Origin: an uncultured Cellulophaga sp.
Lineage (GTDB): Bacteria > Bacteroidota > Bacteroidia > Flavobacteriales > Flavobacteriaceae
Direction of reading: 5' to 3'
NCBI GenBank assembly: GCA_947491225.1
Contig: CANLIE010000004.1
Span: 1 to 64,000 of the forward strand
DNA: 64,000 bases
This document shows, one piece after another, positions 1 through 64,000 of this stretch (its first letter is position 1; the number at the start of each line of letters is the position of its first letter). A program made the position numbers and the translations under genes. The notes under the pieces are model-generated. The model was not told the origin of the DNA. It saw nothing but the letters and a program-made list of their open reading frames with translations, and ran no database searches.

Positions 1-327
1 GACTTAATATTTATACTTTTCTGTGTGATACTAGAATACTTAAACTGTAAAATTACATTCACAAAATAGTAGAAAAATCCTTAATTCCTGATTATAATAT
101 GTACGTTATCTAAAAACTTACATCTGATTTTTCATATGAGAATGAAAGAAAATTATACTTCTACAGGCTCAGCAACGCTATTGAGAATAGGTTTTAGCTC
201 TAAAATGCTAGTTTTTGACACAAAATTCTTATCAAAATTTTACTCAAACTAATGCATTTTCTGATGAATTGAACTCAGGTTCTTATATAAATATTCGCTT
301 TTTTTGTTGCAAGTCTACTTTGGTTGT
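1..327. other. Non-coding stretch left of the tRNA
   Basis: I see no credible gene here. The only structure found is one copy of a diverged intergenic repeat at about 191-315, described separately. The base composition is AT-rich, like other intergenic DNA in the window. Confidence 0.6.
191..315. repeat. Diverged intergenic repeat, copy 1
   Basis: This stretch aligns by eye with about 18128-18246, with blocks such as TCTTATCA-AATTTTA, TAATG-ATTT and GATGAAT-GAACTC-GGTT in the same order. I estimate roughly three quarters identity with short indels. Neither copy has an open reading frame, so it looks like a non-coding dispersed repeat or the fossil of a mobile element. Confidence 0.6.
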
Positions 328-372
328 CAAATAAAAACAGGACAACTTACAAAAATTTGCTATTGTCCTGTT
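328..372 (-). terminator. Terminator downstream of tRNA-Arg
   Basis: A perfect 10-bp inverted repeat (AACAGGACAA / TTGTCCTGTT, arms 336-345 and 363-372) is followed on the minus strand by a T-rich tail. It lies directly 3' of the tRNA on the same strand. Confidence 0.75.
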
Positions 373-375
373 GAG

Positions 376-449
376 TGACCCCGGAGGGATTCAAACCCCC
401 AACCCTCAGAGCCGAAATCTGATGCGCTATTCAGTTGCGCCACGGAGCC
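376..449 (-). tRNA. tRNA-Arg (anticodon TCG)
   Basis: The minus strand folds into a standard 74-nt cloverleaf. The acceptor arms are GGCTCCG and CGGGGTC, with the G-U pairs allowed in tRNA. The D stem is GCGC/GCGC, the anticodon stem TCAGA/TCTGA around loop TTTCGGC, and the T arm GGGGG-TTTGAAT-CCCTC. Loop positions 34-36 read TCG, which decodes CGA arginine. The discriminator base is A. CCA is not encoded, so it must be added after transcription. Confidence 0.95.
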
Positions 450-466
450 TAAATTAAATTAAAGAA

Positions 467-916
467 TTATACTAATTTATTTTTTACAATAGTAGAAATA
501 GTTTTACCGTCTGCCTTACCTGCTAATTGAGAAGATACCATACCCATAACTTTCCCCATATCTTTCATACCTTCTGCTCCTGTTTTGGCAATAACACTTT
601 CTACAACTTTTTCTATTTCTTCTTCTGATAATTGCTCTGGTAAGAACTGAGCAATAACTTCTGCCTGAGCCAATTCTGGCGCTGCTAAATCTTCCCTTTG
701 TTGCTCTATATATATTGCAGCACTATCCTTGCGCTGTTTTACAAGTTTTTGAATTATTTTTATTTCTTCTTCCTGAGTCAATTCTGTTTTTGCACCAGAT
801 TCTGTCTGTGCCATTAACAAAACAGATTTTATGGCTCGTAATGATTCCAATGCTACGCTATCTTTAGCTTTCATTGCTGTTTTCATTGCTGTCATTACAT
901 CTTGCTGTAAACTCAT
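467..916 (-). CDS. yqeY: GatB/YqeY domain protein
   Basis: The 149-residue product has the usual length and helical make-up of free-standing YqeY proteins. It starts with a long amphipathic helix (MSLQQDVMTAMKTAMKAKD) and ends with the Lys-rich C-terminus typical of the family. The domain resembles the tRNA-binding tail of GatB, the amidotransferase subunit that makes Gln-tRNA or Asn-tRNA. The precise role of the solitary protein is not established. It follows ftsZ on the same strand but is separated from it by a hairpin terminator, so it may be expressed independently. Its 3' end is 18 bases from the tRNA-Arg gene. The family assignment is firm. Confidence 0.93.
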   Translation of the reverse strand: MSLQQDVMTAMKTAMKAKDSVALESLRAIKSVLLMAQTESGAKTELTQEEEIKIIQKLVKQRKDSAAIYIEQQREDLAAPELAQAEVIAQFLPEQLSEEEIEKVVESVIAKTGAEGMKDMGKVMGMVSSQLAGKADGKTISTIVKNKLV

Positions 917-942
917 ACTATATATTTTAAGACTACGAAGAT

Positions 943-982
943 AAAAAAATAAACCCGAAAATGCTTATTGCTTTTCGGGTTT
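943..982 (-). terminator. Terminator after ftsZ
   Basis: The arms AAACCCGAAAA and CTTTTCGGGTTT (951-982) form a strong hairpin. On the minus strand it is followed by a T-rich run (943-950). It closes the division/cell-wall operon between ftsZ and yqeY. Confidence 0.85.
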
Positions 983-1007
983 ATGAAATTATAAATATGT
1001 ACTTACA

Positions 1008-2936
1008 TTAATCTACATTATCATGCAGAAAAGAATTATTGGAACGTAGTTGAATTTCGTCATTGCTATCTTCACTTAAAGTAGTTCTAGAAACCCTATT
1101 CTCTGGAGAATTCTGATTTAAATCTACTCCTTGACGTAAATAAGCTGGCTTGTTTTCCATATCATTTACATTGCTTATGCTATTCTTAAACTTATGATTA
1201 AAATCTTTTAATTTTCTTCTACGTTCATCTGCCCTGCCTTTTAACAATTTTTCTATAGGACTATTAATTGGATCTACTTCAACTTTTTCCGTTTCACTGA
1301 CATTTTCTTCTTTTGCTGTTATCTTTTTTTGAAAAACTAGTTCCTCTTCAACTATTTTAGATTTCACTTTTTCTGTTTTAGATTTTGCCTTGGTAAGTTC
1401 ATTTTCTAACTCCATATAATCATCTAGACTATATCTAGTCTCCCCTTCTTTATTATATTCCAAAACAGGTACAACTTCTGTATGTTCATTAACATCCATT
1501 TCATTTATGTTATCATCTAAACTAAAAGTAATTGTATGTTCTTTTTCTTCTTCCTCTTCATGTTTTGCTACTCTCTTGGGGATGTCAAAACTAAATGCAA
1601 ATTGATTTTCTTCTTTTTCTACTTTTATTTCTTCTGCATCAACAACATTTATATCTTTTACATCTACAATTACAAAATCATCTTCCTTGATATGATCAGC
1701 TACAACTTCATCATAAAATACATTAAAATTTTTGATGAAATTTGTCGTAGGTATTAAATCCATTTCTGGATCCTCATCTACTGACAAAGTATGCTTTACC
1801 ACTTTCTCTTTTACAGGGATAGCTTCTGGTTCTACTAATTCATAAACAACATTAGAATTTGAAGGAGTTAAATTATGTACTGCTTTTTGTTCATCTTCTA
1901 AGGTGTGAATTATTTTTTTAGATTCTGTATTTACAATATCGTCTTGTTGGTCTACATTAAATCCGGTGGCAATTACTGTTACTGCAATAGCATCACCAAG
2001 GTTTTCATCTTCACCAACACCCATTATTATATTTGCGCTATGGCCAGCTTCTGCTTGTATATGGTCATTAATTTCACCTATTTCGTCAATAGTTATTTCC
2101 TGAGCACCAGAAACTATTAGCAACAATACATTTTTAGCACCAGCTATTTTATTGTCATTTAACAATGGTGAATCTAATGCCTTCATAATGGCTTCTTGTG
2201 CTCTTGAAGATCCAGATGAGTTAGCTGAACCCATTATTGCTGTACCACTATTAGATAGCACTGTTTTTGCGTCGCGTAAATCTATGTTTTGTGTATAGTG
2301 ATGTGTAATAACTTCTGCAATACCTCTTGCTGCTGTTGCTAATACTTCATCTGCCTTTGAGAAACCAGCTTTAAAACCTAAATTACCGTATACTTCTCTA
2401 AGCTTATTATTATTAATTACAATTAATGAATCTACATTAGCACGAAGTTTTTCTATACCAGTCTGAGCTTGCTGACATCTCATTTTTCCTTCGAACAAAA
2501 AGGGCATTGTAACGATACCCACAGTTAGGATATCCATACCTTTAGCTTGTTTTGCTATAACTGGAGCCGCACCAGTACCTGTACCTCCTCCCATACCAGC
2601 GGTAATAAAAACCATTTTGGTATTCTTATCTAACATAGCCTTAATATCTTCCATACTTTCTATGGCTGCCTCTTCTCCTATTTCTGGATTTGCACCAGCA
2701 CCCAAACCTTCTGTTAACGTAACACCTAATCTAATTTTATTAGGCACACTACTATTATCCAGCGCTTGCGAATCTGTATTACAGACCACAAAATCTACTC
2801 CGTTTATACCAGCTTGAAACATATGGTTAATGGCATTACTACCACCACCTCCTACGCCAATGACTTTTATTACGTTACTCTGATTTTTAGGTAAATCAAA
2901 AGATATGCTACTTTCTAATTCAGTGTTCTTGCTCAT
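1008..2936 (-). CDS. ftsZ: Cell division protein FtsZ
   Basis: FtsZ is the tubulin-like GTPase that polymerises into the cytokinetic ring. The N-terminal GTPase domain covers roughly residues 20-335. It contains the glycine-rich nucleotide site ([14 protein letters not shown], about 27-39) and the tubulin signature GGGTGTG (116-122). Residues ~340-590 form a long, acidic, low-complexity linker. The conserved C-terminal FtsA-binding peptide is recognisable as PAYLRQ (597-602) and is followed by a further 40 residues. At 642 residues it is much longer than E. coli FtsZ (383), which is common in Bacteroidota, where the linker is expanded. It is the last gene of the cluster, 43 bp after ftsA. Confidence 0.98.
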
Positions 2937-2979
2937 ACTGTTTTTTTACTGATTTATTTTTTTCAATTTTATCTATGCA

Positions 2980-4323
2980 TTATTCTGCATTATCCAAAAA
3001 GTCTTTCAACTTATCTGACCATTTTTCAAAAATGGATTTACGTTCTGTTTTTACTATTGCCTTTGCTGCCCCTGCATTGATTGTTGCTTCTTCGTAATTT
3101 CCTTGCTCGCTTACTATTTCCTCTTCTCTTTCTGCCTCTTCCTTTTCTGCCTTTTTCTTTGCATTGGCTTCTATTGCATTCATTAACAAACCTACACCAG
3201 TTGCATATAGAGGGCTTGCTATATCTTGATCAGAGTCACCTGCCAAATGTTCATTAGGATACCCTATCCTGGTATCCATACCAGTTATATATTCTACTAA
3301 TTGTTTTAGATGATTTAATTGGCTTCCTCCTCCTGTTAAAACAATACCTCCTATAAGCTTTTTCTTTTGGTCTTCATGGCCATAATTCTTTATTTCCATA
3401 TAAACCTGTTCTACAATCTCAACCACTCTGGCATGAATAATCTTAGAAAGGTTTTTTAGTGTAATTTCTTTTGGCTCTCTGCCTCTTAAACCTGGTATGG
3501 AAACAATTTCATTATCTTTATTCTCTCCTGGCCATGCTGAACCAAATTTTATTTTTAAAAGTTCTGCTTGCTTCTCAATTATGGAACAACCTTCTTTTAT
3601 GTCTTCTGTGATAACATTACCTCCAAAAGGAATAACAGCTGTATGACGAATAATACCATCTTTAAAAATAGCAACATCCGTTGTACCTCCTCCTATGTCT
3701 ATTAGAGCTACGCCAGCTTCTTTTTCTTCTTGGCTTAATACTGCATTTGCAGATGCTAAAGGTTCTAAGGTAATGCTACCCATATCTAACCCAGCACTCT
3801 TAATACACCTACCTACATTTTTAATGGAAGACACTTGCCCAACAACAACATGGAAATTGGCTTCTAGCCTGCCTCCATACATTCCTATAGGTTCTTTTAT
3901 CTCTGCCTGCCCATCTACTTTATATTCTTGTGGCAACACATGTATTATTTCTTCTCCAGGAAGCATTATTAACTTATATACTTGATTGCATAACCTATCT
4001 AAATCATCTTCATTTATAACCAATTCTGAGTCGCTCCTTGTAATGTAATCACTATGTTGTAAGCTACGGATGTGCTGCCCAGCAATACCAACAACAACAG
4101 AACTTATCTTTAGACCAGAATTAGCTTCTGCTTCTTCTACTGCCTGTTGAATAGATGTTATAGTTTGTGTTATATTATTTACCACACCTCTGTGAACACC
4201 TAAACTTTTAGATCTACCAATACCTAAAACTTCTATTTTACCATACTCATTCTCCTTACCTATTATGGCAACAATCTTGGTTGTTCCTATATCTAATCCT
4301 ACTGAATATTTAACTGGTTCCAT
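2980..4323 (-). CDS. ftsA: Cell division protein FtsA
   Basis: FtsA is the actin-like ATPase that ties FtsZ filaments to the membrane. The N-terminus carries the phosphate-1 motif of the actin fold (VGLDIGTTKIVAIIG, residues 8-22). A second phosphate motif (ALIDIGGGTTDVAIF) follows near residue 206, and an adenosine-type motif (GGIVLTGGGSQL) near 325. The extreme C-terminus (KSIFEKWSDKLKDFL) is an amphipathic helix of the kind that anchors FtsA to the membrane. Before it lies a Lys/Glu-rich stretch at about 385-415. It sits between ftsQ (3 bp away) and ftsZ, the classical order. Confidence 0.98.
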   Translation of the reverse strand: MEPVKYSVGLDIGTTKIVAIIGKENEYGKIEVLGIGRSKSLGVHRGVVNNITQTITSIQQAVEEAEANSGLKISSVVVGIAGQHIRSLQHSDYITRSDSELVINEDDLDRLCNQVYKLIMLPGEEIIHVLPQEYKVDGQAEIKEPIGMYGGRLEANFHVVVGQVSSIKNVGRCIKSAGLDMGSITLEPLASANAVLSQEEKEAGVALIDIGGGTTDVAIFKDGIIRHTAVIPFGGNVITEDIKEGCSIIEKQAELLKIKFGSAWPGENKDNEIVSIPGLRGREPKEITLKNLSKIIHARVVEIVEQVYMEIKNYGHEDQKKKLIGGIVLTGGGSQLNHLKQLVEYITGMDTRIGYPNEHLAGDSDQDIASPLYATGVGLLMNAIEANAKKKAEKEEAEREEEIVSEQGNYEEATINAGAAKAIVKTERKSIFEKWSDKLKDFLDNAE

Positions 4324-4326
4324 AAC

Positions 4327-5046
4327 TTATATTTTGGTGCACACAACTTGATTGTTGTACTCTAAACTAACTGTTTTATAGTTTTTTAAAGCTTTATCTT
4401 TTAATGCTTTCCTGTAAAAAGCCTTGTAATTATTAAACTTACCTTCTAGATTATCAACACTTCCTAAATTCACCACATAATCTTCTAATCGAAGTTTTAA
4501 CAGCAAATTATCTTTCTTTGTTATGTGAATGCCTATGATATTTTTTTTAAGAAATTCATCTGCATTCATAAACTGTAAAATTTCATAACAATTTTTTAAG
4601 CTTTCATCTGTAATCTTACCTGTAATCATTGGCACTCTTGCAGAATAATTCTTAGACAACGGCATACGTTTACCCTCATCATCCAAATAAAACTTGGAAT
4701 ACCCTTCTATACGCCCTAAAGGTTTACGTTGAACAATTTTAGATGTAAGCTCCCCATTTACAGTGAGATAAACCTGAGCACTTTTAACCATTTCATTGGT
4801 TTCTAAAACTTTTTCTACAGTATTCAAAACTAGCGCATCTTTTGGCACGTTTTTAAGGCTGCCCAAATTTTGTATTAACAATTTATTAACCATTTGCTGC
4901 GTAATAAATAAATTGTCTTCTCCAACGAATTCTACTTTCGAATTTTTTATTCTTTTGGCTTCATTTCTAAAACCTGAAAAAGCGTAAACACCTGACAACA
5001 AGACTAAAAGAAAACAAAACTTTATGTAATTCCAATTTATTCTCAT
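4327..5046 (-). CDS. ftsQ: Cell division protein FtsQ
   Basis: This is a bitopic divisome protein linking early and late division proteins. One membrane segment lies near the N-terminus (about residues 7-24) after a short cytoplasmic tail. The remainder is predicted periplasmic, with a POTRA-like region at about 30-105 and the beta domain after it. Sequence conservation in this family is low, so the assignment rests on length (239 aa), topology and position between murC and ftsA. Its start codon overlaps the murC stop by 4 bp, suggesting translational coupling. Confidence 0.93.
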   Translation of the reverse strand: MRINWNYIKFCFLLVLLSGVYAFSGFRNEAKRIKNSKVEFVGEDNLFITQQMVNKLLIQNLGSLKNVPKDALVLNTVEKVLETNEMVKSAQVYLTVNGELTSKIVQRKPLGRIEGYSKFYLDDEGKRMPLSKNYSARVPMITGKITDESLKNCYEILQFMNADEFLKKNIIGIHITKKDNLLLKLRLEDYVVNLGSVDNLEGKFNNYKAFYRKALKDKALKNYKTVSLEYNNQVVCTKI

Positions 5047-6389
5047 ACTTCAAAAGCGTTTTTCATTTTTATGACTTCCTGACCAATATCACCAGCTCCC
5101 ATTGCCACAAGTACTTCTGGGTCTTGATTTTTAATTTCTTTTATCAAATTTATTTTTGTACAGATTTTTTTATTTGGATTTTTTATCTTCCCCAGTAGCC
5201 ATTCTGATGTAACACCCTCTATAGGTTCCTCTCTAGCTGGATATATATCTAATAAAATTATGCTTTGAAATTGCGACAAACTAGCCGCAAAATCATCTAT
5301 AAAATCTCTAGTTCTAGAAAACAAATGCGGCTGAAAAACAGCAACTGTTTTTTTGTTGGGGTGCATTTCTGAAACAGCATCATATACTGCATTTATTTCT
5401 GTGGGGTGGTGTGCATAATCATCTATAAAAATAAAATCATCTCTCTTTATACGATATGAAAACCTACGTTCTACACCTTTAAATGTTGCTAATTCCGCAG
5501 CCACAACCTCAGGAGATTTGCCAGCTTCCAAAGCCATTGCAAATGCAACCAACCCATTTAATAAATTATGCCTTCCTGGCTTATTAAATTTTACACCCTT
5601 TAATAAAACATCTGGTGTTTTTATTGAAAACACATACGAACCATTATCTATTTCAATATCAGAAATACAATAATCAGAATTATCTTCTATACCATATGTA
5701 ATACCACCTAAAGGCAACCCTTTGCGAACAAATAATTTACCGTTTGGTTTTAACCTGTCTACATAAGCAGCAAAAGCATCTTTTAAATCTTCACCTGTAC
5801 CATAAATATCTAAATGATCTGAATCCATAGAAGTAATACATGCAACATTTGGAGATAATCTTAAAAAGGAACGATCAAACTCATCTGCTTCAACAACAGA
5901 ATACTCAGTGCCTTCAAGTAAAAAATTGCTATTAAAATCTTCTGATATACCTCCTAAAAATGCAGTAATTGGAGTTCCTGTAGCATATAACAAATGTGCT
6001 AAAATACTAGATGTTGTTGTTTTTCCATGCGTGCCAGCCACACCAAAACAAAATGTGTTTTCTGTAATAATACCCAGCACCTCAGATCTCTTTTTAACAC
6101 TAAAACCATTAGATAAATAATAATTTAATTCTATATGGCTTTTTGGCAACGCTGGTGTGTACACCACTAATGTATTTTTTAGATTTTTATATCCATTTGG
6201 AATATCAGAAATTTGATCTGTATAATGAATTTCTATGCCAGAAGCAGAAAGTTCTTCAGTTAAAGGAGTTTTTGTCTTATCATAGCCCGCAACCTCTTTT
6301 CCAATAAATTTAAAATAACGAGCTAAAGCAGACATTCCAATGCCTCCTATACCTAGAAAATAAACACTATGTATATCTTTTAAATTCAT
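5043..6389 (-). CDS. murC: UDP-N-acetylmuramate--L-alanine ligase
   Basis: MurC adds the first amino acid, L-Ala, to UDP-MurNAc in the cytoplasm. The N-terminal UDP-binding Rossmann motif reads [15 protein letters not shown] (10-24). The ATP-binding P-loop of Mur ligases is GTHGKTTT (119-126), and the family's conserved HHPTEI motif lies in the C-terminal half. The length (448 aa) is standard. It overlaps ftsQ by 4 bp downstream and murG by 4 bp upstream, consistent with one co-translated operon. Confidence 0.98.
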
Positions 6390-7477
6390 TTCTTAATTAA
6401 CTTTTCCACTTCCAAAGCAATATTTTTCGTTGCATTTGGCAATGCTTGCTTTTTTATATTTTTACCCAATTCTAACTGTCTTTCCTTATTACTTAACAAC
6501 TCTTTAAAAACAGTTTTAAAATTAGCTTCTAAATCTTTTTCTTTTATTAACACAGCAGCATCTTTGTCTGTATATGCCATTGCATTTTTGGTCTGATGAT
6601 CTTCTGCTACATTTGGTGATGGTATAAACACAACGGGCTTACCCACTATACTTAATTCTGACACAGAACCTGCGCCTGCCCTAGATATTATGACATCTGC
6701 TGCTGCGTAAGCAAAATCCATCTTATTTAAAAAATCAAATACCAAAACATCTTTTGTCTGGTAAGATTTATACTCATCATAATACAGCTTACCACACTGC
6801 CAAACTATTTGCACATCTAAAGATGAAAATAAAGACAACTGCTCTTTTACAAGCATATTTATTCTTTTTGCACCTAGACTACCACCTAAAATAAGCAATA
6901 CAGGTTTTTCTGGTTTCAATCCAAAAAACGCCAATGCTTCTTCTTTAGACACTTTCATTTCAACCAAATCCTTACGTACAGGATTGCCAGTTTTTACTAT
7001 TTTATTTGCTGGAAAAAAACGTTCCATACCATCATAAGCTACACAAATTTTCTTTACTTTATTTGCCAATAATTTATTGGTAATACCTGCATAAGAATTT
7101 TGTTCTTGTAACACGCAAGGAATGTTTTTACTTGCCGCCATACGTAATAAAGGACCACTTGCAAAACCTCCTGTGCCTATTACTACGTCTGGCTTAAACT
7201 TTTTTACTATACTATTAGCCTTTAACAGGCTACTAATTAATTTAAAAGGAAAAAGTATATTCTTTAACGTTAACTTACGCTGCAATCCAGAAATCCACAA
7301 TCCTTGTATAATATAACCTGCTTGTGGTACTTTTTCCATTTCCATCCTGTCTTTTGCACCCACAAATAGGAACTCTGCATTAGGATACATTTCTTTTAAC
7401 TGGTTTGCTATTGCTATTGCCGGATAAATATGTCCGCCAGTTCCTCCCCCTGATACTATAAATCTATAGTTGTCCAC
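6386..7477 (-). CDS. murG: Lipid II synthase, GlcNAc transferase MurG
   Basis: MurG transfers GlcNAc from UDP-GlcNAc to lipid I at the inner face of the membrane to make lipid II. The N-terminal glycine-rich motif [16 protein letters not shown] (9-24) contacts the acceptor. A second glycine-rich stretch ([13 protein letters not shown]) follows the domain boundary, and the UDP-GlcNAc pocket is marked by [11 protein letters not shown]. At 363 residues the length is normal. The start codon overlaps the end of ftsW by 14 bp. Confidence 0.98.
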
Positions 7478-8657
7478 TTAATATTTCTAAAGGATTAGTT
7501 TCATCTATAATTTCCGATTCTTCTTCTGTTTTCTTGTTACTGGCACTAAGCACAATACCAATAGCTAAGCAGGTCATCCAAATAGATGTACCACCACTAC
7601 TTATGAGCGGCAACGTTTGTCCTGTTACTGGAAACAACTCCACAGCTACAGCCATATTTATAAATGCCTGAAAAACAATAGGTAAGCCAACTCCTACTAC
7701 TAACAGCTTACCAAACACAGTTGAATTTGCATTTGCAACAACAACTATTCTAAACAATAATAAGAGATAAAAAAACATTAATACTAAACCTCCAACCAAA
7801 CCATATTCTTCAACAATAATTGCATATATAAAATCTGAAGAACTCTGTGGTAAAAAATTCTTTTGTACACTTTTTCCTGAGCCTTTGCCTACAATACCGC
7901 CAGAAGCAATAGCTATCTTGGCACGCTCTATCTGGTAGTCTTCTTCAGAATCTACACCGTTAAAAAAATTAGTTACTCTGTTTTCCCATGTATCTATCCT
8001 ATTGTCAAATAAATCTGGAACTGCTTTAGCTATAAGAATAAATAAAGCTAAACTTGCAATTCCTGTACCTACAATCATCACTAAATATTTTATTGGATAC
8101 CCTCCTAAAAAGGTTAACATAAGCACCATAAAAAATATGATAGCCGCAGTTGAAAAGTTAGCAGGCAAGATTAATACTATTACCAAAAATACTGGAAGCC
8201 ATAATGGCAAAACACTATCTTTAAAAGTAATTACACTATCCTTTACTTTTGCTAAATAACGAGCTACATATACCATTAAAACAACTGCTGCCAATGTAGA
8301 AGTCTGAAACGAAAAACCTACAAACGGAATATTTATCCATCTACTTGCATTAGCCCCTCCAATTGTTTTGCCCTGCGCCAAAGTATACACTAGCAACAAC
8401 AATACCAAAGGCATCGCTATCATTGATAATCCTTTAAAAAAGTGCATTGGAATTTTATGCACTCCATATATAATACCAAAACCTAACAACAACAAAAACC
8501 CATGTTTTATTAAATGACTTATTGTTGTACCATTACCAACTACATAAACCAAGTTGCTACTAGCACTATAAACGGGCAGAAATGAAAATAGAGCCAATAG
8601 GGCAACAATACCCCAAATAGCCTTATCTCCGTTTATTTTTTTGATAAAATTAAACAC
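7464..8657 (-). CDS. ftsW: Septal peptidoglycan polymerase FtsW (SEDS family)
   Basis: FtsW is a polytopic SEDS glycosyltransferase that polymerises lipid II with its partner transpeptidase FtsI. The product is very hydrophobic, with about ten membrane segments. SEDS landmarks include [13 protein letters not shown] in the first half, [18 protein letters not shown] in the large loop, and the C-terminal [15 protein letters not shown] motif. The 397-residue length fits. It lies between murD and murG in the cluster, which separates it from RodA paralogues. Confidence 0.97.
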
Positions 8658-8659
8658 CC

Positions 8660-9994
8660 TTATAATTTTTTAACTGCAGTTTTAAATTGGTTTCCCCTGT
8701 CTTCATAATCATCAAACAAATCAAAACTAGCACACGCAGGAGATAGTAATACTGTATCTCCACGCTTACCAATTTTATATGCTACTTTTACAGCTTCATC
8801 CATAGCACAAGTTTCTACTATTAAATCTACAACATTGCCAAATGCTTCTATAATTTTAGAATTATCAATACCCAAACATACAATTGCTTTTACCTTTTCT
8901 CTCACTAAAGGCATTAATGACTTATAATCATTTCCTTTATCGACACCACCAACAATCCAAACAGTTGGTGCTTTCATACTTTCCAACGCATAATATGTAG
9001 CATTGACATTGGTTGCCTTAGAGTCATTCACATATTGAACATGTGCAATTTTCAATACACTCTCTAAACGATGGGGTGCTCCTTGAAAATTTTCAATACT
9101 TGCTCTTATGGTAGCCTTTCTTATTTTTATTAATTTAGCTGCTGCTGTTGCTGCCATAGTATTTTTAAGATTGTGCTTTCCTTCTAAAGCTAAGTTATTT
9201 GTCATCATCTGTATTGTATTATTTTGAGTCGTTATATTTATTTTACCATCCTTAAGACATACCCCTTCTTCAACCTCATTTTTAATTGAAAAAGGTATTA
9301 ATTTTGATTTTACTGGATGCCTTTTTAACCAATCTACCAACGCATCATCATCCGCATCATAGATTAAAAAATCTTCCTTGGTTTGATTTTGTGCTATTTT
9401 AAATTTTGATGCTTTATAGTTATCAAAATTATAATTATACCTATCTAAATGATCTGGTGTAATATTGGTAATTATGGCTATATGCGGTTTAAAATCTAGT
9501 ATTCCGTCTAACTGAAAACTACTAATCTCTAACACATAATAATCAAAATTACTTTCTGCTACCATCTTGGCATAACTATCGCCTATGTTTCCTGCCATAC
9601 CCACATTAATACCATCTTCTTTTAAGATATGATTTACCAACATTGTGGTAGTTGTTTTTCCGTTACTTCCTGTTATTCCTATTATTATTGCATTTGTATA
9701 TTTAGAAGCAAATTCAATTTCAGAAATCACAGGAATATTTAATTCAATCAATTTTTGCACCAACGCCACTTTATCTGGTATTCCAGGGCTTTTCATAACT
9801 ACATTAGCATTTAAAATTTTAGCTTCTGTATGTTTTTCTTCTTCCCAGTCTATTTTAAAATGTTTAAGAACTTTTTTATATTTTTCTTTTATCTTTCCTT
9901 TGTCAGATACAAAAACATCATATCCTTTTTTTTGTCCTAAAAGCGCTGTTCCTATACCACTTTCTCCCCCACCAAGTATCACCAATCTTTTCAC
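8660..9994 (-). CDS. murD: UDP-N-acetylmuramoylalanine--D-glutamate ligase
   Basis: MurD adds D-Glu to UDP-MurNAc-L-Ala. The N-terminal Rossmann motif is LVILGGGESGIGTALLG (4-20) and the ATP P-loop is GSNGKTTT (109-116). The Mur ligase central signature NITPDHLDRY and the C-terminal motif LSPACASFDLFDDYEDRG are both present. The 444-residue length is standard. It abuts mraY with no gap and ftsW with 2 bp. Confidence 0.98.
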   Translation of the reverse strand: MKRLVILGGGESGIGTALLGQKKGYDVFVSDKGKIKEKYKKVLKHFKIDWEEEKHTEAKILNANVVMKSPGIPDKVALVQKLIELNIPVISEIEFASKYTNAIIIGITGSNGKTTTTMLVNHILKEDGINVGMAGNIGDSYAKMVAESNFDYYVLEISSFQLDGILDFKPHIAIITNITPDHLDRYNYNFDNYKASKFKIAQNQTKEDFLIYDADDDALVDWLKRHPVKSKLIPFSIKNEVEEGVCLKDGKINITTQNNTIQMMTNNLALEGKHNLKNTMAATAAAKLIKIRKATIRASIENFQGAPHRLESVLKIAHVQYVNDSKATNVNATYYALESMKAPTVWIVGGVDKGNDYKSLMPLVREKVKAIVCLGIDNSKIIEAFGNVVDLIVETCAMDEAVKVAYKIGKRGDTVLLSPACASFDLFDDYEDRGNQFKTAVKKL

Positions 9995-11218
9995 TTATCT
10001 TACCTTTAAGGTTACAAATGTTATAATTGCAAGTAAAATGCTAACAATCCAGAAACGAGTTACTATTTTACTTTCATGGTGTCCTTTTTTTTGATAATGA
10101 TGATGTAGGGGCGCCATTAAAAAAATACGTTTCCCTTCACCAGTCCTTTTCTTTGTGTATTTAAAATATGCCACCTGAAGCATTACTGATATAGATTCTG
10201 CAAAGAAAATTCCACACAACACAGGAATAATTAATTCTTTTCTAATGATAATGGCAATTACAGCAATTACTCCGCCTATGGTTAAACTACCTGTATCTCC
10301 CATAAAAACGGATGCAGGAAAAGCATTATACCACAAGAACCCAATTAAGGCTCCAACAAAGGCAGCAATGAACACTACAAGTTCTCCAGATCTAGGTATA
10401 AACATAATATCTAAATAATCTGAAAAAATAATATTACCAGACACCCAAGCAAAAATTCCTAACGTGAGTACTATTATTGCAGATGTGCCTGCTGCAAGAC
10501 CGTCTATACCATCTGTTAGGTTTGCACCATTAGACACTGCTGTTACTATTAACATTACAATTGGAATAAAGATTAACCAGGCATAATCTGCAGCTCCATC
10601 ACCCATCCATGAAATAAAAGCCGTATAATCTAATTCATTATTTTTCACTAATGGCACTGTAGTTTTCATTGATTTTATTTCAGGTACAGCTATTGGAGTA
10701 ACATTAGATCCTTTTTGAACAATACCCACAATAGCATTTTCCTTGATAGTAACTTCTGGATGAAAATAAAGTGTAGCTCCCACAATTAAACCAAGTACAA
10801 CCTGGCCTAATATTTTAAATTTCCCCTTTAATCCTTCTTTGTCTTTTTTAAATATTTTTATGTAGTCATCTATGAACCCAATAGTCCCCATCCAAAGTGT
10901 GGTGACTATCAACAAAATGATGTATAAATTATCTAACCTTGCAAACAACAATACTGGTATTAAAGTAGCTAGGATAATTATTAGACCTCCCATAGTAGGC
11001 GTACCTGCTTTTTGTTTTTGCCCATCTAACCCTAAATCCCGTACTGTTTCACCTATTTGCTTTTTTTGAAGAAAAAGAATTATTTTTTTACCATAAACAG
11101 TTGCTATTAATAACGAAACCATAACTGCCATAGCAGCCCTAAATGTTATGAATTGGAACAAGGTTGCTCCAGGTAATTGGTATTCTTTTTCTAAAAACTC
11201 AAATAAATAATATAACAT
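9995..11218 (-). CDS. mraY: Phospho-N-acetylmuramoyl-pentapeptide transferase MraY
   Basis: MraY is an integral membrane enzyme that moves phospho-MurNAc-pentapeptide onto undecaprenyl phosphate to form lipid I. About ten membrane segments are visible. The catalytic [19 protein letters not shown] motif and the [12 protein letters not shown] motif are intact, as is the C-terminal [10 protein letters not shown] histidine motif. The protein is 407 residues against ~360 in E. coli. The extra length is a soluble insert around residues 150-200, a common difference in Bacteroidota. Confidence 0.98.
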
Positions 11219-11241
11219 ATAACATTTCTTATCTTATTGAT

Positions 11242-12705
11242 TTACTTGTTTAAATCAATTAATATTTTTTTTACAATTTTAAAATCATCAAAATCCTCTC
11301 GCATACCATTTATTTCTTGATATGTTTCATGTCCTTTTCCTGCCACAAGAATTATATCCTTGACATTTGCCAATTGACAGGCTGTTTTTATGGCTTGTTT
11401 TCTATTTTCTATTAACAGAACTTTATGTGCATTTTGTGCTTCTACTCCAGACTCTACCTCTGCAATTATTGCTGATGGTGATTCCGATCTGGGATTGTCT
11501 GATGTAAAAATTACCTGACTGCTCATTTCTGAAGCGATATGACCCATAACCGGACGTTTAGACTTGTCTCGGTCGCCACCACACCCCACAACGGTGATGA
11601 CGTTTTCATTTCCTGTCCTCAATGCATTGATAGTATTCAATACATTTTTTAAAGCATCCGGAGTATGGGCATAATCAACAATAGCTATAATTTTTTCTCT
11701 TGATATATAATACTGAAACCTTCCGTCCACGTTTTTTAATTCACTCAAAAGACGTAAGGTTTCCATTCTTTCTAAGCCTAATAATTCTGCAGTGGCATAA
11801 ATTGCCAACATATTGTATGCATTAAATTCACCTATTAAATTAGACCACAGTTCATTATCTCCAATCTTAATCAATTGTCCCCCAAATTGATTTTCTAATA
11901 TTTTCGCTCTAAAATCTGCATAGGTTTTTAATGCATAGGTCTGCTTTCTTGCTTTTGTATTTTGCAACATAACAGCGCCATTTTTATCATCTATATTGGT
12001 CAGTGCAAAAGCAGTTTTAGACAGCCCATCAAAAAGTAATTTTTTAGTATCTCTATATTCTGCAAATGTTTTATGGTAGTCTAAATGATCATGCGATAGA
12101 TTTGTAAATATTGCTCCTTTAAAAACCAACCCTTCTATTCTTTTTTGGTGTATGCCATGCGAGCTAACTTCCATAAAACAGAACTCAACTCCAATATCAC
12201 TCATCTCAGATAGTGATTTATTAATGGTTAAAGCGTCTGGGGTTGTATGTATTGTTGGTATTTGTTTATCATCTATCATTATTTTAATAGTAGACAACAA
12301 ACCGACTTTATAACCTGCCTTTTTAAATAATTGATACAACAAACTACTTATTGTGGTTTTTCCATTTGTACCTGTAACCCCAACCAGTTTTAAATTTTTT
12401 GATGGATTACCATAATAATTAGAAGCCATTATAGCTAATGCTTTATTGCTATTATTTACTTGCACATAGGTAACACCATTAACCAGTTTTTCTGGCATAT
12501 CTTCACAGACTATTGTATTTGCACCAGAGCTTAATGCCAAATCTATGTAATTATGACCATCTACAAGTATACCCTTAATTGCAATAAACAAATCATCTAA
12601 CTGAACCTTTCTAGAATCAAAACATATAGCATTTATCATACTATTAGTAGAACCGTTAACAGCAACAATATTTACACCATACAATATGTCTTTTACTAAC
12701 TTCAT
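11242..12705 (-). CDS. murE: UDP-MurNAc-tripeptide synthetase MurE, diaminopimelate type
   Basis: MurE adds the third residue of the peptide stem. The ATP P-loop is GTNGKTT (112-118). The C-terminal specificity motif reads DNPRSE, the DNPRxE form that goes with meso-diaminopimelate in the known enzymes; lysine enzymes differ here. I infer a meso-DAP cell wall. The 487-residue length is normal. The start overlaps the end of ftsI by 4 bp. Confidence 0.97.
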   Translation of the reverse strand: MKLVKDILYGVNIVAVNGSTNSMINAICFDSRKVQLDDLFIAIKGILVDGHNYIDLALSSGANTIVCEDMPEKLVNGVTYVQVNNSNKALAIMASNYYGNPSKNLKLVGVTGTNGKTTISSLLYQLFKKAGYKVGLLSTIKIMIDDKQIPTIHTTPDALTINKSLSEMSDIGVEFCFMEVSSHGIHQKRIEGLVFKGAIFTNLSHDHLDYHKTFAEYRDTKKLLFDGLSKTAFALTNIDDKNGAVMLQNTKARKQTYALKTYADFRAKILENQFGGQLIKIGDNELWSNLIGEFNAYNMLAIYATAELLGLERMETLRLLSELKNVDGRFQYYISREKIIAIVDYAHTPDALKNVLNTINALRTGNENVITVVGCGGDRDKSKRPVMGHIASEMSSQVIFTSDNPRSESPSAIIAEVESGVEAQNAHKVLLIENRKQAIKTACQLANVKDIILVAGKGHETYQEINGMREDFDDFKIVKKILIDLNK

Positions 12706-14708
12706 GATAACTCCAATGTTATTTTAGACACTCCTTTAACAGCTGTTCCTTGATTAACAGACTGACTTTTAACTTTTCCGTTTCCTTTAACTTCTACTTG
12801 TATTCCTAAATTTTCCAAAAGTGAAATAGCATCCATACCACTCATTCCTTTTACATTAGGAATTGTACTGTGTTGCTTTTGAGCGTTCACATAGTATTTT
12901 TTATACGCTTTATCTAACACTGAACTATCAATCTCTAAGCCTTCTATTATATCTGTTCTTGGTGATGTTGCATATATTTTGTGTGCTACGGATTTAAACA
13001 CGGGACCAGCTACATCTGCTCCATAAATACCTGCTTTTTTATCTGGCTCATGAATTATTACAATACATGAATATTTTGGATTAACAGCAGGAAAATAACC
13101 TGCAAAAGAGGATATGTATTGTAATTTATCAGGATCTTTAGTCACATAATTTTTTTGTGCTGTACCTGTTTTTCCTGCCATAGAAAAATTAGGAGAATAC
13201 AGTCCATTTCCCGTACCCTTTTTACTCTCTACCACACTCTTTAACAAGGCTTGTACCTTTTTAACTGTTTCCTTGGAACAAATAGCATTGTTAATCACTT
13301 CTTTATCAAACTTATGTATCGTTTTATTCCATTCCTTAACTTCTTTTATAAGCCTGGGTCTAACCATTTCTCCATCATTGGCAATAGCATTATAAAAGGT
13401 TAATGTCTGTAATGGTGTTAAAGACACCTCATACCCATGAGACATCCACGCCAATGAAATACCAGACCATCCTTTATCTCCAGGGTATCTTATTACTGGC
13501 TTACCCTCTCCTATTATTGGCAAATCCAAATCCCTGTTTAAATTCATACTCATTAACCTATCTACAAATTTTTCTGGATTTTTTTTATAGCCGTTGTGAA
13601 TTATTTTAGCAAATGCTGTATTTGAAGAATACACGAAAGCATTTCCAAAGGATACTTTTCCATAACCTCCCCATTTTGAATCTCTTACTGTTCTATCGTA
13701 AATTTTCCAACGTCCATTCTCTGTATCAACAACTGTACTTGTATCAACAACCTTATCTTCTAATGCAGCCACCATAGACATAAGCTTAAACGTAGATCCA
13801 GGTTCATGAGATTCTCCCACAGCATAATTTAAACGCTCATAATATGTATTCGCCTTAGTACGCCCTAGATTTGATATTGCCTTTACCTCTCCAGTTGTTA
13901 CCTCCATAACTATAACACATCCATGATCTGCACTATATTTCTCTAACTGCGCCAATAGAGCATGGTGTGCAATGTCTTGTATATTTATGTCTATAGTAGA
14001 AACAACATCATACCCATCTTTGGGTTCAACATCATTATCTAGACCTATAGGCTTCCATTGTCCTTTAGCAATCTTTTGCTTTAACCTTCTTCCTTCTTCT
14101 CCTCGTAAATACGCTCCAAAAGCACCTTCTAAACCTACCCTTGTATAATGCCCTTCTTCATCTACTCTTTCATACCCAACACTACGCTCCGCAATTTTAC
14201 CTAATGGGTGTTCACGAACGGTTTTTTGCTCAACAATGATTCCTCCTCTATTAGGACCTTTTTCAAAAAGAGGGAATTTCTTTATTTTTATATAGTCTGA
14301 ATAATCTAAGTTTCTTGCTATTAATTTGTACCTATTTTTATTAGATCTCGCTGTTCTTAATAACTTTTGATAATAGGATGATGGTTTATGAAGCATTTTA
14401 CTTAAAGCATCTGATAAAGGCTTTACATTTTCGTTAAAGTCTGAATTACGGACTGTAACAGCATCAAAACGAATAGTATACTTAGAAACTGAAGTTGCTA
14501 ATAAACTACCGTCGTCTGATATTAAATTACCACGATTAGGCTCTATAACAAACACTCTTTCTGTACGATCCAATGCCAGTTTTTTGTATTTTTCACCATC
14601 AACCAACTGTATACTCACCAATTTTACAGCAACTGCAATAGCAAACAGGAATAAAAAACCTGCAACTACGTACAAACGGGTCAATATTTTCTTCTCTGTT
14701 GTTGGCAC
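12702..14708 (-). CDS. ftsI: Septal transpeptidase FtsI (PBP3) with PASTA domain
   Basis: FtsI is the class B penicillin-binding protein that cross-links septal peptidoglycan with FtsW. There is one N-terminal membrane anchor (about 11-32), a PBP dimerisation domain, then the transpeptidase domain. All three active-site motifs are present: STFK, SSN and KTG (in AGKTGTAQK). The last ~60 residues form a PASTA domain (from about TIPNVKGMSGMDAISLLE). One terminal PASTA repeat is usual for Bacteroidota FtsI and absent in E. coli. It overlaps murE by 4 bp and its start adjoins the ftsL-like gene. Confidence 0.97.
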   Translation of the reverse strand: MPTTEKKILTRLYVVAGFLFLFAIAVAVKLVSIQLVDGEKYKKLALDRTERVFVIEPNRGNLISDDGSLLATSVSKYTIRFDAVTVRNSDFNENVKPLSDALSKMLHKPSSYYQKLLRTARSNKNRYKLIARNLDYSDYIKIKKFPLFEKGPNRGGIIVEQKTVREHPLGKIAERSVGYERVDEEGHYTRVGLEGAFGAYLRGEEGRRLKQKIAKGQWKPIGLDNDVEPKDGYDVVSTIDINIQDIAHHALLAQLEKYSADHGCVIVMEVTTGEVKAISNLGRTKANTYYERLNYAVGESHEPGSTFKLMSMVAALEDKVVDTSTVVDTENGRWKIYDRTVRDSKWGGYGKVSFGNAFVYSSNTAFAKIIHNGYKKNPEKFVDRLMSMNLNRDLDLPIIGEGKPVIRYPGDKGWSGISLAWMSHGYEVSLTPLQTLTFYNAIANDGEMVRPRLIKEVKEWNKTIHKFDKEVINNAICSKETVKKVQALLKSVVESKKGTGNGLYSPNFSMAGKTGTAQKNYVTKDPDKLQYISSFAGYFPAVNPKYSCIVIIHEPDKKAGIYGADVAGPVFKSVAHKIYATSPRTDIIEGLEIDSSVLDKAYKKYYVNAQKQHSTIPNVKGMSGMDAISLLENLGIQVEVKGNGKVKSQSVNQGTAVKGVSKITLELS

Positions 14709-15025
14709 TATTTGACTGATTTTACTTTTATTTTTTTTGGTGGTGTTTCTGATGGATACAATCCTGACTTTTTAACCTCTTCTACTATTGAAGATTCTAA
14801 TTTTAACTTTTGAACATCTGAACGACCATCTAAAAACTGACTACGCAATTCCTTAACTTCTTCATTTAATGCAGCTATCTTATGCACCTTTCCATCTGCA
14901 CTATGTGCACTGGCAATCATTAAAGCGGCTAAAAAAGCAGCAAAAAGAATAAACATCCAGTTCTTAGGAGCGTCACCACTTACCAAAAACTTACCTTTTA
15001 GTATGTCTAATAGCCTTTTTCTCAC
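14708..15025 (-). CDS. FtsL-like divisome protein
   Basis: This 105-residue protein has a basic cytoplasmic tail, one membrane segment at about residues 24-42 (MFILFAAFLAALMIAS) and a short periplasmic coiled-coil-like segment after it. Length, topology and location between rsmH and ftsI are exactly those of FtsL, whose sequence is poorly conserved. FtsL pairs with FtsB and FtsQ in the divisome. The functional call therefore rests on context. The gene touches its neighbours (2 bp from rsmH, 1 bp overlap with ftsI), so it is surely co-transcribed. Confidence 0.85.
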   Translation of the reverse strand: MRKRLLDILKGKFLVSGDAPKNWMFILFAAFLAALMIASAHSADGKVHKIAALNEEVKELRSQFLDGRSDVQKLKLESSIVEEVKKSGLYPSETPPKKIKVKSVK

Positions 15026-15027
15026 AA

Positions 15028-15933
15028 TTATCTTTTTTCTGCAATTCTTAATTTTGCACTCCTAGCCCTGTTATTACTAGCTATTTCTTCTTTTGATGGC
15101 ATTATTAACCCCCCTACTTTTTTAAAAGGAACATCTATGTTTCCGTAAAAATCCTTTTCTGGTTCCCCATCAAACTGACCTGCTCTTATATATCTTTTCA
15201 CTAACCTATCCTCCAAAGAGTGATAACTAATAAGACTTATTCTTCCTTTTTCATTTAACAAATCAGCAGTCTGTTCTAAAAACTCTTTTATTACCTGTAT
15301 CTCCTGATTTACCTCTATGCGTATTGCTTGATAAATTTGAGCTAAGATTTTATGCTCCTTAAAACTTGGTAAAAATTTACGCAACACCTCTTTTAATTGG
15401 TCTGTAGTCTTAATTACCTGCTCTTCTCTGCTAGCCAAAATTGCACTTGCCATTGCATTTGCATTACGCAAATCTCCATATTGAAACAACACTTTTCTTA
15501 AATCATCATATGAATAATTATTAACTACATCATATGCAGAAACCGTGTTTTTCTTACTCATTCTCATATCCAAATCAGCATCAAAACGAGTAGAAAAACC
15601 TCTATCTGCCTTATCAAACTGATGAGATGAAACTCCAAAATCACCAAGAATTCCATCTACTTTACGAATACCATTAAATTTCAGAAACTGTGCTATATAC
15701 CTAAAGTTTTCATTAATCAACAAAAACCGATCATCATTCAACTCATTTGCTAAAGCATCTTCATCCTGATCAAAAGCTATTAACCTACCCTTTACACCCA
15801 ACCTACTTAAAATCTCTCTAGAGTGCCCACCACCACCAAAGGTGACATCCACATAAATGCCATCTTCTTTTATGTTAAGCCCATCAATAGACTCTCTCAA
15901 CAAAACCGGATTATGATAACTCATCTTCATCAC
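15028..15933 (-). CDS. rsmH: 16S rRNA (cytosine-1402-N4)-methyltransferase
   Basis: RsmH (MraW) is the SAM-dependent N4 methyltransferase for 16S rRNA C1402. The SAM-binding motif is VDVTFGGGGHSREIL near residue 30. Other family landmarks are GDFGVSSHQFDKADRGFS and the C-terminal SYHSLEDRLVKR. The length is 301 aa. The first codons (MMKMSYHNPVLL) offer alternative starts. Homologues generally begin near MSYHNPVLL, so translation from 15924 is possible. It overlaps the end of mraZ by 23 bp. Confidence 0.97.
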   Translation of the reverse strand: MMKMSYHNPVLLRESIDGLNIKEDGIYVDVTFGGGGHSREILSRLGVKGRLIAFDQDEDALANELNDDRFLLINENFRYIAQFLKFNGIRKVDGILGDFGVSSHQFDKADRGFSTRFDADLDMRMSKKNTVSAYDVVNNYSYDDLRKVLFQYGDLRNANAMASAILASREEQVIKTTDQLKEVLRKFLPSFKEHKILAQIYQAIRIEVNQEIQVIKEFLEQTADLLNEKGRISLISYHSLEDRLVKRYIRAGQFDGEPEKDFYGNIDVPFKKVGGLIMPSKEEIASNNRARSAKLRIAEKR

Positions 15934-16375
15934 CTCCCATCACTTCTTCTGCCAAGTCTGCAAAATTTTCTGCATCCTCTTCAATTACTTTTTCATAACT
16001 ATCCTTATCCCAAATCTCAATTATGTTAATTGCAGAACTTAAGACCACGTCCTTTGTTATATTTGCAATTTCTACTAAATTTTTAGGGATTAATAAGCGA
16101 CCTGTAGCATCTAATTCTACTATTTTTACACCAGCAGAAAAACGACGAATAAAGTCATTATTCTTTTTCTTAAAACGATTTTTTTTATTCATCTTCTCCA
16201 TTAGAAGATTCCACTCATCCATAGGATACAACTCTAGACAAGGCTGAAAAACAGAACGTTTTACCACAAAACCTTTATCTAAAACAGAAGCCATCTGACC
16301 TTTAAGAGCCGTAGGCATCATTACCCTACCCTTAACGTCTGCTTTACATTCGTATGTTCCTATAAAATTTACCAT
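15911..16375 (-). CDS. mraZ: Transcriptional regulator MraZ
   Basis: MraZ is the DNA-binding protein that heads the division/cell-wall cluster and regulates its own promoter. The 154-residue product has two tandem SpoVT/AbrB-like beta domains. The first opens with NFIGTYECKADVKGRVMMPTA and the second has the parallel VKIVELDATGRLLIPKNLV. Known MraZ proteins form rings that bind short direct repeats about 10 bp apart. Three such repeats lie just upstream (16423-16447). Confidence 0.97.
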   Translation of the reverse strand: MVNFIGTYECKADVKGRVMMPTALKGQMASVLDKGFVVKRSVFQPCLELYPMDEWNLLMEKMNKKNRFKKKNNDFIRRFSAGVKIVELDATGRLLIPKNLVEIANITKDVVLSSAINIIEIWDKDSYEKVIEEDAENFADLAEEVMGGDEDELS

Positions 16376-16405
16376 TTTAAATTAACTGAATCTTAAAATT
16401 CATAT

Positions 16406-16447
16406 CAAAGATAAAAATAAATACCACAATTTACCACTAAATACCAC
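16406..16447 (-). promoter_or_regulatory. mraZ promoter with three-repeat MraZ operator
   Basis: On the minus strand a TATCTTTG box (16406-16413) matches the Bacteroidota -7 consensus TAnnTTTG. Immediately upstream are three GTGGT direct repeats (forward ACCAC at 16423-16427, 16433-16437, 16443-16447) spaced exactly 10 bp. One helical turn of spacing is the hallmark of MraZ boxes (TGGGN-type repeats in other phyla). I infer autoregulation of the dcw operon. Confidence 0.75.
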
Positions 16448-16539
16448 ATTGTTAATAAGTTTAGCCACAATAACTACAATTTATAGATTAACAGTCTATA
16501 AAACAGGATATAAAGAAGTGGATTAAATATGATTTTAAA

Positions 16540-16585
16540 CCCTAAAAAGAATACTGTATTCTTTTTAGGGAAATGCCTATATTTG
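16540..16585 (+). promoter_or_regulatory. 13-bp hairpin plus promoter for the hydrolase
   Basis: A perfect 13-bp inverted repeat (CCCTAAAAAGAAT, 16540-16552 and 16558-16570, 5-nt loop) is followed by TATATTTG (16578-16585), a match to TAnnTTTG. The box lies 30 bp before the ATG at 16616. It therefore argues that translation begins there and not at the upstream in-frame ATG at 16529, which would be outside the transcript. Confidence 0.6.
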
Positions 16586-16615
16586 CTACCTAATAGCATA
16601 AGAGCTATCCTTTTA

Positions 16616-17380
16616 ATGAAAGAAAAAATTATTACAGAAGGTAAATACAGATATATTGAAATTGGCGAAGGAGAACCAATCATTATCCTACACGGGTTAA
16701 TGGGAGGTTTAAGCAATTTTCAAGGCGTAATGGAATATTTTCCTAAAAAGGGTTATAAGGTTCTTGTTCCTGAGCTTCCTATCTATGATAAACCTCTTTT
16801 AAAAACCACAGTTAAAAGTTTTGCAAAATTTGTTGAAGAATTTATAGAACACAAAGGGTTTAAAAATGTTATCTTGTTAGGCAATTCACTGGGAGGTCAT
16901 ATTGGTTTATTACATACAAAAATGTTTCCTGATACGGTAAAAGCACTTATAATAACAGGGAGTTCTGGTCTTTATGAAAGTGCTATGGGCGATGGATACC
17001 CTAAAAGAGGAGATTATGAATTTATAAAAAAGAAAGCCCAAGATGTATTTTATGACCCTGAAGTAGCCACAAAAGAAATTGTTGATGAAGTCTTTGCTAC
17101 TGTTAATGACCGTATAAAATTAGTAAAAACATTAGCAATTGCCAAGAGTGCAATACGCCATAATATGGCAAAAGATTTGCCTAAAATGCAAACACCAACT
17201 TGTATTATATGGGGAGAAAATGACACTGTAACCCCTCCTAATGTTGCAGATGAATTTCATAAATTATTACCAGATTCTGATTTATTTTGGATTGAAAAAT
17301 GTGGACACGCTCCAATGATGGAACATCCAGATAAATTTAACACCATTTTAAGCAATTGGTTACAAAAACGAAAGTTTTAA
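16616..17380 (+). CDS. Alpha/beta hydrolase
   Basis: This is a 254-residue serine hydrolase of the alpha/beta fold. The oxyanion segment is IILHGLMGG near residue 22 and the nucleophile elbow is GNSLGG. A late aspartate (GENDTVTPP) and histidine (CGHAPMMEHP) complete a plausible catalytic triad. There is no signal peptide, so it should be cytoplasmic. The substrate cannot be told from the sequence. I start it at 16616 because the -7 promoter box at 16578-16585 lies inside the longer reading frame. It is followed after 25 bp by engB. Confidence 0.9.
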   Translation: MKEKIITEGKYRYIEIGEGEPIIILHGLMGGLSNFQGVMEYFPKKGYKVLVPELPIYDKPLLKTTVKSFAKFVEEFIEHKGFKNVILLGNSLGGHIGLLHTKMFPDTVKALIITGSSGLYESAMGDGYPKRGDYEFIKKKAQDVFYDPEVATKEIVDEVFATVNDRIKLVKTLAIAKSAIRHNMAKDLPKMQTPTCIIWGENDTVTPPNVADEFHKLLPDSDLFWIEKCGHAPMMEHPDKFNTILSNWLQKRKF

Positions 17381-17405
17381 ATAGCCCAATATAAAAAACA
17401 AAGTT

Positions 17406-18023
17406 TTGAAAATAAAATCAGCCAATTTTGTAATTAGCAATTCCAATGTGCGTTTATGTCCCAACGAGCTAATTCCGGAATATGCTTTTATTGGCAGGTC
17501 TAATGTTGGAAAATCTTCATTGATAAATATGCTAATGCAAAAAAAAAGCTTAGCTAAAACATCTGGAAGACCTGGAAAAACACAACTAATAAACCATTTT
17601 AAAATAAATGACAACTGGTTCTTAGTTGATTTACCTGGTTATGGATATGCCAGAGTTTCAAAAAAAGAAAAAAAAACATTTCAAAAATATATAACAGATT
17701 ATTTTAAAGAAAGAGAACAATTAGTTTGTGCTTTTGTTTTAGTAGACATTCGCCACGAACCTCAAAATGTGGATTTAGAATTTATGGAATGGATGGGAGA
17801 GAATCAAATTCCATTTGTATTACTATTCACTAAAGCTGATAAATTAAAACCACAAGTAATAACAAAACAAGCAGAGAAATACATTACCGCATTATTATCT
17901 GGTATTTGGGAAGAGGCTCCTCAATACTTTATTACTTCATCATCAAACAATACCGGAAGAGAAGATGTATTAGAATTCATTGATAACATTAATGAACAGT
18001 ACTTTAAAGCGACTAAGAAATAG
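17406..18023 (+). CDS. engB: Ribosome biogenesis GTPase EngB (YsxC/YihA)
   Basis: EngB is an essential small GTPase needed for assembly of the large ribosomal subunit. The motifs are G1 GRSNVGKSS, the RPGKTQ switch region (G2), G3 DLPGYG, G4 TKAD, and G5 around SSNNTG. The 205-residue product begins at a TTG codon. The reading frame is closed by a stop 24 bp upstream and has no ATG before the conserved N-terminus, so TTG is the only workable start. Confidence 0.97.
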   Translation: MKIKSANFVISNSNVRLCPNELIPEYAFIGRSNVGKSSLINMLMQKKSLAKTSGRPGKTQLINHFKINDNWFLVDLPGYGYARVSKKEKKTFQKYITDYFKEREQLVCAFVLVDIRHEPQNVDLEFMEWMGENQIPFVLLFTKADKLKPQVITKQAEKYITALLSGIWEEAPQYFITSSSNNTGREDVLEFIDNINEQYFKATKK

Positions 18024-18540
18024 CTCTACCTGTTTTTTTTATTTTTCAATTTAATTAATTTCTAGTGAACAAATCTAAAGGAGTTATTTTTTGTATTGGA
18101 ATAGAGAAAAATTGTATCAATAATAAACTTTAGTACTGAAATGGTAGTTCTAGATACAAAACTCTTATCAGAATTTTATAGCTGGACAATCTAATGAATT
18201 TCAGATGAATCGAACTCTGGTTTTTACATCTTATAACTGCTGCAAATGACAAACGCTTTGCTTCTTTTTTAATTTAACTGTACCCCTTAGATAAATTCAG
18301 GGTAATTGTTATGCTAAAAAAAGGAAACAATTGTATATATGGTATCTCTTTACTTCATTACAAAATTCTAGTTAAAACCTGAGTTCTATTTAACAAAGCC
18401 ATCAAGATTAAGCCATTCCTGTTTGGTAAAACCAAAAAAAATGTATCGTGACAAGTTTATTAGAATTGTCAAAATAATTTTGACTGATATAAATTTTATT
18501 ATATTACACCTATATTTACAACTAAATAATGATTAATATT
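18024..18540. other. Long intergenic region with repeats
   Basis: No gene is visible in this half kilobase. It contains the second copy of the diverged repeat (about 18128-18246). It also has a degenerate element with the words GATAAATTCAGGGTAAT (about 18289-18306), shared with 32287-32303. Low-complexity AT-rich DNA fills the rest. Confidence 0.6.
18128..18246. repeat. Diverged intergenic repeat, copy 2
   Basis: It aligns with about 191-315 in the same orientation. Neither copy encodes a protein or sits at a recognisable insertion boundary. Confidence 0.6.
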
Positions 18541-18593
18541 TTGTTAATTAGTATAACAATACATGTATTTACCACTTAAAAAGAGTAATTTTG
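18541..18593 (+). promoter_or_regulatory. Candidate operator and promoter of the TonB-receptor unit
   Basis: A dyad TTGTTA-N7-TAACAA occupies 18541-18559. A TAATTTTG box (18586-18593) fits the -7 consensus, but its last base is only 7 bp before the ATG at 18601. The dyad's size and place are what one expects of a Fur/Zur-type operator. The regulator is unknown. Confidence 0.45.
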
Positions 18594-18600
18594 CATTCTT

Positions 18601-18921
18601 ATGAAGCTAAAGGAGTTTTTTTTATTGGTTTTTAGCCTTATATTCACTGGTATCCTTACTTTGGGTTCTCACAATGTACACTCGCTTATTTGCCATTCTT
18701 CTAGTGATAGCGAAACGGCTATTACTCATTGTGAACAATGTGATTTTATCTATGTCAATAATACTACTTCATTTATAAACTTTAATTATTATCAACTAAA
18801 CTTTGTAAATTTATTCAATAATATAAAGTTAGATTTTAACACAAATCACAAAGAACCTACCACACAAAGCCTTTGTGAACTTTATTTTTTTAATAGACCT
18901 CCTCCTCCTTTTTTAGTGTAA
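18601..18921 (+). CDS. Small exported Cys/His protein upstream of a TonB receptor
   Basis: I do not recognise a named family. The 106-residue product begins with a hydrophobic segment (about 5-22) that could be a signal peptide or anchor. Next comes a cluster of His and Cys residues (HNVHSLICHS, then THCEQC) of the kind that can bind metal. The C-terminus ends in a proline run (RPPPPFLV). It directly precedes the receptor gene by 69 bp and was probably transcribed with it. A role in metal sensing or uptake is inference from the ligand-like residues and the neighbour. Confidence 0.65.
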   Translation: MKLKEFFLLVFSLIFTGILTLGSHNVHSLICHSSSDSETAITHCEQCDFIYVNNTTSFINFNYYQLNFVNLFNNIKLDFNTNHKEPTTQSLCELYFFNRPPPPFLV

Positions 18922-18990
18922 ACACTCAATTATTCTATTTTCTTTTTAAACTCAAAAAGAAAATCTGTTTATTTTAAATATTTTTTAAAC

Positions 18991-21387
18991 ATGCGAAATA
19001 CGCTAATAGTACTATGTATTATGGTATTTCAGTCGGTATTTTATTCTCAAGAATGCAATAACATCCTTATAGGAGAAGTTATTGATTTTCATAACAAAAA
19101 ACCGTTAGCTGATGCCATAATACAAATTAAAAGTAATGATAAGTCATTTTATTCTGATAATCTTGGGAAATTTACAATAACAAACCTTTGTAATGGAACT
19201 ATAGAGTTAGAGGTTTATCATCCAGATTGTAGCACTAGATTTATTACCATAGACATAAAAGGAAATACATATAAAAAAATAACCTTAGAACATCATTTAG
19301 AAGAGCTAGAAGAAGTTAAAGTTACAGGTAGTATTTTAGACAAAACCAACTCTGCTCAAGAGACTGTTTTGAAATCTGAAGAATTGGAGAGCTACAGCAG
19401 TAGCACCCTTGGTGATGCATTAAAACAAATAAACGGTGTATCTTCTTTAAATACAGGATCCAATATTGTAAAACCTATAATACAAGGTTTAGGAGGCAGC
19501 CGTATTCTTATTTTAAACAATGGCGTTCGTATGCAAGATATGGAATGGGGAGATGAACACGCACCAAACATTGATATAAACGCCACAAACCAAGCCCGCG
19601 TTGTAAAAGGTGCTGCCGCTTTGCAATATGGCGGAGATGCAATTGGCGGTATAATTTTACTAGAGCAAAATAAAATTCCCAAGAAAGATTCTATTTATGG
19701 CAAAACTATACTAAATGGAGTTTCTAACGGAAGAGGAGGCTCTATTTCTTCTGAACTCACAAAAACATATAAAAATGGATATTATATTAAGGGGCAAGCA
19801 TCTTATAAAAAACTTGGAGATGTAGAAACTCCTAATTATATTTTATCCAATACTGGGGTTTCTCAATATGGAGCATCATTGGATTTAGGCAAATTAACTT
19901 TTGAAAAAGGATGGAGTGCGTATTATTCTTATTTCAATACTACCATTGGTATTTTAAAGTCTTCACACATTGGCAATGTTGACGATCTTATTACAGCAAT
20001 TAACAGTAGTGAGCCCCGTATAGCAAACAGCTTTACATACACTATAAGTAATCCTCGCCAAAAGGTAAGGCATCACTTAGGAAAACTAAAATACCATAGA
20101 CGTTTTGAAGGGTTAGGAAAATTAAATGTGCAATATGACCTGCAACAAAATCAAAGATATGAATATGATACTAGAGTTGGGAAAGACGAAGGCAAAGCAT
20201 CTTTAGACTTAAAACTAACTACGCAAACTTTATCTGTAGATTTCAAATTAGACGCTAATGAAAGTAAAAAATATCTTTTTGGATTATTAGGGAGATATCA
20301 AGAGAATTTTGCAAATCCTGATACCGGAGTACGTAGACTTATACCTGATTATGACAAATTTGATTTTGGAATATTTGCCACAACTGAGTATAAGTTTTTA
20401 GATAATGGAACTATTGACGCAGGAATACGGTATGATTTTAGTAAAATTGATGCTCAAAAATATTATAAGAAATCAAGATGGGAAGAACGCAATTATTCTA
20501 CTGATTTTTCTGGCATTATAATTGAAGATTTTCCAACACAATTACTAGCTAACCCCATTTTTAAATACCATAATTTTTCTGGTACAGTGGGCTTTCAATA
20601 CTATTTTAAAAATGAAAATCAATTTAGATTTAATTATGCGTTATCTCAACGCATACCCAATCCATCTGAGCTATTTAGTGATGGTTTACATCATTCAGCT
20701 GCACGTATAGAGCTAGGCGATTTGCGTATAAAGAGTGAAACTTCTCACAGGTTTTCATCTTCCATAAATAAGAAAAATGATAAATGGGGTTATGAGTTTT
20801 TACCTTTCATCAATTTTATTTCTGGTTATATCTTACTAGAACCAACTGGAGTAGAGTTATCTATTCGTGGTGCCTTTCCTGTATCAGAATATAGACAAAC
20901 AGATGCAAGACTAATTGGATTAGATGCCTCTTTATATTCTATATGGACTACTAATTTAAGAACAGATCATAAATTTTCAATAGTAAAAGGAAAGGATGTA
21001 AAAAATAACATACCTCTTATTAATATTCCACCTGTAAGGCTACAGAATGGAATTACATTTTCAAAAAAAGAATGGCTTAACTTAAATATTGAATTACAAA
21101 GTGAATATGTTTTTAGACAAAATGAATACCCTGATAACATATATGTATATTCACCTCAACAAAAGCAAGAAGTAGAATTAGACATAAACACCCCTCCAAA
21201 TTCATATCAATTATTAAAATTAGATTCTGAAATTAAGCTCCCGCTCAAAAACAAAAATACTCTTACAGTTGGTTTGGGTATAAGTAACTTATTAAACACA
21301 ACGTATCGTGATTATTTAAATCGTCTACGCCTTTTTTCTGATGATTTAGGAAGAAATTTAACTATAAGATTAAAATTAAATTATTAA
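18991..21387 (+). CDS. TonB-dependent outer-membrane receptor
   Basis: A signal peptide (1-19) is followed by a carboxypeptidase-regulatory-like domain (about 24-105). A TonB plug domain comes next (about 120-235, with VVKGAAALQYGGDAIGGIILLEQ at its end). A 22-strand-type barrel runs to the C-terminus, which ends in an aromatic-poor but barrel-like NLTIRLKLNY. At 798 residues it fits siderophore or metal receptors rather than the ~1000-residue SusC class, and no SusD partner follows. Together with the Cys/His-rich neighbour this suggests metal (zinc or copper) uptake, but the ligand cannot be read from the sequence. Confidence 0.9.
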   Translation: MRNTLIVLCIMVFQSVFYSQECNNILIGEVIDFHNKKPLADAIIQIKSNDKSFYSDNLGKFTITNLCNGTIELEVYHPDCSTRFITIDIKGNTYKKITLEHHLEELEEVKVTGSILDKTNSAQETVLKSEELESYSSSTLGDALKQINGVSSLNTGSNIVKPIIQGLGGSRILILNNGVRMQDMEWGDEHAPNIDINATNQARVVKGAAALQYGGDAIGGIILLEQNKIPKKDSIYGKTILNGVSNGRGGSISSELTKTYKNGYYIKGQASYKKLGDVETPNYILSNTGVSQYGASLDLGKLTFEKGWSAYYSYFNTTIGILKSSHIGNVDDLITAINSSEPRIANSFTYTISNPRQKVRHHLGKLKYHRRFEGLGKLNVQYDLQQNQRYEYDTRVGKDEGKASLDLKLTTQTLSVDFKLDANESKKYLFGLLGRYQENFANPDTGVRRLIPDYDKFDFGIFATTEYKFLDNGTIDAGIRYDFSKIDAQKYYKKSRWEERNYSTDFSGIIIEDFPTQLLANPIFKYHNFSGTVGFQYYFKNENQFRFNYALSQRIPNPSELFSDGLHHSAARIELGDLRIKSETSHRFSSSINKKNDKWGYEFLPFINFISGYILLEPTGVELSIRGAFPVSEYRQTDARLIGLDASLYSIWTTNLRTDHKFSIVKGKDVKNNIPLINIPPVRLQNGITFSKKEWLNLNIELQSEYVFRQNEYPDNIYVYSPQQKQEVELDINTPPNSYQLLKLDSEIKLPLKNKNTLTVGLGISNLLNTTYRDYLNRLRLFSDDLGRNLTIRLKLNY

Positions 21388-21412
21388 CACTCACAATTAA
21401 AATTAAGTAAAA

Positions 21413-21997
21413 ATGAAAACAATTAAATTAAATTCAACAATTATGAACATTAAAAAAATAAGCACACTAGCTTTAATTGGTCTATTTTTTATAGCTTGCT
21501 CTAATGACGACGATAAACCAGATCTCCTTAACGAAGAAGAGGTTATAACAACTATGACAGTTACACTTACGCCTGCTAGCGGAGGTGATGCTATTATATT
21601 AGAATCTAGAGATATTGATGGCCCTAATGGTCCCAAAGAACCAGTTAGAACCGTATCTGGTAACCTACAGGCTAACACAAGCTATAATGGTTCCATTGTT
21701 TTACTAAATGAAACTGAAAGCCCTGCTGAAGACATCACTGAAGAAGTTGCAGAAAAAGACAAAGAACATCAATTCTTTTTCTCCTCTGAAGGCTCTATAG
21801 GTACTACTACTTATGCTGATGAAGATGGTGATGGCAACCCTGTTGGTCTTAAATTTACAGTAGCAACTACAGATGCAGGAGAAGGAAAATTAGGCATAAC
21901 TTTAAGACATGAACCTAAAAAACCAAACAATGGAACATTAGAAGATGCTGGTGGCTCAACAGACATAGCGCAAACATTTGACATTACTATAGAGTAA
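21413..21997 (+). CDS. Secreted lipoprotein linked to the TonB receptor
   Basis: The 194-residue product has a lipobox ending at Cys29 (LFFIAC) and a short acidic linker (SNDDDK) that fits surface or outer-membrane anchoring. The rest is beta-rich and Asp/Glu-rich, with a segment DEDGDGNP that resembles a calcium loop. A second in-frame ATG at 21443 gives a more typical signal peptide (MNIKKISTLALIGLFFIAC) and may be the true start. It follows the receptor by 25 bp, so it is probably an accessory protein for the same ligand. No family name can be given with certainty. Confidence 0.75.
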   Translation: MKTIKLNSTIMNIKKISTLALIGLFFIACSNDDDKPDLLNEEEVITTMTVTLTPASGGDAIILESRDIDGPNGPKEPVRTVSGNLQANTSYNGSIVLLNETESPAEDITEEVAEKDKEHQFFFSSEGSIGTTTYADEDGDGNPVGLKFTVATTDAGEGKLGITLRHEPKKPNNGTLEDAGGSTDIAQTFDITIE

Positions 21998-22096
21998 TTA
22001 AAAACCTGAGTATCGGTGTTAGAAAATTTATCTCAGTCTGATTGATTTTCGATAGAAAATTGTATGTAAGACAAGTAAATTTTAAACCAAAAGCTT

Positions 22097-22169
22097 TGTC
22101 ATTTTGAGCTTGCCGAAAGGGCGATACAATTTTTATTAGTTTCACTATGAAAAATCACTCAATATGACA
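22097..22169. repeat. Intergenic stem-loop repeat of the TGTCA-TTCGAG type
   Basis: The ends TGTCATTTTGAG and CTCAATATGACA pair over 11 of 12 positions. The same terminal sequence bounds 49073-49190, so these are members of one non-coding family. Confidence 0.55.
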
Positions 22170-22223
22170 GCTTTTTTTAATCAAATTCTTAGACCTAACT
22201 TAGGTTAAAAGTTAATTTAAGCT

Positions 22224-22252
22224 AAAACTCCCAGATTTCTCTGGGAGTTTTT
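22224..22252. terminator. Bidirectional terminator
   Basis: A 12-bp stem (AAAACTCCCAGA / TCTGGGAGTTTT) with a TTTC loop lies between the convergent lipoprotein gene and gldC. Each strand ends in a T run. Confidence 0.85.
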
Positions 22253-22273
22253 AACTATAACAAGTAAAGGTTC

Positions 22274-22609
22274 TTATTTTTTGAGTTCTAATTTCTCAGC
22301 AAAATATTCGCAAAAATCTTTCATTGTTGCTGTCATTTTTTCATCTTGAGTGGCTTTCATAAAAGTATCTGATAATGAGACCAATGTTTGATGAAAGAAA
22401 ATCTTCATTTCATCAACAGGCATATCTTTTGTCCATAAATCTATTTTTAAAGATTCCTGATTTTTACTGTCCCAAACAGACAAAAGCATAGCCTTAGCTT
22501 CTTCATTATTAACTCCTCCATCTTGTGCAGACCAGTTTAATGTTTCTGGCACCCTATTTTCATCTAAACCAACTGTTAGTTTAATCTCAGAAGTATGTAT
22601 TTTTGACAT
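22274..22609 (-). CDS. gldC: Gliding motility protein GldC
   Basis: The 111-residue cytoplasmic protein starts MSKIHTSEIKLTVGLDENRVPE and continues with a conserved core (MLLSVWDSK, LWTKDMPVDEMK, FFHQTL) that I recognise as GldC. GldC is needed for efficient gliding in Flavobacterium; its biochemical role is not established. It lies 4 bp downstream of gldB, the partnership seen in other gliding Bacteroidota. Confidence 0.9.
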   Translation of the reverse strand: MSKIHTSEIKLTVGLDENRVPETLNWSAQDGGVNNEEAKAMLLSVWDSKNQESLKIDLWTKDMPVDEMKIFFHQTLVSLSDTFMKATQDEKMTATMKDFCEYFAEKLELKK

Positions 22610-22613
22610 TTGT

Positions 22614-23579
22614 TTATTGTTTCGGTTTATAATTAGATTTTTTAAATATTTCTTCAGCTTTCAAACTTAGCATTTGGCGTAAGCTAACTTTGCTATTTTT
22701 CATAAAAGAGCGCACCACTTGCCAGCCTAAATACCTTCCTAACCTTCCTGGAGATTCGCTATCCAGTTCTAATTGAAACTTAGAAAAAGGTGCAGGATCT
22801 AAAAATCTTCTAGACAATTGCTTATCCGTGCTATATAAATATTCGTTTTCAATAAAATTACGCCATATTTGTTCTTCATTAGAAATAGCCCAATCTAAAT
22901 CTTCTTGAGAATATTTTATCTTCTGCGCATCACTAATGAATGGTACTAATTTATCTTTTAGATATAATTCTTTGCCGTAATATATTAACTGAGCCAAAAA
23001 GGTTCTATCATTAACTGGATAAGGCACAACTTTTTTTGAAAACACATTAGCAACATCACTAAGCAAATATTGTTTATCTAACCCATCTGCTATATAGTTC
23101 TGAAATCCTTGGTAAAATCTATGATCTGGACCAAGATAATTATCTAGTCCTATTAACAATAACTCATCTGTGAGTATAACTGGATCATTATAGTTTACAT
23201 CAGATATTACAGTAATCACTTTTGGCTCCTTTTCTCTTGGAAAATAATATAAAACATGCTTATAAAACTGTTCTATATTATCTTTTTCTTTTTGAAAATT
23301 ACCAAAAACAGCGTCTACTTCTTTCAATAAAGATATTTGCAACGTATCCGTTAATTTGTTAATCCATATACTATCAGGATACTGAACAGGGAAAAGATAG
23401 GGATATTTCTTTTTTAATTTAGGAATTTCCTTTTCATTTGCTCTTGCTATCTCCCTATCAAATCTGGAAACGCTAATCTCTACTTTTATCTTATTTATTT
23501 CCGCTACTTCTTTAGATTCCTCTTTACATCCAAAAATGAATAAAAAAAGAGCAAAAATCATATAAATTGATTGTTTCAT
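22614..23579 (-). CDS. gldB: Gliding motility lipoprotein GldB
   Basis: GldB is a lipoprotein required for gliding in Flavobacteriia. The N-terminus is a lipoprotein signal with the lipobox cysteine at residue 18 (FLFIFGC). The 321-residue length and the pairing with gldC fit the family. The C-terminal part (RLGRYLGWQVVRSFM) is a recognisable conserved segment. A TAACTTTG promoter box lies 60 bp upstream, so gldB-gldC look like a two-gene operon divergent from nadE. Confidence 0.9.
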   Translation of the reverse strand: MKQSIYMIFALFLFIFGCKEESKEVAEINKIKVEISVSRFDREIARANEKEIPKLKKKYPYLFPVQYPDSIWINKLTDTLQISLLKEVDAVFGNFQKEKDNIEQFYKHVLYYFPREKEPKVITVISDVNYNDPVILTDELLLIGLDNYLGPDHRFYQGFQNYIADGLDKQYLLSDVANVFSKKVVPYPVNDRTFLAQLIYYGKELYLKDKLVPFISDAQKIKYSQEDLDWAISNEEQIWRNFIENEYLYSTDKQLSRRFLDPAPFSKFQLELDSESPGRLGRYLGWQVVRSFMKNSKVSLRQMLSLKAEEIFKKSNYKPKQ

Positions 23580-23638
23580 AGAAAACTAATTGCTTTAAGG
23601 TTTTAATATTAAAATGTTACACTTTATTTTTACAGTGA

Positions 23639-23665
23639 CAAAGTTAACAGTTTTAAATATAACAA
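23639..23665 (-). promoter_or_regulatory. gldB promoter
   Basis: On the minus strand TTG-N16-TAACTTTG (the -7 box is 23639-23646) matches the Bacteroidota vegetative consensus apart from a spacer one base short. Confidence 0.55.
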
Positions 23666-23674
23666 AGGAAATCA

Positions 23675-24463
23675 ATGCAAACGGAAAAAGTAACAACCCA
23701 TATAATTAAGTGGCTTAAAGATTATGCTACAAAAGCCAATATAAAAGGGTTTGTCATAGGAGTTTCTGGTGGTATAGACTCTGCTGTAACGTCTACACTT
23801 TGCGCTAAAACTGGTCTAGAATTGCTATGTTTAGAAATGCCAATACATCAGGCAGAAAACCAATCAGATAGGGCTGCTAAACATATTGAGTGGCTACAAC
23901 AGAATTTTAATAATGTAAATAGGCAACTGGTAAACTTAACTCCTGTTTTTGATAGTTTTGTTAGCTCTTTACCTACTGTAAATAATGAAAGTGACAGATT
24001 TTTATCACTTGCCAATTCTAGGGCAAGGTTACGAATGACAACATTATATTACTTTGCAGGTTTACACGGATATTTGGTTGCTGGAACGGGAAACAAAGTA
24101 GAGGATTTTGGCGTAGGTTTTTATACTAAGTATGGAGATGGAGGAGTAGATTTAAGTCCAATAGCTGATTTAATGAAAAGTGAAGTATATGAAATAGCAA
24201 AATTTATAGGCATTAATTCTGATATCATTAAAGCGGCACCAACAGATGGTCTTTGGGGAGATGACAGAACAGATGAAGATCAAATTGGCGCATCTTATCC
24301 TGAACTAGAGTGGGCTATGAAAGCTAACGAAAAAGGAAAAACTAAAGAAGATTTTACAGGAAGAGAAAAAGAAGTCTTTCTATTATACAAAAAACTAAAT
24401 TTATCTAACCAACATAAAATGAATCCAATACCAATATGTAACATTCCAATTGATTTAAAATAA
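23675..24463 (+). CDS. nadE: NAD synthetase
   Basis: NadE makes NAD from deamido-NAD in the last step of NAD synthesis. The PP-loop ATP motif is GVSGGIDSAV near residue 28. Other landmarks are GTGNKVEDFGVGFYTKYGDGGVD and the PTDGLWGDDRTDE loop. At 262 residues it is the short form without the glutaminase domain, so it should be ammonia-dependent. It is transcribed divergently from gldB. Confidence 0.95.
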   Translation: MQTEKVTTHIIKWLKDYATKANIKGFVIGVSGGIDSAVTSTLCAKTGLELLCLEMPIHQAENQSDRAAKHIEWLQQNFNNVNRQLVNLTPVFDSFVSSLPTVNNESDRFLSLANSRARLRMTTLYYFAGLHGYLVAGTGNKVEDFGVGFYTKYGDGGVDLSPIADLMKSEVYEIAKFIGINSDIIKAAPTDGLWGDDRTDEDQIGASYPELEWAMKANEKGKTKEDFTGREKEVFLLYKKLNLSNQHKMNPIPICNIPIDLK

Positions 24464-24631
24464 CCAGTCATCCTAAAATATACATAATAAAACGAAAAAA
24501 ACAATAAATATGTGCTTATGTGGTAAAAAAAACACATTTTTGCTTTATAAACATATAATTTAACCTTACATTGCTTGTCGGAAATTTATCAATTCAGACA
24601 AGATTGCTTAAATTTTAATAAAAACGAAGAA

Positions 24632-25261
24632 ATGAAAACAGTATTTATTGCAGATAGTCACCCGGTTGTGCAAGTAGGTATTACACAGATGTTGACTGTT
24701 GACACAGGCTTTGAAGTAATTGGCACTGCTAGAACTTCCTCTGAACTTTTTGAAAAACTGGAAAATGAAAAACCAGATATTTTGATGTTGGAGATGGATT
24801 TTCCAGAAATTAATGGAATTGCATGTTTAAGAAAAATGAAAAAAGATCATCCAGATGTTAAAGTACTTATGTACAGTGGACAATCTGAAGATGTTTATGC
24901 AATTAGTTCTATTAGAGCTGGTGCTCAAGGATATTTATCTAAGTCAGCTGACCTAGATTACATTTTAGCCGCTTTAGAAAAAATTAGTGATGGTAAAATG
25001 TTTATCACTAATGAACTAGCACAAAGATTAGCTTTTGATGAAGGGACTCAAAAGCCAAGAAGATTATTTAGAAAACTATCTACAAGAGAAATAGAAGTTT
25101 TAAAAATGCTTGCCAGTGGTAAAAGAAACAAAGATGTTGCTCAAGGCCTTGGTCTTAATGAAAAAACCATAAGTACTTATAAGGCTCGTTTAATGAAAAA
25201 ATTAAATGTAGATAATATGGTAGATTTATTGCAGCAAGCAAAAGCTTTAGATATTTTCTAA
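24632..25261 (+). CDS. LuxR/NarL-type response regulator with Glu at the phosphosite
   Basis: A receiver domain (1-~118) is followed by a LuxR-type helix-turn-helix (about 140-205, STREIEVLKMLASG and LNEKTISTYKARLMKKL). In the receiver the phospho-acceptor aspartate is replaced: PDILMLEMDFPEING puts Glu54 where family members have Asp. The N-terminal acidic pair is reduced to D8-S9. Lys104 and Ser82 remain. Such a receiver would be expected to act without phosphorylation. I begin at ATG 24632; the longer frame needs a TTG at 24575 and adds 19 residues outside the receiver fold. No kinase gene is adjacent. Confidence 0.88.
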   Translation: MKTVFIADSHPVVQVGITQMLTVDTGFEVIGTARTSSELFEKLENEKPDILMLEMDFPEINGIACLRKMKKDHPDVKVLMYSGQSEDVYAISSIRAGAQGYLSKSADLDYILAALEKISDGKMFITNELAQRLAFDEGTQKPRRLFRKLSTREIEVLKMLASGKRNKDVAQGLGLNEKTISTYKARLMKKLNVDNMVDLLQQAKALDIF

Positions 25262-25283
25262 AAAATAAAATATCTTTCATTAT

Positions 25284-25312
25284 AAAAAAGCCAGCTTTTA
25301 GCTGGCTTTTTT
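25284..25312. terminator. Bidirectional terminator
   Basis: A 13-bp stem (AAAAAAGCCAGCT / AGCTGGCTTTTTT) with a 3-nt loop serves the convergent response-regulator and dnaG genes. Confidence 0.9.
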
Positions 25313-25334
25313 ACGCTTAACACATAAAACCGTT

Positions 25335-27308
25335 TTAAGAAAGTACTCTTGCTAGTTTTTTTCCTAAAAGTACATTAAGTTGCAAATAACTCATAATCTC
25401 TTCTAAAATCTCCTTGTTATCTATATGCTTATCTTGTGTTCTCTCTTGCAACTCCCCTATTCTTTTCTTTATTAAATAGCAGCGTAATGTTAATATGGTC
25501 TCACTTACCAATTGACCAATTCCAACTGACTTCTCTTTAGGATAAATTTCTTTTCTTTCCCAATTATGTAAAATATATTTTTCTTCCTCCATTAATATTG
25601 AGGAAATCTCCATAATTAATTCTTGATCTAAATTTGCCATAAACTTATTTGCTTCAAATTGCTCTTTTTCATTAAGCTCCTCCATCAATTTAAAATAAAT
25701 ATTTTTGAATTTCTGGTTAGTAAGTTCAATCTCGTCTTCTTGTAAATCTAGATATATTTTCTCATAAACCTTAGCCTGTATGGTTTCATTCTCTAGTACT
25801 AATTCTCCTTTTTCATCTTCTTTTAATACCAAATCATCAAAATCTTGTTGCATATCACCATACAACAACAATAATTCAATAATTTTCTTTTCTAGTACAT
25901 ATTGAACATCTAATTTTTCTTGTACAGCATCATTCTTGACAACCTGAAACGATTTCTGCTCTTGTTTTTCTTTCTTTTTTGCATCAGAAATATCTTTTTT
26001 TCCTATTTGCGCAAGTGTATTAAAAAGAACAGCTTCTGATATATTCATTAATTGTGCACACTCCTGAATATAAATTTCTTTCTTTATCCTATCAGGAATC
26101 TTAGAAATACTATTAACTATATCTCTAACAGTTTCTGCTTTTTTTATAGGGTCGTTAGCAGCTTCATGTATTAATAATGATGCTTTGAATTGTATAAAGT
26201 CTTTTGAGTTTTGCTCTAAATAGTGGTTAACATCTTCAAGCGAATTGTTTTTAGAAAAACTATCAGGATCTTCTCCTTCAGGAAAAGTACAAACCCTAAC
26301 ATTCATTCCTTGCTCCAATATTAAATCTATACCACGCAGTGATGCTCTTAAACCAGCTGCATCACCATCAAACAAAACAGTAATATTCTTGGTAAGTCTA
26401 TTTACTAATCTAATCTGGTCTGATGTTAATGCCGTCCCGCTAGAAGCCACAACATTATGTATTCCTCTTTGATGAAATTGAATTACATCTGTGTACCCTT
26501 CTACCAAATAACAATTATCCTCTTTTGCTATGGCTTGCTTGGCATAATAAATACCGTAAAGAACCTTACTTTTATGGTAAATATCACTTTCTGGCGAATT
26601 TAAGTATTTTGCAGCTTTTTTATCATTGGTTAATATACGCCCTCCAAAACCTAAGACTCTACCACTCATAGAATGAATTGGAAACATTACCCGACCCTTA
26701 AACCTATCAAATTTTCTAGATTCTTGACCTTCTTGCTGTTTTACTATAGTTAATCCAGTTTTTTCAAGATATTCTAACTTATACCCTTTGTTCAATGCTG
26801 TACTTGTGAAAGCATCCCATTGATCCAAACAGTATCCTAAGCCAAACTTTTTAATAGTATCTTCGGTAAACCCTCTTTCCTTAAAATAACTTAAACCAAT
26901 TGCCTTGCCCATTTCCCGTTCCCACAGCACTTCAGAAAAATATTTTTGAGCATACTCAGAAACCAAGTACATACTTTCTTTCTCATTTGCTTGCTCTTTC
27001 TCTTCATTGGTACGCTCTGTTTCTTCAATTTCAATATTATACTTTTTAGCTAAGTATTTTATAGCTTCAGGATAGGTGAAATGCTCGTGTTCCATTAAAA
27101 AAGCAACAACATTGCCTCCTTTTCCACTACTAAAGTCTTTCCAAATTTGTTTTACAGGAGATACCATAAAACTTGGCGAACGTTCATCCGTAAACGGACT
27201 TAGTCCTTTAAAATTAGATCCAGATTTTTTCAACTGAACAAAATCACCTATAACCTCCTCTAAACGGGCAGTTTCATATACTTGGTCTATGGTAGATTTT
27301 GATATCAA
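25335..27308 (-). CDS. dnaG: DNA primase DnaG
   Basis: DnaG makes RNA primers at the replication fork. An N-terminal CHC2-like domain (1-~100) precedes the catalytic core with its TOPRIM motifs (LVEGYTDVIQFHQRG and LFDGDAAGLRAS). The C-terminal helicase-binding region follows. The length is 657 aa. The first domain keeps the fold's sequence but not the zinc ligands. The usual CPFH and CFGC motifs read S37-P-F-T40 and D58-F-S-S61. I recall this substitution from other flavobacterial DnaG proteins, so it may be lineage-wide. It is convergent with the response regulator. Confidence 0.97.
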   Translation of the reverse strand: MISKSTIDQVYETARLEEVIGDFVQLKKSGSNFKGLSPFTDERSPSFMVSPVKQIWKDFSSGKGGNVVAFLMEHEHFTYPEAIKYLAKKYNIEIEETERTNEEKEQANEKESMYLVSEYAQKYFSEVLWEREMGKAIGLSYFKERGFTEDTIKKFGLGYCLDQWDAFTSTALNKGYKLEYLEKTGLTIVKQQEGQESRKFDRFKGRVMFPIHSMSGRVLGFGGRILTNDKKAAKYLNSPESDIYHKSKVLYGIYYAKQAIAKEDNCYLVEGYTDVIQFHQRGIHNVVASSGTALTSDQIRLVNRLTKNITVLFDGDAAGLRASLRGIDLILEQGMNVRVCTFPEGEDPDSFSKNNSLEDVNHYLEQNSKDFIQFKASLLIHEAANDPIKKAETVRDIVNSISKIPDRIKKEIYIQECAQLMNISEAVLFNTLAQIGKKDISDAKKKEKQEQKSFQVVKNDAVQEKLDVQYVLEKKIIELLLLYGDMQQDFDDLVLKEDEKGELVLENETIQAKVYEKIYLDLQEDEIELTNQKFKNIYFKLMEELNEKEQFEANKFMANLDQELIMEISSILMEEEKYILHNWERKEIYPKEKSVGIGQLVSETILTLRCYLIKKRIGELQERTQDKHIDNKEILEEIMSYLQLNVLLGKKLARVLS

Positions 27309-27497
27309 TTTTAGTTAATTTTTGTGAGAAGGTAAATATAATGAACTCTATTATCATTTTTCATCATTGATTAAAACATTTCCCTGTTTTCAGGGAGTTT
27401 ATTTTAGCTAGCTAAGGGGTTATTTTATCTCTACAATGTCTTCATCTTTGCTGCAATAAAATTATTAAAATCAATATTAATCTAAAAACAAAATAAT

Positions 27498-27923
27498 ATG
27501 ATTTGGGGAATTTCATTAGTCTTATTAAGTGTTTTAGCTGTACCATCTTTACTATTATCAAAAAAACCAAATGCAAAAGAATTATTAGAAAAAATTGAAC
27601 CTTACCAAGGTTGGATAGGAATGATCTTTTGTTTTTTGGGAATCTGGGGAATTATTAGTTCTGTATTAACAACAGGGTGGTTAAGTTATTGGCCAATATT
27701 ATGGATAACATATTTAATTGGAAACATAGTAACAGCTGCACTTGGTTTTATGCTGGGCTATGGATTAATTAACAAATATATATTATCTAAAAATGAAGAA
27801 GCTAAAACCACAATAGAAGAAATGCGTACTAAAATAGCTCCTAAACAAGGTAAGTTGGGTTTAATTGGATTAGTACTTGGTGCTTGGATGATTGTCTCAT
27901 CTTTCCTGTTTGGAATAGTATAA
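27498..27923 (+). CDS. Small integral membrane protein
   Basis: I cannot name a family. The 141-residue product has about four membrane segments (near 2-20, 38-60, 65-90 and 118-140). The N- and C-terminal halves each contain a KxxxLG/GWIGM-like segment followed by GxWxIISSxL or [10 protein letters not shown], suggesting an internal duplication. No catalytic residues stand out. It is probably a single-gene unit. Confidence 0.7.
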
Positions 27924-28003
27924 AACTACAGAACCAGTATATTTAACAATTTAAGTATATTGGTTTAATTTATTTACATATTTTTATTTTAAAAAACTTC
28001 ACA

Positions 28004-28609
28004 ATGAAAAAAACAATTTTATTTTTTGTATTCACTCTACTAACATTTAGTTCTTTTTGTCAAACACAAAAGAATATAATTAATGTTACAGGAACGTATT
28101 CTTACAACCCAAAACCTACATACGTAGCAAAAATGAATGCTAGTATGTCTAATGTATATTATCAAGAGCAAGATATGGACATAGAAAAAATTAAAAGTAA
28201 TTATTATAATAAATTGAAAAGTGCAGGTGTTGATATTTCTAAAATTAAAGAGAATCATCTTTCTTATGCTTTAAAAGGTTATCAGAAAGACGGTGTCGTT
28301 TTAGAATTCACTACATCAGACATAAATGAACTTCAAAAATTTCTAACTATATATGCTACAGGAATTACTAAACAGGAAATCACTAATACAGTAAATCTAA
28401 GCTATGAAGAAATGGCAAAAAACTCTAAACTTGCTTATGATGATGCTAAAAAGAAAGCTGAATTAATTGCTAAAAAATTAGGGAAAAAATTGGGAGAGAT
28501 TGTCACTTATAACGACCATAACGAAAGAGAAGTATTAGATTATTCTTATGACGAAAGATACTTAACCAAAAGAAACTATAGTATTAGTGTTTCTTTTGAA
28601 ATCTTATAA
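28004..28609 (+). CDS. SIMPL (DUF541)-like periplasmic protein
   Basis: A signal peptide (1-19, cleaved after FCQ) precedes a domain of about 180 residues. The second half carries the pattern A-x2-DA-x3-KAELIAKKLGKKLGEI that is characteristic of SIMPL/DUF541 proteins. Function in this family is poorly known. The 201-residue length is slightly short. It stands alone, 80 bp after a membrane-protein gene. Confidence 0.7.
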   Translation: MKKTILFFVFTLLTFSSFCQTQKNIINVTGTYSYNPKPTYVAKMNASMSNVYYQEQDMDIEKIKSNYYNKLKSAGVDISKIKENHLSYALKGYQKDGVVLEFTTSDINELQKFLTIYATGITKQEITNTVNLSYEEMAKNSKLAYDDAKKKAELIAKKLGKKLGEIVTYNDHNEREVLDYSYDERYLTKRNYSISVSFEIL

Positions 28610-28712
28610 TACATTATTTAGTTGGCTGAAAAGAACCTTGCGAAGTCTATGAATTATCTCCATAGTTCTAACTTATGTAAGGTTCTTTAGTTTACAAATA
28701 TTAAGCAGGCAT

Positions 28713-28720
28713 TATTTTTG
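28713..28720 (+). promoter_or_regulatory. -7 promoter box
   Basis: TATTTTTG matches TAnnTTTG and lies 13 bp before the DUF4846 gene's ATG. The expected -33 TTG reads TTT. Confidence 0.45.
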
Positions 28721-28733
28721 CTATATAAATTTT

Positions 28734-29552
28734 ATGAAAAAATATCTTCTCTTTTTATCTTTAATACTATCCTTACAATCCTGTGCTCAAAAGCCTAGTA
28801 CTAGCAGTAATATAAAAGAAAATACCATCATATCTAGATTTACTCCTCCTAAAGGATATATAAGAAAAGAAGTAGATAGTACTTCTTTTGCATACCATCT
28901 TAGAAATCTTCCGTTAAAACCATACGGCACTACTGTAAAATATCATAACGGAAAAACAAAAAACAACAATAATACCTATGCTGCTGTTATAGATTTACCT
29001 ATTGGAAAAAGAGATTTACACCAATGTGCGGATGCAATTATTAGACTAAGAGCAGAATACCTATATAAACAAAAGAAATATGATTCCATTCATTTTAATT
29101 TTACCAACGGGTTTAAAGCAGATTATAATAATTGGAAGAAAGGAAAACGTATTATAGTAAAAGGGAATACTGTTTTCTGGAAACAACAAGCAAAAGCAAA
29201 AAATGATTATTATACCTTTTGGAAATATCTAGAAATGGTCTTTAGTTATGCAGGAACTGCATCGCTTGAAAAAGAATTGAAACCAACTACCTTAGCTAAC
29301 ATTCAAATAGGTGATGTATTTATTAAAGGAGGGTTTCCAGGGCATGCTATAATTGTTGTTGATATGGTTTTTCATAAAAAAACAAACCAAAAGTTATTTA
29401 TTTTAGCACAAAGCTATATGCCCGCTCAAGAATTGCAAATTTTAACAAACCCCAATGACACTTCATTAAGCCCTTGGTATACTTCTGATTTTGATGAAAT
29501 ATTGGTTACACCTGAATGGGTTTTTAAAAAGTTAAACTTAAAACGATTTTAA
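28734..29552 (+). CDS. DUF4846 family lipoprotein
   Basis: The 272-residue product has a lipobox at Cys17 (LQSCAQK). The mature part shows the conserved DUF4846 stretches FTPPKGYIRKEVDSTSFAYHLR, DLPIGKRDLHQCADAIIRLRAEYLY and IGDVFIKGGFPGHAIIVVDM. These proteins are exported and widespread in Bacteroidota, and have no established function. The GDVF...GHAIIVVD segment resembles NlpC/P60-like folds, but I see no catalytic cysteine there. Confidence 0.85.
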   Translation: MKKYLLFLSLILSLQSCAQKPSTSSNIKENTIISRFTPPKGYIRKEVDSTSFAYHLRNLPLKPYGTTVKYHNGKTKNNNNTYAAVIDLPIGKRDLHQCADAIIRLRAEYLYKQKKYDSIHFNFTNGFKADYNNWKKGKRIIVKGNTVFWKQQAKAKNDYYTFWKYLEMVFSYAGTASLEKELKPTTLANIQIGDVFIKGGFPGHAIIVVDMVFHKKTNQKLFILAQSYMPAQELQILTNPNDTSLSPWYTSDFDEILVTPEWVFKKLNLKRF

Positions 29553-29561
29553 ACAAAAAGA

Positions 29562-29596
29562 GAATCCTAAAGCTAAAACAGTCAGCTTTAGGATTC
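29562..29596. terminator. Bidirectional terminator
   Basis: A 13-bp stem (GAATCCTAAAGCT / AGCTTTAGGATTC) with a 9-nt loop lies between the convergent DUF4846 and outer-membrane-protein genes. T runs are short. Confidence 0.65.
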
Positions 29597-29611
29597 CATA
29601 ACTACTTAATT

Positions 29612-30676
29612 TTACAGATCAAACCTAAGTCCTAATGATATATTATGCTGTTCTACCAAAGCATTCTTAAATACTGGGTTTAAATCGTATTTAACGTATA
29701 ACAATGTTTCCCCTGCACCTATGTAAGCACTTAAGCCATATATTAAATCTGATGTATTATAGTCTCTCTTAAGCTTGTCCTTTATAGGATTACCATCAAT
29801 AGTATACTTTAATTTTTGGCGTGTTCCTATATTAAAACCTCCATACGCTCCTATACCAAATCTAAATTTTTTATCCAAATAGTAACGTACTGTCTTTTCT
29901 GTTTCTTCTTTTGTAGATGGTCCAAATTCTATATGTACGGGAAATACCAAATTATCCATTCTAAATTTGGATTTTTTTAACTCGTGCTCAAATTCTTGCA
30001 ATTCCGTTTGATTACCGTTCATTACAAAATATTGATTATCCACTGGCTTTAAACCATTAAACTGAAAGGAAAAACCATAATGTAAACGTATGGCATTTGA
30101 ATGTTTAAAAACCCTTGTTCGCCACGTTATTCCCATTTCAAAAAACCTACTTCCTCCTATTTTATATGGTGAATCATCCAAAGATTGACCCTCAATAATC
30201 ACATTATTTAAACCAACAGCCCAAACAAAATCTAGTTTTGTTCTAATATCATATTTAATTTCTGATTTATCCCTACTTACATAAAACAGAGACTTATTGT
30301 TTATTTTTATATCAAAAATATCTACTTCTCCTTTTGTTCCTAATGAGTCTACAACTGCTAATTTATCTGTTCCGTTTCTTTCCAATAGCGCTATCTTATT
30401 ATCTAAAATAGTTACTCTGTTCTCTATGTTCAACGCTCTATTTTTTGCCACCTCTGATTTTAAATTTTGAGCTTCTTGAAATGTAATTTCCTTTTTATCT
30501 AAACGCTTATTAATTTTTTCAATTTCTAGTTTTAACGCTTCTTTCTCATAGGTCTTAATTTGTTCTCTCTCTTTTGTTAACACTTCTATTTTCTTCTGAA
30601 TTGTCTCTTGAGCCATCAATTTTTGTATGGTTAACGACATTAACAACAAGGTAATGTAAATTGTAATTTTTCTCAT
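29612..30676 (-). CDS. Outer-membrane beta-barrel protein with coiled-coil N-terminus
   Basis: A signal peptide (about 1-22) precedes a Lys/Glu-rich coiled coil (about 23-105). A beta-barrel-like domain rich in alternating aromatic residues follows and ends in HNISLGLRFDL. The 354-residue product shares a locus with an ECF sigma factor and an anti-sigma-like protein on the same strand. I infer that it is a target of, or an envelope effector for, that sigma factor. No specific family name can be supported. Confidence 0.75.
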   Translation of the reverse strand: MRKITIYITLLLMSLTIQKLMAQETIQKKIEVLTKEREQIKTYEKEALKLEIEKINKRLDKKEITFQEAQNLKSEVAKNRALNIENRVTILDNKIALLERNGTDKLAVVDSLGTKGEVDIFDIKINNKSLFYVSRDKSEIKYDIRTKLDFVWAVGLNNVIIEGQSLDDSPYKIGGSRFFEMGITWRTRVFKHSNAIRLHYGFSFQFNGLKPVDNQYFVMNGNQTELQEFEHELKKSKFRMDNLVFPVHIEFGPSTKEETEKTVRYYLDKKFRFGIGAYGGFNIGTRQKLKYTIDGNPIKDKLKRDYNTSDLIYGLSAYIGAGETLLYVKYDLNPVFKNALVEQHNISLGLRFDL

Positions 30677-30705
30677 AATTGTTTAATTTTAGATGTGTCT
30701 TACCT

Positions 30706-30735
30706 CCCTTCTAACTGATTAATATATTAGAAGGG
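30706..30735. other. Stem-loop in the leader of the outer-membrane protein gene
   Basis: CCCTTCTAA and TTAGAAGGG form a perfect 9-bp stem between the anti-sigma-like gene and the barrel-protein gene. It lacks a clear T tract. It could be a weak terminator or a processing site in the operon. Confidence 0.4.
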
Positions 30736-30772
30736 ATTTGTAAAACTTGATTGATGAATGTGTGATTATTAT

Positions 30773-31501
30773 TTAATTATTACGTGCTACCACAGCAGTT
30801 TTCAATTTTATATATCCTTTTTTTAAGTTATCAAAAATTTGATCTCTAAATGTTTTGTCCAACTCGTCCTCTGCCTCCATAAGCAACGCCATAGCATCAA
30901 CTGAAATACCTGCTTCAATAGCTTTCTCTGTAAGGATTTCTTGTTGCGCTTTTCGTAATAAAGAATCTACTTCTGCATTTGTTACAGCTACATTATTCTC
31001 TTCTAATAAAGCTAGTTTCTCCATTACTACGTTTAACTTTTTATCTAAAATTGTTTTTTCAGGAGTATTAGACTCTATTGGTAAAACCTTAGTTTCTTGA
31101 ACTGTAACTACTACACCTTTTTTACTACCTTGTAAATTAGCATCTACTAGAATTTCTTTTTTATCAGTTTCTTTTGTTATCTCTGTACCGACTACTCCTG
31201 TGTTGCTCTCCACATTATCCTCAAAAGAATTATTTTTTATCGTTGAAGGCACTTCTTTATTTATATCGACAACCTGTGGCAGTGTGTCTAAATCAGGAGG
31301 TGTATTAAAAAACCAAACTGAAGCAATTAACAAACCTATAAGACACGCTGCAATAGCATAATATACAGGCTTTTTATTGTTGCTTTTTTTAGGTTTATTG
31401 TCTAAACCCGCAGTAATTGTAGACCAAGCATTTTTAGATGGATTAATTTCCCGTTCTTGGAGCTTGTCTTTTAAATGTTCTTCAAATTTTAAAGGTGCCA
31501 T
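30773..31501 (-). CDS. Membrane protein, probable anti-sigma factor
   Basis: The 242-residue product has a short cytoplasmic N-terminus (1-~45), one membrane segment (YYAIAACLIGLLIASVWFF, about 47-65) and a long extracytoplasmic part ending in a helical segment. It sits 11 bp downstream of an ECF sigma gene, the standard position for the cognate anti-sigma factor. The N-terminus (FEEHLKDKLQEREINPSKNAWSTI) occurs in many Bacteroidota sigma-associated proteins. The role is inferred from topology and position. Confidence 0.75.
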   Translation of the reverse strand: MAPLKFEEHLKDKLQEREINPSKNAWSTITAGLDNKPKKSNNKKPVYYAIAACLIGLLIASVWFFNTPPDLDTLPQVVDINKEVPSTIKNNSFEDNVESNTGVVGTEITKETDKKEILVDANLQGSKKGVVVTVQETKVLPIESNTPEKTILDKKLNVVMEKLALLEENNVAVTNAEVDSLLRKAQQEILTEKAIEAGISVDAMALLMEAEDELDKTFRDQIFDNLKKGYIKLKTAVVARNN

Positions 31502-31512
31502 TTTACATACTT

Positions 31513-32082
31513 TTAAGATTCTTTTTTTACAGAACCTGATTCTTTTATTTTTTCTAACTTCTCTTGCAACATTTTTCTAGCCTTAAACAGTTGTGTTCTG
31601 GAAGTACTTTCTGTAATTTGTAATTGTTCTGCAATTTCTGAATGTTTATATCCTTCTATTGCATACATTACAAAAACTATTTTATAACCATCTGGCAATG
31701 CATCTATTAATAATTGCACTTGTTCTACATCTAAATCTGGTGTGCTTGTTACATATTTTGGTGTAGAATGCTCATACACTTCATCATCAAAAATTATATG
31801 CTGTTTTTTACGAAGAAACGTAATACTCTCTCTCACCATAATTTTACGAATCCAACCTTCAAAACTCCCTTCAAACTTAAATGTATCTAAATATTTAAAC
31901 ACTTTTAAAAATGCGCTCACCATAACATCCTCAGCAAACTGAAGATCTTTTACATACTGCCTACAAACACCAAGCATTTTAGGAGCATATTTGTTGTACA
32001 AAAGTTCTTGCGCTTCCCTATCTGATGCTACTGCTTTTTTTATAAGCGTACTCTCGTTATTATAGAGTTTAATAATTTTCAC
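31513..32082 (-). CDS. ECF-type RNA polymerase sigma factor
   Basis: The 189-residue sigma-70 family protein has region 2 at about 22-90 (LYNKYAPKMLGVCRQYVKDLQFAEDVMVSAFLKVFK). Region 4 lies at about 125-180 (LPDGYKIVFVMYAIEGYKHSEIAEQLQI, ESTSRTQLFKARKML). There is no region 1 or 3, as in the ECF group. Downstream are the anti-sigma-like protein and an outer-membrane protein, so it probably responds to an envelope signal. Confidence 0.92.
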   Translation of the reverse strand: MKIIKLYNNESTLIKKAVASDREAQELLYNKYAPKMLGVCRQYVKDLQFAEDVMVSAFLKVFKYLDTFKFEGSFEGWIRKIMVRESITFLRKKQHIIFDDEVYEHSTPKYVTSTPDLDVEQVQLLIDALPDGYKIVFVMYAIEGYKHSEIAEQLQITESTSRTQLFKARKMLQEKLEKIKESGSVKKES

Positions 32083-32335
32083 ATTAATGGTGTTCTATTA
32101 GTATAGACAATAAACATTACATTAATGTTGCCCAAAAAATAGATTTATTTTAAGATAAATTGTAAAATACTGATTATTAATATTTTAAAAACATAATTTT
32201 CTATATGTCCGTTAAGGAGAGTGTTATTCTAAACTTGTTTCAGAATCTCATTCTATTGCATACACCTTCTGTAATGTGACTCCTGAAATAAATTCAGGGT
32301 AATGTAGAGATTATATGACTAAAAACGGATACACA
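32083..32335. other. Intergenic region
   Basis: No gene is seen. A small inverted repeat CCTGAA-N5-TTCAGG occupies 32282-32298. The word AAATTCAGGGTAAT there recurs near 18292-18306, so it is a dispersed element. No clear promoter could be assigned. Confidence 0.5.
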
Positions 32336-33313
32336 TTATTTTTTTCTATCAACTACATAATTCACCATAAGTTTTAGTGAATTTTTATAATCAGATTCTG
32401 GATATCTGTTTAATAAAGAAAGAGCTTCAAGCTTAAAAGTGTTCATTTTTTCTTCTGCATAAGTTAATCCTCCCCGTTCTTTTACAAAAGCAATTACTTC
32501 TTTTACACGTTTTTTGTCTTTATTATGCTTTTTTACTGAATTAATTAACCAGCTTTTTTCTTTTTTAGAGCAATTATTTAAGGTATAAATTAACGGAAGT
32601 GTCATTTTTTGCTCTTTAATATCTATACCTATAGGTTTTCCTATCTTATCGTCTCCGTAATCAAATAAATCATCTTTTATTTGAAACGCCATACCTATCA
32701 GTTCTCCAAATTTTCTAAATGTTTCTACATCATCAGAATCAGGATGTACAGAACACGCCCCCAAGCTACAGCAAGCAGCAATAAGGGTAGCTGTTTTTTG
32801 TCTAATTATTTCGTAGTAAATATCTTCAGTAATGTCTAATCTTCTTGCTTTTTCTATTTGCAATAATTCGCCCTCACTCATTTCTCTTACTGCAACAGAA
32901 ATAATTTTCAAAAGATCAAAATCTCCATTATCTATAGAAAGTAATAATCCTTTAGATAATAAAAAATCGCCTACAAGAACTGCTATTTTGTTTTTCCATA
33001 AAGCATTCACAGAAAAAAAACCACGTCGCTTATTACTATCATCTACAACATCATCATGTACCAATGTAGCCGTATGAATTAACTCTATTACAGATGCTCC
33101 CCTATAGGTACGATCGTTTACTGCTCCTCCAGAAACAAGCTTTGCTGTAAGGAATACAAACATGGGGCGCATTTGCTTACCCTTTCTGTTTACTATGTAA
33201 TATGTTATTCTATTAAGTAGAGCTACCTTAGAAGACATAGATTCATAAAACTTTTTCTCAAAAAGTTCCATCTCCTTGTCTACAGGATCCTTTATTTGTG
33301 CTACAATTTTCAA
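32336..33313 (-). CDS. Polyprenyl diphosphate synthase (trans-type)
   Basis: This enzyme extends allylic diphosphates with isopentenyl diphosphate, probably for the menaquinone side chain. Both aspartate-rich motifs are present (first HDDVVDDSNKRRG, second FQIKDDLFDYGDD), as is the GKQMRPMF motif near the N-terminus. I start it at a TTG codon (33313), giving 325 residues beginning KIVAQIKDPVDKEMELFEKKF, where flavobacterial homologues start. The longer frame to 33427 adds 38 unlikely residues. Chain length cannot be read reliably. It ends the block before the ECF sigma operon. Confidence 0.92.
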   Translation of the reverse strand: MKIVAQIKDPVDKEMELFEKKFYESMSSKVALLNRITYYIVNRKGKQMRPMFVFLTAKLVSGGAVNDRTYRGASVIELIHTATLVHDDVVDDSNKRRGFFSVNALWKNKIAVLVGDFLLSKGLLLSIDNGDFDLLKIISVAVREMSEGELLQIEKARRLDITEDIYYEIIRQKTATLIAACCSLGACSVHPDSDDVETFRKFGELIGMAFQIKDDLFDYGDDKIGKPIGIDIKEQKMTLPLIYTLNNCSKKEKSWLINSVKKHNKDKKRVKEVIAFVKERGGLTYAEEKMNTFKLEALSLLNRYPESDYKNSLKLMVNYVVDRKK

Positions 33314-33493
33314 AAAGGTAATTAGTTGAGTTTGGAAGGTAAAAGTAATTAAAATATTGTACTCCCAAGCAATACTTCTTGTTGTGTTACAAAAAAATAA
33401 CAAACATTCACTCATAAACAAACACAAGGTATCCCTGTAAACCGGGATTTACTTTTGGCAACTTACAGTCTTAATTTTTATACTAGATCCATT

Positions 33494-33501
33494 TATCTTT
33501 G
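33494..33501 (+). promoter_or_regulatory. -7 promoter box upstream of the orphan signal-peptide ORF
   Basis: TATCTTTG matches TAnnTTTG exactly, 27 bp before the ATG at 33529. I see no correctly spaced -33 TTG. Confidence 0.4.
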
Positions 33502-33528
33502 CTGTATTTAACAAAAATTACTAAAAAA

Positions 33529-33603
33529 ATGAAGAAAAAATTATTTATATTTTCAATAGCTTTAATAAGTTGTTCCATAGGATTAAATGCTCAAATAAAA
33601 TAA
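33529..33603 (+). pseudogene. Orphan signal-peptide ORF (24 codons), probable gene remnant
   Basis: The frame reads MKKKLFIFSIALISCSIGLN then AQIK and stops. This is a complete Sec signal peptide with an Ala-Gln cleavage site, but almost no mature protein. It has a promoter-like box upstream and a strong bidirectional terminator downstream (33643-33676). The simplest view is a secreted-protein gene whose body has been deleted or lost to an early stop. A small exported peptide cannot be excluded. Confidence 0.45.
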
Positions 33604-33642
33604 TTTATAAATATTGATTTTGCTTTCAATATGTTTTTTTGG

Positions 33643-33676
33643 AAAAAAGCAGGTAACCTAGGTTACCTGCTTTTTT
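33643..33676. terminator. Palindromic bidirectional terminator
   Basis: A fully self-complementary 34-bp hairpin has arms AAAAAAGCAGGTAACC and GGTTACCTGCTTTTTT. It overlaps the rlmN stop codon by two bases. Confidence 0.85.
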
Positions 33677-34718
33677 AACTTTTATTTGCTAATTGTCCAC
33701 AAGCAGCATCTATGTCTTTACCTCTAGAACGCCTTACTGTTACTGTTATACCATTACGCTCCAAAGTTGCTACATACATTTCTATAGCTGCATTAGATGC
33801 TTGTTGAAACTCACCATATTCTATTGGGTTATACTCTATTAAATTTACTTTTGAGGGTGCAAACTTGCAAAATTCTACCAATGCATTAGCATCTTTTTGT
33901 GTATCGTTAATACCATCCCAAACCACATATTCATATGTAATTCTACTTTTTGTTTTAGAATACCAATACTCTAATGCTTCTCTTAAATCTTTTAATGGAA
34001 ACGTGGCATTAAAAGGCATAATGGATGTTCTTATTTCATCTATAGCAGAATGTAATGAAACAGCAAGTTTAAACTTAACCTCTTCATCTGCCATTTTTTT
34101 AATCATTTTTGGAACTCCAGATGTAGATACAATAATTCTTTTGGGTGACATTCCTAAACCTTCTGGAGAAGTAATTTTTTCTATTGCCTTTAAAACATTA
34201 TTATAGTTCATTAAGGGTTCTCCCATACCCATAAAAACAATATTACTTAGTTTACGGTCAAAATACAATCTACTTTCATTATCTATTGCAACTACTTGAT
34301 CATAAATTTCATCAGGATTAAGATTACGCATACGTTTTAATCTAGACGTGGCACAAAACCTACAATCTAAACTACAGCCTACTTGGCTAGATACACATGC
34401 TGTAGTTCTTTTTTCAGTTGGAATTAAAACCGATTCTACAATTAATCCATCGTATAATTGCAGTGCATTTTTTATTGTTCCGTCACTACTACGCTGCATT
34501 TGATCTACTTTTATGTGATTTATCACAAAATGATTATTTAACAACTGCCTAGTATCTTTAGAGACATTTGTCATATCATCAAAAGAATGCGCTCCTTTTT
34601 GCCACAACCACTCATAAACTTGACTACCTCTAAAAGCTTTATCTCCTTGCTTAACAAAAAAATCCTTTATCTGTTCTTTAGTTAAGGCTCTTATATCTTT
34701 TTTCTTATTTGTTTCCAC
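33675..34718 (-). CDS. rlmN: Dual-specificity RNA methyltransferase RlmN
   Basis: RlmN is a radical-SAM enzyme that makes 2-methyladenosine at A2503 of 23S rRNA and A37 of some tRNAs. The iron-sulfur motif is CSLDCRFC (CxxxCxxC), the glycine motif is FMGMGEPLMN, and the C-terminal catalytic cysteine lies in DIDAACGQLA. The 347-residue length is normal. It follows queA on the same strand, separated by a hairpin. Confidence 0.97.
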   Translation of the reverse strand: METNKKKDIRALTKEQIKDFFVKQGDKAFRGSQVYEWLWQKGAHSFDDMTNVSKDTRQLLNNHFVINHIKVDQMQRSSDGTIKNALQLYDGLIVESVLIPTEKRTTACVSSQVGCSLDCRFCATSRLKRMRNLNPDEIYDQVVAIDNESRLYFDRKLSNIVFMGMGEPLMNYNNVLKAIEKITSPEGLGMSPKRIIVSTSGVPKMIKKMADEEVKFKLAVSLHSAIDEIRTSIMPFNATFPLKDLREALEYWYSKTKSRITYEYVVWDGINDTQKDANALVEFCKFAPSKVNLIEYNPIEYGEFQQASNAAIEMYVATLERNGITVTVRRSRGKDIDAACGQLANKS

Positions 34719-34744
34719 GTTATTAAAGGTACTAGATAAAAGTT

Positions 34745-34786
34745 AATCCCGCCAATTTTCATTTATAATGAAAAACAAGCGGGATT
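34745..34786 (-). terminator. Probable terminator after queA
   Basis: AATCCCGC (34745-34752) pairs with GCGGGATT (34779-34786) over a 26-nt loop. The minus-strand tail is only moderately T-rich (AACTTTTATC). Confidence 0.6.
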
Positions 34787-34811
34787 TTTATTATGTTTAA
34801 ATTACTTTTAA

Positions 34812-35861
34812 TTATATAATGAGCATTGCATCTCCGTATGAATAAAACTCATAACTTTCCAAAATAGCCTCTTTATATGCTCTTTTCATTAAATCATGTC
34901 CCATAAAGGCTGAAATCATCATTAACAATGTAGATTTTGGTAAATGAAAGTTTGTAACCATACAATTAGCGATACTAAAATCATATGGAGGAAAGATAAA
35001 CTTATTTGTCCAACCTTGATATGAATTTAATTGTCCATTAGAAGAAACTGCGCTCTCTAAACCTCGCATTACTGTTGTGCCTACAGCACATATTTTACGC
35101 TTGTTTAATTTAGCATTGTTAACAATCTCCGTTGCTTTTTCATCAATTATTAATTCTTCACTATCCATTTTATGTTTAGAAAGATCTTCTACCTCTACGG
35201 GGTTAAAAGTACCTAAACCTACATGTAGCGTCAACTCTGCAAAATCTACACCTTTAATCTCTAATCTTTTCAATAAATGTTTAGAAAAATGCAAACCTGC
35301 AGTTGGTGCAGCTACAGCTCCTTCGTGCTTTGCGTAGATTGTTTGATATCTATCCTCATCTGACTGTTCTACCTCTCTTTTTATATACTTTGGAAGTGGC
35401 GTCTCTCCTAATTCCTTTAATTTTCTTCTAAAATCTGGATAGGAACCGTCATATAAAAAACGAAGTGTTCTTCCTCTAGATGTTGTATTATCTATAACTT
35501 CAGCAACTAAGGTTTCATCATCTCCAAAGTATAGTTTATTACCAATTCTTATTTTTCGTGCAGGATCTACCAATACGTCCCACAGACGTTGTTCTGAATT
35601 TAACTCACGTAACAAAAACACTTCTATTCTTGCTCCAGTTTTTTCTTTATTACCGTATAAACGAGCCGGAAAAACTTTTGTATTGTTTAAAACCATTACA
35701 TCACCTTCGTCAAAATAATCAATAAGGTCTTTGAACATTTTGTGCTCAATTTTTCCCGTTTCCCTATTTATAACCATCAATTTTGCTTCATCCCTGTGCT
35801 CGGCTGGGTATTCTGCTAGTAAATTATCTGGAAGTTCAAAATTAAAGCTCGATAGTTTCAT
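34812..35861 (-). CDS. queA: tRNA preQ1(34) S-adenosylmethionine ribosyltransferase-isomerase
   Basis: QueA transfers and rearranges the ribosyl moiety of SAM onto preQ1 in tRNA to give epoxyqueuosine. Recognisable segments are [23 protein letters not shown] at the N-terminus, the PARLYG and [10 protein letters not shown]-like stretches, and the conserved [10 protein letters not shown] and [12 protein letters not shown] motifs. The 349-residue length is standard. No other queuosine gene is nearby. Confidence 0.97.
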
Positions 35862-35948
35862 TAAGTGTAATTTTAGTTATCATTTTTGCGATTGCAAATA
35901 TACTACCCTTGCATAGCCGTTGTCAAGTAAAATACCAATTAAATAATT

Positions 35949-37178
35949 TTAAGCCTCTTTTATGTTAAATTGAAGTTGTTTTAAATCTTTCCAGAAATCA
36001 GGATAAGACTTAGAAACTACACCTGCATCATTAATAAAAATGGAAGTTTTTAACGCTAGTGGAGCAAAAGCCATCCCCATTCTATGATCATTATATGTGT
36101 CTATGACTACGTTTTTATTTATTGTTTTTGATGGCTCTAATATTAAACTATCGTTGGTCACTTTAATGTTTGCTCCCAATTTTGATAACTCAACATGTAA
36201 AGCCTCTAACCTATCAGTTTCTTTTATTTTTAATGTATGCAATCCTGTTAAACAACAGCCTATACCTATACCAAAACAAGTTACGGCAATAGTTTGCGCT
36301 ATATCTGGCGCATTACTTAAATCACAATTAATTATTGATTCTTGGTTGTTATCTATCTTTTTTAAGATGATATAATTCTCCTTAAATTTTGTTTCAACAC
36401 CAAAATCTTTATAGATGTTAGCCAAAACACTATCTCCTTGTAGGCTATCGTTTTTATATGAAGATAATTTTATTTCCGTACCAACATTACATAGAGCAGC
36501 AATACTATAAAAATAAGAAGCTGAGCTCCAGTCAGATTCAACAACCATTGTAGTTTTTGCAATTGCTTTTTTTGATGATACTTTAACTGTGTTTCCTTCA
36601 AAAGAATTTTCAACACCAATCTGAGTCAATAAAGCCAATGTCATTTTTATATATGGTACAGATGTTATTTTACCTACCAATTCTATTTCCAAGCCATTTT
36701 CCAAATTAGGAGCGGTTAATAATAGTGATGATATATACTGGCTACTAATATTTGCAGGCAAACTTACTTTATCTTTCGTTATTTTTTTTCCTTTTATCTG
36801 CAATGGTGGATACCCTTCATTTTTTACATAACTTATTTCTGCTCCTAAAATCCTTAAAGCATCTACCAAGATGCCAATTGGTCTTTCCGTCATTCTTTTA
36901 GAGCCTGTAAGAATAACTTCTTTACCCTCTTGAGAAGCAAAATATGTTGTTAAAAAACGCATCGCAGTACCAGCATGATGTATGTCTACTTCACCGTTAG
37001 AAATAGCAAGGCCTTTTTCCATTACCTGAGCATCGTCTGAATTAGATATATTCTTGATTTCTATGTTTGGATATAATGCTTTTAAAAGCAGTAAACGGTT
37101 AGATTCACTCTTACTACCCGTTATTTGTATTGTTGATTGTAATGTATTAGACGGTGGTGGGGAAAGGTATAATTTCAA
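35949..37178 (-). CDS. aroA: 3-phosphoshikimate 1-carboxyvinyltransferase (EPSP synthase)
   Basis: AroA joins shikimate-3-phosphate and PEP in the shikimate pathway. The shikimate-binding motif is TGSKSESNRLLLLKAL near residue 20, the HHAGTAMRF stretch corresponds to the PEP site region, and the late KETDRLEAL and YNDHRMGMAFAPLAL motifs are intact. At 409 residues it is a little shorter than the ~427 of E. coli. It lies on the same strand as the nucleotide pyrophosphohydrolase and dtd, 22 bp away. Confidence 0.96.
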   Translation of the reverse strand: MKLYLSPPPSNTLQSTIQITGSKSESNRLLLLKALYPNIEIKNISNSDDAQVMEKGLAISNGEVDIHHAGTAMRFLTTYFASQEGKEVILTGSKRMTERPIGILVDALRILGAEISYVKNEGYPPLQIKGKKITKDKVSLPANISSQYISSLLLTAPNLENGLEIELVGKITSVPYIKMTLALLTQIGVENSFEGNTVKVSSKKAIAKTTMVVESDWSSASYFYSIAALCNVGTEIKLSSYKNDSLQGDSVLANIYKDFGVETKFKENYIILKKIDNNQESIINCDLSNAPDIAQTIAVTCFGIGIGCCLTGLHTLKIKETDRLEALHVELSKLGANIKVTNDSLILEPSKTINKNVVIDTYNDHRMGMAFAPLALKTSIFINDAGVVSKSYPDFWKDLKQLQFNIKEA

Positions 37179-37200
37179 CTTTTAGTACTTTAGGTAATTA

Positions 37201-37527
37201 TTATTTTAGTTTTTGATTATTATGGTGACGATTATGGTCTCGTTTTGTTTTAAGGTCTAGTTTTTTATCAAATGCCTCTTGTAAATTTATTCCTGTTTGG
37301 TTGGCTAAGCAAAGAACAACAAAAAGAACATCTGCCAACTCTTCTCCTAAATCCTTAGATTTATCAGATTCTTTTTCACTTTGTTCCCCATACCTACGGG
37401 CAATAATACGGGCAACTTCTCCTACTTCCTCAGTTAGTTGTGCCATATTGGTAAGCTCATTAAAGTAACGTACCCCATGCTCTTTTATCCAATTATCTAC
37501 AGTTTTTTGTGCATTTTCTATGTTCAT
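37201..37527 (-). CDS. MazG-like nucleotide pyrophosphohydrolase
   Basis: The 108-residue all-alpha protein carries the two metal-binding ExxE-type motifs of the MazG fold, EEVGEVAR (about 31-38) and EELADVLF (about 62-69). Such small enzymes hydrolyse nucleoside triphosphates or related pyrophosphates as house-cleaning activities. The specific substrate is unknown. Its start codon shares a base with the dtd stop, so the two are co-translated. Confidence 0.88.
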   Translation of the reverse strand: MNIENAQKTVDNWIKEHGVRYFNELTNMAQLTEEVGEVARIIARRYGEQSEKESDKSKDLGEELADVLFVVLCLANQTGINLQEAFDKKLDLKTKRDHNRHHNNQKLK

Positions 37528-37979
37528 TATTCTTTATTTTTTGTATCTATTATTATAGTAACTGGACCATCATTTAACAACTCTACTTTCATATCTGCCC
37601 CAAAAACACCAGTACCTATTGCTTTTTTAATATCTGCTTCTAATTGTTTAACAAATTGCTCATATAGAGGCACTGCAATTTCTGGTCGTGCTGCATTACT
37701 ATAAGAGGGTCTATTCCCTTTTTTTGTAGTTGCATATAATGTAAACTGACTTACAACTATTACATTACCCTTTACATCTAACAAAGACTTATTCATAACA
37801 CCTTCACCATCATTAAAAATTCTTAGATTGGCTATCTTACGAGAAAGCCATTTTATATCTTCCTTAGTATCTTCACCTTCAATACCCAATAAAATTAATA
37901 GTCCTCTATCTATTTTAGAAATAATTTTTTCTTCTACAGTGACACTTGCTTTTGTAACCCTTTGTATAACTGCTCTCAT
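37527..37979 (-). CDS. dtd: D-aminoacyl-tRNA deacylase
   Basis: Dtd removes D-amino acids mischarged onto tRNA. It begins [18 protein letters not shown], as the family does, and contains the SQFTLYA motif and the GPVTIIID C-terminus. The [12 protein letters not shown] stretch has the Gly/Asn-Arg-Pro-Ser form of the cross-subunit proline motif region. The length, 150 aa, is normal. It overlaps rsgA by 4 bp. Confidence 0.96.
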
Positions 37980-38929
37980 TTTTCTTCTGCGTATATGTCC
38001 ATTCTATAATTATCATTCTCATCTGTAATCATTTGTACATAACTCTTATACCTGCTCCAAGCAACCTCATCATTATCTAAAGCATCTTTTACTCCACATT
38101 TTGGCTCATCTAAATGCAAACAATTATTGAACTTGCAACGGCTTTTTAAAGCAAAAAACTCTGGAAAATAATCTCCTATCTCTTCTTTATCCATATCTAC
38201 AATACCAAACCCCCTAATACCCGGCGTATCTATAATTTGAGCGTTAAAATCCAAATCATACATTTCTGCAAAAGTTGTGGTATGCTGCCCTTGCATATGT
38301 TGTTCTGATATTTCTTTTGTTTTTATATCTAAATTTTTATCTATTGTATTTATTAATGTAGACTTGCCAACACCAGAATGACCTGAAAACATACTTGTTT
38401 TACCAATCATTAATTCTTTTACTTTGTCTACATTATGCCCTGTTTTTGCAGAAACACCGATACACTTGTATCCTATATTCCTATACATGGCCGCCAAATA
38501 TTTAATTTCTACTAGCTCCTCTTCATCATAAGAGTCTATTTTATTAAACAATAAAACAGCAGGTATCCTATATGCTTCCGCTGTTACCAAAAATCGATCT
38601 ATGAAACTTGTGAATGTTTGTGGGTTATTTAATGTAATTAATAAAAAAACTTGATCCAGATTTGCAGCAATAATATGTGTTTGCTTAGATAGGTTAACTG
38701 ATTTTCTAACGATATAGTTTTTCCTGTCCTTTATATCCGTAATAGTTGCATTGGTTTCATCTCCGCTTTTCTCTACTTCAAATTCCACTTTATCACCAAC
38801 GGCAATAGGATTAGTACTTTTTATACCTTTTATACGAAACTTACCTTTTATTCTACAATCATAAAAAACACCTCCATCACTTTTTACAGTGTACCAGCTT
38901 CCAGTAGATTTATAGACAATTCCTATCAT
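37976..38929 (-). CDS. rsgA: Small ribosomal subunit maturation GTPase RsgA
   Basis: RsgA is the circularly permuted GTPase that checks late 30S assembly. An N-terminal OB fold (1-~75) is followed by the permuted motifs, with G4 FNKID before G1 [12 protein letters not shown] and then G3 DTPG. The C-terminal zinc site is [14 protein letters not shown]. The 317-residue length is normal. Confidence 0.97.
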
Positions 38930-39020
38930 TCTTATTCTTTTTTACAAAGAAACAATATAACCATTATACTTTGGTACTTTTTTTGTCGTTAGTAATTCAT
39001 TAACTAAAAAATTAACAATT

Positions 39021-39464
39021 ATGAAAAAATTATTATTTTTTGTATTTATTCTTTGTGCATCTTCATTAGAATTATCTGCTCAACAGTATAAAATAATTAC
39101 TAGTGTGGAATCTATTGTCCCTAACGGATTAGGTCGCTCCAGAATTATTTCTGCCAATGTAAAGAAAGACTATAAAGAATATACTTCTACACAAACTGAA
39201 GAAGATAACACACGAAATAAATCTAAAAGAAGCGATATAAGAGTTAAAGATTTTGATGAAACAAAGTTATTAAACTTCTACAATATTGGTGGTATTAGGT
39301 TTCAAAACATTGCTGCTAATGATGCTGTTATTACTTCTAAAATTAATACTATGGTAGAAGAAGGATGGGAACTTGCCTTTGTAACTAGTGCTGTTGAAAG
39401 CGAAGCTGGAAAAGGTGATGGTCAAGGTATCTTTATTACCAGATATATTTTTAAGAAAAAATAA
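39021..39464 (+). CDS. Secreted protein of unknown function
   Basis: A signal peptide (1-21, ending SAQ) precedes ~125 residues with no family I recognise. The mature part begins with a possible beta strand (YKIITSVESIVPNG), then a charged Lys/Glu segment. It closes with KINTMVEEGWELAFVTSAVES, similar to short DUF-type domains in which a Trp-Glu-Leu segment recurs. It is a single gene with its own terminator, divergent from rsgA. Confidence 0.65.
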   Translation: MKKLLFFVFILCASSLELSAQQYKIITSVESIVPNGLGRSRIISANVKKDYKEYTSTQTEEDNTRNKSKRSDIRVKDFDETKLLNFYNIGGIRFQNIAANDAVITSKINTMVEEGWELAFVTSAVESEAGKGDGQGIFITRYIFKKK

Positions 39465-39485
39465 TTTCTTCAGAAAAATCATTAT

Positions 39486-39517
39486 AAATCCCGATGGTTA
39501 ACCATCGGGATTTTTTT
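39486..39517 (+). terminator. Terminator
   Basis: A 12-bp stem (AAATCCCGATGG / CCATCGGGATTT) with loop TTAA is followed by a T run. It sits between the convergent secreted-protein and DAHP synthase genes. Confidence 0.88.
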
Positions 39518-39526
39518 ATACATTTT

Positions 39527-40609
39527 TTATTGCTTAATAATCTTCTCTTGGTGATTAATAGATTCTTGGTGTATTGCCTTAAACATTTTTAAAACAAATT
39601 CTTCACTTAAACCTTTAGATTCACCTTCTAATATCATAGCTCCCAATATTTGATTCCATCTATTAGATTGTAATACAGCAACATTTTTTTGCTTTTTTAA
39701 TGCTCCTATACCATCAGATATCTTCATTCTTTTACCTAATATTTCTATTAATTGAGAGTCTATAACATCTATCTGGGCACGTAAATTACTTAGTTCTCTA
39801 TTATATTCTGCTTCTGGGTCAGATTCTTTTCTAATTTTTAAATCACGCATAATTTGCACTAATTTATCTGGTGTTACTTGTTGTGCAGCATCACTCCAAG
39901 CATTCTCTGGATCAAAATGAGTTTCTATCATTAACCCGTCAAAATTAAGATCCAATGCTGTCTGTGAAACATCAAAAATCATTTCCCTGTTTCCTGTAAT
40001 ATGAGAAGGGTCGCTAATTAATGGCAAATCTGGAAATTTATTCTGAAACTCGATTGCTAATTGCCATTCTGGTATATTTCTATATTTGGTCTTTTCATAT
40101 GTAGAGAAACCTCTGTGTATAGCGCCAAGATTTTTAATTCCAGCTGTATACAAACGTTCAATTCCTCCTAACCATAAAGACAGGTCTGGATTTATTGGGT
40201 TTTTTACCAATACTATTTTATCTGTCCCTTTTAAAGCATCTGCAATTTCTTGCATTATAAACGGACTTACTGTAGACCTAGCTCCAATCCATAATAAATC
40301 TACATCATTTTCCAGTGCTAACTCTACATGGGCTCTATTTGCAACTTCTGTTGCTGTTTTTAATCCTGTTTCTTCTTTTACTTTTTTAAGCCATTTGAGT
40401 CCTAATGAACCAACACCTTCAAAATTACCTGGTCTTGTACGTGGCTTCCAGATACCTGCACGGTAATAATTTACATCTGTATCTTTTAATTGATGAGCAA
40501 TTTTTAATACCTGTTCCTCTGTTTCTGCACTACAAGGGCCTGCAATTACTAACGGATGGTCCAATTTCATATCGTCCAACCAAGTTCTCATTTGTTTTGA
40601 ATTTTCCAT
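39527..40609 (-). CDS. Bifunctional DAHP synthase / chorismate mutase
   Basis: The N-terminal ~255 residues are a class I-beta DAHP synthase (first step of the shikimate pathway). Visible motifs are VIAGPCSAET, YRAGIWKPRTRPG and the metal histidine region SDPSHITGNR. The C-terminal ~95 residues are an AroQ-type chorismate mutase (LRAQIDVIDSQLIEILGKRM...ISDGIGALKKQKN). This fusion is typical of Bacteroidota and lets the mutase part act in allosteric control. It is the last gene of an operon for phenylalanine and tyrosine synthesis. Confidence 0.94.
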   Translation of the reverse strand: MENSKQMRTWLDDMKLDHPLVIAGPCSAETEEQVLKIAHQLKDTDVNYYRAGIWKPRTRPGNFEGVGSLGLKWLKKVKEETGLKTATEVANRAHVELALENDVDLLWIGARSTVSPFIMQEIADALKGTDKIVLVKNPINPDLSLWLGGIERLYTAGIKNLGAIHRGFSTYEKTKYRNIPEWQLAIEFQNKFPDLPLISDPSHITGNREMIFDVSQTALDLNFDGLMIETHFDPENAWSDAAQQVTPDKLVQIMRDLKIRKESDPEAEYNRELSNLRAQIDVIDSQLIEILGKRMKISDGIGALKKQKNVAVLQSNRWNQILGAMILEGESKGLSEEFVLKMFKAIHQESINHQEKIIKQ

Positions 40610-40617
40610 TTTATTAT

Positions 40618-41478
40618 TTAAATTTTATTTTGGGGTATTCCTTTTAATATTTCTTTTATTTTATTTGTATTTTCCATTTCAGCATAAACACCTTTGTAAT
40701 CATCCTCTAAAATCATTTTTTTAAAGGCTTCTAAATTTTGTATGTATTCTTCAAGTGTTTCCAAGACATTTTCTTTATTTTGTTTAAAAATAGGTGTCCA
40801 CATAGCTGGTGAACTTTTTGCTAAACGTACTGTACTTTCAAACCCACTACCTGCCATATCAAATATATCTCGCTCATTCTTTTCTTTCTCAATAACAGTT
40901 TTTCCTAACATAAAAGAGCTTATATGAGATAAATGTGAGACATAAGCTATGTGTTTATCATGTGCATCAGCATTCATATAACGAATACGCATACCCATTT
41001 TCTGAAAAATATCCAATGCTTTTTCTTGTAACTTAAAAGCCGTTTTTTCTACTTCGCATATAATATTTGTCTTACCTAAAAATAAATTCTCTATTGCAGC
41101 AGATGGACCTGAAAACTCTGTTCCTGCAATAGGATGGCACGCTATGTAATTTCTTCTTTTTGGGTGATCTATTACTGATCTACATACTAAACCTTTTGTA
41201 GATCCAGCATCTATAACTATAGCATTATCATATACCGCATCTAAAATTTTTGGCAATTCAACTACCAATACATCTACAGGAATACCAACTATTACAATAT
41301 CTGCAATATTTAAATCTAAATATGTTGCTTTTTGGTCTATTATTCCTAAAGAAATTGCCTCTTCTAAGTGTGCGTCACTAATATCTATACCATAAATTTT
41401 GGCATTGGGATTAAATCGCTTAATATCCTTGGCCATTGAGCCTCCTATTAATCCTATACCAATTACAAATACATTCAT
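40618..41478 (-). CDS. tyrA: Prephenate dehydrogenase
   Basis: TyrA oxidises prephenate to 4-hydroxyphenylpyruvate for tyrosine. The NAD-binding motif is VIGIGLIGGSMAKDI (5-19). The conserved histidine segments CHPIAGTEFSGPSAA and AYVSHLSHISSF are present. There is no C-terminal ACT domain and no fused mutase: the protein is 286 residues. It lies 6 bp after the aminotransferase and 8 bp before the DAHP synthase gene. Confidence 0.94.
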   Translation of the reverse strand: MNVFVIGIGLIGGSMAKDIKRFNPNAKIYGIDISDAHLEEAISLGIIDQKATYLDLNIADIVIVGIPVDVLVVELPKILDAVYDNAIVIDAGSTKGLVCRSVIDHPKRRNYIACHPIAGTEFSGPSAAIENLFLGKTNIICEVEKTAFKLQEKALDIFQKMGMRIRYMNADAHDKHIAYVSHLSHISSFMLGKTVIEKEKNERDIFDMAGSGFESTVRLAKSSPAMWTPIFKQNKENVLETLEEYIQNLEAFKKMILEDDYKGVYAEMENTNKIKEILKGIPQNKI

Positions 41479-41484
41479 TCTACC

Positions 41485-42630
41485 TTATTCTAATCTTTTA
41501 ATTGCTTCTTTTATTTTTTCTTCTGTAACACATAATGAAAACCTTACAAAACCTTTACCATTACTTCCAAAAATTGTTCCTGGTGTAATAAATATGTCTT
41601 TATTATATAAAATTGTATCTATAAATTCTTCAGCAGATGAAACATTGATAGGTAGTTTTGCCCAAACAAACATACCTACAGCATTTTCATCATATGTACA
41701 ATTCAGTTTTTCTGCTAACTGAAAAATTAATTGTCTACGAGAAGCATATTCTTTATTTAAATCTTTAAACCATTGTTTACTACTTTTTAACGCCGCAATT
41801 GCTCCTTTTTGTATACCATAAAACATACCAGAGTCCATATTGCTTTTTACCTTTAAAACAGCTTCTAAGTGGTCACTACTACCCAAAACCATACCTACAC
41901 GCCAACCTGCTATGTTAAATGTCTTGCTCAATGAATTAAGCTCTAACGCACAATCTTTAGCCCCATCTACACTTAATATACTTTTAGGTTTTTCATTAAG
42001 AACAAAGCTATATGGATTGTCATTCACCAATAGAATATTGTTCTTTTTAGCAAATTTTACCAATTCTTTTAACTGGGCATTGCTAGCTATTGCTCCTGTT
42101 GGCATATGGGGGTAGCATACCCACATTAACTTTACTTTAGACAGGTTTTGCTGTTGTATCAATTCCAAATTAGGAAACCAATTATTCTCTTCTAATAAAT
42201 CATAATATACTGGTACAGCTCCAACCAAATTGGTCACAGAAGTATATGTTGGATATCCTGGGTTAGGAATTAAAACTTGATCTCCTTCATTTAAGAAAGC
42301 CATACTAATGTGTAGAATACCTTCTTTTGAACCCATTAGAGGTAATACCTCTGTATTTGAATTTAGAGAAACACCAAAATTGGCAGTGTAAAACTCAGCA
42401 ATACTTTCCCGTAGTTCTGGTAAACCTTGATAACTTTGGTATTGATGTGCGCCATCTTCTTCCAATGCTTTTTTTATAGCATTAACAACCACTTTAGATG
42501 GTTTTAAGTCAGGGCTACCAATACCCATATTGATTATTGGACGACCTTGTGCCATTAAGCCCCGTACTTCTCTTAATTTCTTGGAAAAATAGTATTCCTG
42601 AATATGTTCTAATCTATCTGCCGTTTTCAT
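41485..42630 (-). CDS. Class I/II PLP-dependent aminotransferase
   Basis: The 381-residue fold-type I aminotransferase has the PLP-lysine motif LNSLSKTFNIAGWRVG and the substrate-carboxylate arginine region KGFVRFSL. Placed between pheA and tyrA, it most likely transaminates phenylpyruvate and 4-hydroxyphenylpyruvate, or prephenate. That specificity is inferred from context, because the sequence also resembles LL-diaminopimelate and alanine aminotransferases. Its start overlaps the pheA stop by 4 bp. Confidence 0.9.
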   Translation of the reverse strand: MKTADRLEHIQEYYFSKKLREVRGLMAQGRPIINMGIGSPDLKPSKVVVNAIKKALEEDGAHQYQSYQGLPELRESIAEFYTANFGVSLNSNTEVLPLMGSKEGILHISMAFLNEGDQVLIPNPGYPTYTSVTNLVGAVPVYYDLLEENNWFPNLELIQQQNLSKVKLMWVCYPHMPTGAIASNAQLKELVKFAKKNNILLVNDNPYSFVLNEKPKSILSVDGAKDCALELNSLSKTFNIAGWRVGMVLGSSDHLEAVLKVKSNMDSGMFYGIQKGAIAALKSSKQWFKDLNKEYASRRQLIFQLAEKLNCTYDENAVGMFVWAKLPINVSSAEEFIDTILYNKDIFITPGTIFGSNGKGFVRFSLCVTEEKIKEAIKRLE

Positions 42631-43454
42631 ATTCTTCCATTTTTGTATTCTCCTAAAACTTTAAACTCTTCTGCCATTATTTCCAAAAGCACTTTACTCT
42701 TCTCATAATTTTCATATTTCTCAAAAGTAACATCTACAAAAAATGAATATTTCCAAGGCTTCTCTATAACTGGTAGGGATTGTATTTTTGTTAAATTTAA
42801 ATTGCAATCGCTCATTACATTTAAAACAGTTGCTAAACTACCTCTCTTATGATCCAATACAAACCGTAAAGAAGCTTTATTTATCTCTTTTTTGGGTAAT
42901 TCTTTATTTTTCTTTTTAAGAATAATAAAACGTGTTGAATTATTGGTTATCGTTTGTATCTCAGAAGCTAATACCTCTAGACCATACAATTCTGCTGCTA
43001 CTTTTGGAGCTATTGCCGCTATTCCTTTTAATTTATTTTCTTGTATTCTTTGTGCAGTTTCTGCCGTATCTACAGATTCTACCAATTTAATATGTGGATA
43101 AGATTTTAAAAATTCTTTACACTGAAGCAAGGCCATTGGATGCGAATGTACTTCTTGTATATCCTCTATTATTTGTCCACTTAAAGCCATTAAATGGTGG
43201 TGTATGTTTAAATAATGCTCTCCAATAATATGCAGATTGTTACCATACACTAAAGCATAGTTAGGAATAATTGAGCCTGCTATAGAATTCTCTATTGCCA
43301 TTACAGCTTTATCTGCATAACCAGTTATAAGCTGATGAATTAACTCATCAAAAGAAAGACATTCTATTAAACTTACATCATCTCCAAAAAACTCATTAGC
43401 GACTTGATGATGATTAGATCCTTTTACACCCTGTATTGCAACCTTTAATTTCAT
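42627..43454 (-). CDS. pheA: Prephenate dehydratase
   Basis: PheA converts prephenate to phenylpyruvate. The catalytic domain is residues 1-~185 (KVAIQGVKGSNHHQVANEFF; AIENSIAGSI; the TRF motif in NNSTRFIIL). An ACT domain follows (about 195-270). The ACT ligand motif written ESRP in E. coli PheA reads QSLP here, so phenylalanine binding may differ. At 275 residues there is no fused chorismate mutase; that activity is on the DAHP synthase. It is the first structural gene after an attenuator and a Phe/Tyr-rich leader peptide. Confidence 0.95.
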   Translation of the reverse strand: MKLKVAIQGVKGSNHHQVANEFFGDDVSLIECLSFDELIHQLITGYADKAVMAIENSIAGSIIPNYALVYGNNLHIIGEHYLNIHHHLMALSGQIIEDIQEVHSHPMALLQCKEFLKSYPHIKLVESVDTAETAQRIQENKLKGIAAIAPKVAAELYGLEVLASEIQTITNNSTRFIILKKKNKELPKKEINKASLRFVLDHKRGSLATVLNVMSDCNLNLTKIQSLPVIEKPWKYSFFVDVTFEKYENYEKSKVLLEIMAEEFKVLGEYKNGRI

Positions 43455-43484
43455 TTATTTTACTACTTTTTAAAATTTATCCAT

Positions 43485-43511
43485 AAAAAAAGCCCCGTTG
43501 TTTACGGGACT
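43485..43511 (-). terminator. Attenuator terminator upstream of pheA
   Basis: On the minus strand AGTCCCGT pairs with ACGGGGCT (arms 43504-43511 and 43491-43498, one G-U pair, 5-nt loop). Seven T residues follow (43485-43491 as A on the forward strand). It sits in the leader, 30 nt before pheA, and so would stop transcription before the operon. The 5' arm can alternatively pair with GGGACT 43544-43549 to form an antiterminator. Confidence 0.8.
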
Positions 43512-43543
43512 TTTTTTTATATCTATATTAAATATACTACAAC

Positions 43544-43549
43544 AGTCCC
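43544..43549 (-). promoter_or_regulatory. Antiterminator arm
   Basis: GGGACT on the minus strand begins at the G of the leader peptide's TAG stop codon (43549-43551). It is perfectly complementary to the 5' arm of the attenuator hairpin (43506-43511), so the two structures exclude each other. Confidence 0.65.
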
Positions 43550-43608
43550 TAACCTCTCTTATAAAAGAAGTAAAAATAAAAACCGTTCCAGAAATATTTC
43601 TTGCTCAT
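43549..43608 (-). CDS. Phe/Tyr-rich leader peptide of the pheA operon
   Basis: The 19-residue frame reads MSKKYFWNGFYFYFFYKRG. Nine of its residues are Phe or Tyr, with a run FYFYFFY just before the stop. An AAGG sequence lies 4 bp before the ATG. It is followed by mutually exclusive antiterminator and terminator arms and then pheA. This is the layout of amino-acid attenuation: slow translation of the Phe/Tyr codons would hold the ribosome over the region and favour antitermination. The end products of the operon, Phe and Tyr, are exactly the residues over-represented. Expression as a regulatory peptide is inferred. Confidence 0.82.
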   Translation of the reverse strand: MSKKYFWNGFYFYFFYKRG

Positions 43609-43627
43609 TATCCTTGTAAATTTGCGG

Positions 43628-43656
43628 CTAAGGTAATTATTAAATTTATAAAACAA
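43628..43656 (-). promoter_or_regulatory. Promoter of the pheA operon
   Basis: On the minus strand TTG (43654-43656), an 18-bp spacer and TACCTTAG (43628-43635) fit TTG-N17-19-TAnnTTTG with one mismatch. It lies 20 bp before the leader peptide start. Confidence 0.65.
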
Positions 43657-43711
43657 ATTTTATCATTCTTTTTTTTTGCACTTATAACAACATTTAATAC
43701 CCTTGTTAATT

Positions 43712-43767
43712 TTTTTAACATAATATTTTAATGTCAATTTTTGAATATGTTAATATTATGTTAAAAA
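43712..43767. repeat. Perfect 16-bp inverted repeat between the pheA and gldA promoters
   Basis: TTTTTAACATAATATT at 43712-43727 and its exact complement at 43752-43767 are separated by 24 bp. It lies upstream of both divergent transcription units and outside their core promoters. It could be an operator for either unit or a structural hairpin. Confidence 0.55.
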
Positions 43768-43837
43768 TAACGCTATAATAGCTTCAATCTTATTTCATTT
43801 AATGAATTAATTAAAAATGAAACTCGTTTATTTACAT

Positions 43838-43845
43838 TATTTTTG
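43838..43845 (+). promoter_or_regulatory. -7 promoter box of gldA
   Basis: TATTTTTG matches TAnnTTTG and lies 17 bp before the gldA ATG. No correctly spaced TTG is seen upstream. Confidence 0.5.
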
Positions 43846-43862
43846 ATAAAAAATCTGCAAGT

Positions 43863-44753
43863 ATGTCTATTTCTGTACAAAACATTTGTAAAACATTTGG
43901 CAAACAAAAGGCCTTAAACAATGTATCCTTTTCTATTAATAAAGGTGAGGTTGTTGGTTTTCTGGGGCCAAATGGTGCTGGAAAATCTACTTTAATGAAA
44001 ATACTTACAACATATATTGTAGCAGATAGTGGTGAAGCTGCTATAAATGAGTTTAGTGTTTCTGATAAGATAAACGTACAAAAAAGTATTGGGTATTTAC
44101 CAGAACACAACCCTTTGTATTTAGATATGTATGTAAAAGAATACTTAGCTTTTAATGCAAATGTATACAAAGTTTCTAAAGCAAGAATTAATGAGGTTAT
44201 TGAGCAAACTGGTTTAATACCTGAAGCTCATAAAAAAATAGACCAGCTATCTAAAGGGTACAGACAACGTGTTGGTTTAGCTGCTGCTCTTCTTCATAAT
44301 CCTGAAGTTTTAATCTTAGATGAACCCACAACAGGTTTAGACCCAAACCAATTATTAGACATACGTAAACTCATTAAGGAGATAGGAAAAGAAAAAACCA
44401 TTTTACTATCTACACATATTATGAAAGAGGTTGAAGCTGTTTGTGACCGTGTAGTAATTATTAATAAAGGTGTGGTTGTTGCAGATAAAAAACTAAATGA
44501 TTTACGAGATACAAAAGAACAAATAATAGAAGTAGAATTTGATTATAGGGTTGAAGAACAATTACTAAACAAATTACCAAACGTAGTTACTGTTAACAAC
44601 ACTGCTGGTTTTGTTTATGAAATTACATTTGATACAGATGTAGATATGCGCCCCGTTGTGTTTGATTTTGCACACGACAACCAATTAAAAACACTACAAC
44701 TTAGCCGTAAAAACAAAAACTTAGAAAGTTTATTTACAGAGATAACTGGTTAA
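43863..44753 (+). CDS. gldA: Gliding motility ABC transporter ATP-binding protein GldA
   Basis: GldA is the ATPase of the GldA-GldF-GldG ABC transporter involved in flavobacterial gliding. The Walker A motif is GPNGAGKST (39-47), the ABC signature is LSKGYRQRVGLA, and Walker B is LILDEPTTGLDP. The segment GYLPEHNPLYLDMYVKEYLAF is characteristic of GldA-type ATPases. The length, 296 aa, fits. The membrane subunits gldF and gldG are not in this window. Close relatives are NatA-like exporters, so the name is strong but not certain. Confidence 0.9.
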   Translation: MSISVQNICKTFGKQKALNNVSFSINKGEVVGFLGPNGAGKSTLMKILTTYIVADSGEAAINEFSVSDKINVQKSIGYLPEHNPLYLDMYVKEYLAFNANVYKVSKARINEVIEQTGLIPEAHKKIDQLSKGYRQRVGLAAALLHNPEVLILDEPTTGLDPNQLLDIRKLIKEIGKEKTILLSTHIMKEVEAVCDRVVIINKGVVVADKKLNDLRDTKEQIIEVEFDYRVEEQLLNKLPNVVTVNNTAGFVYEITFDTDVDMRPVVFDFAHDNQLKTLQLSRKNKNLESLFTEITG

Positions 44754-44757
44754 CTTA

Positions 44758-45774
44758 CTAATTTTTATCAAGAAATAACTCCACCACCTCATCCAAAACA
44801 TCTTGTATGCTAGGATTAGTACAATTTGTTAAAATACTAATAACCAGCTCTTCTTTTGGATATACAAAAAAATTAGAATAAGCACCAATACTATTTCCTA
44901 TATGCCCGTAATAGGCATTCCCATTTTTATCAGTGCTTACTTGCCATCCTAAACCGTAATAAGTAGATTCATTATTTACTTTTTGTGCAGTTAAAAATTC
45001 TTTCTGTACCTTTTCTGTTAAAAAGTCATTCGTTAAATAAGCATTTCCTAATTTTAAAATATCTGCTGTAGTAGATAAATAGCCGCCGCCCGCCAATTTA
45101 TAAAAATTATTTACTGGCATTGCAACCCTGAATCCTTTCCTTTTTTTAGAATAAAATTCAACACTATTAACTATGGTTTTTCCTTCTAATTCTGGAAAAG
45201 TATCTAACATCTTTAAAGGTTTCAAGACCTTTTCTTGCACGTATTTTTCAAAAGGAACGCCACTTGCTTCCTGTATTGCTAGTGAAATCATTACCCAATC
45301 ATAACTATTGTAATAATATCCTTTTCCTGGTTTAAATAATAAATCATCATCTTTAAAAATAGTAATGCTATCCTTTATTGTATATGGTAGGTTTAATCCA
45401 TATTCCTTTCCTCTATATCCACGCATACCTGCTGTATGACTTGCCAATTGCCTAATTGTAAAATCATATCCTTTTTTGGGGTAGTAAGGAACATAATCAT
45501 AAAAAGAAGCATCTAAATCTATTAGATTCTCTTGCACCATTATCGCCAAAGCAGTTGCTGCAATTGGTTTTGAAACACTGGCTACCCTAAAAATTGATTT
45601 TTGAGGATAAACTGGAGTCTTATTTTCTAAATTTGAAAAACCATACCCTTTTTCAAATACAATTTTATTTTTCCTTGATACAGATATTGATAATCCTGGA
45701 ATCCTGTTTTCAGTTATTAAAGGTTGAAGAAGCTCATCTATCATATCTGAATTTGATAATTTTTTGACCTTCAT
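44758..45774 (-). CDS. Serine beta-lactamase-like hydrolase
   Basis: This is a penicillin-binding-fold protein of the class C beta-lactamase/esterase family. The SxxK motif is SVSK, the YxN-type motif is YNS (in KGYYYNSYDW), and a late HIGNSIG replaces the KTG box, as in many serine esterases and D-aminopeptidases of this group. I start at ATG 45774 (338 aa); the extended frame needs a TTG. No signal peptide is evident from either start. Actual beta-lactamase activity is unlikely to be its main role. Confidence 0.85.
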   Translation of the reverse strand: MKVKKLSNSDMIDELLQPLITENRIPGLSISVSRKNKIVFEKGYGFSNLENKTPVYPQKSIFRVASVSKPIAATALAIMVQENLIDLDASFYDYVPYYPKKGYDFTIRQLASHTAGMRGYRGKEYGLNLPYTIKDSITIFKDDDLLFKPGKGYYYNSYDWVMISLAIQEASGVPFEKYVQEKVLKPLKMLDTFPELEGKTIVNSVEFYSKKRKGFRVAMPVNNFYKLAGGGYLSTTADILKLGNAYLTNDFLTEKVQKEFLTAQKVNNESTYYGLGWQVSTDKNGNAYYGHIGNSIGAYSNFFVYPKEELVISILTNCTNPSIQDVLDEVVELFLDKN

Positions 45775-45858
45775 ATTATGAGGCTCTTTAAATAAATTAT
45801 TTAAATGTGATAAGAATGATTTCAAAATCAATTTATGTGTTTTTTTTCGCCAAAAACA

Positions 45859-46620
45859 TTATTTAAAAATAAGTTTTCCTTTATACAACTCTTTAACTGA
45901 TACTGATGATGGCTTGGTATAACAAATTACATTTCCCGTTCCTCTGATTTCTCCACTAATTGATTGCTTTGGATTTACTAACATATCATTAGAACTTCTA
46001 TGATTGATACTTATATTTTTCGCAATTAAACTTTTGGCACTAAGTCTGGAGTCTCCTGCTGCAAACCCTATATAAAAATTATCTGTAGTGCCTTTTAGTT
46101 TAAAAAATGCCAATCCGTTAGAAACTATGGAAACAGTATTGCTTTCTACTTCCATATCAAATAAACCACTAGTTGAATCTGCTTCAGGATTATTAAAATT
46201 TTCTGAAATAAGTGAAAGACTGTCATATCCTAAAATACCATTGCTTTTAATGTCTAAACCAGTACTACTTCTAATTTCTACAATGTTGGGAGATGTAACA
46301 TAAAACTTTGTAAGCCCATAATCTCGTATAAAATTACAACCATTACTATTTTTTAAAACCAGTCTACCATCTATGACCTCTGCAGTAACGTCATTACGTA
46401 AAAATTTACCAGTTTCTAGTTCTACTTTTTGTATTGGACCATCTTTTAAAATGAGTTCAATATTCTGAAAAACAGTGATTCTATTAAAATCTGGCACTAC
46501 TATTTCTTGTCTTATAATTTTGCCAGAATTCTGAAAACAGTCAGATACATTTTCACTATTACAACTATATAATAAAAGCATAAGATTAAAAAACAATACA
46601 ATTTTATATACTACCTTCAT
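45859..46620 (-). CDS. GIN-domain (DUF2807) lipoprotein
   Basis: The N-terminus MKVVYKIVLFFNLMLLLYSC is a lipoprotein signal. The mature region begins with the GIN/DUF2807 pattern (IIRQEIVVPDFNRITVFQNIELIL) and continues as a right-handed parallel-beta-type repeat rich in Ser, Asn and Gly. The family is exported and of unknown function. I start at 46620; an ATG at 46638 overlaps the preceding gene and would add residues in front of the signal. The adjacent gene encodes a PagL-like outer-membrane enzyme. Confidence 0.82.
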   Translation of the reverse strand: MKVVYKIVLFFNLMLLLYSCNSENVSDCFQNSGKIIRQEIVVPDFNRITVFQNIELILKDGPIQKVELETGKFLRNDVTAEVIDGRLVLKNSNGCNFIRDYGLTKFYVTSPNIVEIRSSTGLDIKSNGILGYDSLSLISENFNNPEADSTSGLFDMEVESNTVSIVSNGLAFFKLKGTTDNFYIGFAAGDSRLSAKSLIAKNISINHRSSNDMLVNPKQSISGEIRGTGNVICYTKPSSVSVKELYKGKLIFK

Positions 46621-46624
46621 ACTA

Positions 46625-47713
46625 TTACAATCTAACACCTATACCTAATTCAACAGCCTCTGCCTTTGCGCCATGAGATTTTAAAGTTATGGCTCCAAAG
46701 ACTTTATTACCAAAATATCGCTTTAATCCTATTCTATTATACAATCGTCCTTCAAAATCAAAAGGATAATAAACATAATATCCTAATTGGGCAATTAAAG
46801 ACATCTCATTTATATACAACTCGTGCCCTAAAAACACTCCTACTCTTTTATAATCGTCATTTGGGTCTACGCTTAACTCAGGAAAAGCAATGGACTTATA
46901 TACTATTAACTCTTTTAAAAAGTTAGAGAAAAAAACATCTGCACCTAACTGCAAACCACTTTTTCTTCCAACTCTCTTATCTGCATAAGCAGACATAATA
47001 TAAAATGGAGATTGCCCCATATGTATGACATCACTCTCATTTATTCCGCCTCTAAAAACAAAATTATAACATATAGGCTGTTTAAAATTGATTGTATCAT
47101 TTATTGTTTTATATGCTATTTTTTTACCTCCATCTAAATCATAAGTAACACCAGCATTTAACGCAAAGGTATTTGTTGATGTATTTGGTGCTTTAAAATT
47201 TGCATTGGAGTAGTGGATTAAAGAAATACCAGTCTTAAAACCTAATCCCTTATATATATTTTCTTTGTGATAATTAAGCATTAAATAGGTAGAACTCATT
47301 ATATGTGAGCCATAGGCATTGTTTCTAAAATTGGTTTCTTTATCATAAGGATTTGTATTGTATGCAATGCCTTGACCAATCCTGAATTGAACGTTGCGCT
47401 TAAAGAAATAAAAATTATAATGGGCATACAAACTATAGTTTTCTCCCAAAGTTCTATTATTCATATTTTGGTAAATAAAAGAATATCCTAAATCTGGATA
47501 ATTGTAATGTTGTTGCCACGCTTCATCTCCATAAGTTTTTATATTATAACTAAAGATTAAACCTGCTGGATGTGCAGTAATTAAATGAGATATATCATTA
47601 TTGTGCAACAGAATGGAGCCATAAAATTGGGTAACATCTAGTACTATCTTGTCTTTTTGTTGTGCATAACAACCAACACAAAAAAGAGCATAAAAAAGAA
47701 ATCTTTTATTCAT
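46625..47713 (-). CDS. Acyloxyacyl hydrolase, PagL-like lipid A deacylase
   Basis: A signal peptide (1-17) precedes a beta-barrel of 345 residues. The segment SLIHYSNANFKAPNTSTNTFALNAG carries the HxSN motif that provides the catalytic His and Ser in PagL. PagL removes the 3-O-linked acyl chain from lipid A at the outer membrane. The barrel is larger than the classic ~150-residue PagL, as is usual for Bacteroidota members. A TACTTTTG promoter box is visible at 47720-47727. Substrate specificity is inferred. Confidence 0.8.
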   Translation of the reverse strand: MNKRFLFYALFCVGCYAQQKDKIVLDVTQFYGSILLHNNDISHLITAHPAGLIFSYNIKTYGDEAWQQHYNYPDLGYSFIYQNMNNRTLGENYSLYAHYNFYFFKRNVQFRIGQGIAYNTNPYDKETNFRNNAYGSHIMSSTYLMLNYHKENIYKGLGFKTGISLIHYSNANFKAPNTSTNTFALNAGVTYDLDGGKKIAYKTINDTINFKQPICYNFVFRGGINESDVIHMGQSPFYIMSAYADKRVGRKSGLQLGADVFFSNFLKELIVYKSIAFPELSVDPNDDYKRVGVFLGHELYINEMSLIAQLGYYVYYPFDFEGRLYNRIGLKRYFGNKVFGAITLKSHGAKAEAVELGIGVRL

Positions 47714-47930
47714 TACCTACAAAAGTAGGGATTTTAGTTGATGGTCTACAATTAGTCTTTAATTGATAAATATTAACCAACAACTAAAAGCTCTACTAAA
47801 ACAACTCTTTTGAATCTAGCTTTAATAGTATTGGATATACCCATAGAATAGAACTAATTAAGTTGCAAAGTAACAGCACATCCTTCTTAAACCCATATAC
47901 TAAAATATATGAGTATATAGTTTTAACCCT

Positions 47931-48992
47931 TTATGATATGCTTTGTACTACTTCTTTCTTAGCTTCTTTTTTGCTACCATCAAAACCTTCTACACCACCT
48001 ACGGTTGTGTATTTCATTACATATCTTTTATCTGGGTTAATACGTTGGTATGCACTTTGGCACATTACTGCTGCTTCATGAAAACCTGATAAAATTAATT
48101 TTAATTTTCCTTTATAGGTGTTTACATCGCCAATTGCATAAACACCAGGTATGTTGGTTTGATAATCATAAGAATTATCTACTTTTATAGCGTTTTTTTC
48201 TATTTCTAAACCCCAATTTCCTATTGGTCCTAACTTAGGTGATAAACCAAACAATGGAATAAAATTATCTACTTCTACGTATCTTTCTCCTTTTTCTTCG
48301 CCGTTATATTTTACAACAACTGCTTCTAGGTTTTCATCGCCATACAATTTAGTTACTTGTGCTTCTGTAAACAGTTTTATTTTACCAGATTTTGCAAGTT
48401 CTGCGGCTTTTTCTACTGAATCTAATGCACCTCTAAATTCGTTTCTTCTATGTACTAAAGATACTTCTAATGCTACATCTGCTAGGAAAATTGCCCAATC
48501 TAAAGCGGAGTCTCCACCACCTGCTATAACCACCTTTTTATTACGGTATACTTCTGGATCTTTAATCATATAAGCAACACCTTTATCTTCAAAATTAAGG
48601 ATATTCTCTATCTGTGGTTTTCTTGGTTCAAAAGAACCTAAACCACCAGCAATTACAACTACAGGAGCATTGTGCTTTGTGCCTTTATTAGTAGTAATTA
48701 CAAACGTACCATCTTCTAGGGTATCTAACGTATCTGCTCTTTCTCCTAAAGTAAAACTAGGTTCAAAAGGTTTTATTTGCTCCATTAAATTATTTACTAA
48801 ATCTCCTGCTAATATTTCTGGAAAAGCAGGAATATCATAAATTGGTTTTTTAGGATATATTTCTGAACATTGCCCGCCTGGTTGCGGCAATGCATCTATT
48901 AAATGACATTTAAGTTTTAATAAACCTGCCTCAAAAACGGTAAACAATCCTGTTGGTCCTGCACCTATAATTAATAGATCTGTCTTAATCAT
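47931..48992 (-). CDS. Ferredoxin/flavodoxin--NADP+ reductase, thioredoxin-reductase-like
   Basis: The 353-residue flavoprotein has the FAD motif IIGAGPTGLF (8-17) and the NADPH motif VIAGGGDSALDWAIFLA. The second FAD motif is IPGVYAIGDVNTY. The CxxC disulfide of true thioredoxin reductases is absent, which together with the sequence places it with the TrxR-like FNR group. Downstream of sulfite reductase and siroheme genes, it probably supplies electrons to the ferredoxin-type sulfite reductase. That role is inferred from context. Confidence 0.9.
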   Translation of the reverse strand: MIKTDLLIIGAGPTGLFTVFEAGLLKLKCHLIDALPQPGGQCSEIYPKKPIYDIPAFPEILAGDLVNNLMEQIKPFEPSFTLGERADTLDTLEDGTFVITTNKGTKHNAPVVVIAGGLGSFEPRKPQIENILNFEDKGVAYMIKDPEVYRNKKVVIAGGGDSALDWAIFLADVALEVSLVHRRNEFRGALDSVEKAAELAKSGKIKLFTEAQVTKLYGDENLEAVVVKYNGEEKGERYVEVDNFIPLFGLSPKLGPIGNWGLEIEKNAIKVDNSYDYQTNIPGVYAIGDVNTYKGKLKLILSGFHEAAVMCQSAYQRINPDKRYVMKYTTVGGVEGFDGSKKEAKKEVVQSIS

Positions 48993-49072
48993 AATTTATG
49001 TTTTATATTGAGTACTTACTACTTTATGCTTTAATTATCTGCTGTGCATTTTGAGTCAAATAGTTCCTTAAA

Positions 49073-49190
49073 TGTCAGTTCGAGTTGTTTTTTTATAAAA
49101 ATTGTATCGAGAACTAATTTGAGAATGAAAAATTCTTATTCTCGATACAAATTTTACTTATTTCCATTGTAAAACTTACTCGAATTGACA
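49073..49190. repeat. Intergenic nested inverted repeat (TGTCA-TTCGAG family)
   Basis: The outer ends TGTCAGTTCGAG and CTCGAATTGACA pair at 11 of 12 positions. An inner pair TTGTATCGAGAA / TTCTCGATACAA is perfect. The outer ends match 22097-22169. It is non-coding and could form a long hairpin between the FNR gene and the siroheme gene. Confidence 0.6.
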
Positions 49191-49216
49191 GAATTTATCA
49201 AAATGCACAACGGGTT

Positions 49217-49801
49217 TTAATTATCTTTTTTATCTACTAATGAACTAGTAATCTGATTCATTTTATCTACTTTTTCTTCAAAATCGCCTTTTATGGTTTT
49301 TCTGTAGGCATTTAAATTCTGAACCATTTTATTAATATCTTCTGGTATTACGTCTTCAAAAAACTGACGCAAACGTTTAGCTGTTGTTGGCGATTTACCA
49401 TTGGTTGAAATACCAATTTTTACATTGCCTTTGGTAACAATTCCGCCCATATAAAAATCGCAATACGGAGGGTTATCTGCTACGTTTACCAATTTACATT
49501 GTGCTCTACAATCTTTATATACTTGAACATTAACTTCTATATTATTTGTAGTTGCTACTACCATATGTTTGGCATTTAAATAGCTAACATTGTACACATC
49601 TGTAATAATTGTAACGTTAAACTTTTTTGCCAGTTCTAGTGTTTGTTCTGCATACCACGGTGAGACCATTGTTACTATAGCATCTGGACTTGACTTGGTT
49701 AAGAAGCGTAATTTTTCTTCTGCCACACTGCCACCACCTACAATTAGTATGTGTAGTTGAGATGTTTTTAAAAAAACTGGATATAAATTATTACGTTCCA
49801 T
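49217..49801 (-). CDS. Precorrin-2 dehydrogenase / sirohydrochlorin ferrochelatase
   Basis: The 194-residue protein matches the N-terminal half of CysG, which oxidises precorrin-2 with NAD and inserts iron to make siroheme. The NAD motif is ILIVGGGSVAEEKLRFL (18-34). The catalytic ADNPPYCDF-like segment is present, as is the GKSPTTAKRLR motif. It shares a base with the uroporphyrinogen methyltransferase gene. Siroheme is the cofactor of the sulfite reductase in the same operon. Confidence 0.92.
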   Translation of the reverse strand: MERNNLYPVFLKTSQLHILIVGGGSVAEEKLRFLTKSSPDAIVTMVSPWYAEQTLELAKKFNVTIITDVYNVSYLNAKHMVVATTNNIEVNVQVYKDCRAQCKLVNVADNPPYCDFYMGGIVTKGNVKIGISTNGKSPTTAKRLRQFFEDVIPEDINKMVQNLNAYRKTIKGDFEEKVDKMNQITSSLVDKKDN

Positions 49802-50583
49802 TACGAGTAAATTAATTCTCTGGTTTGTGCCTCTTGTTGTACTTTTTTCAATTGTGCTCTATGGTTAACAACCTCTCCAATTATAATAATTGCAGGATTA
49901 GATAACTGATTTTCTTGTACTACTTTTTCTATGGTTGATATGGTACCAATGCCAACTTTTTCGTTAATCGTAGTTCCGTTTTGTATAATAGCCACTGGTG
50001 TTTCTCCTTTTCTCTCTTGTTGAAATAATTGTACTATTTCTGATAATCTACCCATACCCATTAAAATTACTACTGTTGCGCTAGACTTTGCAGCCAAATG
50101 TACATCTGTAGATAATTTATGGTTTTTGGTTGTACCTGTTATTACCCAAAAACTCTCTGAGGCTCCTCTTTTTGTAACTGGTATATTTTGAAAAGCTGGT
50201 ACTGCAATTGAAGAAGATATTCCTGGAACCATAGCTACTGCTACACCGTGACTAACGGCATATTCCATTTCTTCTGATCCGCGACCAAAAATAAACGGAT
50301 CGCCACCCTTTAAACGCACAACATTACCGTGACTCTTTGCTCTACTAACAATAAGCTCATTAATTTGCTCTTGTTGGTAAGCATAACATCCTTTTCTTTT
50401 GCCTACAAAGATTTGCTCTGCATTGGCAGCATACTCTAGTAAATCTGGATTCACCAAAGCATCAAACAAAACAACGTCTGCATTTTGTAATGCTTTTATA
50501 GCTTTTAGCGTAATAAGCTCTGCATCCCCCGGACCTGCACCAACAACTGTTAGTAACCCTATTGTGTTTTGTTTCTTTGCCAT
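49801..50583 (-). CDS. cobA: Uroporphyrinogen-III C-methyltransferase
   Basis: CobA methylates uroporphyrinogen III at C2 and C7 to give precorrin-2. The N-terminal SAM motif is TVVGAGPGDAELITLKA, and the second family motif is VRLKGGDPFIFGRGSEE. The MVPGISSSIAVPA segment and the GMGRL stretch are standard. The 260-residue length is that of stand-alone CobA/SUMT. It lies 4 bp downstream of sulfite reductase and supplies siroheme for it. Confidence 0.96.
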   Translation of the reverse strand: MAKKQNTIGLLTVVGAGPGDAELITLKAIKALQNADVVLFDALVNPDLLEYAANAEQIFVGKRKGCYAYQQEQINELIVSRAKSHGNVVRLKGGDPFIFGRGSEEMEYAVSHGVAVAMVPGISSSIAVPAFQNIPVTKRGASESFWVITGTTKNHKLSTDVHLAAKSSATVVILMGMGRLSEIVQLFQQERKGETPVAIIQNGTTINEKVGIGTISTIEKVVQENQLSNPAIIIIGEVVNHRAQLKKVQQEAQTRELIYS

Positions 50584-50587
50584 AATC

Positions 50588-52678
50588 TTATGCTTCTGCT
50601 AATTCTTTTTCTCTGTATTTTTGTACTACTTCTAAAAACACTTTAGAATCTTTAAGGTATGCTTCTGCAAACTCTTGTGTAGGCTTGTTGCTTTTTATTT
50701 GCAACGCCAACTCATCAAAAGACGTCTGTAATTCTATTAAGCCGTTGCTGATAAAATGAGTGTCAAAATCTTTTATAATACTTATATGTGTATTTGTTTT
50801 TGTGTTCTGCGCTGTAAGCAATGCTTTAGCTGAGTTTACCATTGCAGAATACGAATGAAAAATACTAGCAGACCATTTTTTATCTTCTAAGGCTGTTGCC
50901 GCATTTTCTATTTTTTCTTCACTCTCAAACAATAAGGTAGCTATTAAATCTATAACCACGCCTGCACACTCACCTACTCCAATAGCTTTCTCATAACGTT
51001 CTGTATTCCCCCAGTCAATAAAATCATCCTGAGTTAAATTATCTACAGCTGTTAAATGTTTTAGAAAATCATAGAAATAGTGTTCTCCTTTTTCTTTGTA
51101 GTATGCTGTAAATGATTGTCCGTTAGCATTAGCATCAAAATCGTCTAAGATTAAACGCAACGCCTCAGGACCTCTTTTACTTGGTACTTTTACAACTTTA
51201 TCTGCAAATACACCGTTACCATCTCCTAAGTTACCACCACCTAACAATACTTGTAATGCTGGTGCCACTAGTTTATCTTTTGTACGTACAGACATTCCTT
51301 GAAAACCTATGTTTGCCATATTGTGCTGACCACAAGCATTCATACATCCACTAATTTTAATAACAACATCTTTGTTATTTATGTATTGTGGATACTCTTC
51401 TGTAATAACACGCTCTAACTCTGCAGCAATACCTGTACTACTTGCAATACCTAAATTACACGTATCTGTACCAGGACAAGCTGTAATATCTGATGCCTTG
51501 TTATAACCCGCTTCTACAAAACCTAATTTTTCTAATTCTGTATAAAAGAAAGGAACAAACTCCTCTTTTACATAAGGTATTAGTATGTTTTGACGTAACG
51601 ACAAACGAAATTCTCCTGCTGCATACGCATCTACTAAATCTGCTAATTGACGTGCTTCTTCTATATAAAAATCTCCTAGCTTAACTTTTATACCAATAGC
51701 TACATAGCCTTGTTGTTTTTGAGGTACAATATTTGTGTTTTTCCATTGCTTAAAAGCAATTGTGTTTTTTATAGTTACTTCTGGTGCTTTAACATTTGTT
51801 ACTTTTACCTTAGGGTATGCATCTACATCTATAGGGAAAGAATCTTGTGGTATTGCATTTTGCTCTTCTTCAAACAAAGCTCTAAAACCATCTAAACCTA
51901 TATCTTTTAGCAAAAATTTCATACGTGCTTTTGCTCTACTCTTACGTTCCCCATATCTATCAAAAACACGAATAACACCATCCATTAACGGAATAATTTT
52001 ATCGGCTTCTAAAAAGGTATATAATTCTTCTGCGTGGCGTGGCTGTGATCCTAAGCCACCTGCTAAAAGAACTTTAAACCCTCTAACCCCATTTTTTATT
52101 TTAGCTATAAAACCAAGATCATGCATATAAGAAAGTCCCGTATCTGCATCACTAGAAGAGAAAGAAACTTTAAATTTTCTTCCCATCTCCTGACTAATAG
52201 GGTTTCTTAAAAAGTACTGAAACATTGCGTGTGCATAGGGAGAAACATCAAAAGGTTCATCTATATCTATACCAGCAGTTTCACTTGCAGTTATATTACG
52301 TACGGCATTACCACAAGCCTCTCTAATGGTAATATCGTCCTTTGCCAATTGCGCCCACAATTCTGGAGTACGCTCTATATCTACATAATGTATTTGTATA
52401 TCTTGCCGTGTAGTAATATGTAAACGTCCTGTTGAATATTCTTCAGATACATCGCAAATACGTTTTAGTTGGGTAGATGTTACTTTTCCGTAAGGCAGTT
52501 TTATACGAATCATTTGTACGCCTGGTTGACGCTGACCATAAATACCACGGGCTAAACGCAAGCTTCTAAACTTTTCTTCGTCTAACTTACCATCATTAAA
52601 CTGTTTAATTTTAGCTTCTAGATCAATAATATCTTTAGCTACTACTGGGTTTTCTATTTCTGTTCTAAAACTTTGCAT
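50588..52678 (-). CDS. Assimilatory sulfite reductase (siroheme, 4Fe-4S) with HEPN-like tail
   Basis: The enzyme reduces sulfite to sulfide with six electrons. The hemoprotein fold occupies about residues 40-560, with two nitrite/sulfite reductase ferredoxin-like halves. The cluster ligands are seen in ACPGTDTCNLG and KISGCMNACGQH. About 135 extra residues follow (from ~560), with a helical, HEPN-like pattern including the SASIFHSYSAMVNSAKALL helix. The tail's function is unknown. It is the first gene of the sir-cobA-siroheme-FNR unit. Confidence 0.92.
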   Translation of the reverse strand: MQSFRTEIENPVVAKDIIDLEAKIKQFNDGKLDEEKFRSLRLARGIYGQRQPGVQMIRIKLPYGKVTSTQLKRICDVSEEYSTGRLHITTRQDIQIHYVDIERTPELWAQLAKDDITIREACGNAVRNITASETAGIDIDEPFDVSPYAHAMFQYFLRNPISQEMGRKFKVSFSSSDADTGLSYMHDLGFIAKIKNGVRGFKVLLAGGLGSQPRHAEELYTFLEADKIIPLMDGVIRVFDRYGERKSRAKARMKFLLKDIGLDGFRALFEEEQNAIPQDSFPIDVDAYPKVKVTNVKAPEVTIKNTIAFKQWKNTNIVPQKQQGYVAIGIKVKLGDFYIEEARQLADLVDAYAAGEFRLSLRQNILIPYVKEEFVPFFYTELEKLGFVEAGYNKASDITACPGTDTCNLGIASSTGIAAELERVITEEYPQYINNKDVVIKISGCMNACGQHNMANIGFQGMSVRTKDKLVAPALQVLLGGGNLGDGNGVFADKVVKVPSKRGPEALRLILDDFDANANGQSFTAYYKEKGEHYFYDFLKHLTAVDNLTQDDFIDWGNTERYEKAIGVGECAGVVIDLIATLLFESEEKIENAATALEDKKWSASIFHSYSAMVNSAKALLTAQNTKTNTHISIIKDFDTHFISNGLIELQTSFDELALQIKSNKPTQEFAEAYLKDSKVFLEVVQKYREKELAEA

Positions 52679-52711
52679 TTGCTTATGATTATGGCTTATT
52701 ATAATTACTAT

Positions 52712-52735
52712 TACCCTATAGGTTTAATAGGATTT
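52712..52735. promoter_or_regulatory. Sulfur-regulon operator, site 1
   Basis: The 24-bp site reads TACCCTAT-N8-TAGGATTT. It starts 33 bp before the sulfite reductase ATG and 4 bp from a -7-like box (52740-52747). It shares this form with 56072-56095 and, inverted, 56140-56163. Confidence 0.6.
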
Positions 52736-52740
52736 TAAAC

Positions 52741-52768
52741 AAAAGAATGCTTAAAAAAGCATTCTTTT
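52741..52768 (-). terminator. Terminator between sulfite reductase promoter and cysN
   Basis: A 12-bp perfect stem (AAAAGAATGCTT / AAGCATTCTTTT) with loop AAAA follows cysN. The same DNA contains the -7-like box CAAAAGAA of the next unit. Confidence 0.7.
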
Positions 52769-52783
52769 TAGTATTTCTTCAAC

Positions 52784-54031
52784 TTAATTTATAAATCCTG
52801 CACCAGCCGTTGTATTGGTTTGTGCATCAATTAAAATAAAAGCTCCATTAGATTTGTTATCTGCATAACTATCAAAATAAATAGGCTTACTAAGTTTTAT
52901 ACTTACTTCTCCCATTTCGTTTAGAGATAGTTTATTCTTGTTTTCTTGCGCACCTGTATAATCTGTAGCAATAACGCTATTTATACTATCTATTTTAGAT
53001 AATACTCTGTTTGTATTGTGCTGTACAATATACTTAGTTCCTGGAACAAGGTTTTTACTGTCCATCCAACAAACAGTAGCTGTTACTTGTTTTTCAATTT
53101 TTGGAAGTTCATCTGTTTTAACCAACATATCTCCTCTTGTAACATTAATATCATCTTCTAAAGTTATGTTTACAGAGCTACCAGCATATGCTTCATTATA
53201 AGACTTATCAAAAAAGAAAATCTCTTTTATTTTAGATTGAGTTAAAGAAGGCAATACAGTTACAGCATCTCCAACTTTTAAACTACCACCAGTAATTTTA
53301 CCAGCGTATCCTCTAAAATCGTGAAACTCGTCTGTTTTTGGTCTAATTACGGTTTGCACAGGAAAACGAACCTTACCAGAATCATACACATCTTGTGCTT
53401 CTAACTCTTCTAAATGCCCTAAAATTGTATTTCCACTGTGCCAAGACATTGCATCTGTTTTATCCACTATATTATCACCTTTTAAGGCACTAACAGGAAT
53501 ATAACTTACAATTTGTTCTCCGTAAGTACTCTTAGCATTTAGTGCTTCAAAGTCTTTTTTTATAGCATTAAAAACATCTTCTGAATAATCTACCAAATCC
53601 ATTTTATTAACAGCAACAATTATATTTTTTACACGTAATAAGTTATTGATAAAAAAGTGACGGTATGTCTGCTCTATAACACCTTTTCTAGCATCTATTA
53701 AAATAATAGCTACTTGAGATGTTGATGCTCCTGTAACCATATTCCTGGTGTACTCTACGTGACCAGGAGTATCTGCTATAATGTAACTTTTTGTTGGTGT
53801 TGAAAAATAAATATGAGCAACATCTATAGTAATACCTTGCTCACGTTCTGCAACTAAACCATCTGTAGCTAATGAAAAATCTAGGTAATCATACCCACGT
53901 TGTTCACTACTCTTTTTAATGGCTTCTAATTTGTCTTCGGTAAGCGATTTTGTATCATAAAGTAATCTACCAATTAAGGTGCTTTTACCATCATCTACAC
54001 TACCTGCTGTTGCTATTTTCAGTACGTTCAT
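52784..54031 (-). CDS. cysN: Sulfate adenylyltransferase subunit 1 (GTPase)
   Basis: CysN is the GTPase partner of CysD. Together they make APS from sulfate and ATP. G1 is AGSVDDGKSTLIGRLL (9-24), G3 is DTPGH and G4 is NKMD. EF-Tu-like beta domains follow. At 415 residues the protein is not fused to an APS kinase (CysC). No cysC lies in the window. Confidence 0.96.
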   Translation of the reverse strand: MNVLKIATAGSVDDGKSTLIGRLLYDTKSLTEDKLEAIKKSSEQRGYDYLDFSLATDGLVAEREQGITIDVAHIYFSTPTKSYIIADTPGHVEYTRNMVTGASTSQVAIILIDARKGVIEQTYRHFFINNLLRVKNIIVAVNKMDLVDYSEDVFNAIKKDFEALNAKSTYGEQIVSYIPVSALKGDNIVDKTDAMSWHSGNTILGHLEELEAQDVYDSGKVRFPVQTVIRPKTDEFHDFRGYAGKITGGSLKVGDAVTVLPSLTQSKIKEIFFFDKSYNEAYAGSSVNITLEDDINVTRGDMLVKTDELPKIEKQVTATVCWMDSKNLVPGTKYIVQHNTNRVLSKIDSINSVIATDYTGAQENKNKLSLNEMGEVSIKLSKPIYFDSYADNKSNGAFILIDAQTNTTAGAGFIN

Positions 54032-54044
54032 TTTTTATAGTATT

Positions 54045-54151
54045 AAGTATAAAGTAGCAAGTACAAAGACTTTATTACTCTTTACTTTTTTTGTTTTAAC
54101 TTATTTTTTCAGCTTACATACTTTGTACTTCACACTAAGTACTTTATACTT
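54045..54151. repeat. Stem-loop between cysD and cysN
   Basis: Two pairs of perfect inverted words are nested: AAGTATAAAGTA (54045-54056) with TACTTTATACTT (54140-54151), and AAGTACAAAG (54059-54068) with CTTTGTACTT (54121-54130). It fills most of the unusually wide 121-bp gap between two genes that otherwise belong together. Confidence 0.6.
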
Positions 54152-54152
54152 T

Positions 54153-55100
54153 TTAGAAATAACCTTGTTGTTTTCTTTTTTCCATTGCAGCTTCTGAACG
54201 CTTGTCATCTATACGCGCACCACGTTCAGAAATTTTAGAGTCTCTAATTTCTGCTACTACTTTATCTATAGAATCTGCTTTAGATAAAACTGCTGCTGTA
54301 CAAGACATATCGCCAACAGTTCTAAAACGTACCCAACGCTCTTCTATAACCTCATCTTCTGCTCTAAAAACAACATCATCTTCTGCAGACCAGATTAATC
54401 CATCTCTTAAAAATATATTTCTTTTGTGTGCAAAATAGATAGATGGAATTTCGATATCCTCTTTCTGAATATAGCTCCACACATCCAGTTCTGTCCAGTT
54501 ACTAATAGGAAAAACTCTTACATTTTGTCCTATTTCTATAGTGCCATTTAACATATCAAACAATTCTGGTCTTTGGTTTTTTTCATCCCACTGTCCAAAA
54601 TCGTCACGAACAGAAAAAATACGTTCTTTTGCCCTAGCTTTTTCTTCATCTCTACGAGCACCACCAATACAAGCATCAAACTTAAATTCTTCAATAGCAT
54701 CTAAAAGCGTCGTGGTTTGTAGCATATTTCTACTTGCATACTTCCCAGTTTCTTCTATTACTTTTCCTTGATCTATAGAATCTTGTACGTTTCTTACAAT
54801 AAGTTCTACATCAAGTTCTTTTACCAATTTGTCTCTAAAAGCAATAGTTTCAGGAAAGTTATGACCTGTATCTATATGCATTAATGGAAAAGGAATTTTT
54901 GCTGGCCAAAATGCTTTTTGCGCCAAACGCACTAGTGTAATACTATCTTTTCCTCCAGAAAACAACAATACAGGCTTTTCAAACTGTGCTACTACTTCTC
55001 TAAATATGTAAATAGCTTCGTTTTCTAAAGCATTACCTAATCCTTGCAATAGAGTATTCGCTGTTGTTTGTGGTTCTATTTCGTTTATTAATGTTTCCAA
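54153..55100 (-). CDS. cysD: Sulfate adenylyltransferase subunit 2
   Basis: CysD carries the ATP pyrophosphatase fold that adenylates sulfate. The PP-loop is FSGGKDSITLVRLAQKAF. Other conserved stretches are HIDTGHNFPETI, GARRDEEKARAKERIFSVRD and WSAEDDVVFR. The 315-residue length is close to E. coli CysD (302). It lies 46 bp downstream of cysH. Confidence 0.97.
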   Translation of the reverse strand: METLINEIEPQTTANTLLQGLGNALENEAIYIFREVVAQFEKPVLLFSGGKDSITLVRLAQKAFWPAKIPFPLMHIDTGHNFPETIAFRDKLVKELDVELIVRNVQDSIDQGKVIEETGKYASRNMLQTTTLLDAIEEFKFDACIGGARRDEEKARAKERIFSVRDDFGQWDEKNQRPELFDMLNGTIEIGQNVRVFPISNWTELDVWSYIQKEDIEIPSIYFAHKRNIFLRDGLIWSAEDDVVFRAEDEVIEERWVRFRTVGDMSCTAAVLSKADSIDKVVAEIRDSKISERGARIDDKRSEAAMEKRKQQGYF

Positions 55101-55146
55101 ATCTTGATTTTTATATATTTTGTTACCCTTAAATTCTTTGTATTAT

Positions 55147-55770
55147 TTAGGTGTGTAAACCACACTCTCTATTCTCTAATACTTTGGTTGGATCAAAATA
55201 TTTATGCTCATTAGGTAGATTACGTTCAGCCAAATATGCATCTAGTTGCGCATTACTCCAATGATAAAACGGGCTTACTTTTAAAACTCCGTCTTTACTT
55301 AAACTTAAAATCCCTAGTGAATCTCTATGTGCGGTTTGTCCTTTTCTTAGGTTTGTAAACCACACATCTGGTTTATGTTCTTCCATTGCTCTTTTAAAAG
55401 GCTCTAACTTAACCTGCTCTGTAAACTCTTTGTGTTTTGAATCGTCTATAGATGGTATGCCCATAACAGCGTCTCTGTGCGCACTTGTTTGTAATGGCAC
55501 ATATAATTTTACATTAAGATTTAATCTTGAAATTAACTCTTCTGCGTGTTTGTATGTGTTTGGTGTATTATAACCAGTATCGCACCAAATTACTGGAACA
55601 TCTTTCTTTATGGCTGTAACTGCATCTAGTATGGCTACTTCATAGGGTCTAAAATTAGTAGTAACTACAGCATTTCTAGCATACTCAATTGTCCAAGAAA
55701 TTATTTCTTCTGGCGAAATTCCCCTAAACTGACTATTTAATTTTTTTATTATATCTTCTGTAAAACTCAT
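55147..55770 (-). CDS. cysH: Phosphoadenylyl- or adenylyl-sulfate reductase
   Basis: CysH reduces PAPS or APS to sulfite. The 207-residue PP-loop-type protein ends with the catalytic ECGLH motif. The Cys-Cys and Cys-x-x-Cys residues that ligate a 4Fe-4S cluster in bacterial APS reductases are absent: the only other cysteine is in IWCDTG. By sequence it therefore looks like the cluster-free PAPS-reducing type, yet no APS kinase gene accompanies it. Which substrate it uses is open. Confidence 0.9.
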   Translation of the reverse strand: MSFTEDIIKKLNSQFRGISPEEIISWTIEYARNAVVTTNFRPYEVAILDAVTAIKKDVPVIWCDTGYNTPNTYKHAEELISRLNLNVKLYVPLQTSAHRDAVMGIPSIDDSKHKEFTEQVKLEPFKRAMEEHKPDVWFTNLRKGQTAHRDSLGILSLSKDGVLKVSPFYHWSNAQLDAYLAERNLPNEHKYFDPTKVLENRECGLHT

Positions 55771-55791
55771 CTCTATTGTATTATAAGTTTC

Positions 55792-56055
55792 TTATTTACC
55801 CCACTTTATATTATTCCAAATACGTTCATGAAAAAAATACAATACCATTTTTGTAATTAATTCTATAAAACCTATAGAAAATGCCAATGTTAATGTCCCA
55901 GTTACTAACCAAGAAATTATAATTGTATCTATTGTACCTATAAACCTCCAACTAATAGACTTTAAAATACTTCTTTTAGGGCTCTCTGAGCGCTTGTCTG
56001 AAGTATAATTTCCCTTATTAGTTTCTTTGTTAAAAATCAATTGATCCGTAATCAT
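55792..56055 (-). CDS. DUF2061 membrane protein
   Basis: The 87-residue product carries the DUF2061 pattern RSILKSISWRFIGTIDTIIISWLVTG, followed by a second hydrophobic stretch and HERIWNNIKWG. The family is a small inner-membrane protein. In many bacteria it is encoded beside sulfate assimilation genes, as here. Its job is not established. It leads the DUF2061-cysH-cysD-cysN unit. Confidence 0.9.
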   Translation of the reverse strand: MITDQLIFNKETNKGNYTSDKRSESPKRSILKSISWRFIGTIDTIIISWLVTGTLTLAFSIGFIELITKMVLYFFHERIWNNIKWGK

Positions 56056-56071
56056 ATTACTTCAATAGTAT

Positions 56072-56104
56072 TACCCTATTTAATTAGTAGGATTTACAAA
56101 AGTA
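56072..56104 (-). promoter_or_regulatory. Promoter and sulfur-regulon operator, site 2
   Basis: On the minus strand a TACTTTTG -7 box (56097-56104) lies one base from the 24-bp operator at 56072-56095 (TACCCTAT-N8-TAGGATTT, forward). The transcription start would fall inside the operator, a repressor-like placement. Confidence 0.6.
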
Positions 56105-56139
56105 AAATTATTTTTGAGAATACATCTTAAAAAACATAT

Positions 56140-56163
56140 AAATCCTATAGTTTTAATAGATTA
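56140..56163. promoter_or_regulatory. Sulfur-regulon operator, site 3
   Basis: It reads AAATCCTATAG-N6-TAGATTA forward, the inverted form of sites 1 and 2, and lies about 45 bp upstream of site 2. Confidence 0.5.
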
Positions 56164-56250
56164 TTAAAAAAGCAGTTTTATTACTAATTATGAAATTGGG
56201 TAAGAAATATTATTTATCAGGAGTCTACAGGGAAAAGAGAAATCCCCTTA

Positions 56251-56658
56251 TTACAATAAATCTGCCAATGTATTGCTACTGTAGATTTCCAAGGCACTAT
56301 CCCTAACCTTTAGCATTAATTTATGTACAGAACATGACACCTCATCTGGGCAATCATCACATTTTTCATAAAAATTAAGACTTACACAAGGCACCATAGC
56401 AATTGGTCCTTCTAATGCTCTTATCACATCTGTCATTAAAATTTTAGATGGTTCTTTTATTAAGTAATAGCCTCCACCTTTACCTTTCTTAGAAGACAAA
56501 ACTCCTGTTCTTCTGAGTGTTAGCAAAATACTTTCCAAAAATTTTTGCGAAATATTATTTTGTTGGGCAACTTCACCAATAGGAATTGGATTCCTATCTT
56601 CTTTTTGTGCTAAGTATGTTAAAGCCTTAAGCCCGTATTTGGTTTTTTTGGATAGCAT
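56251..56658 (-). CDS. Rrf2-family transcriptional regulator
   Basis: The 135-residue product has the Rrf2 winged helix (MLSKKTKYGLKALTYLA, the recognition helix region ISQKFLESILLTLRRTGVL and the wing GKGGGYYL). The C-terminal half has four Cys (C91, C100, C103, C109), similar in number to the cluster- or signal-binding Cys of IscR-like proteins. Rrf2 members such as CymR control sulfur and cysteine metabolism, and this gene adjoins the sulfate assimilation genes. I infer it as their regulator. I start at ATG 56658; the longer frame adds residues upstream of a TATCTTTG promoter box. Confidence 0.9.
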   Translation of the reverse strand: MLSKKTKYGLKALTYLAQKEDRNPIPIGEVAQQNNISQKFLESILLTLRRTGVLSSKKGKGGGYYLIKEPSKILMTDVIRALEGPIAMVPCVSLNFYEKCDDCPDEVSCSVHKLMLKVRDSALEIYSSNTLADLL

Positions 56659-56662
56659 AGTA

Positions 56663-56670
56663 CAAAGATA
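56663..56670 (-). promoter_or_regulatory. -7 promoter box of the Rrf2 gene
   Basis: TATCTTTG on the minus strand ends only 4 bp before the ATG, so the transcript would be leaderless or nearly so. Confidence 0.5.
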
Positions 56671-56723
56671 GGCAAAATTGGAATTTAAAAAACAACAATT
56701 CAAACTAGCAAAAAACACACCAT

Positions 56724-56747
56724 AAACTTACAAATATTTGTAAGTTT
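56724..56747. promoter_or_regulatory. Perfect 24-bp palindrome
   Basis: The half site AAACTTACAAAT is followed directly by its exact complement. The same palindrome occurs at 58959-58982 in copy C. It lies 66 bp upstream of the Rrf2 gene and 106 bp before the core promoter of precursor A, so a regulator could act on either. Confidence 0.65.
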
Positions 56748-56852
56748 AAAATTTAAAACAACTATTCTATTTAAAAAAAAGTAAGAAAAAACTTTGTAGT
56801 ATTAAAAAAAAAAAAAACATCTTTACTGCATCAAAATATTCGCGAAACCATT

Positions 56853-56892
56853 TTGAAAAAATTATTGTATAACTTGGTTTGCAAATTGCAAA
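56853..56892 (+). promoter_or_regulatory. Precursor A promoter with 15-bp palindrome
   Basis: TTG (56853-56855), 18 bp and TTGGTTTG (56874-56881) fit the Bacteroidota promoter with one mismatch. TTTGCAAATTGCAAA (56878-56892), a 7-1-7 palindrome, overlaps the -7 box and the expected transcription start. An operator there would block initiation. Confidence 0.65.
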
Positions 56893-56909
56893 CTGTTAAA
56901 TTTAAAATT

Positions 56910-57143
56910 ATGAATTTAGAAAATTTAGGAGTTGAGGAAATGAACAAAAAAGAAATTATTTGTGCAAATGGAGGAGGAGATATATTTGATGGTGTGACTT
57001 GGTGGGAAGCCAGTGGTCAAAATCCAGTAGTTGGAGTAGCAAATGCAGCATACAATGCAGGAGTAATAGCTGGAAATATTATGGATGAAGCTATGTCGAC
57101 TGGTGTTTCGATGGCAGCAAAGGTTTATTCCTGGTTCGCATAA
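56910..57143 (+). CDS. Double-glycine precursor peptide A (77 aa)
   Basis: The leader is MNLENLGVEEMNKKEIICAN followed by Gly21-Gly22. Counting back from Gly22 as -1 it has Met-12, Asn-11, Glu-8, Ile-7, Ala-4 and Gly-2, the positions of the classical double-glycine leader processed by C39 peptidase exporters. The mature peptide (55 aa from Gly23) is anionic to neutral. It has a Trp pair (TWWE) and a Gly/Ala-rich middle with GVIAG, a GxxxG-type helix contact seen in two-peptide bacteriocins. Upstream TTG codons in frame are not credible: copies B and C have a one-base insertion that breaks that frame. Confidence 0.85.
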   Translation: MNLENLGVEEMNKKEIICANGGGDIFDGVTWWEASGQNPVVGVANAAYNAGVIAGNIMDEAMSTGVSMAAKVYSWFA

Positions 57144-57157
57144 TAAAAAACAATTAT

Positions 57158-57195
57158 AAATTGCAAAGGGTAGTTATACTCCCCTTTGCAATTTT
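57158..57195 (+). terminator. Terminator after precursor A
   Basis: A 13-bp perfect stem (AAATTGCAAAGGG / CCCTTTGCAATTT) with an 11-nt loop is followed by a short T run. Confidence 0.75.
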
Positions 57196-57213
57196 AATGT
57201 TTAAACAAACTTA

Positions 57214-57996
57214 ATGAAGAACAAATTTTTCCCTAATACAATTTTACAATCTATACTAGTTCTTTTAATTGTAATAATTTATTCAGCCATAGCAGTTTCC
57301 ATACTAAAGAAGTTTATTCCAGATATAGGATTAAAAATTACTCTTACATTTGTTTTTTGTATGCTAATGACAATTCTAACTCTTTACATAATAAATATTA
57401 AGAGAAATATAGTATTTGATTACAAAATCAAAAAAATTAACTTCAGCACATCAATATTATCTATTTTTACTTTAATCTTTTTTTCCTTTTCTTTTAACAC
57501 ACCTTTAAATAGACTTATTTATGAATTAGGCTTAAACGATGTATCTAATCCAGAAAATCCATTTAATTCTTTTCTATTTGTTTTATCTACGGTTATTTTG
57601 GCTCCCATTTTGGAAGAAATTATTTTTAGAAGGTTTATTATGGGAGGTCTTTTAACAAATTATTCTGTTAAAAAATCTATAATTGTGTCTACAATTCTTT
57701 TTTCTTTAATTCATATATCTCCACCGCAAATTATAGGAGCTATTTTTTATGGAGCATATTTTGGATTTATTTACTACAAAACTAAAAGTATAATTTTACC
57801 TATATTATTACACTTTACAGCTAATATATCAGGACTAGCTGGAGTTTATTTAAATTATAAATATGGACAAGTACCTATCCAACGAATAAGTGATATTTAT
57901 GGATCATACTCTGTCTACATAATTTTAACTTCGTTAACGTTTTTCTTTCTTTTAACCTATCTACTTAAAAAAAATATAAGAGAGAATTACGAATGA
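57214..57996 (+). CDS. CPBP-family intramembrane metalloprotease
   Basis: The 260-residue protein has about seven or eight membrane segments and the three CPBP (Abi/CAAX) motifs: EEIIFRRF (EExxxR), FSLIH and HFTAN (HxxxN). CPBP proteins beside bacteriocin genes often act in immunity or in processing and export; others are regulated proteases. It has no obvious promoter and may be read from the precursor A promoter past a leaky terminator. Its stop codon is followed directly by module copy B. Confidence 0.85.
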   Translation: MKNKFFPNTILQSILVLLIVIIYSAIAVSILKKFIPDIGLKITLTFVFCMLMTILTLYIINIKRNIVFDYKIKKINFSTSILSIFTLIFFSFSFNTPLNRLIYELGLNDVSNPENPFNSFLFVLSTVILAPILEEIIFRRFIMGGLLTNYSVKKSIIVSTILFSLIHISPPQIIGAIFYGAYFGFIYYKTKSIILPILLHFTANISGLAGVYLNYKYGQVPIQRISDIYGSYSVYIILTSLTFFFLLTYLLKKNIRENYE

Positions 57997-58110
57997 AAAA
58001 TATTCGCGAAACCATTTTGAAAAAATTATTGTATAACTTGGTTTGCAAATTGCAAACTGTTAAATTTAAAAATTATGAATTTAGAAAATTTAGGAGTTCA
58101 GGAAATGAAC
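57997..58110. repeat. Promoter-leader module, copy B (short form)
   Basis: The 114 bp from AAAATATTCGCG to GAAATGAAC match copies A and C almost base for base. It holds only the core promoter, the palindrome, the 5'UTR and the first 12 leader codons. It begins at the first base after the CPBP stop codon. Confidence 0.9.
58017..58056 (+). promoter_or_regulatory. Precursor B promoter with 15-bp palindrome
   Basis: TTG (58017-58019)-N18-TTGGTTTG (58038-58045) and the palindrome TTTGCAAATTGCAAA (58042-58056) are identical to copies A and C. Confidence 0.65.
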
Positions 58111-58257
58111 TTAACAGAGGCTAAAGAAATAGATGGAGGTATAATCCCACTACTTGCATTAGCTGTACAGGTTGCGTGTTATTCAGCAGCTGGAGATATT
58201 ATGTTGAATTTTAGTTCTTATGCAAATGCATTAGATGAGAAAATGAATAATTGTTAA
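58075..58257 (+). CDS. Double-glycine precursor peptide B (60 aa)
   Basis: The leader starts MNLENLGVQEMN like A but ends LTEAKEIDGG, with Met-12, Asn-11, Glu-8, Ala-7, Ile-4 and Gly-2/-1. Only its first half is part of the shared module. The mature peptide has 38 residues (from Ile23): a hydrophobic segment IIPLLALAVQVACYSAAG, then a polar tail ending in Cys. Two Cys residues could form a disulfide. There is no modification enzyme nearby. Confidence 0.82.
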   Translation: MNLENLGVQEMNLTEAKEIDGGIIPLLALAVQVACYSAAGDIMLNFSSYANALDEKMNNC

Positions 58258-58281
58258 ATTAAAAAAATACTATTATATCAT

Positions 58282-58497
58282 ATGAAAAATTTACAACTTT
58301 ATAATGTTATAGAATTAAATAATGAAGATATTACAAAAGTTCAAGCAGGAGACCTATCAGATTTTGGGGAATGGCTAACTGATACAATGGCCTCAGGTTT
58401 TTGTAGAGTTAAAACTTGGTGGAGAAATACACCTAAGGGTTATATTCCTGGTAACAACACTGGATATGATGGTAATGCTATGGGATTACCTGGGTAA
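58282..58497 (+). CDS. Double-glycine-type (Ala-Gly) precursor peptide C (71 aa)
   Basis: The leader reads MKNLQLYNVIELNNEDITKV then Gln-Ala-Gly. From Gly23 as -1 it has Leu-12, Asn-11, Asp-8, Ile-7, Val-4 and Ala-2, the double-glycine register with AG replacing GG. The 48-residue mature part (DLSDFGEWLTDTMASGFC...) is Trp-rich and ends in a Gly/Asn-rich tail (GNNTGYDGNAMGLPG). It shares the B promoter, 24 bp downstream, so B and C could be the two halves of one activity. Confidence 0.78.
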   Translation: MKNLQLYNVIELNNEDITKVQAGDLSDFGEWLTDTMASGFCRVKTWWRNTPKGYIPGNNTGYDGNAMGLPG

Positions 58498-58515
58498 AAA
58501 TCAAAAAAATAAAAT

Positions 58516-58554
58516 GACATGCTTAAAAGTGTTTTTTTTTAAGTGTGTCTTTTA
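58516..58554 (+). terminator. Terminator after precursor C
   Basis: A 12-bp stem with two G-U pairs (GACATGCTTAAA / TTTAAGTGTGTC) is followed by TTTTATATT. Confidence 0.65.
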
Positions 58555-58569
58555 TATTAAGCATTTTAT

Positions 58570-58923
58570 ATGAAAAAATATTTAGTTTTTTTTATAGTCA
58601 CTTTATTAATATTTCTCTTTTTTAGATTACCCTACAGAAATTATATTTACTCTAATGATATTTTTGACTTTTTTATAGCAGATACGGCTCCTAATTTTTT
58701 AACTATTTATTTATTTGTTTTTCTCAAAAAAAGTCAAAAAATAAAATACAATAATTTAGTCTTGATTATTTTTTCTTTTTTAGGTTTAGTCATTTATGAG
58801 TTGTTTATTCAGGTTCATATTTATAAAGGAGCCAGAATAGATTTACTTGATATACTGGCATCTCTAATAGCATCGATTAGTGTTTACTTTATATGTGAAA
58901 AGATTGATGAAATTGGAATTTAA
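58570..58923 (+). CDS. VanZ-like small membrane protein
   Basis: The 117-residue product has about four membrane segments, with a polar segment QVHIYKGARIDLLDILASLIAS reminiscent of VanZ-like proteins. Its last codons (EIGI and stop) coincide with the first bases of repeat copy C, so its C-terminus may have been set by the duplication. Small multi-pass membrane proteins beside bacteriocin genes are frequent immunity candidates. That role is inference from position only. Confidence 0.65.
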   Translation: MKKYLVFFIVTLLIFLFFRLPYRNYIYSNDIFDFFIADTAPNFLTIYLFVFLKKSQKIKYNNLVLIIFSFLGLVIYELFIQVHIYKGARIDLLDILASLIASISVYFICEKIDEIGI

Positions 58924-58958
58924 AAAACAACTATTCAAACTAGCAAAAAACACACCAT

Positions 58959-58982
58959 AAACTTACAAATATTTGTAAGTTT
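58959..58982. promoter_or_regulatory. Perfect 24-bp palindrome, second copy
   Basis: Identical to 56724-56747 (half site AAACTTACAAAT), here 102 bp upstream of the precursor D core promoter. Confidence 0.65.
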
Positions 58983-59083
58983 AAAATTTAAAACAACTAT
59001 TCTATTTAAAAAAAAGTAAGAAAAAACTTTGCAGTATTAAAAAAAAAACATCTTTACTGCATCAAAATATTCGCGAAACCATT

Positions 59084-59123
59084 TTGAAAAAATTATTGTA
59101 TAACTTGGTTTGCAAATTGCAAA
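59084..59123 (+). promoter_or_regulatory. Precursor D promoter with 15-bp palindrome
   Basis: TTG (59084-59086)-N18-TTGGTTTG (59105-59112) overlaps the palindrome at 59109-59123, as in copies A and B. Confidence 0.65.
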
Positions 59124-59141
59124 CTGTTAAATTTAAAAATT

Positions 59142-59300
59142 ATGAATTTAGAAAATTTAGGAGTTCAGGAAATGAACAAAAAAGAAATTATTTGTGCAAA
59201 TGGAGGAGGTATTATACCCGGAGCTATTGCTATGTTTTTTTTTGCAAGAAGAGTTGAGTATGTAAAAAATGGTGGTGGATGGTTTGATTACTATATGTAA
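59142..59300 (+). CDS. Double-glycine precursor peptide D (52 aa)
   Basis: This frame is 52 codons plus stop. The leader differs from A by one residue (Gln9 for Glu9): MNLENLGVQEMNKKEIICAN then Gly-Gly. The mature peptide (30 aa) starts GIIPGAIAMFFFARR and ends GGGWFDYYM. Its IIP start resembles precursor B, and GIIPG is another GxxxG-type element. Because the whole leader is shared with A, the two differ only in their exported part, as if a cassette had been swapped behind a common leader. Confidence 0.82.
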   Translation: MNLENLGVQEMNKKEIICANGGGIIPGAIAMFFFARRVEYVKNGGGWFDYYM

Positions 59301-59333
59301 TTTTATTAACTTATTAAATATTATAAAATAATT

Positions 59334-59498
59334 ATGGAAAATCTAAATGAATTAAATTTAAAAGAATTATCTCAAAAAGAATTATGCAATTGTAGTGGTG
59401 GTTTTTGGGGAATTATAGCTTTGGCTGTAACATCGCTCTCTTTTGCTTACACACTAGGAAAAGATTCATATGCGATACACCCAGAAAGTTTTGTTTAA
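59334..59498 (+). CDS. Double-glycine precursor peptide E (54 aa)
   Basis: The leader MENLNELNLKELSQKELCNC then Ser-Gly-Gly is a textbook double-glycine leader: Leu-12, Ser-11, Glu-8, Leu-7, Cys-4, Gly-2, Gly-1. It is unrelated in sequence to the shared A/B/D leader. The mature peptide is 31 residues: a hydrophobic stretch FWGIIALAVTSLSFAYTLG and the polar tail KDSYAIHPESFV. It follows D by 33 bp under the same promoter and precedes a leaderless paralogue. Confidence 0.85.
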   Translation: MENLNELNLKELSQKELCNCSGGFWGIIALAVTSLSFAYTLGKDSYAIHPESFV

Positions 59499-59515
59499 AT
59501 ATAATATTATCAATT

Positions 59516-59650
59516 ATGAAAAATGAACTTGGAGATCAAAAGATTGTTAACAATATATTCTGGGTTTTAACAGTTACTTTATTAATATTCTACTTGTTCT
59601 ATACATTTGGAAAAGATTCATATGTAATTCATCCAGAAAGTTTTTTATAA
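59516..59650 (+). CDS. Leaderless twin of precursor E (44 aa)
   Basis: The product is MKNELGDQKIVNNIF then a hydrophobic stretch and GKDSYVIHPESFL. The last 14 residues match precursor E at all but three positions (YTFGKDSYVIHPES-type tail), and the FW that opens mature E is conserved. In place of the double-glycine leader it has a charged N-terminus, so it should stay as a one-pass membrane peptide. I infer an immunity protein mimicking its cognate peptide, or a partner subunit. Its ATG lies 17 bp after the E stop. Confidence 0.75.
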   Translation: MKNELGDQKIVNNIFWVLTVTLLIFYLFYTFGKDSYVIHPESFL

Positions 59651-59712
59651 AGTAAAGAATAACTTTATCACTTATTGTAATCTTGAATAAATGCTAAAAT
59701 TATTATTAAATT

Positions 59713-59747
59713 ACAATCACTAAATACTATCATTTAGTGATTGTTTT
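59713..59747 (+). terminator. Terminator after the D-E-F unit
   Basis: A 13-bp perfect stem (ACAATCACTAAAT / ATTTAGTGATTGT) with a 6-nt loop and a following T run ends the third peptide transcript. Confidence 0.85.
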
Positions 59748-59837
59748 AATCAATTAAATTTACTTATGTTGCATTAACATTAGAGTTATTTTTAAACTTA
59801 ATAACACAATTACAACTTAATCTGATTATGATTTATT

Positions 59838-60059
59838 ATGGACAAAAAAATAAAAAAAGATATTATATACTTTGTAATATTTATTCATATCACTACTTTT
59901 TTATTTAGTTATTTTAGCTTAAAAAGTTTTAATGGTACAATTAACGAGACAATTTCTCAAAGTATTGCAATCATTATTGGTTCACTACTAGCAGCATATA
60001 TAGAGTATGTAAGAAGAAAAATTAAAAAAGACAGCGGTAAAGACCATAAAAATAGATAA
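59838..60059 (+). CDS. Small two-pass membrane protein (73 aa)
   Basis: I recognise no family. Two membrane segments (about 9-29 and 39-59) are joined by a short loop, with basic residues at both ends (MDKKIKKD and RRKIKKDSGKDHKNR). The size, topology and location between the peptide genes and their exporter fit an immunity protein, but nothing in the sequence proves it. It has its own space on both sides, after the terminator at 59713-59747. Confidence 0.6.
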   Translation: MDKKIKKDIIYFVIFIHITTFLFSYFSLKSFNGTINETISQSIAIIIGSLLAAYIEYVRRKIKKDSGKDHKNR

Positions 60060-60121
60060 TAAACTTATTGTTAATAAGTATTCATTGCTCAGCAACTTTA
60101 ACATTCTAAACATAAGTAAAA

Positions 60122-60179
60122 ATAAAGAGTTTTTATGAAAATTAAGTATTGTATTACATACTAAAAACACTCTTTATAT
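60122..60179. other. Imperfect stem-loop before the exporter genes
   Basis: ATAAAGAG-TTTTTA (60122-60135) and TAAAAA-CA-CTCTTTAT (near 60161-60177) can pair over a long loop. It may act as a weak terminator for the 73-codon gene or as part of the exporter operon's leader. Confidence 0.35.
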
Positions 60180-60186
60180 TCAAAAT

Positions 60187-61326
60187 ATGAATATTAGCTC
60201 CAACCCCATTCACACCACAGAAAACCTTATTGCAAAAAACACCACCAAGAGTATCTCTATATATGTATTAGTTGTTCTAGTTCTTATTGGTTTTATAATA
60301 AGTCTACCAATTATTAAAATAGATATAAGTAGTCAAAGTCGTGGTATAGTACGCGGGTTGCAAGAAAACATACAGCTTAACACAGTAGTTAGCGGTAAAA
60401 TAATACGTAGCAACCTAAAAAACAACCAAATTGTAACTATTGGAGATACTTTACTAATTATAAACAAAGAAAATCTATACTCACAACAAAAATTAAATGA
60501 TACGCTCTACACTACAAATACATTATATTTAGAAGACATAACTAAATTATTAAAAGGCAAACAAACTAATTTTAAAACAACACTAGGGCAAGAAACCCAC
60601 AATACATTTGTTGTACAATTACAAGAATTACAGCAACGCATTACGCAAACAGAAACCAACTACAACCGTTATAAAAAATTATATAACAAAGCTGTTATTG
60701 CAAAAACAGAAATGGAAACTCATACCAATGAACTTACCAGTGCACAGCAAGCAAAACGTTCTTTTATAAAGCAACAGTATTCTAAATGGGAAACTGAAAA
60801 AAGAGAGCTAAAAGAGCGTATTAAAAACATAGAAAGCACATTAAACAACCTAGATAATGAAGCAGAAAAATATGTTTTAATCGCACCAATAACTGGCACT
60901 TTAGAAAATGTTTTGGGTTTACAAACTGGTTCTTTTGTTAATGCTACACAAACATTAGCCACCATATCTCCCAACGCTAATTTAATCGTAGAAAACACGG
61001 TTAGTCCTAATGATATTGGCTTGTTAAAAATAGGACAAAAAGTGCAGTTCCAATTAGATGCCTTTAACTACAACCAATGGGGTATGGTTTCTGGTAAAGT
61101 ACTAGATATAGACAAAAATATTACAGTGCAGAACAATATGAGTTTTTTTAAAGTACGTTGTAGTTTAGATACTAAACAAATAGGTCTAAAAAATGGGTAC
61201 ACTACTAACATTTCTAAAGGGATGACTTTAACCACACGCTATTTTATAACACAGCGTAGTCTATTTGATTTACTATTTGACAAAGTGGATGATTGGTTTA
61301 ACCCAAAAATAATTGCCCCAAATTAA
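60187..61326 (+). CDS. HlyD-family membrane-fusion protein
   Basis: HlyD proteins link an inner-membrane ABC exporter to an outer-membrane channel. One N-terminal membrane segment (about 25-46) is followed by a split lipoyl/barrel-sandwich domain (RGIVRGLQENIQLNTVVSGKI and the later YVLIAPITGTLENV). Between these lies a coiled-coil hairpin of about 130 residues. The C-terminal beta-barrel contains LIVENTVSPNDIGLLKIGQKV. At 379 residues it is standard. It is followed by the exporter gene after 47 bp. No TolC-like gene is in the window. Confidence 0.93.
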   Translation: MNISSNPIHTTENLIAKNTTKSISIYVLVVLVLIGFIISLPIIKIDISSQSRGIVRGLQENIQLNTVVSGKIIRSNLKNNQIVTIGDTLLIINKENLYSQQKLNDTLYTTNTLYLEDITKLLKGKQTNFKTTLGQETHNTFVVQLQELQQRITQTETNYNRYKKLYNKAVIAKTEMETHTNELTSAQQAKRSFIKQQYSKWETEKRELKERIKNIESTLNNLDNEAEKYVLIAPITGTLENVLGLQTGSFVNATQTLATISPNANLIVENTVSPNDIGLLKIGQKVQFQLDAFNYNQWGMVSGKVLDIDKNITVQNNMSFFKVRCSLDTKQIGLKNGYTTNISKGMTLTTRYFITQRSLFDLLFDKVDDWFNPKIIAPN

Positions 61327-61373
61327 CTTATCTCTTATACTTACTAATACATAAACTACTCTTACAAATAATT

Positions 61374-63524
61374 ATGTCCTCTATTAAAATAAAACAACAC
61401 GACATTAAAGATTGTGGAGCTGCTTGCTTGGCAAGCATTGGCAACTACTATAATGTTAATTTACCTATAGCTCGCATACGACAGTATGCCAACACCGATA
61501 AAAGAGACACCAATGTTTTAGGCATTATAGAAGCTGCTGAAAAAATGGGTTTTACAGCAAAAGGAGTAAAAGGGGACATAGATGCCATACCTAAAATACC
61601 ATTGCCCGCCATTGCGCATATTGTAGTAAACAAACAACTACACCATTATGTGGTTATTTATAAAGTCTCTAAAAAAAATATAGAGGTTATGGATCCTGGA
61701 ACAGGAAAAATGACAACCTACACTTATGAAGAATTTCAAAAAATATGGACAGGTGTTTTAATTCTTTTTGCTAAAAATGATGAATTTAAAGCATACAATG
61801 ATAAAACAAGTGCCATTAAACGTTTTTGGGACTTAATACAACCTCATAAAACCATATTATTACAAGCATTATTTGGAGCTGTTATTTTTACGATACTGGG
61901 CTTGGCAATGTCTATATATGTACAAAAAATAACAGATTATGTATTGGTTGGTGGCAATAGAAAATTGTTAAATTTACTTAGTATAGGGATGATAGGAATT
62001 GTTCTCTTACAAATTTACATTGGTAGTAAAAAGAGTATTTTTGTATTAAAAACTGGGCAACTTATAGACGCCAAACTTATTTTAGGTTACTACAAACATT
62101 TATTGCGTTTGCCACAACGCTTTTTTGACACTATGCAAATTGGTGAAATAACCTCTAGAATTAGTGATGCCGTAAAAATAAGGGCTTTTATAAACAATGT
62201 TGCCATAGATATGCTCGTAAACATTTTTATTGTAATATTTTCTTTTAGTCTTATGTTTACGTACTATTGGAAACTGGCCTTGGTAATTTTATTGGTAATT
62301 CCTTTTTACTTGGGCATCTACTTTTTAATGAATTATTTTAATAAAAAAGTAGAACGTAAGTTAATGGAAGATGCTGCTGAATTGCAAACACAATTGGTAG
62401 AAAGTATTACACATATTAGAACAGTCAAGGAATTTGGCATAGAGGATTTTTCTAATATTAAAACTGAAAACAGATTTGTGAAATTATTGTTTACAACCTA
62501 TAAATCTGGTTTAAATGGTGTTTTTTCTGGAGTATCTACTCAATTTTTAGCTTCTATTTTTACCATTATTTTACTATGGATAGGCTCTGGTTATGTACTA
62601 GATGGAGAAATAACTACAGGAGAGCTATTTTCTTTTTACGCCCTTATAAGTTATTTTACGTCACCTGTTGCTTCTTTAATTGGAATGAACAAAACCATAC
62701 AAAATGCATTAATTGCAGCAGATAGGCTTTTTGAAATAATGGATCTAGAGCGTGAAGAAACAGAAAATAAAATTGAACTTAAAAAAGAATACTTGGGAGA
62801 TATTGTCTTTGAAAATGTATCTTTTAGATATGGTTCCAGAACCCAAGTTTTTGAAAATTTTAGCGCAACTCTTAAAAAAGGGCAAACAACAGCAATTGTA
62901 GGGGAAAGTGGTAGCGGAAAAACAACTTTAATAGCATTGCTTCAAAACTTATACCCAATAAAAGAAGGGAAAATTTACGTTGGCGATTATGATTTAAAAC
63001 ATATTCATTACAAAAGTCTTAGAAAATTAATTGGTGTTATTCCACAGCAATTAAACCTCTTTTCCGGTACAATTATAGAAAATATTGCATTAGGTCAAGA
63101 TTTCCCAGATATGCAACGTATCATAGAATTATCTAACAAATTAGGAATAACAACATTTGTAGAAAAATTACCTAACGGTTTTGAAACCCAAGCAGGAGAA
63201 AATGGCGCAATGCTTTCTGGAGGTCAAAAACAACGCATATCCATAGCAAGGGCATTATACAAAAACCCAGAAATATTATTAATGGATGAGGCGACTTCTG
63301 CTTTAGATTCACATTCTGAAACTATTGTAAAACAAGTCATAGATGAATTTAAAGCTCAAGGAAAAACAATTATAGTAATTGCTCATAGACTAAGTACCAT
63401 TGCAAATGCTGATGCTATTCTAGTTTTAAAAGATGGTGTAATTGTGGAACAAGGAAACCACAATCAATTACTTAAAAACAAGAAAGAATATTACAGTTTA
63501 TGGAATAAACAGAGTTTAGGATAG
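61374..63524 (+). CDS. Peptidase-containing ABC exporter (C39, PCAT type)
   Basis: This 716-residue protein cuts double-glycine leaders and exports the peptides. The C39 peptidase domain (1-~135) has the catalytic QHDIKDCGAAC with Cys14, a later catalytic His (LHHYVVI) and Asp (VMDPGTG). Six membrane segments follow (about 165-450). The ATPase domain has Walker A GESGSGKTT, signature LSGGQKQR and Walker B ILLMDEATSALD. It is encoded with a HlyD partner directly downstream of five double-glycine precursors, so I infer it processes them. Confidence 0.95.
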   Translation: MSSIKIKQHDIKDCGAACLASIGNYYNVNLPIARIRQYANTDKRDTNVLGIIEAAEKMGFTAKGVKGDIDAIPKIPLPAIAHIVVNKQLHHYVVIYKVSKKNIEVMDPGTGKMTTYTYEEFQKIWTGVLILFAKNDEFKAYNDKTSAIKRFWDLIQPHKTILLQALFGAVIFTILGLAMSIYVQKITDYVLVGGNRKLLNLLSIGMIGIVLLQIYIGSKKSIFVLKTGQLIDAKLILGYYKHLLRLPQRFFDTMQIGEITSRISDAVKIRAFINNVAIDMLVNIFIVIFSFSLMFTYYWKLALVILLVIPFYLGIYFLMNYFNKKVERKLMEDAAELQTQLVESITHIRTVKEFGIEDFSNIKTENRFVKLLFTTYKSGLNGVFSGVSTQFLASIFTIILLWIGSGYVLDGEITTGELFSFYALISYFTSPVASLIGMNKTIQNALIAADRLFEIMDLEREETENKIELKKEYLGDIVFENVSFRYGSRTQVFENFSATLKKGQTTAIVGESGSGKTTLIALLQNLYPIKEGKIYVGDYDLKHIHYKSLRKLIGVIPQQLNLFSGTIIENIALGQDFPDMQRIIELSNKLGITTFVEKLPNGFETQAGENGAMLSGGQKQRISIARALYKNPEILLMDEATSALDSHSETIVKQVIDEFKAQGKTIIVIAHRLSTIANADAILVLKDGVIVEQGNHNQLLKNKKEYYSLWNKQSLG

Positions 63525-63537
63525 ATAACACTACCCC

Positions 63538-63903
63538 AGTGCTTGTACTATTATATCTGAAGTAGGTACCAATAACAGACCTTATTAAAAACTAATATTT
63601 GTTAATCTACAACTGGTAATTAAAACCAAAAAAGACTTAAACCTTGTTGATTGGACTTTTGCCTCTAACCAAAAAACAATTGGAATTACATATTTACACT
63701 CTTATTATAGGAGGAAAAACACGTAAATTCTATTTTCATGATTGTCATCTTATAAAATGGGATAATAACTTTTCTCCAACAGGCAATCAACCAATGAGTG
63801 AAACACTTGACACAGAGCTACAGCTGGCGTAGAAGATTCTAATTCTCAAGGTGTTTATAAGAGAACTACTTACCCTAAACAAGAAACACACAAAAAACAG
63901 TAA
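63538..63903 (+). pseudogene. Decayed TssD (Hcp-like tube protein) remnant
   Basis: Three pieces in shifting frames together resemble a Bacteroidota type VI TssD/Hcp protein. The first frame has SACTIISEVGTNNRP, a stop (63586-63588), then VNLQLVIKTKKDLNLVDWTF and HSYYRRKNT. A second frame gives RKFYFHDCHLIKWDNNFSPT-GNQPMSETL. The first frame resumes with ATAGVEDSNSQGVYKR-TTYPKQ. The order of VNLQL, the W near DLVDWTF, YYRR, KFYFHDCH and PMxxTL follows TssD sequences as I remember them. With one stop and two frame changes it cannot make the protein. The call is by eye. Confidence 0.55.
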
Positions 63904-63960
63904 TTCAAGAAAAATACAACTTAATAGTAAAACTAAAATATCATAAAATGTCTTCTTTTG

Positions 63961-63968
63961 TACCTTTG
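63961..63968 (+). promoter_or_regulatory. Possible -7 box at the window edge
   Basis: TACCTTTG fits TAnnTTTG, but any gene it serves lies beyond the window. No -33 TTG is correctly spaced. Confidence 0.3.
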
Positions 63969-64000
63969 GGAATGCTTAGTTTTTAATAGAGATAAAGAAA

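What the first reader, a model, noticed from the sequence alone, without database searches (positions are those of the whole stretch)
56685..59209. Three copies of one promoter-palindrome-leader module drive different exported peptides
Copies A, B and C are almost identical from the promoter to the leader. They stop at codon 12 (B) or exactly at the Gly-Gly codons (A, C), after which the exported parts are unrelated. The conserved unit is therefore the regulatory and targeting piece, and the cargo is swapped. This resembles cassette diversification.
Basis: partly seen in the sequence, partly recalled or inferred. Interest (0 to 1): 0.85.

Follow-up and report, generated by a model that had tools for sequence, protein, structure and literature searches.

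The report
Shared promoter-leader units drive swapped bacteriocins
A marine flavobacterium carries at least four near-identical copies of one promoter-plus-export-signal DNA unit; three stand in front of unrelated predicted antibacterial peptides, and comparison with dozens of related bacteria indicates that this mix-and-match arrangement is a recurring way in which this phylum assembles secreted toxin arsenals.

Summary
Copies A, B and C share a promoter-leader block that stops at leader codon 12 (B) or at the Gly-Gly codons (A/C). Beyond it, cargo and downstream DNA are at the shuffled background. A decayed fourth copy, D, lies 273 bp past the window end. The locus is a GG-leader, class II-type bacteriocin locus with a PCAT1-like C39 ABC transporter and an HlyD adaptor, in a bacterium of the GTDB genus that includes Cellulophaga.

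Comparison supports the cassette reading. Cargo A plus its CPBP gene, and cargo B plus its partner and a candidate immunity gene, occur as syntenic cassettes in other genera under unrelated leaders and promoters. Copy C carries a stub of the rrf2 promoter, so copying ran from A to C. In eight Flavobacterium loci, secondary copies likewise carry a 3' stub of the HTH gene next to the primary copy. Module repeats end within about 22 nt of the Gly-Gly codons in ten other loci (not all independent).

Leader-level recombination and swappable bacteriocin-immunity genes are known from the pneumococcal blp locus, so I call this a new variant of a known kind. Antibacterial activity and regulation are inferred, not shown.

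The parts
56664..56977 (+). Module copy A (long form): rrf2-promoter stub, 26-nt palindrome, promoter region, 22-codon leader
   Evidence: first 18 nt of the shared block (from 56674) match the rrf2 promoter of congeners
56723..56748 (.). Perfect 26-nt palindrome TAAACTTACAAATATTTGTAAGTTTA, copies A and C only
   Evidence: its 20-nt core is found only twice in the genome and 0 times in 17 congeners with up to 2 mismatches
56831..56856 (+). Dyad TCAAAAT-ATTCGCGAAACC-ATTTTGA, candidate regulatory element, also in C and D; B lacks its left end
   Evidence: similar dyads upstream of leaders in L015, L053, L054, L017 and Flavobacterium
56877..56893 (.). 17-nt palindrome GTTTGCAAATTGCAAAC, also at 58041-58057 and 59108-59124
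56910..57143 (+). Peptide A precursor: leader MNLENLGVEEMNKKEIICANGG (56910-56975) plus 55-aa cargo
   Evidence: cargo homologue with another leader in L122
57214..57996 (+). CPBP (Rce1-like) membrane protease, candidate immunity protein of peptide A
   Evidence: Pfam PF02517 1.3e-21; 45% identical orthologue directly follows the cargo-A homologue in L122
57997..58110 (+). Module copy B (short form, begins right after the CPBP stop codon, ends at leader codon 12)
58075..58257 (+). Peptide B precursor: chimeric leader MNLENLGVQEMN/LTEAKEIDGG plus 38-aa cargo
58282..58497 (+). Partner peptide B2, leader ending ...TKVQAG
   Evidence: syntenic homologue in L093
58570..58923 (+). 117-aa membrane protein, candidate immunity for B/B2; its last codons and stop come from the copied block of C
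   Evidence: 47% identical syntenic homologue in L093
58899..59209 (+). Module copy C (long form, copied from A)
59142..59300 (+). Peptide C precursor: leader MNLENLGVQEMNKKEIICANGG plus 30-aa cargo
59334..59498 (+). Partner peptide C2 with its own GG leader
59516..59650 (+). 44-aa membrane ORF sharing the C-terminus of C2; possible immunity peptide
   Evidence: repeat D4
60187..61326 (+). HlyD-family periplasmic adaptor of the exporter
61374..63524 (+). Peptidase-containing ABC transporter (C39 peptidase + ABC), PCAT1-like
   Evidence: PF03412 3.9e-38; 3.6e-160 to PCAT1 4ry2, with the catalytic-site motifs (DCG Cys, His, Asp) conserved in the alignment
56251..56661 (-). Rrf2-family regulator gene bordering copy A; its promoter supplied the stub carried by copy C

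Best explanation
This is a multi-unit locus for secreted GG-leader bacteriocins. Each unit is a promoter-leader module, one or two cargo peptides, and a candidate immunity gene. The leader is what the C39 domain of the resident transporter binds and cuts, so any cargo placed in frame behind it should be exported by the one HlyD/ABC machine and co-expressed from copies of one promoter. The locus grew by copying the module from its primary site beside rrf2 (A) to other places (C, D, and B exchanged with C) and joining it, by recombination within the homologous leader sequence, to bacteriocin-immunity cassettes of foreign origin. Shown here: the copies, their junctions, the A-to-C direction, and foreign homologues of cassettes A and B with other leaders. 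Inferred: export, killing activity, immunity roles, shared regulation, and the recombination mechanism.
For: The step from 97-100% to background identity falls at the leader or GG junction. Cargo A plus CPBP recurs in L122 (cargo 48%, Z 11; CPBP 45%, Z 33) behind leader MKKLPELQNDELLNINGG, with no upstream similarity. Cargo B plus B2 plus the 117-aa protein recurs in L093 (cargo 42%, Z 11; 117-aa protein 47%, Z 22) under a Cyclobacteriaceae-type module. Copy C carries 18 nt of rrf2 promoter, and nine Flavobacterium secondary copies in eight loci carry a 3' stub of the HTH gene: the same direction-of-copying signature. Module repeats end within about 22 nt of GG in ten other loci. PCAT1-like transporter.
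Against: No activity, secretion or transcript data. Cargo C has no detected homologue among the held loci. In L015 and L016 the duplicated cargos are still alignable, so divergence after ordinary duplication also occurs. Some Flavobacterium secondary copies sit at the same place and may be one ancestral event. Whether the junction was made by homologous exchange in the leader or by illegitimate joining is not resolved.
Confidence: 0.75

Rival explanations
1. Plain tandem duplication of whole precursor genes, followed by very fast diversifying evolution of the cargo while the leader and promoter stayed under purifying selection.
For: In L015 and L016 the two copies have upstream and leader identity of 87-100%, and cargo (62-64%) and downstream (68-75%) that are still above background.
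Against: In the window the cargos, lengths, partner genes and downstream DNA are at or near background while noncoding upstream DNA is 97-100% identical. Cargos A and B have homologues in other genera that are far closer to them than to each other.
Confidence: 0.12
2. The near-identical modules act as landing pads: foreign cargo-immunity cassettes enter by homologous recombination between a resident module or leader and an incoming leader, and leave by recombination between neighbouring direct repeats. The module itself is not what moves.
For: Modules are direct repeats flanking each cassette (A to B 1.16 kb, B to C 1.07 kb, C to D 5.2 kb). The B leader is mosaic at codon 12, with a tail weakly like the leader of its YHN15 homologue.
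Against: Copy C carries rrf2-promoter DNA and Flavobacterium secondary copies carry HTH-gene stubs, which need movement of the module. No intermediate or excised form was seen.
Confidence: 0.3
3. The peptides are signalling or competence-type GG peptides rather than bacteriocins.
For: PCATs also export pheromones (PMC7018657, abstract seen); no activity data exist.
Against: Paired hydrophobic peptides, adjacent CPBP and small membrane proteins that travel with the cargo, weak class IIb and microcin V profile similarity, and no receptor gene recognised beside the peptides.
Confidence: 0.1
4. The copies are an assembly artefact.
For: Draft genome in 366 contigs, short repeats.
Against: Copy-specific SNPs and indels, unique flanks, one 130-kb contig, cassette synteny with other genomes, and the same architecture in independent assemblies.
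Confidence: 0.03

Closest known systems
Streptococcus pneumoniae blp locus and its bacteriocin immunity region
   Same: One PCAT exporter, several GG-leader class IIb peptides with immunity genes (including Abi/CPBP proteases), bacteriocin operons preceded by BlpR binding sites, and recombination at the leader or first residues (PMC4860687, PMC6422914).
   Different: Gram-negative phylum with an HlyD adaptor; no pheromone or two-component genes recognised at the window locus; near-identical ~114-300 bp module copies carrying stubs of the neighbouring gene.
Bacteroidetocins
   Same: GG-leader peptides of Bacteroidota exported by a C39 ABC transporter (PMC6671954).
   Different: Bacteroidetocins have 15-16-aa leaders, at least two (in the first two described, four) cysteines, and usually a thiol oxidoreductase; the window peptides have 22-aa leaders, none of cargos A, B or C has more than two cysteines, and no such enzyme was noted.
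Microcin V / colicin V export system
   Same: Gram-negative PCAT plus membrane-fusion protein exporting a GG-leader peptide (described in PMC10352776).
   Different: Peptide A is below the Pfam MccV cut-off (15.1 versus 27 bits); several cargos per locus.
RiPP families with conserved leaders and variable cores (prochlorosins, roseocins)
   Same: One processing machine accepts a conserved leader with diverse cores (abstract of PMC10027976; prochlorosins from general knowledge).
   Different: No modification enzyme was noted beside the window peptides; here the promoter as well as the leader is part of the copied unit.

Membership tests
GG-leader peptides exported by PCATs (class II bacteriocin type) | N-terminal leader ending in GG, hydrophobic at -4, -7, -12, -15 | tested here: met
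   A/C: A, I, M, V; B: I, A, M, V at those positions (read). The spacing rule is general knowledge of ComA/PCAT leaders.
GG-leader peptides exported by PCATs (class II bacteriocin type) | Adjacent ABC transporter with an active-site-bearing C39 domain | tested here: met
   PF03412 3.9e-38; aligned to PCAT1 3.6e-160 with Cys, His and Asp motifs
GG-leader peptides exported by PCATs (class II bacteriocin type) | Antimicrobial activity and cognate immunity | not testable with these tools
   Only synteny of cargo with CPBP or the 117-aa protein
Class IIb bacteriocin, lactobin A/cerein 7B family (TIGR03949) | Score above the NCBIfam cut-off of 21.5 bits | tested here: not met
   B 17.6 bits, C2 17.0 bits
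Class IIb (two-peptide) organisation | Two adjacent leader peptides in one operon | tested here: met
   B+B2 and C+C2 in the window; pairs in most related loci. Co-transcription and synergy untested.
Microcin V (PF17508) | Score above the gathering cut-off | tested here: not met
   Peptide A 15.1 versus 27 bits
Bacteroidetocins | 15-16-aa leader, at least two cysteines, transporter and TM protein, usually thiol oxidoreductase | tested here: not met
   22-aa leaders; A and C cargos have no Cys, B has two; no oxidoreductase noted at the locus
blp-like bacteriocin-immunity cassette region | Variable bacteriocin-immunity genes under a shared regulatory sequence with leader-level recombination | tested here: met
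   for the architecture; this is 'works like', not homology
blp-like bacteriocin-immunity cassette region | Pheromone plus histidine kinase and response regulator control | tested here: inconclusive
   None recognised between 56.2 and 66 kb of the contig; the rest of the genome was not scanned for regulators

The most novel reading that the evidence does not exclude
Bacteroidota GG-bacteriocin loci are built as exchange platforms: a lineage-specific module (promoter dyad plus leader, with a stub of the primary locus's neighbouring gene) is copied repeatedly, and bacteriocin-immunity cassettes circulate between families and come under whichever local module they land beside. Expression is controlled by a dedicated regulator, in many lineages probably the small HTH protein encoded just upstream of the peptide genes.
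Probability: 0.4. Interest if true: 0.72.

Novelty: new variant of a known kind. Interest (0 to 1): 0.56.

Why it matters
It shows with sequence evidence, including the direction of copying, how a Gram-negative phylum can re-arm: one exporter and one expression-export module accept foreign toxin-immunity cassettes. It gives a simple rule for finding unknown bacteriocins and their immunity genes (search for the module, read what follows), and a testable question: does recombination at the leader create new producer types in natural populations? The candidate regulatory dyad and the HTH family offer an entry into how Bacteroidota bacteriocins are switched on.

Tried and rejected
(1) The upstream 26-nt palindrome as the native Rrf2 operator: rejected, because it is absent upstream of rrf2 in 17 congeners.
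(2) A genome-wide regulon of the 17-nt palindrome: none found, only A, B and C.
(3) Known RNA families: no Rfam match at the gathering score in seven related loci; in window 56000-60500 only one chance-level hit far below its gathering score.
(4) The Flavobacterium 'hairpin' TTCCGTCCAATTTTATTRGACGGAA as an RNA element: largely explained away, since in primary copies it encodes the HTH protein tail FRPILLDG; its persistence in noncoding copies may still be functional.
(5) A strict Flavobacterium-type dyad (TTCTCGAGAA form) in 219 Flavobacteriaceae genomes, nearly all from different genera: none.
(6) Homologues of the D-copy ORF: only weak matches full of stop codons.
(7) The HTH protein in this genome: no match, but that search had no positive control.
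(8) Literature for this architecture in Flavobacteriaceae: none found in the open-access library; subscription papers were not searched. Structure prediction was not used: the cargos are short and orphan.
Full report
WHAT IS THERE. The three copies exist as described. B and C are identical over 114 nt, ending at leader codon 12. A and C share a longer block of ~300 nt that ends two nucleotides past the Gly-Gly codons, with 7 substitutions and 5 gap columns. Region by region, the 75 nt before the ATG are 97-100% identical, the A/C leaders 98% and the mosaic B leader 72-73% to the others, whereas cargo is at the level of shuffled sequence and the following 150 nt at or near it. A whole-genome search found a fourth copy, D, at C4:64273-64394, 273 bp beyond the window. 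D is damaged: two nucleotides are missing at the GG codons and one is inserted in the 17-nt palindrome. It keeps the first ~14 codons of cargo A before running into an unrelated ORF. The genome belongs to the GTDB genus that includes the uncultured Cellulophaga isolate 751: congener G007 contig C10 and that isolate's contig have the same length, 164,121 bp.

WHAT THE LOCUS IS. Downstream lie an HlyD adaptor and a transporter with an N-terminal C39 peptidase. The transporter aligns along its whole length with PCAT1 (4ry2, 3.6e-160), with the catalytic Cys, His and Asp motifs conserved. Small peptides with GG (or AG) leaders occur singly (A) or in pairs (B+B2, C+C2), with a CPBP membrane protease after A and a 117-aa membrane protein after B2. 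Profile hits to the cerein 7B and microcin V families are below the curated cut-offs. So this is a PCAT-dependent class II-type bacteriocin locus by architecture, not a proven member of those families.

ARE CARGOS REALLY SWAPPED? Two independent tests say yes. First, homologues of the cargos carry other leaders. In another Flavobacteriaceae genus (G320, locus L122) a homologue of cargo A (48% identity, Z 11) is followed by an orthologue of the CPBP protein (45%). Its leader is MKKLPELQNDELLNINGG and its upstream DNA is unrelated. In the Cyclobacteriaceae bacterium YHN15 (L093) cargo B (42%, Z 11), partner B2 (29%, Z 5) and the 117-aa protein (47%) occur in the same order behind leader MVSLKELTFDEKIRMDGG. 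The upstream region there belongs to a module type shared by eight peptide genes in seven loci, mostly Cyclobacteriaceae. The tail of the B leader, LTEAKEIDGG, is exactly the part not supplied by the module; it probably derives from the cargo's former leader (weak similarity, Z 3).

Second, the pattern recurs. Among 80 loci found through the transporter, direct repeats covering promoter and leader end within about 22 nt of the Gly-Gly codons in ten loci besides the window: L022, L023, L026, L031, L033, L035, L036, L050, L070 and L088. Not all are independent, and L022 and L031 are weaker cases. In Algoriphagus L088 two units share a module with unrelated cargo, and one of these cargos has a Pedobacter homologue (L073) with a different leader. 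Exceptions exist: in L015 and L016 the cargos remain alignable (62-64% nt) and in L037 and L038 the repeat runs further.

WHICH PIECE MOVED? In six close relatives (Rrf2 90-91% identical) the rrf2 promoter flank reads like the first 18 nt of the A/C block, AAATTGG(A/G)ATTTAAAAAA. The 26-nt palindrome that follows is absent from all 17 congeners. Copy C therefore carries a stub of the rrf2 promoter into the end of the 117-aa gene, whose last codons and stop it now supplies. Copying ran from the A site to C. The same signature appears in Flavobacterium. Primary modules follow a small HTH gene whose coding end (FRPILLDGTLISLL*) lies inside the module, and nine secondary copies in eight loci retain a short 3' stub of that gene. 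The module is thus a copied unit in at least two lineages.

HOW IT PROBABLY WORKS. The leader directs any cargo to the C39 domain for cleavage and export; the copied promoter gives every unit the same control. A recombination point inside the leader keeps the frame and keeps the hydrophobic positions used by such peptidases: -15 and -12 from the module, -7 and -4 from the cargo side in B. Because modules are direct repeats, units could also be lost or exchanged by recombination between them; no such event was observed. Steps shown: copies, junctions, direction A to C, foreign homologues. Steps inferred: transcription from the module, export, killing, immunity.

REGULATION. A different dyad, TCAAAAT-ATTCGCGAAACC-ATTTTGA, resembles elements in L015 (TCAAAATATTATCGAAATTATTTTGA), Psychroflexus, Mesonia, Winogradskyella and Flavobacterium (AACAAAAT...TTCTCGAGAA...ATTTTGTT). 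TCTCGAGA lies in the 140 nt upstream of 32 of 152 GG-peptide genes, mostly 51-60 nt before the ATG, against 0.65 expected. These are candidate operators; no binding or expression evidence exists, and related sequences inflate the count.

KNOWN OR NEW? [quoted passage not shown] Bacteroidetocins are the best described GG peptides of this phylum but differ in leader length, cysteines and accessory genes (PMC6671954). I found no description of module copying in Flavobacteriaceae in the open library. Hence: a new variant of a known kind.

LIMITS. One genome of this species; no reads, strains, transcripts or assays. E-values for short peptides are weak, so I relied on synteny and shuffle Z-scores. 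Cargo C has no detected homologue among the held loci.

Noticed in passing
L009:797-1678 (contig C4:64196-65077, just past the window): Decayed fourth module copy D fused, after ~14 codons of cargo A, to an unrelated ~200-aa ORF followed by two TPR proteins; a 2-nt deletion at the GG codons puts the leader out of frame with it.
   Followed up: partly
L019, L023, L026, L028, L033-L038 and other loci, 51-60 nt upstream of GG-peptide ATGs: TCTCGAGA (core of TTCTCGAGAA nested in CAAAAT...ATTTTG) occurs upstream of 32 of 152 GG-peptide genes versus 0.65 expected: candidate operator of Flavobacteriaceae bacteriocin promoters.
   Followed up: partly
34 of 80 loci plus L122, e.g. L019:6276-6593, L026:4917-5234, L093:7261-7539: A ~106-aa HTH protein (HTH_11-like in one member) with a conserved C-terminal FGG motif, usually upstream of GG-peptide genes; no Pfam or NCBIfam family for the Flavobacterium form. 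Candidate dedicated regulator.
   Followed up: partly
L082, L083, L087, L088, L089, L090, L093, ~150 nt upstream of GG-peptide ATGs: Conserved element ATGCTAGCTA...GAGATTGGGA..CCCAACGCCCGGAAAAGGTTGGG with compensatory changes (CCCAAC/GTTGGG to CCCGAC/GTCGGG) and no Rfam match in the five of these loci scanned (L087-L090, L093): possible new structured leader RNA.
   Followed up: partly
window 59334-59498 and 59516-59650: A 44-aa membrane ORF repeats the C-terminus of partner peptide C2 (GKDSYVIHPESFL versus GKDSYAIHPESFV), 83% identical DNA; could be an immunity peptide mimicking the bacteriocin, or a remnant.
   Followed up: no
L015:7818-8504 and L016:8360/12567: Two copies each with near-identical promoter and leader but cargo at 62-64% nt identity, lower than both leader and downstream DNA: possible fast cargo evolution after duplication.
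   Followed up: partly
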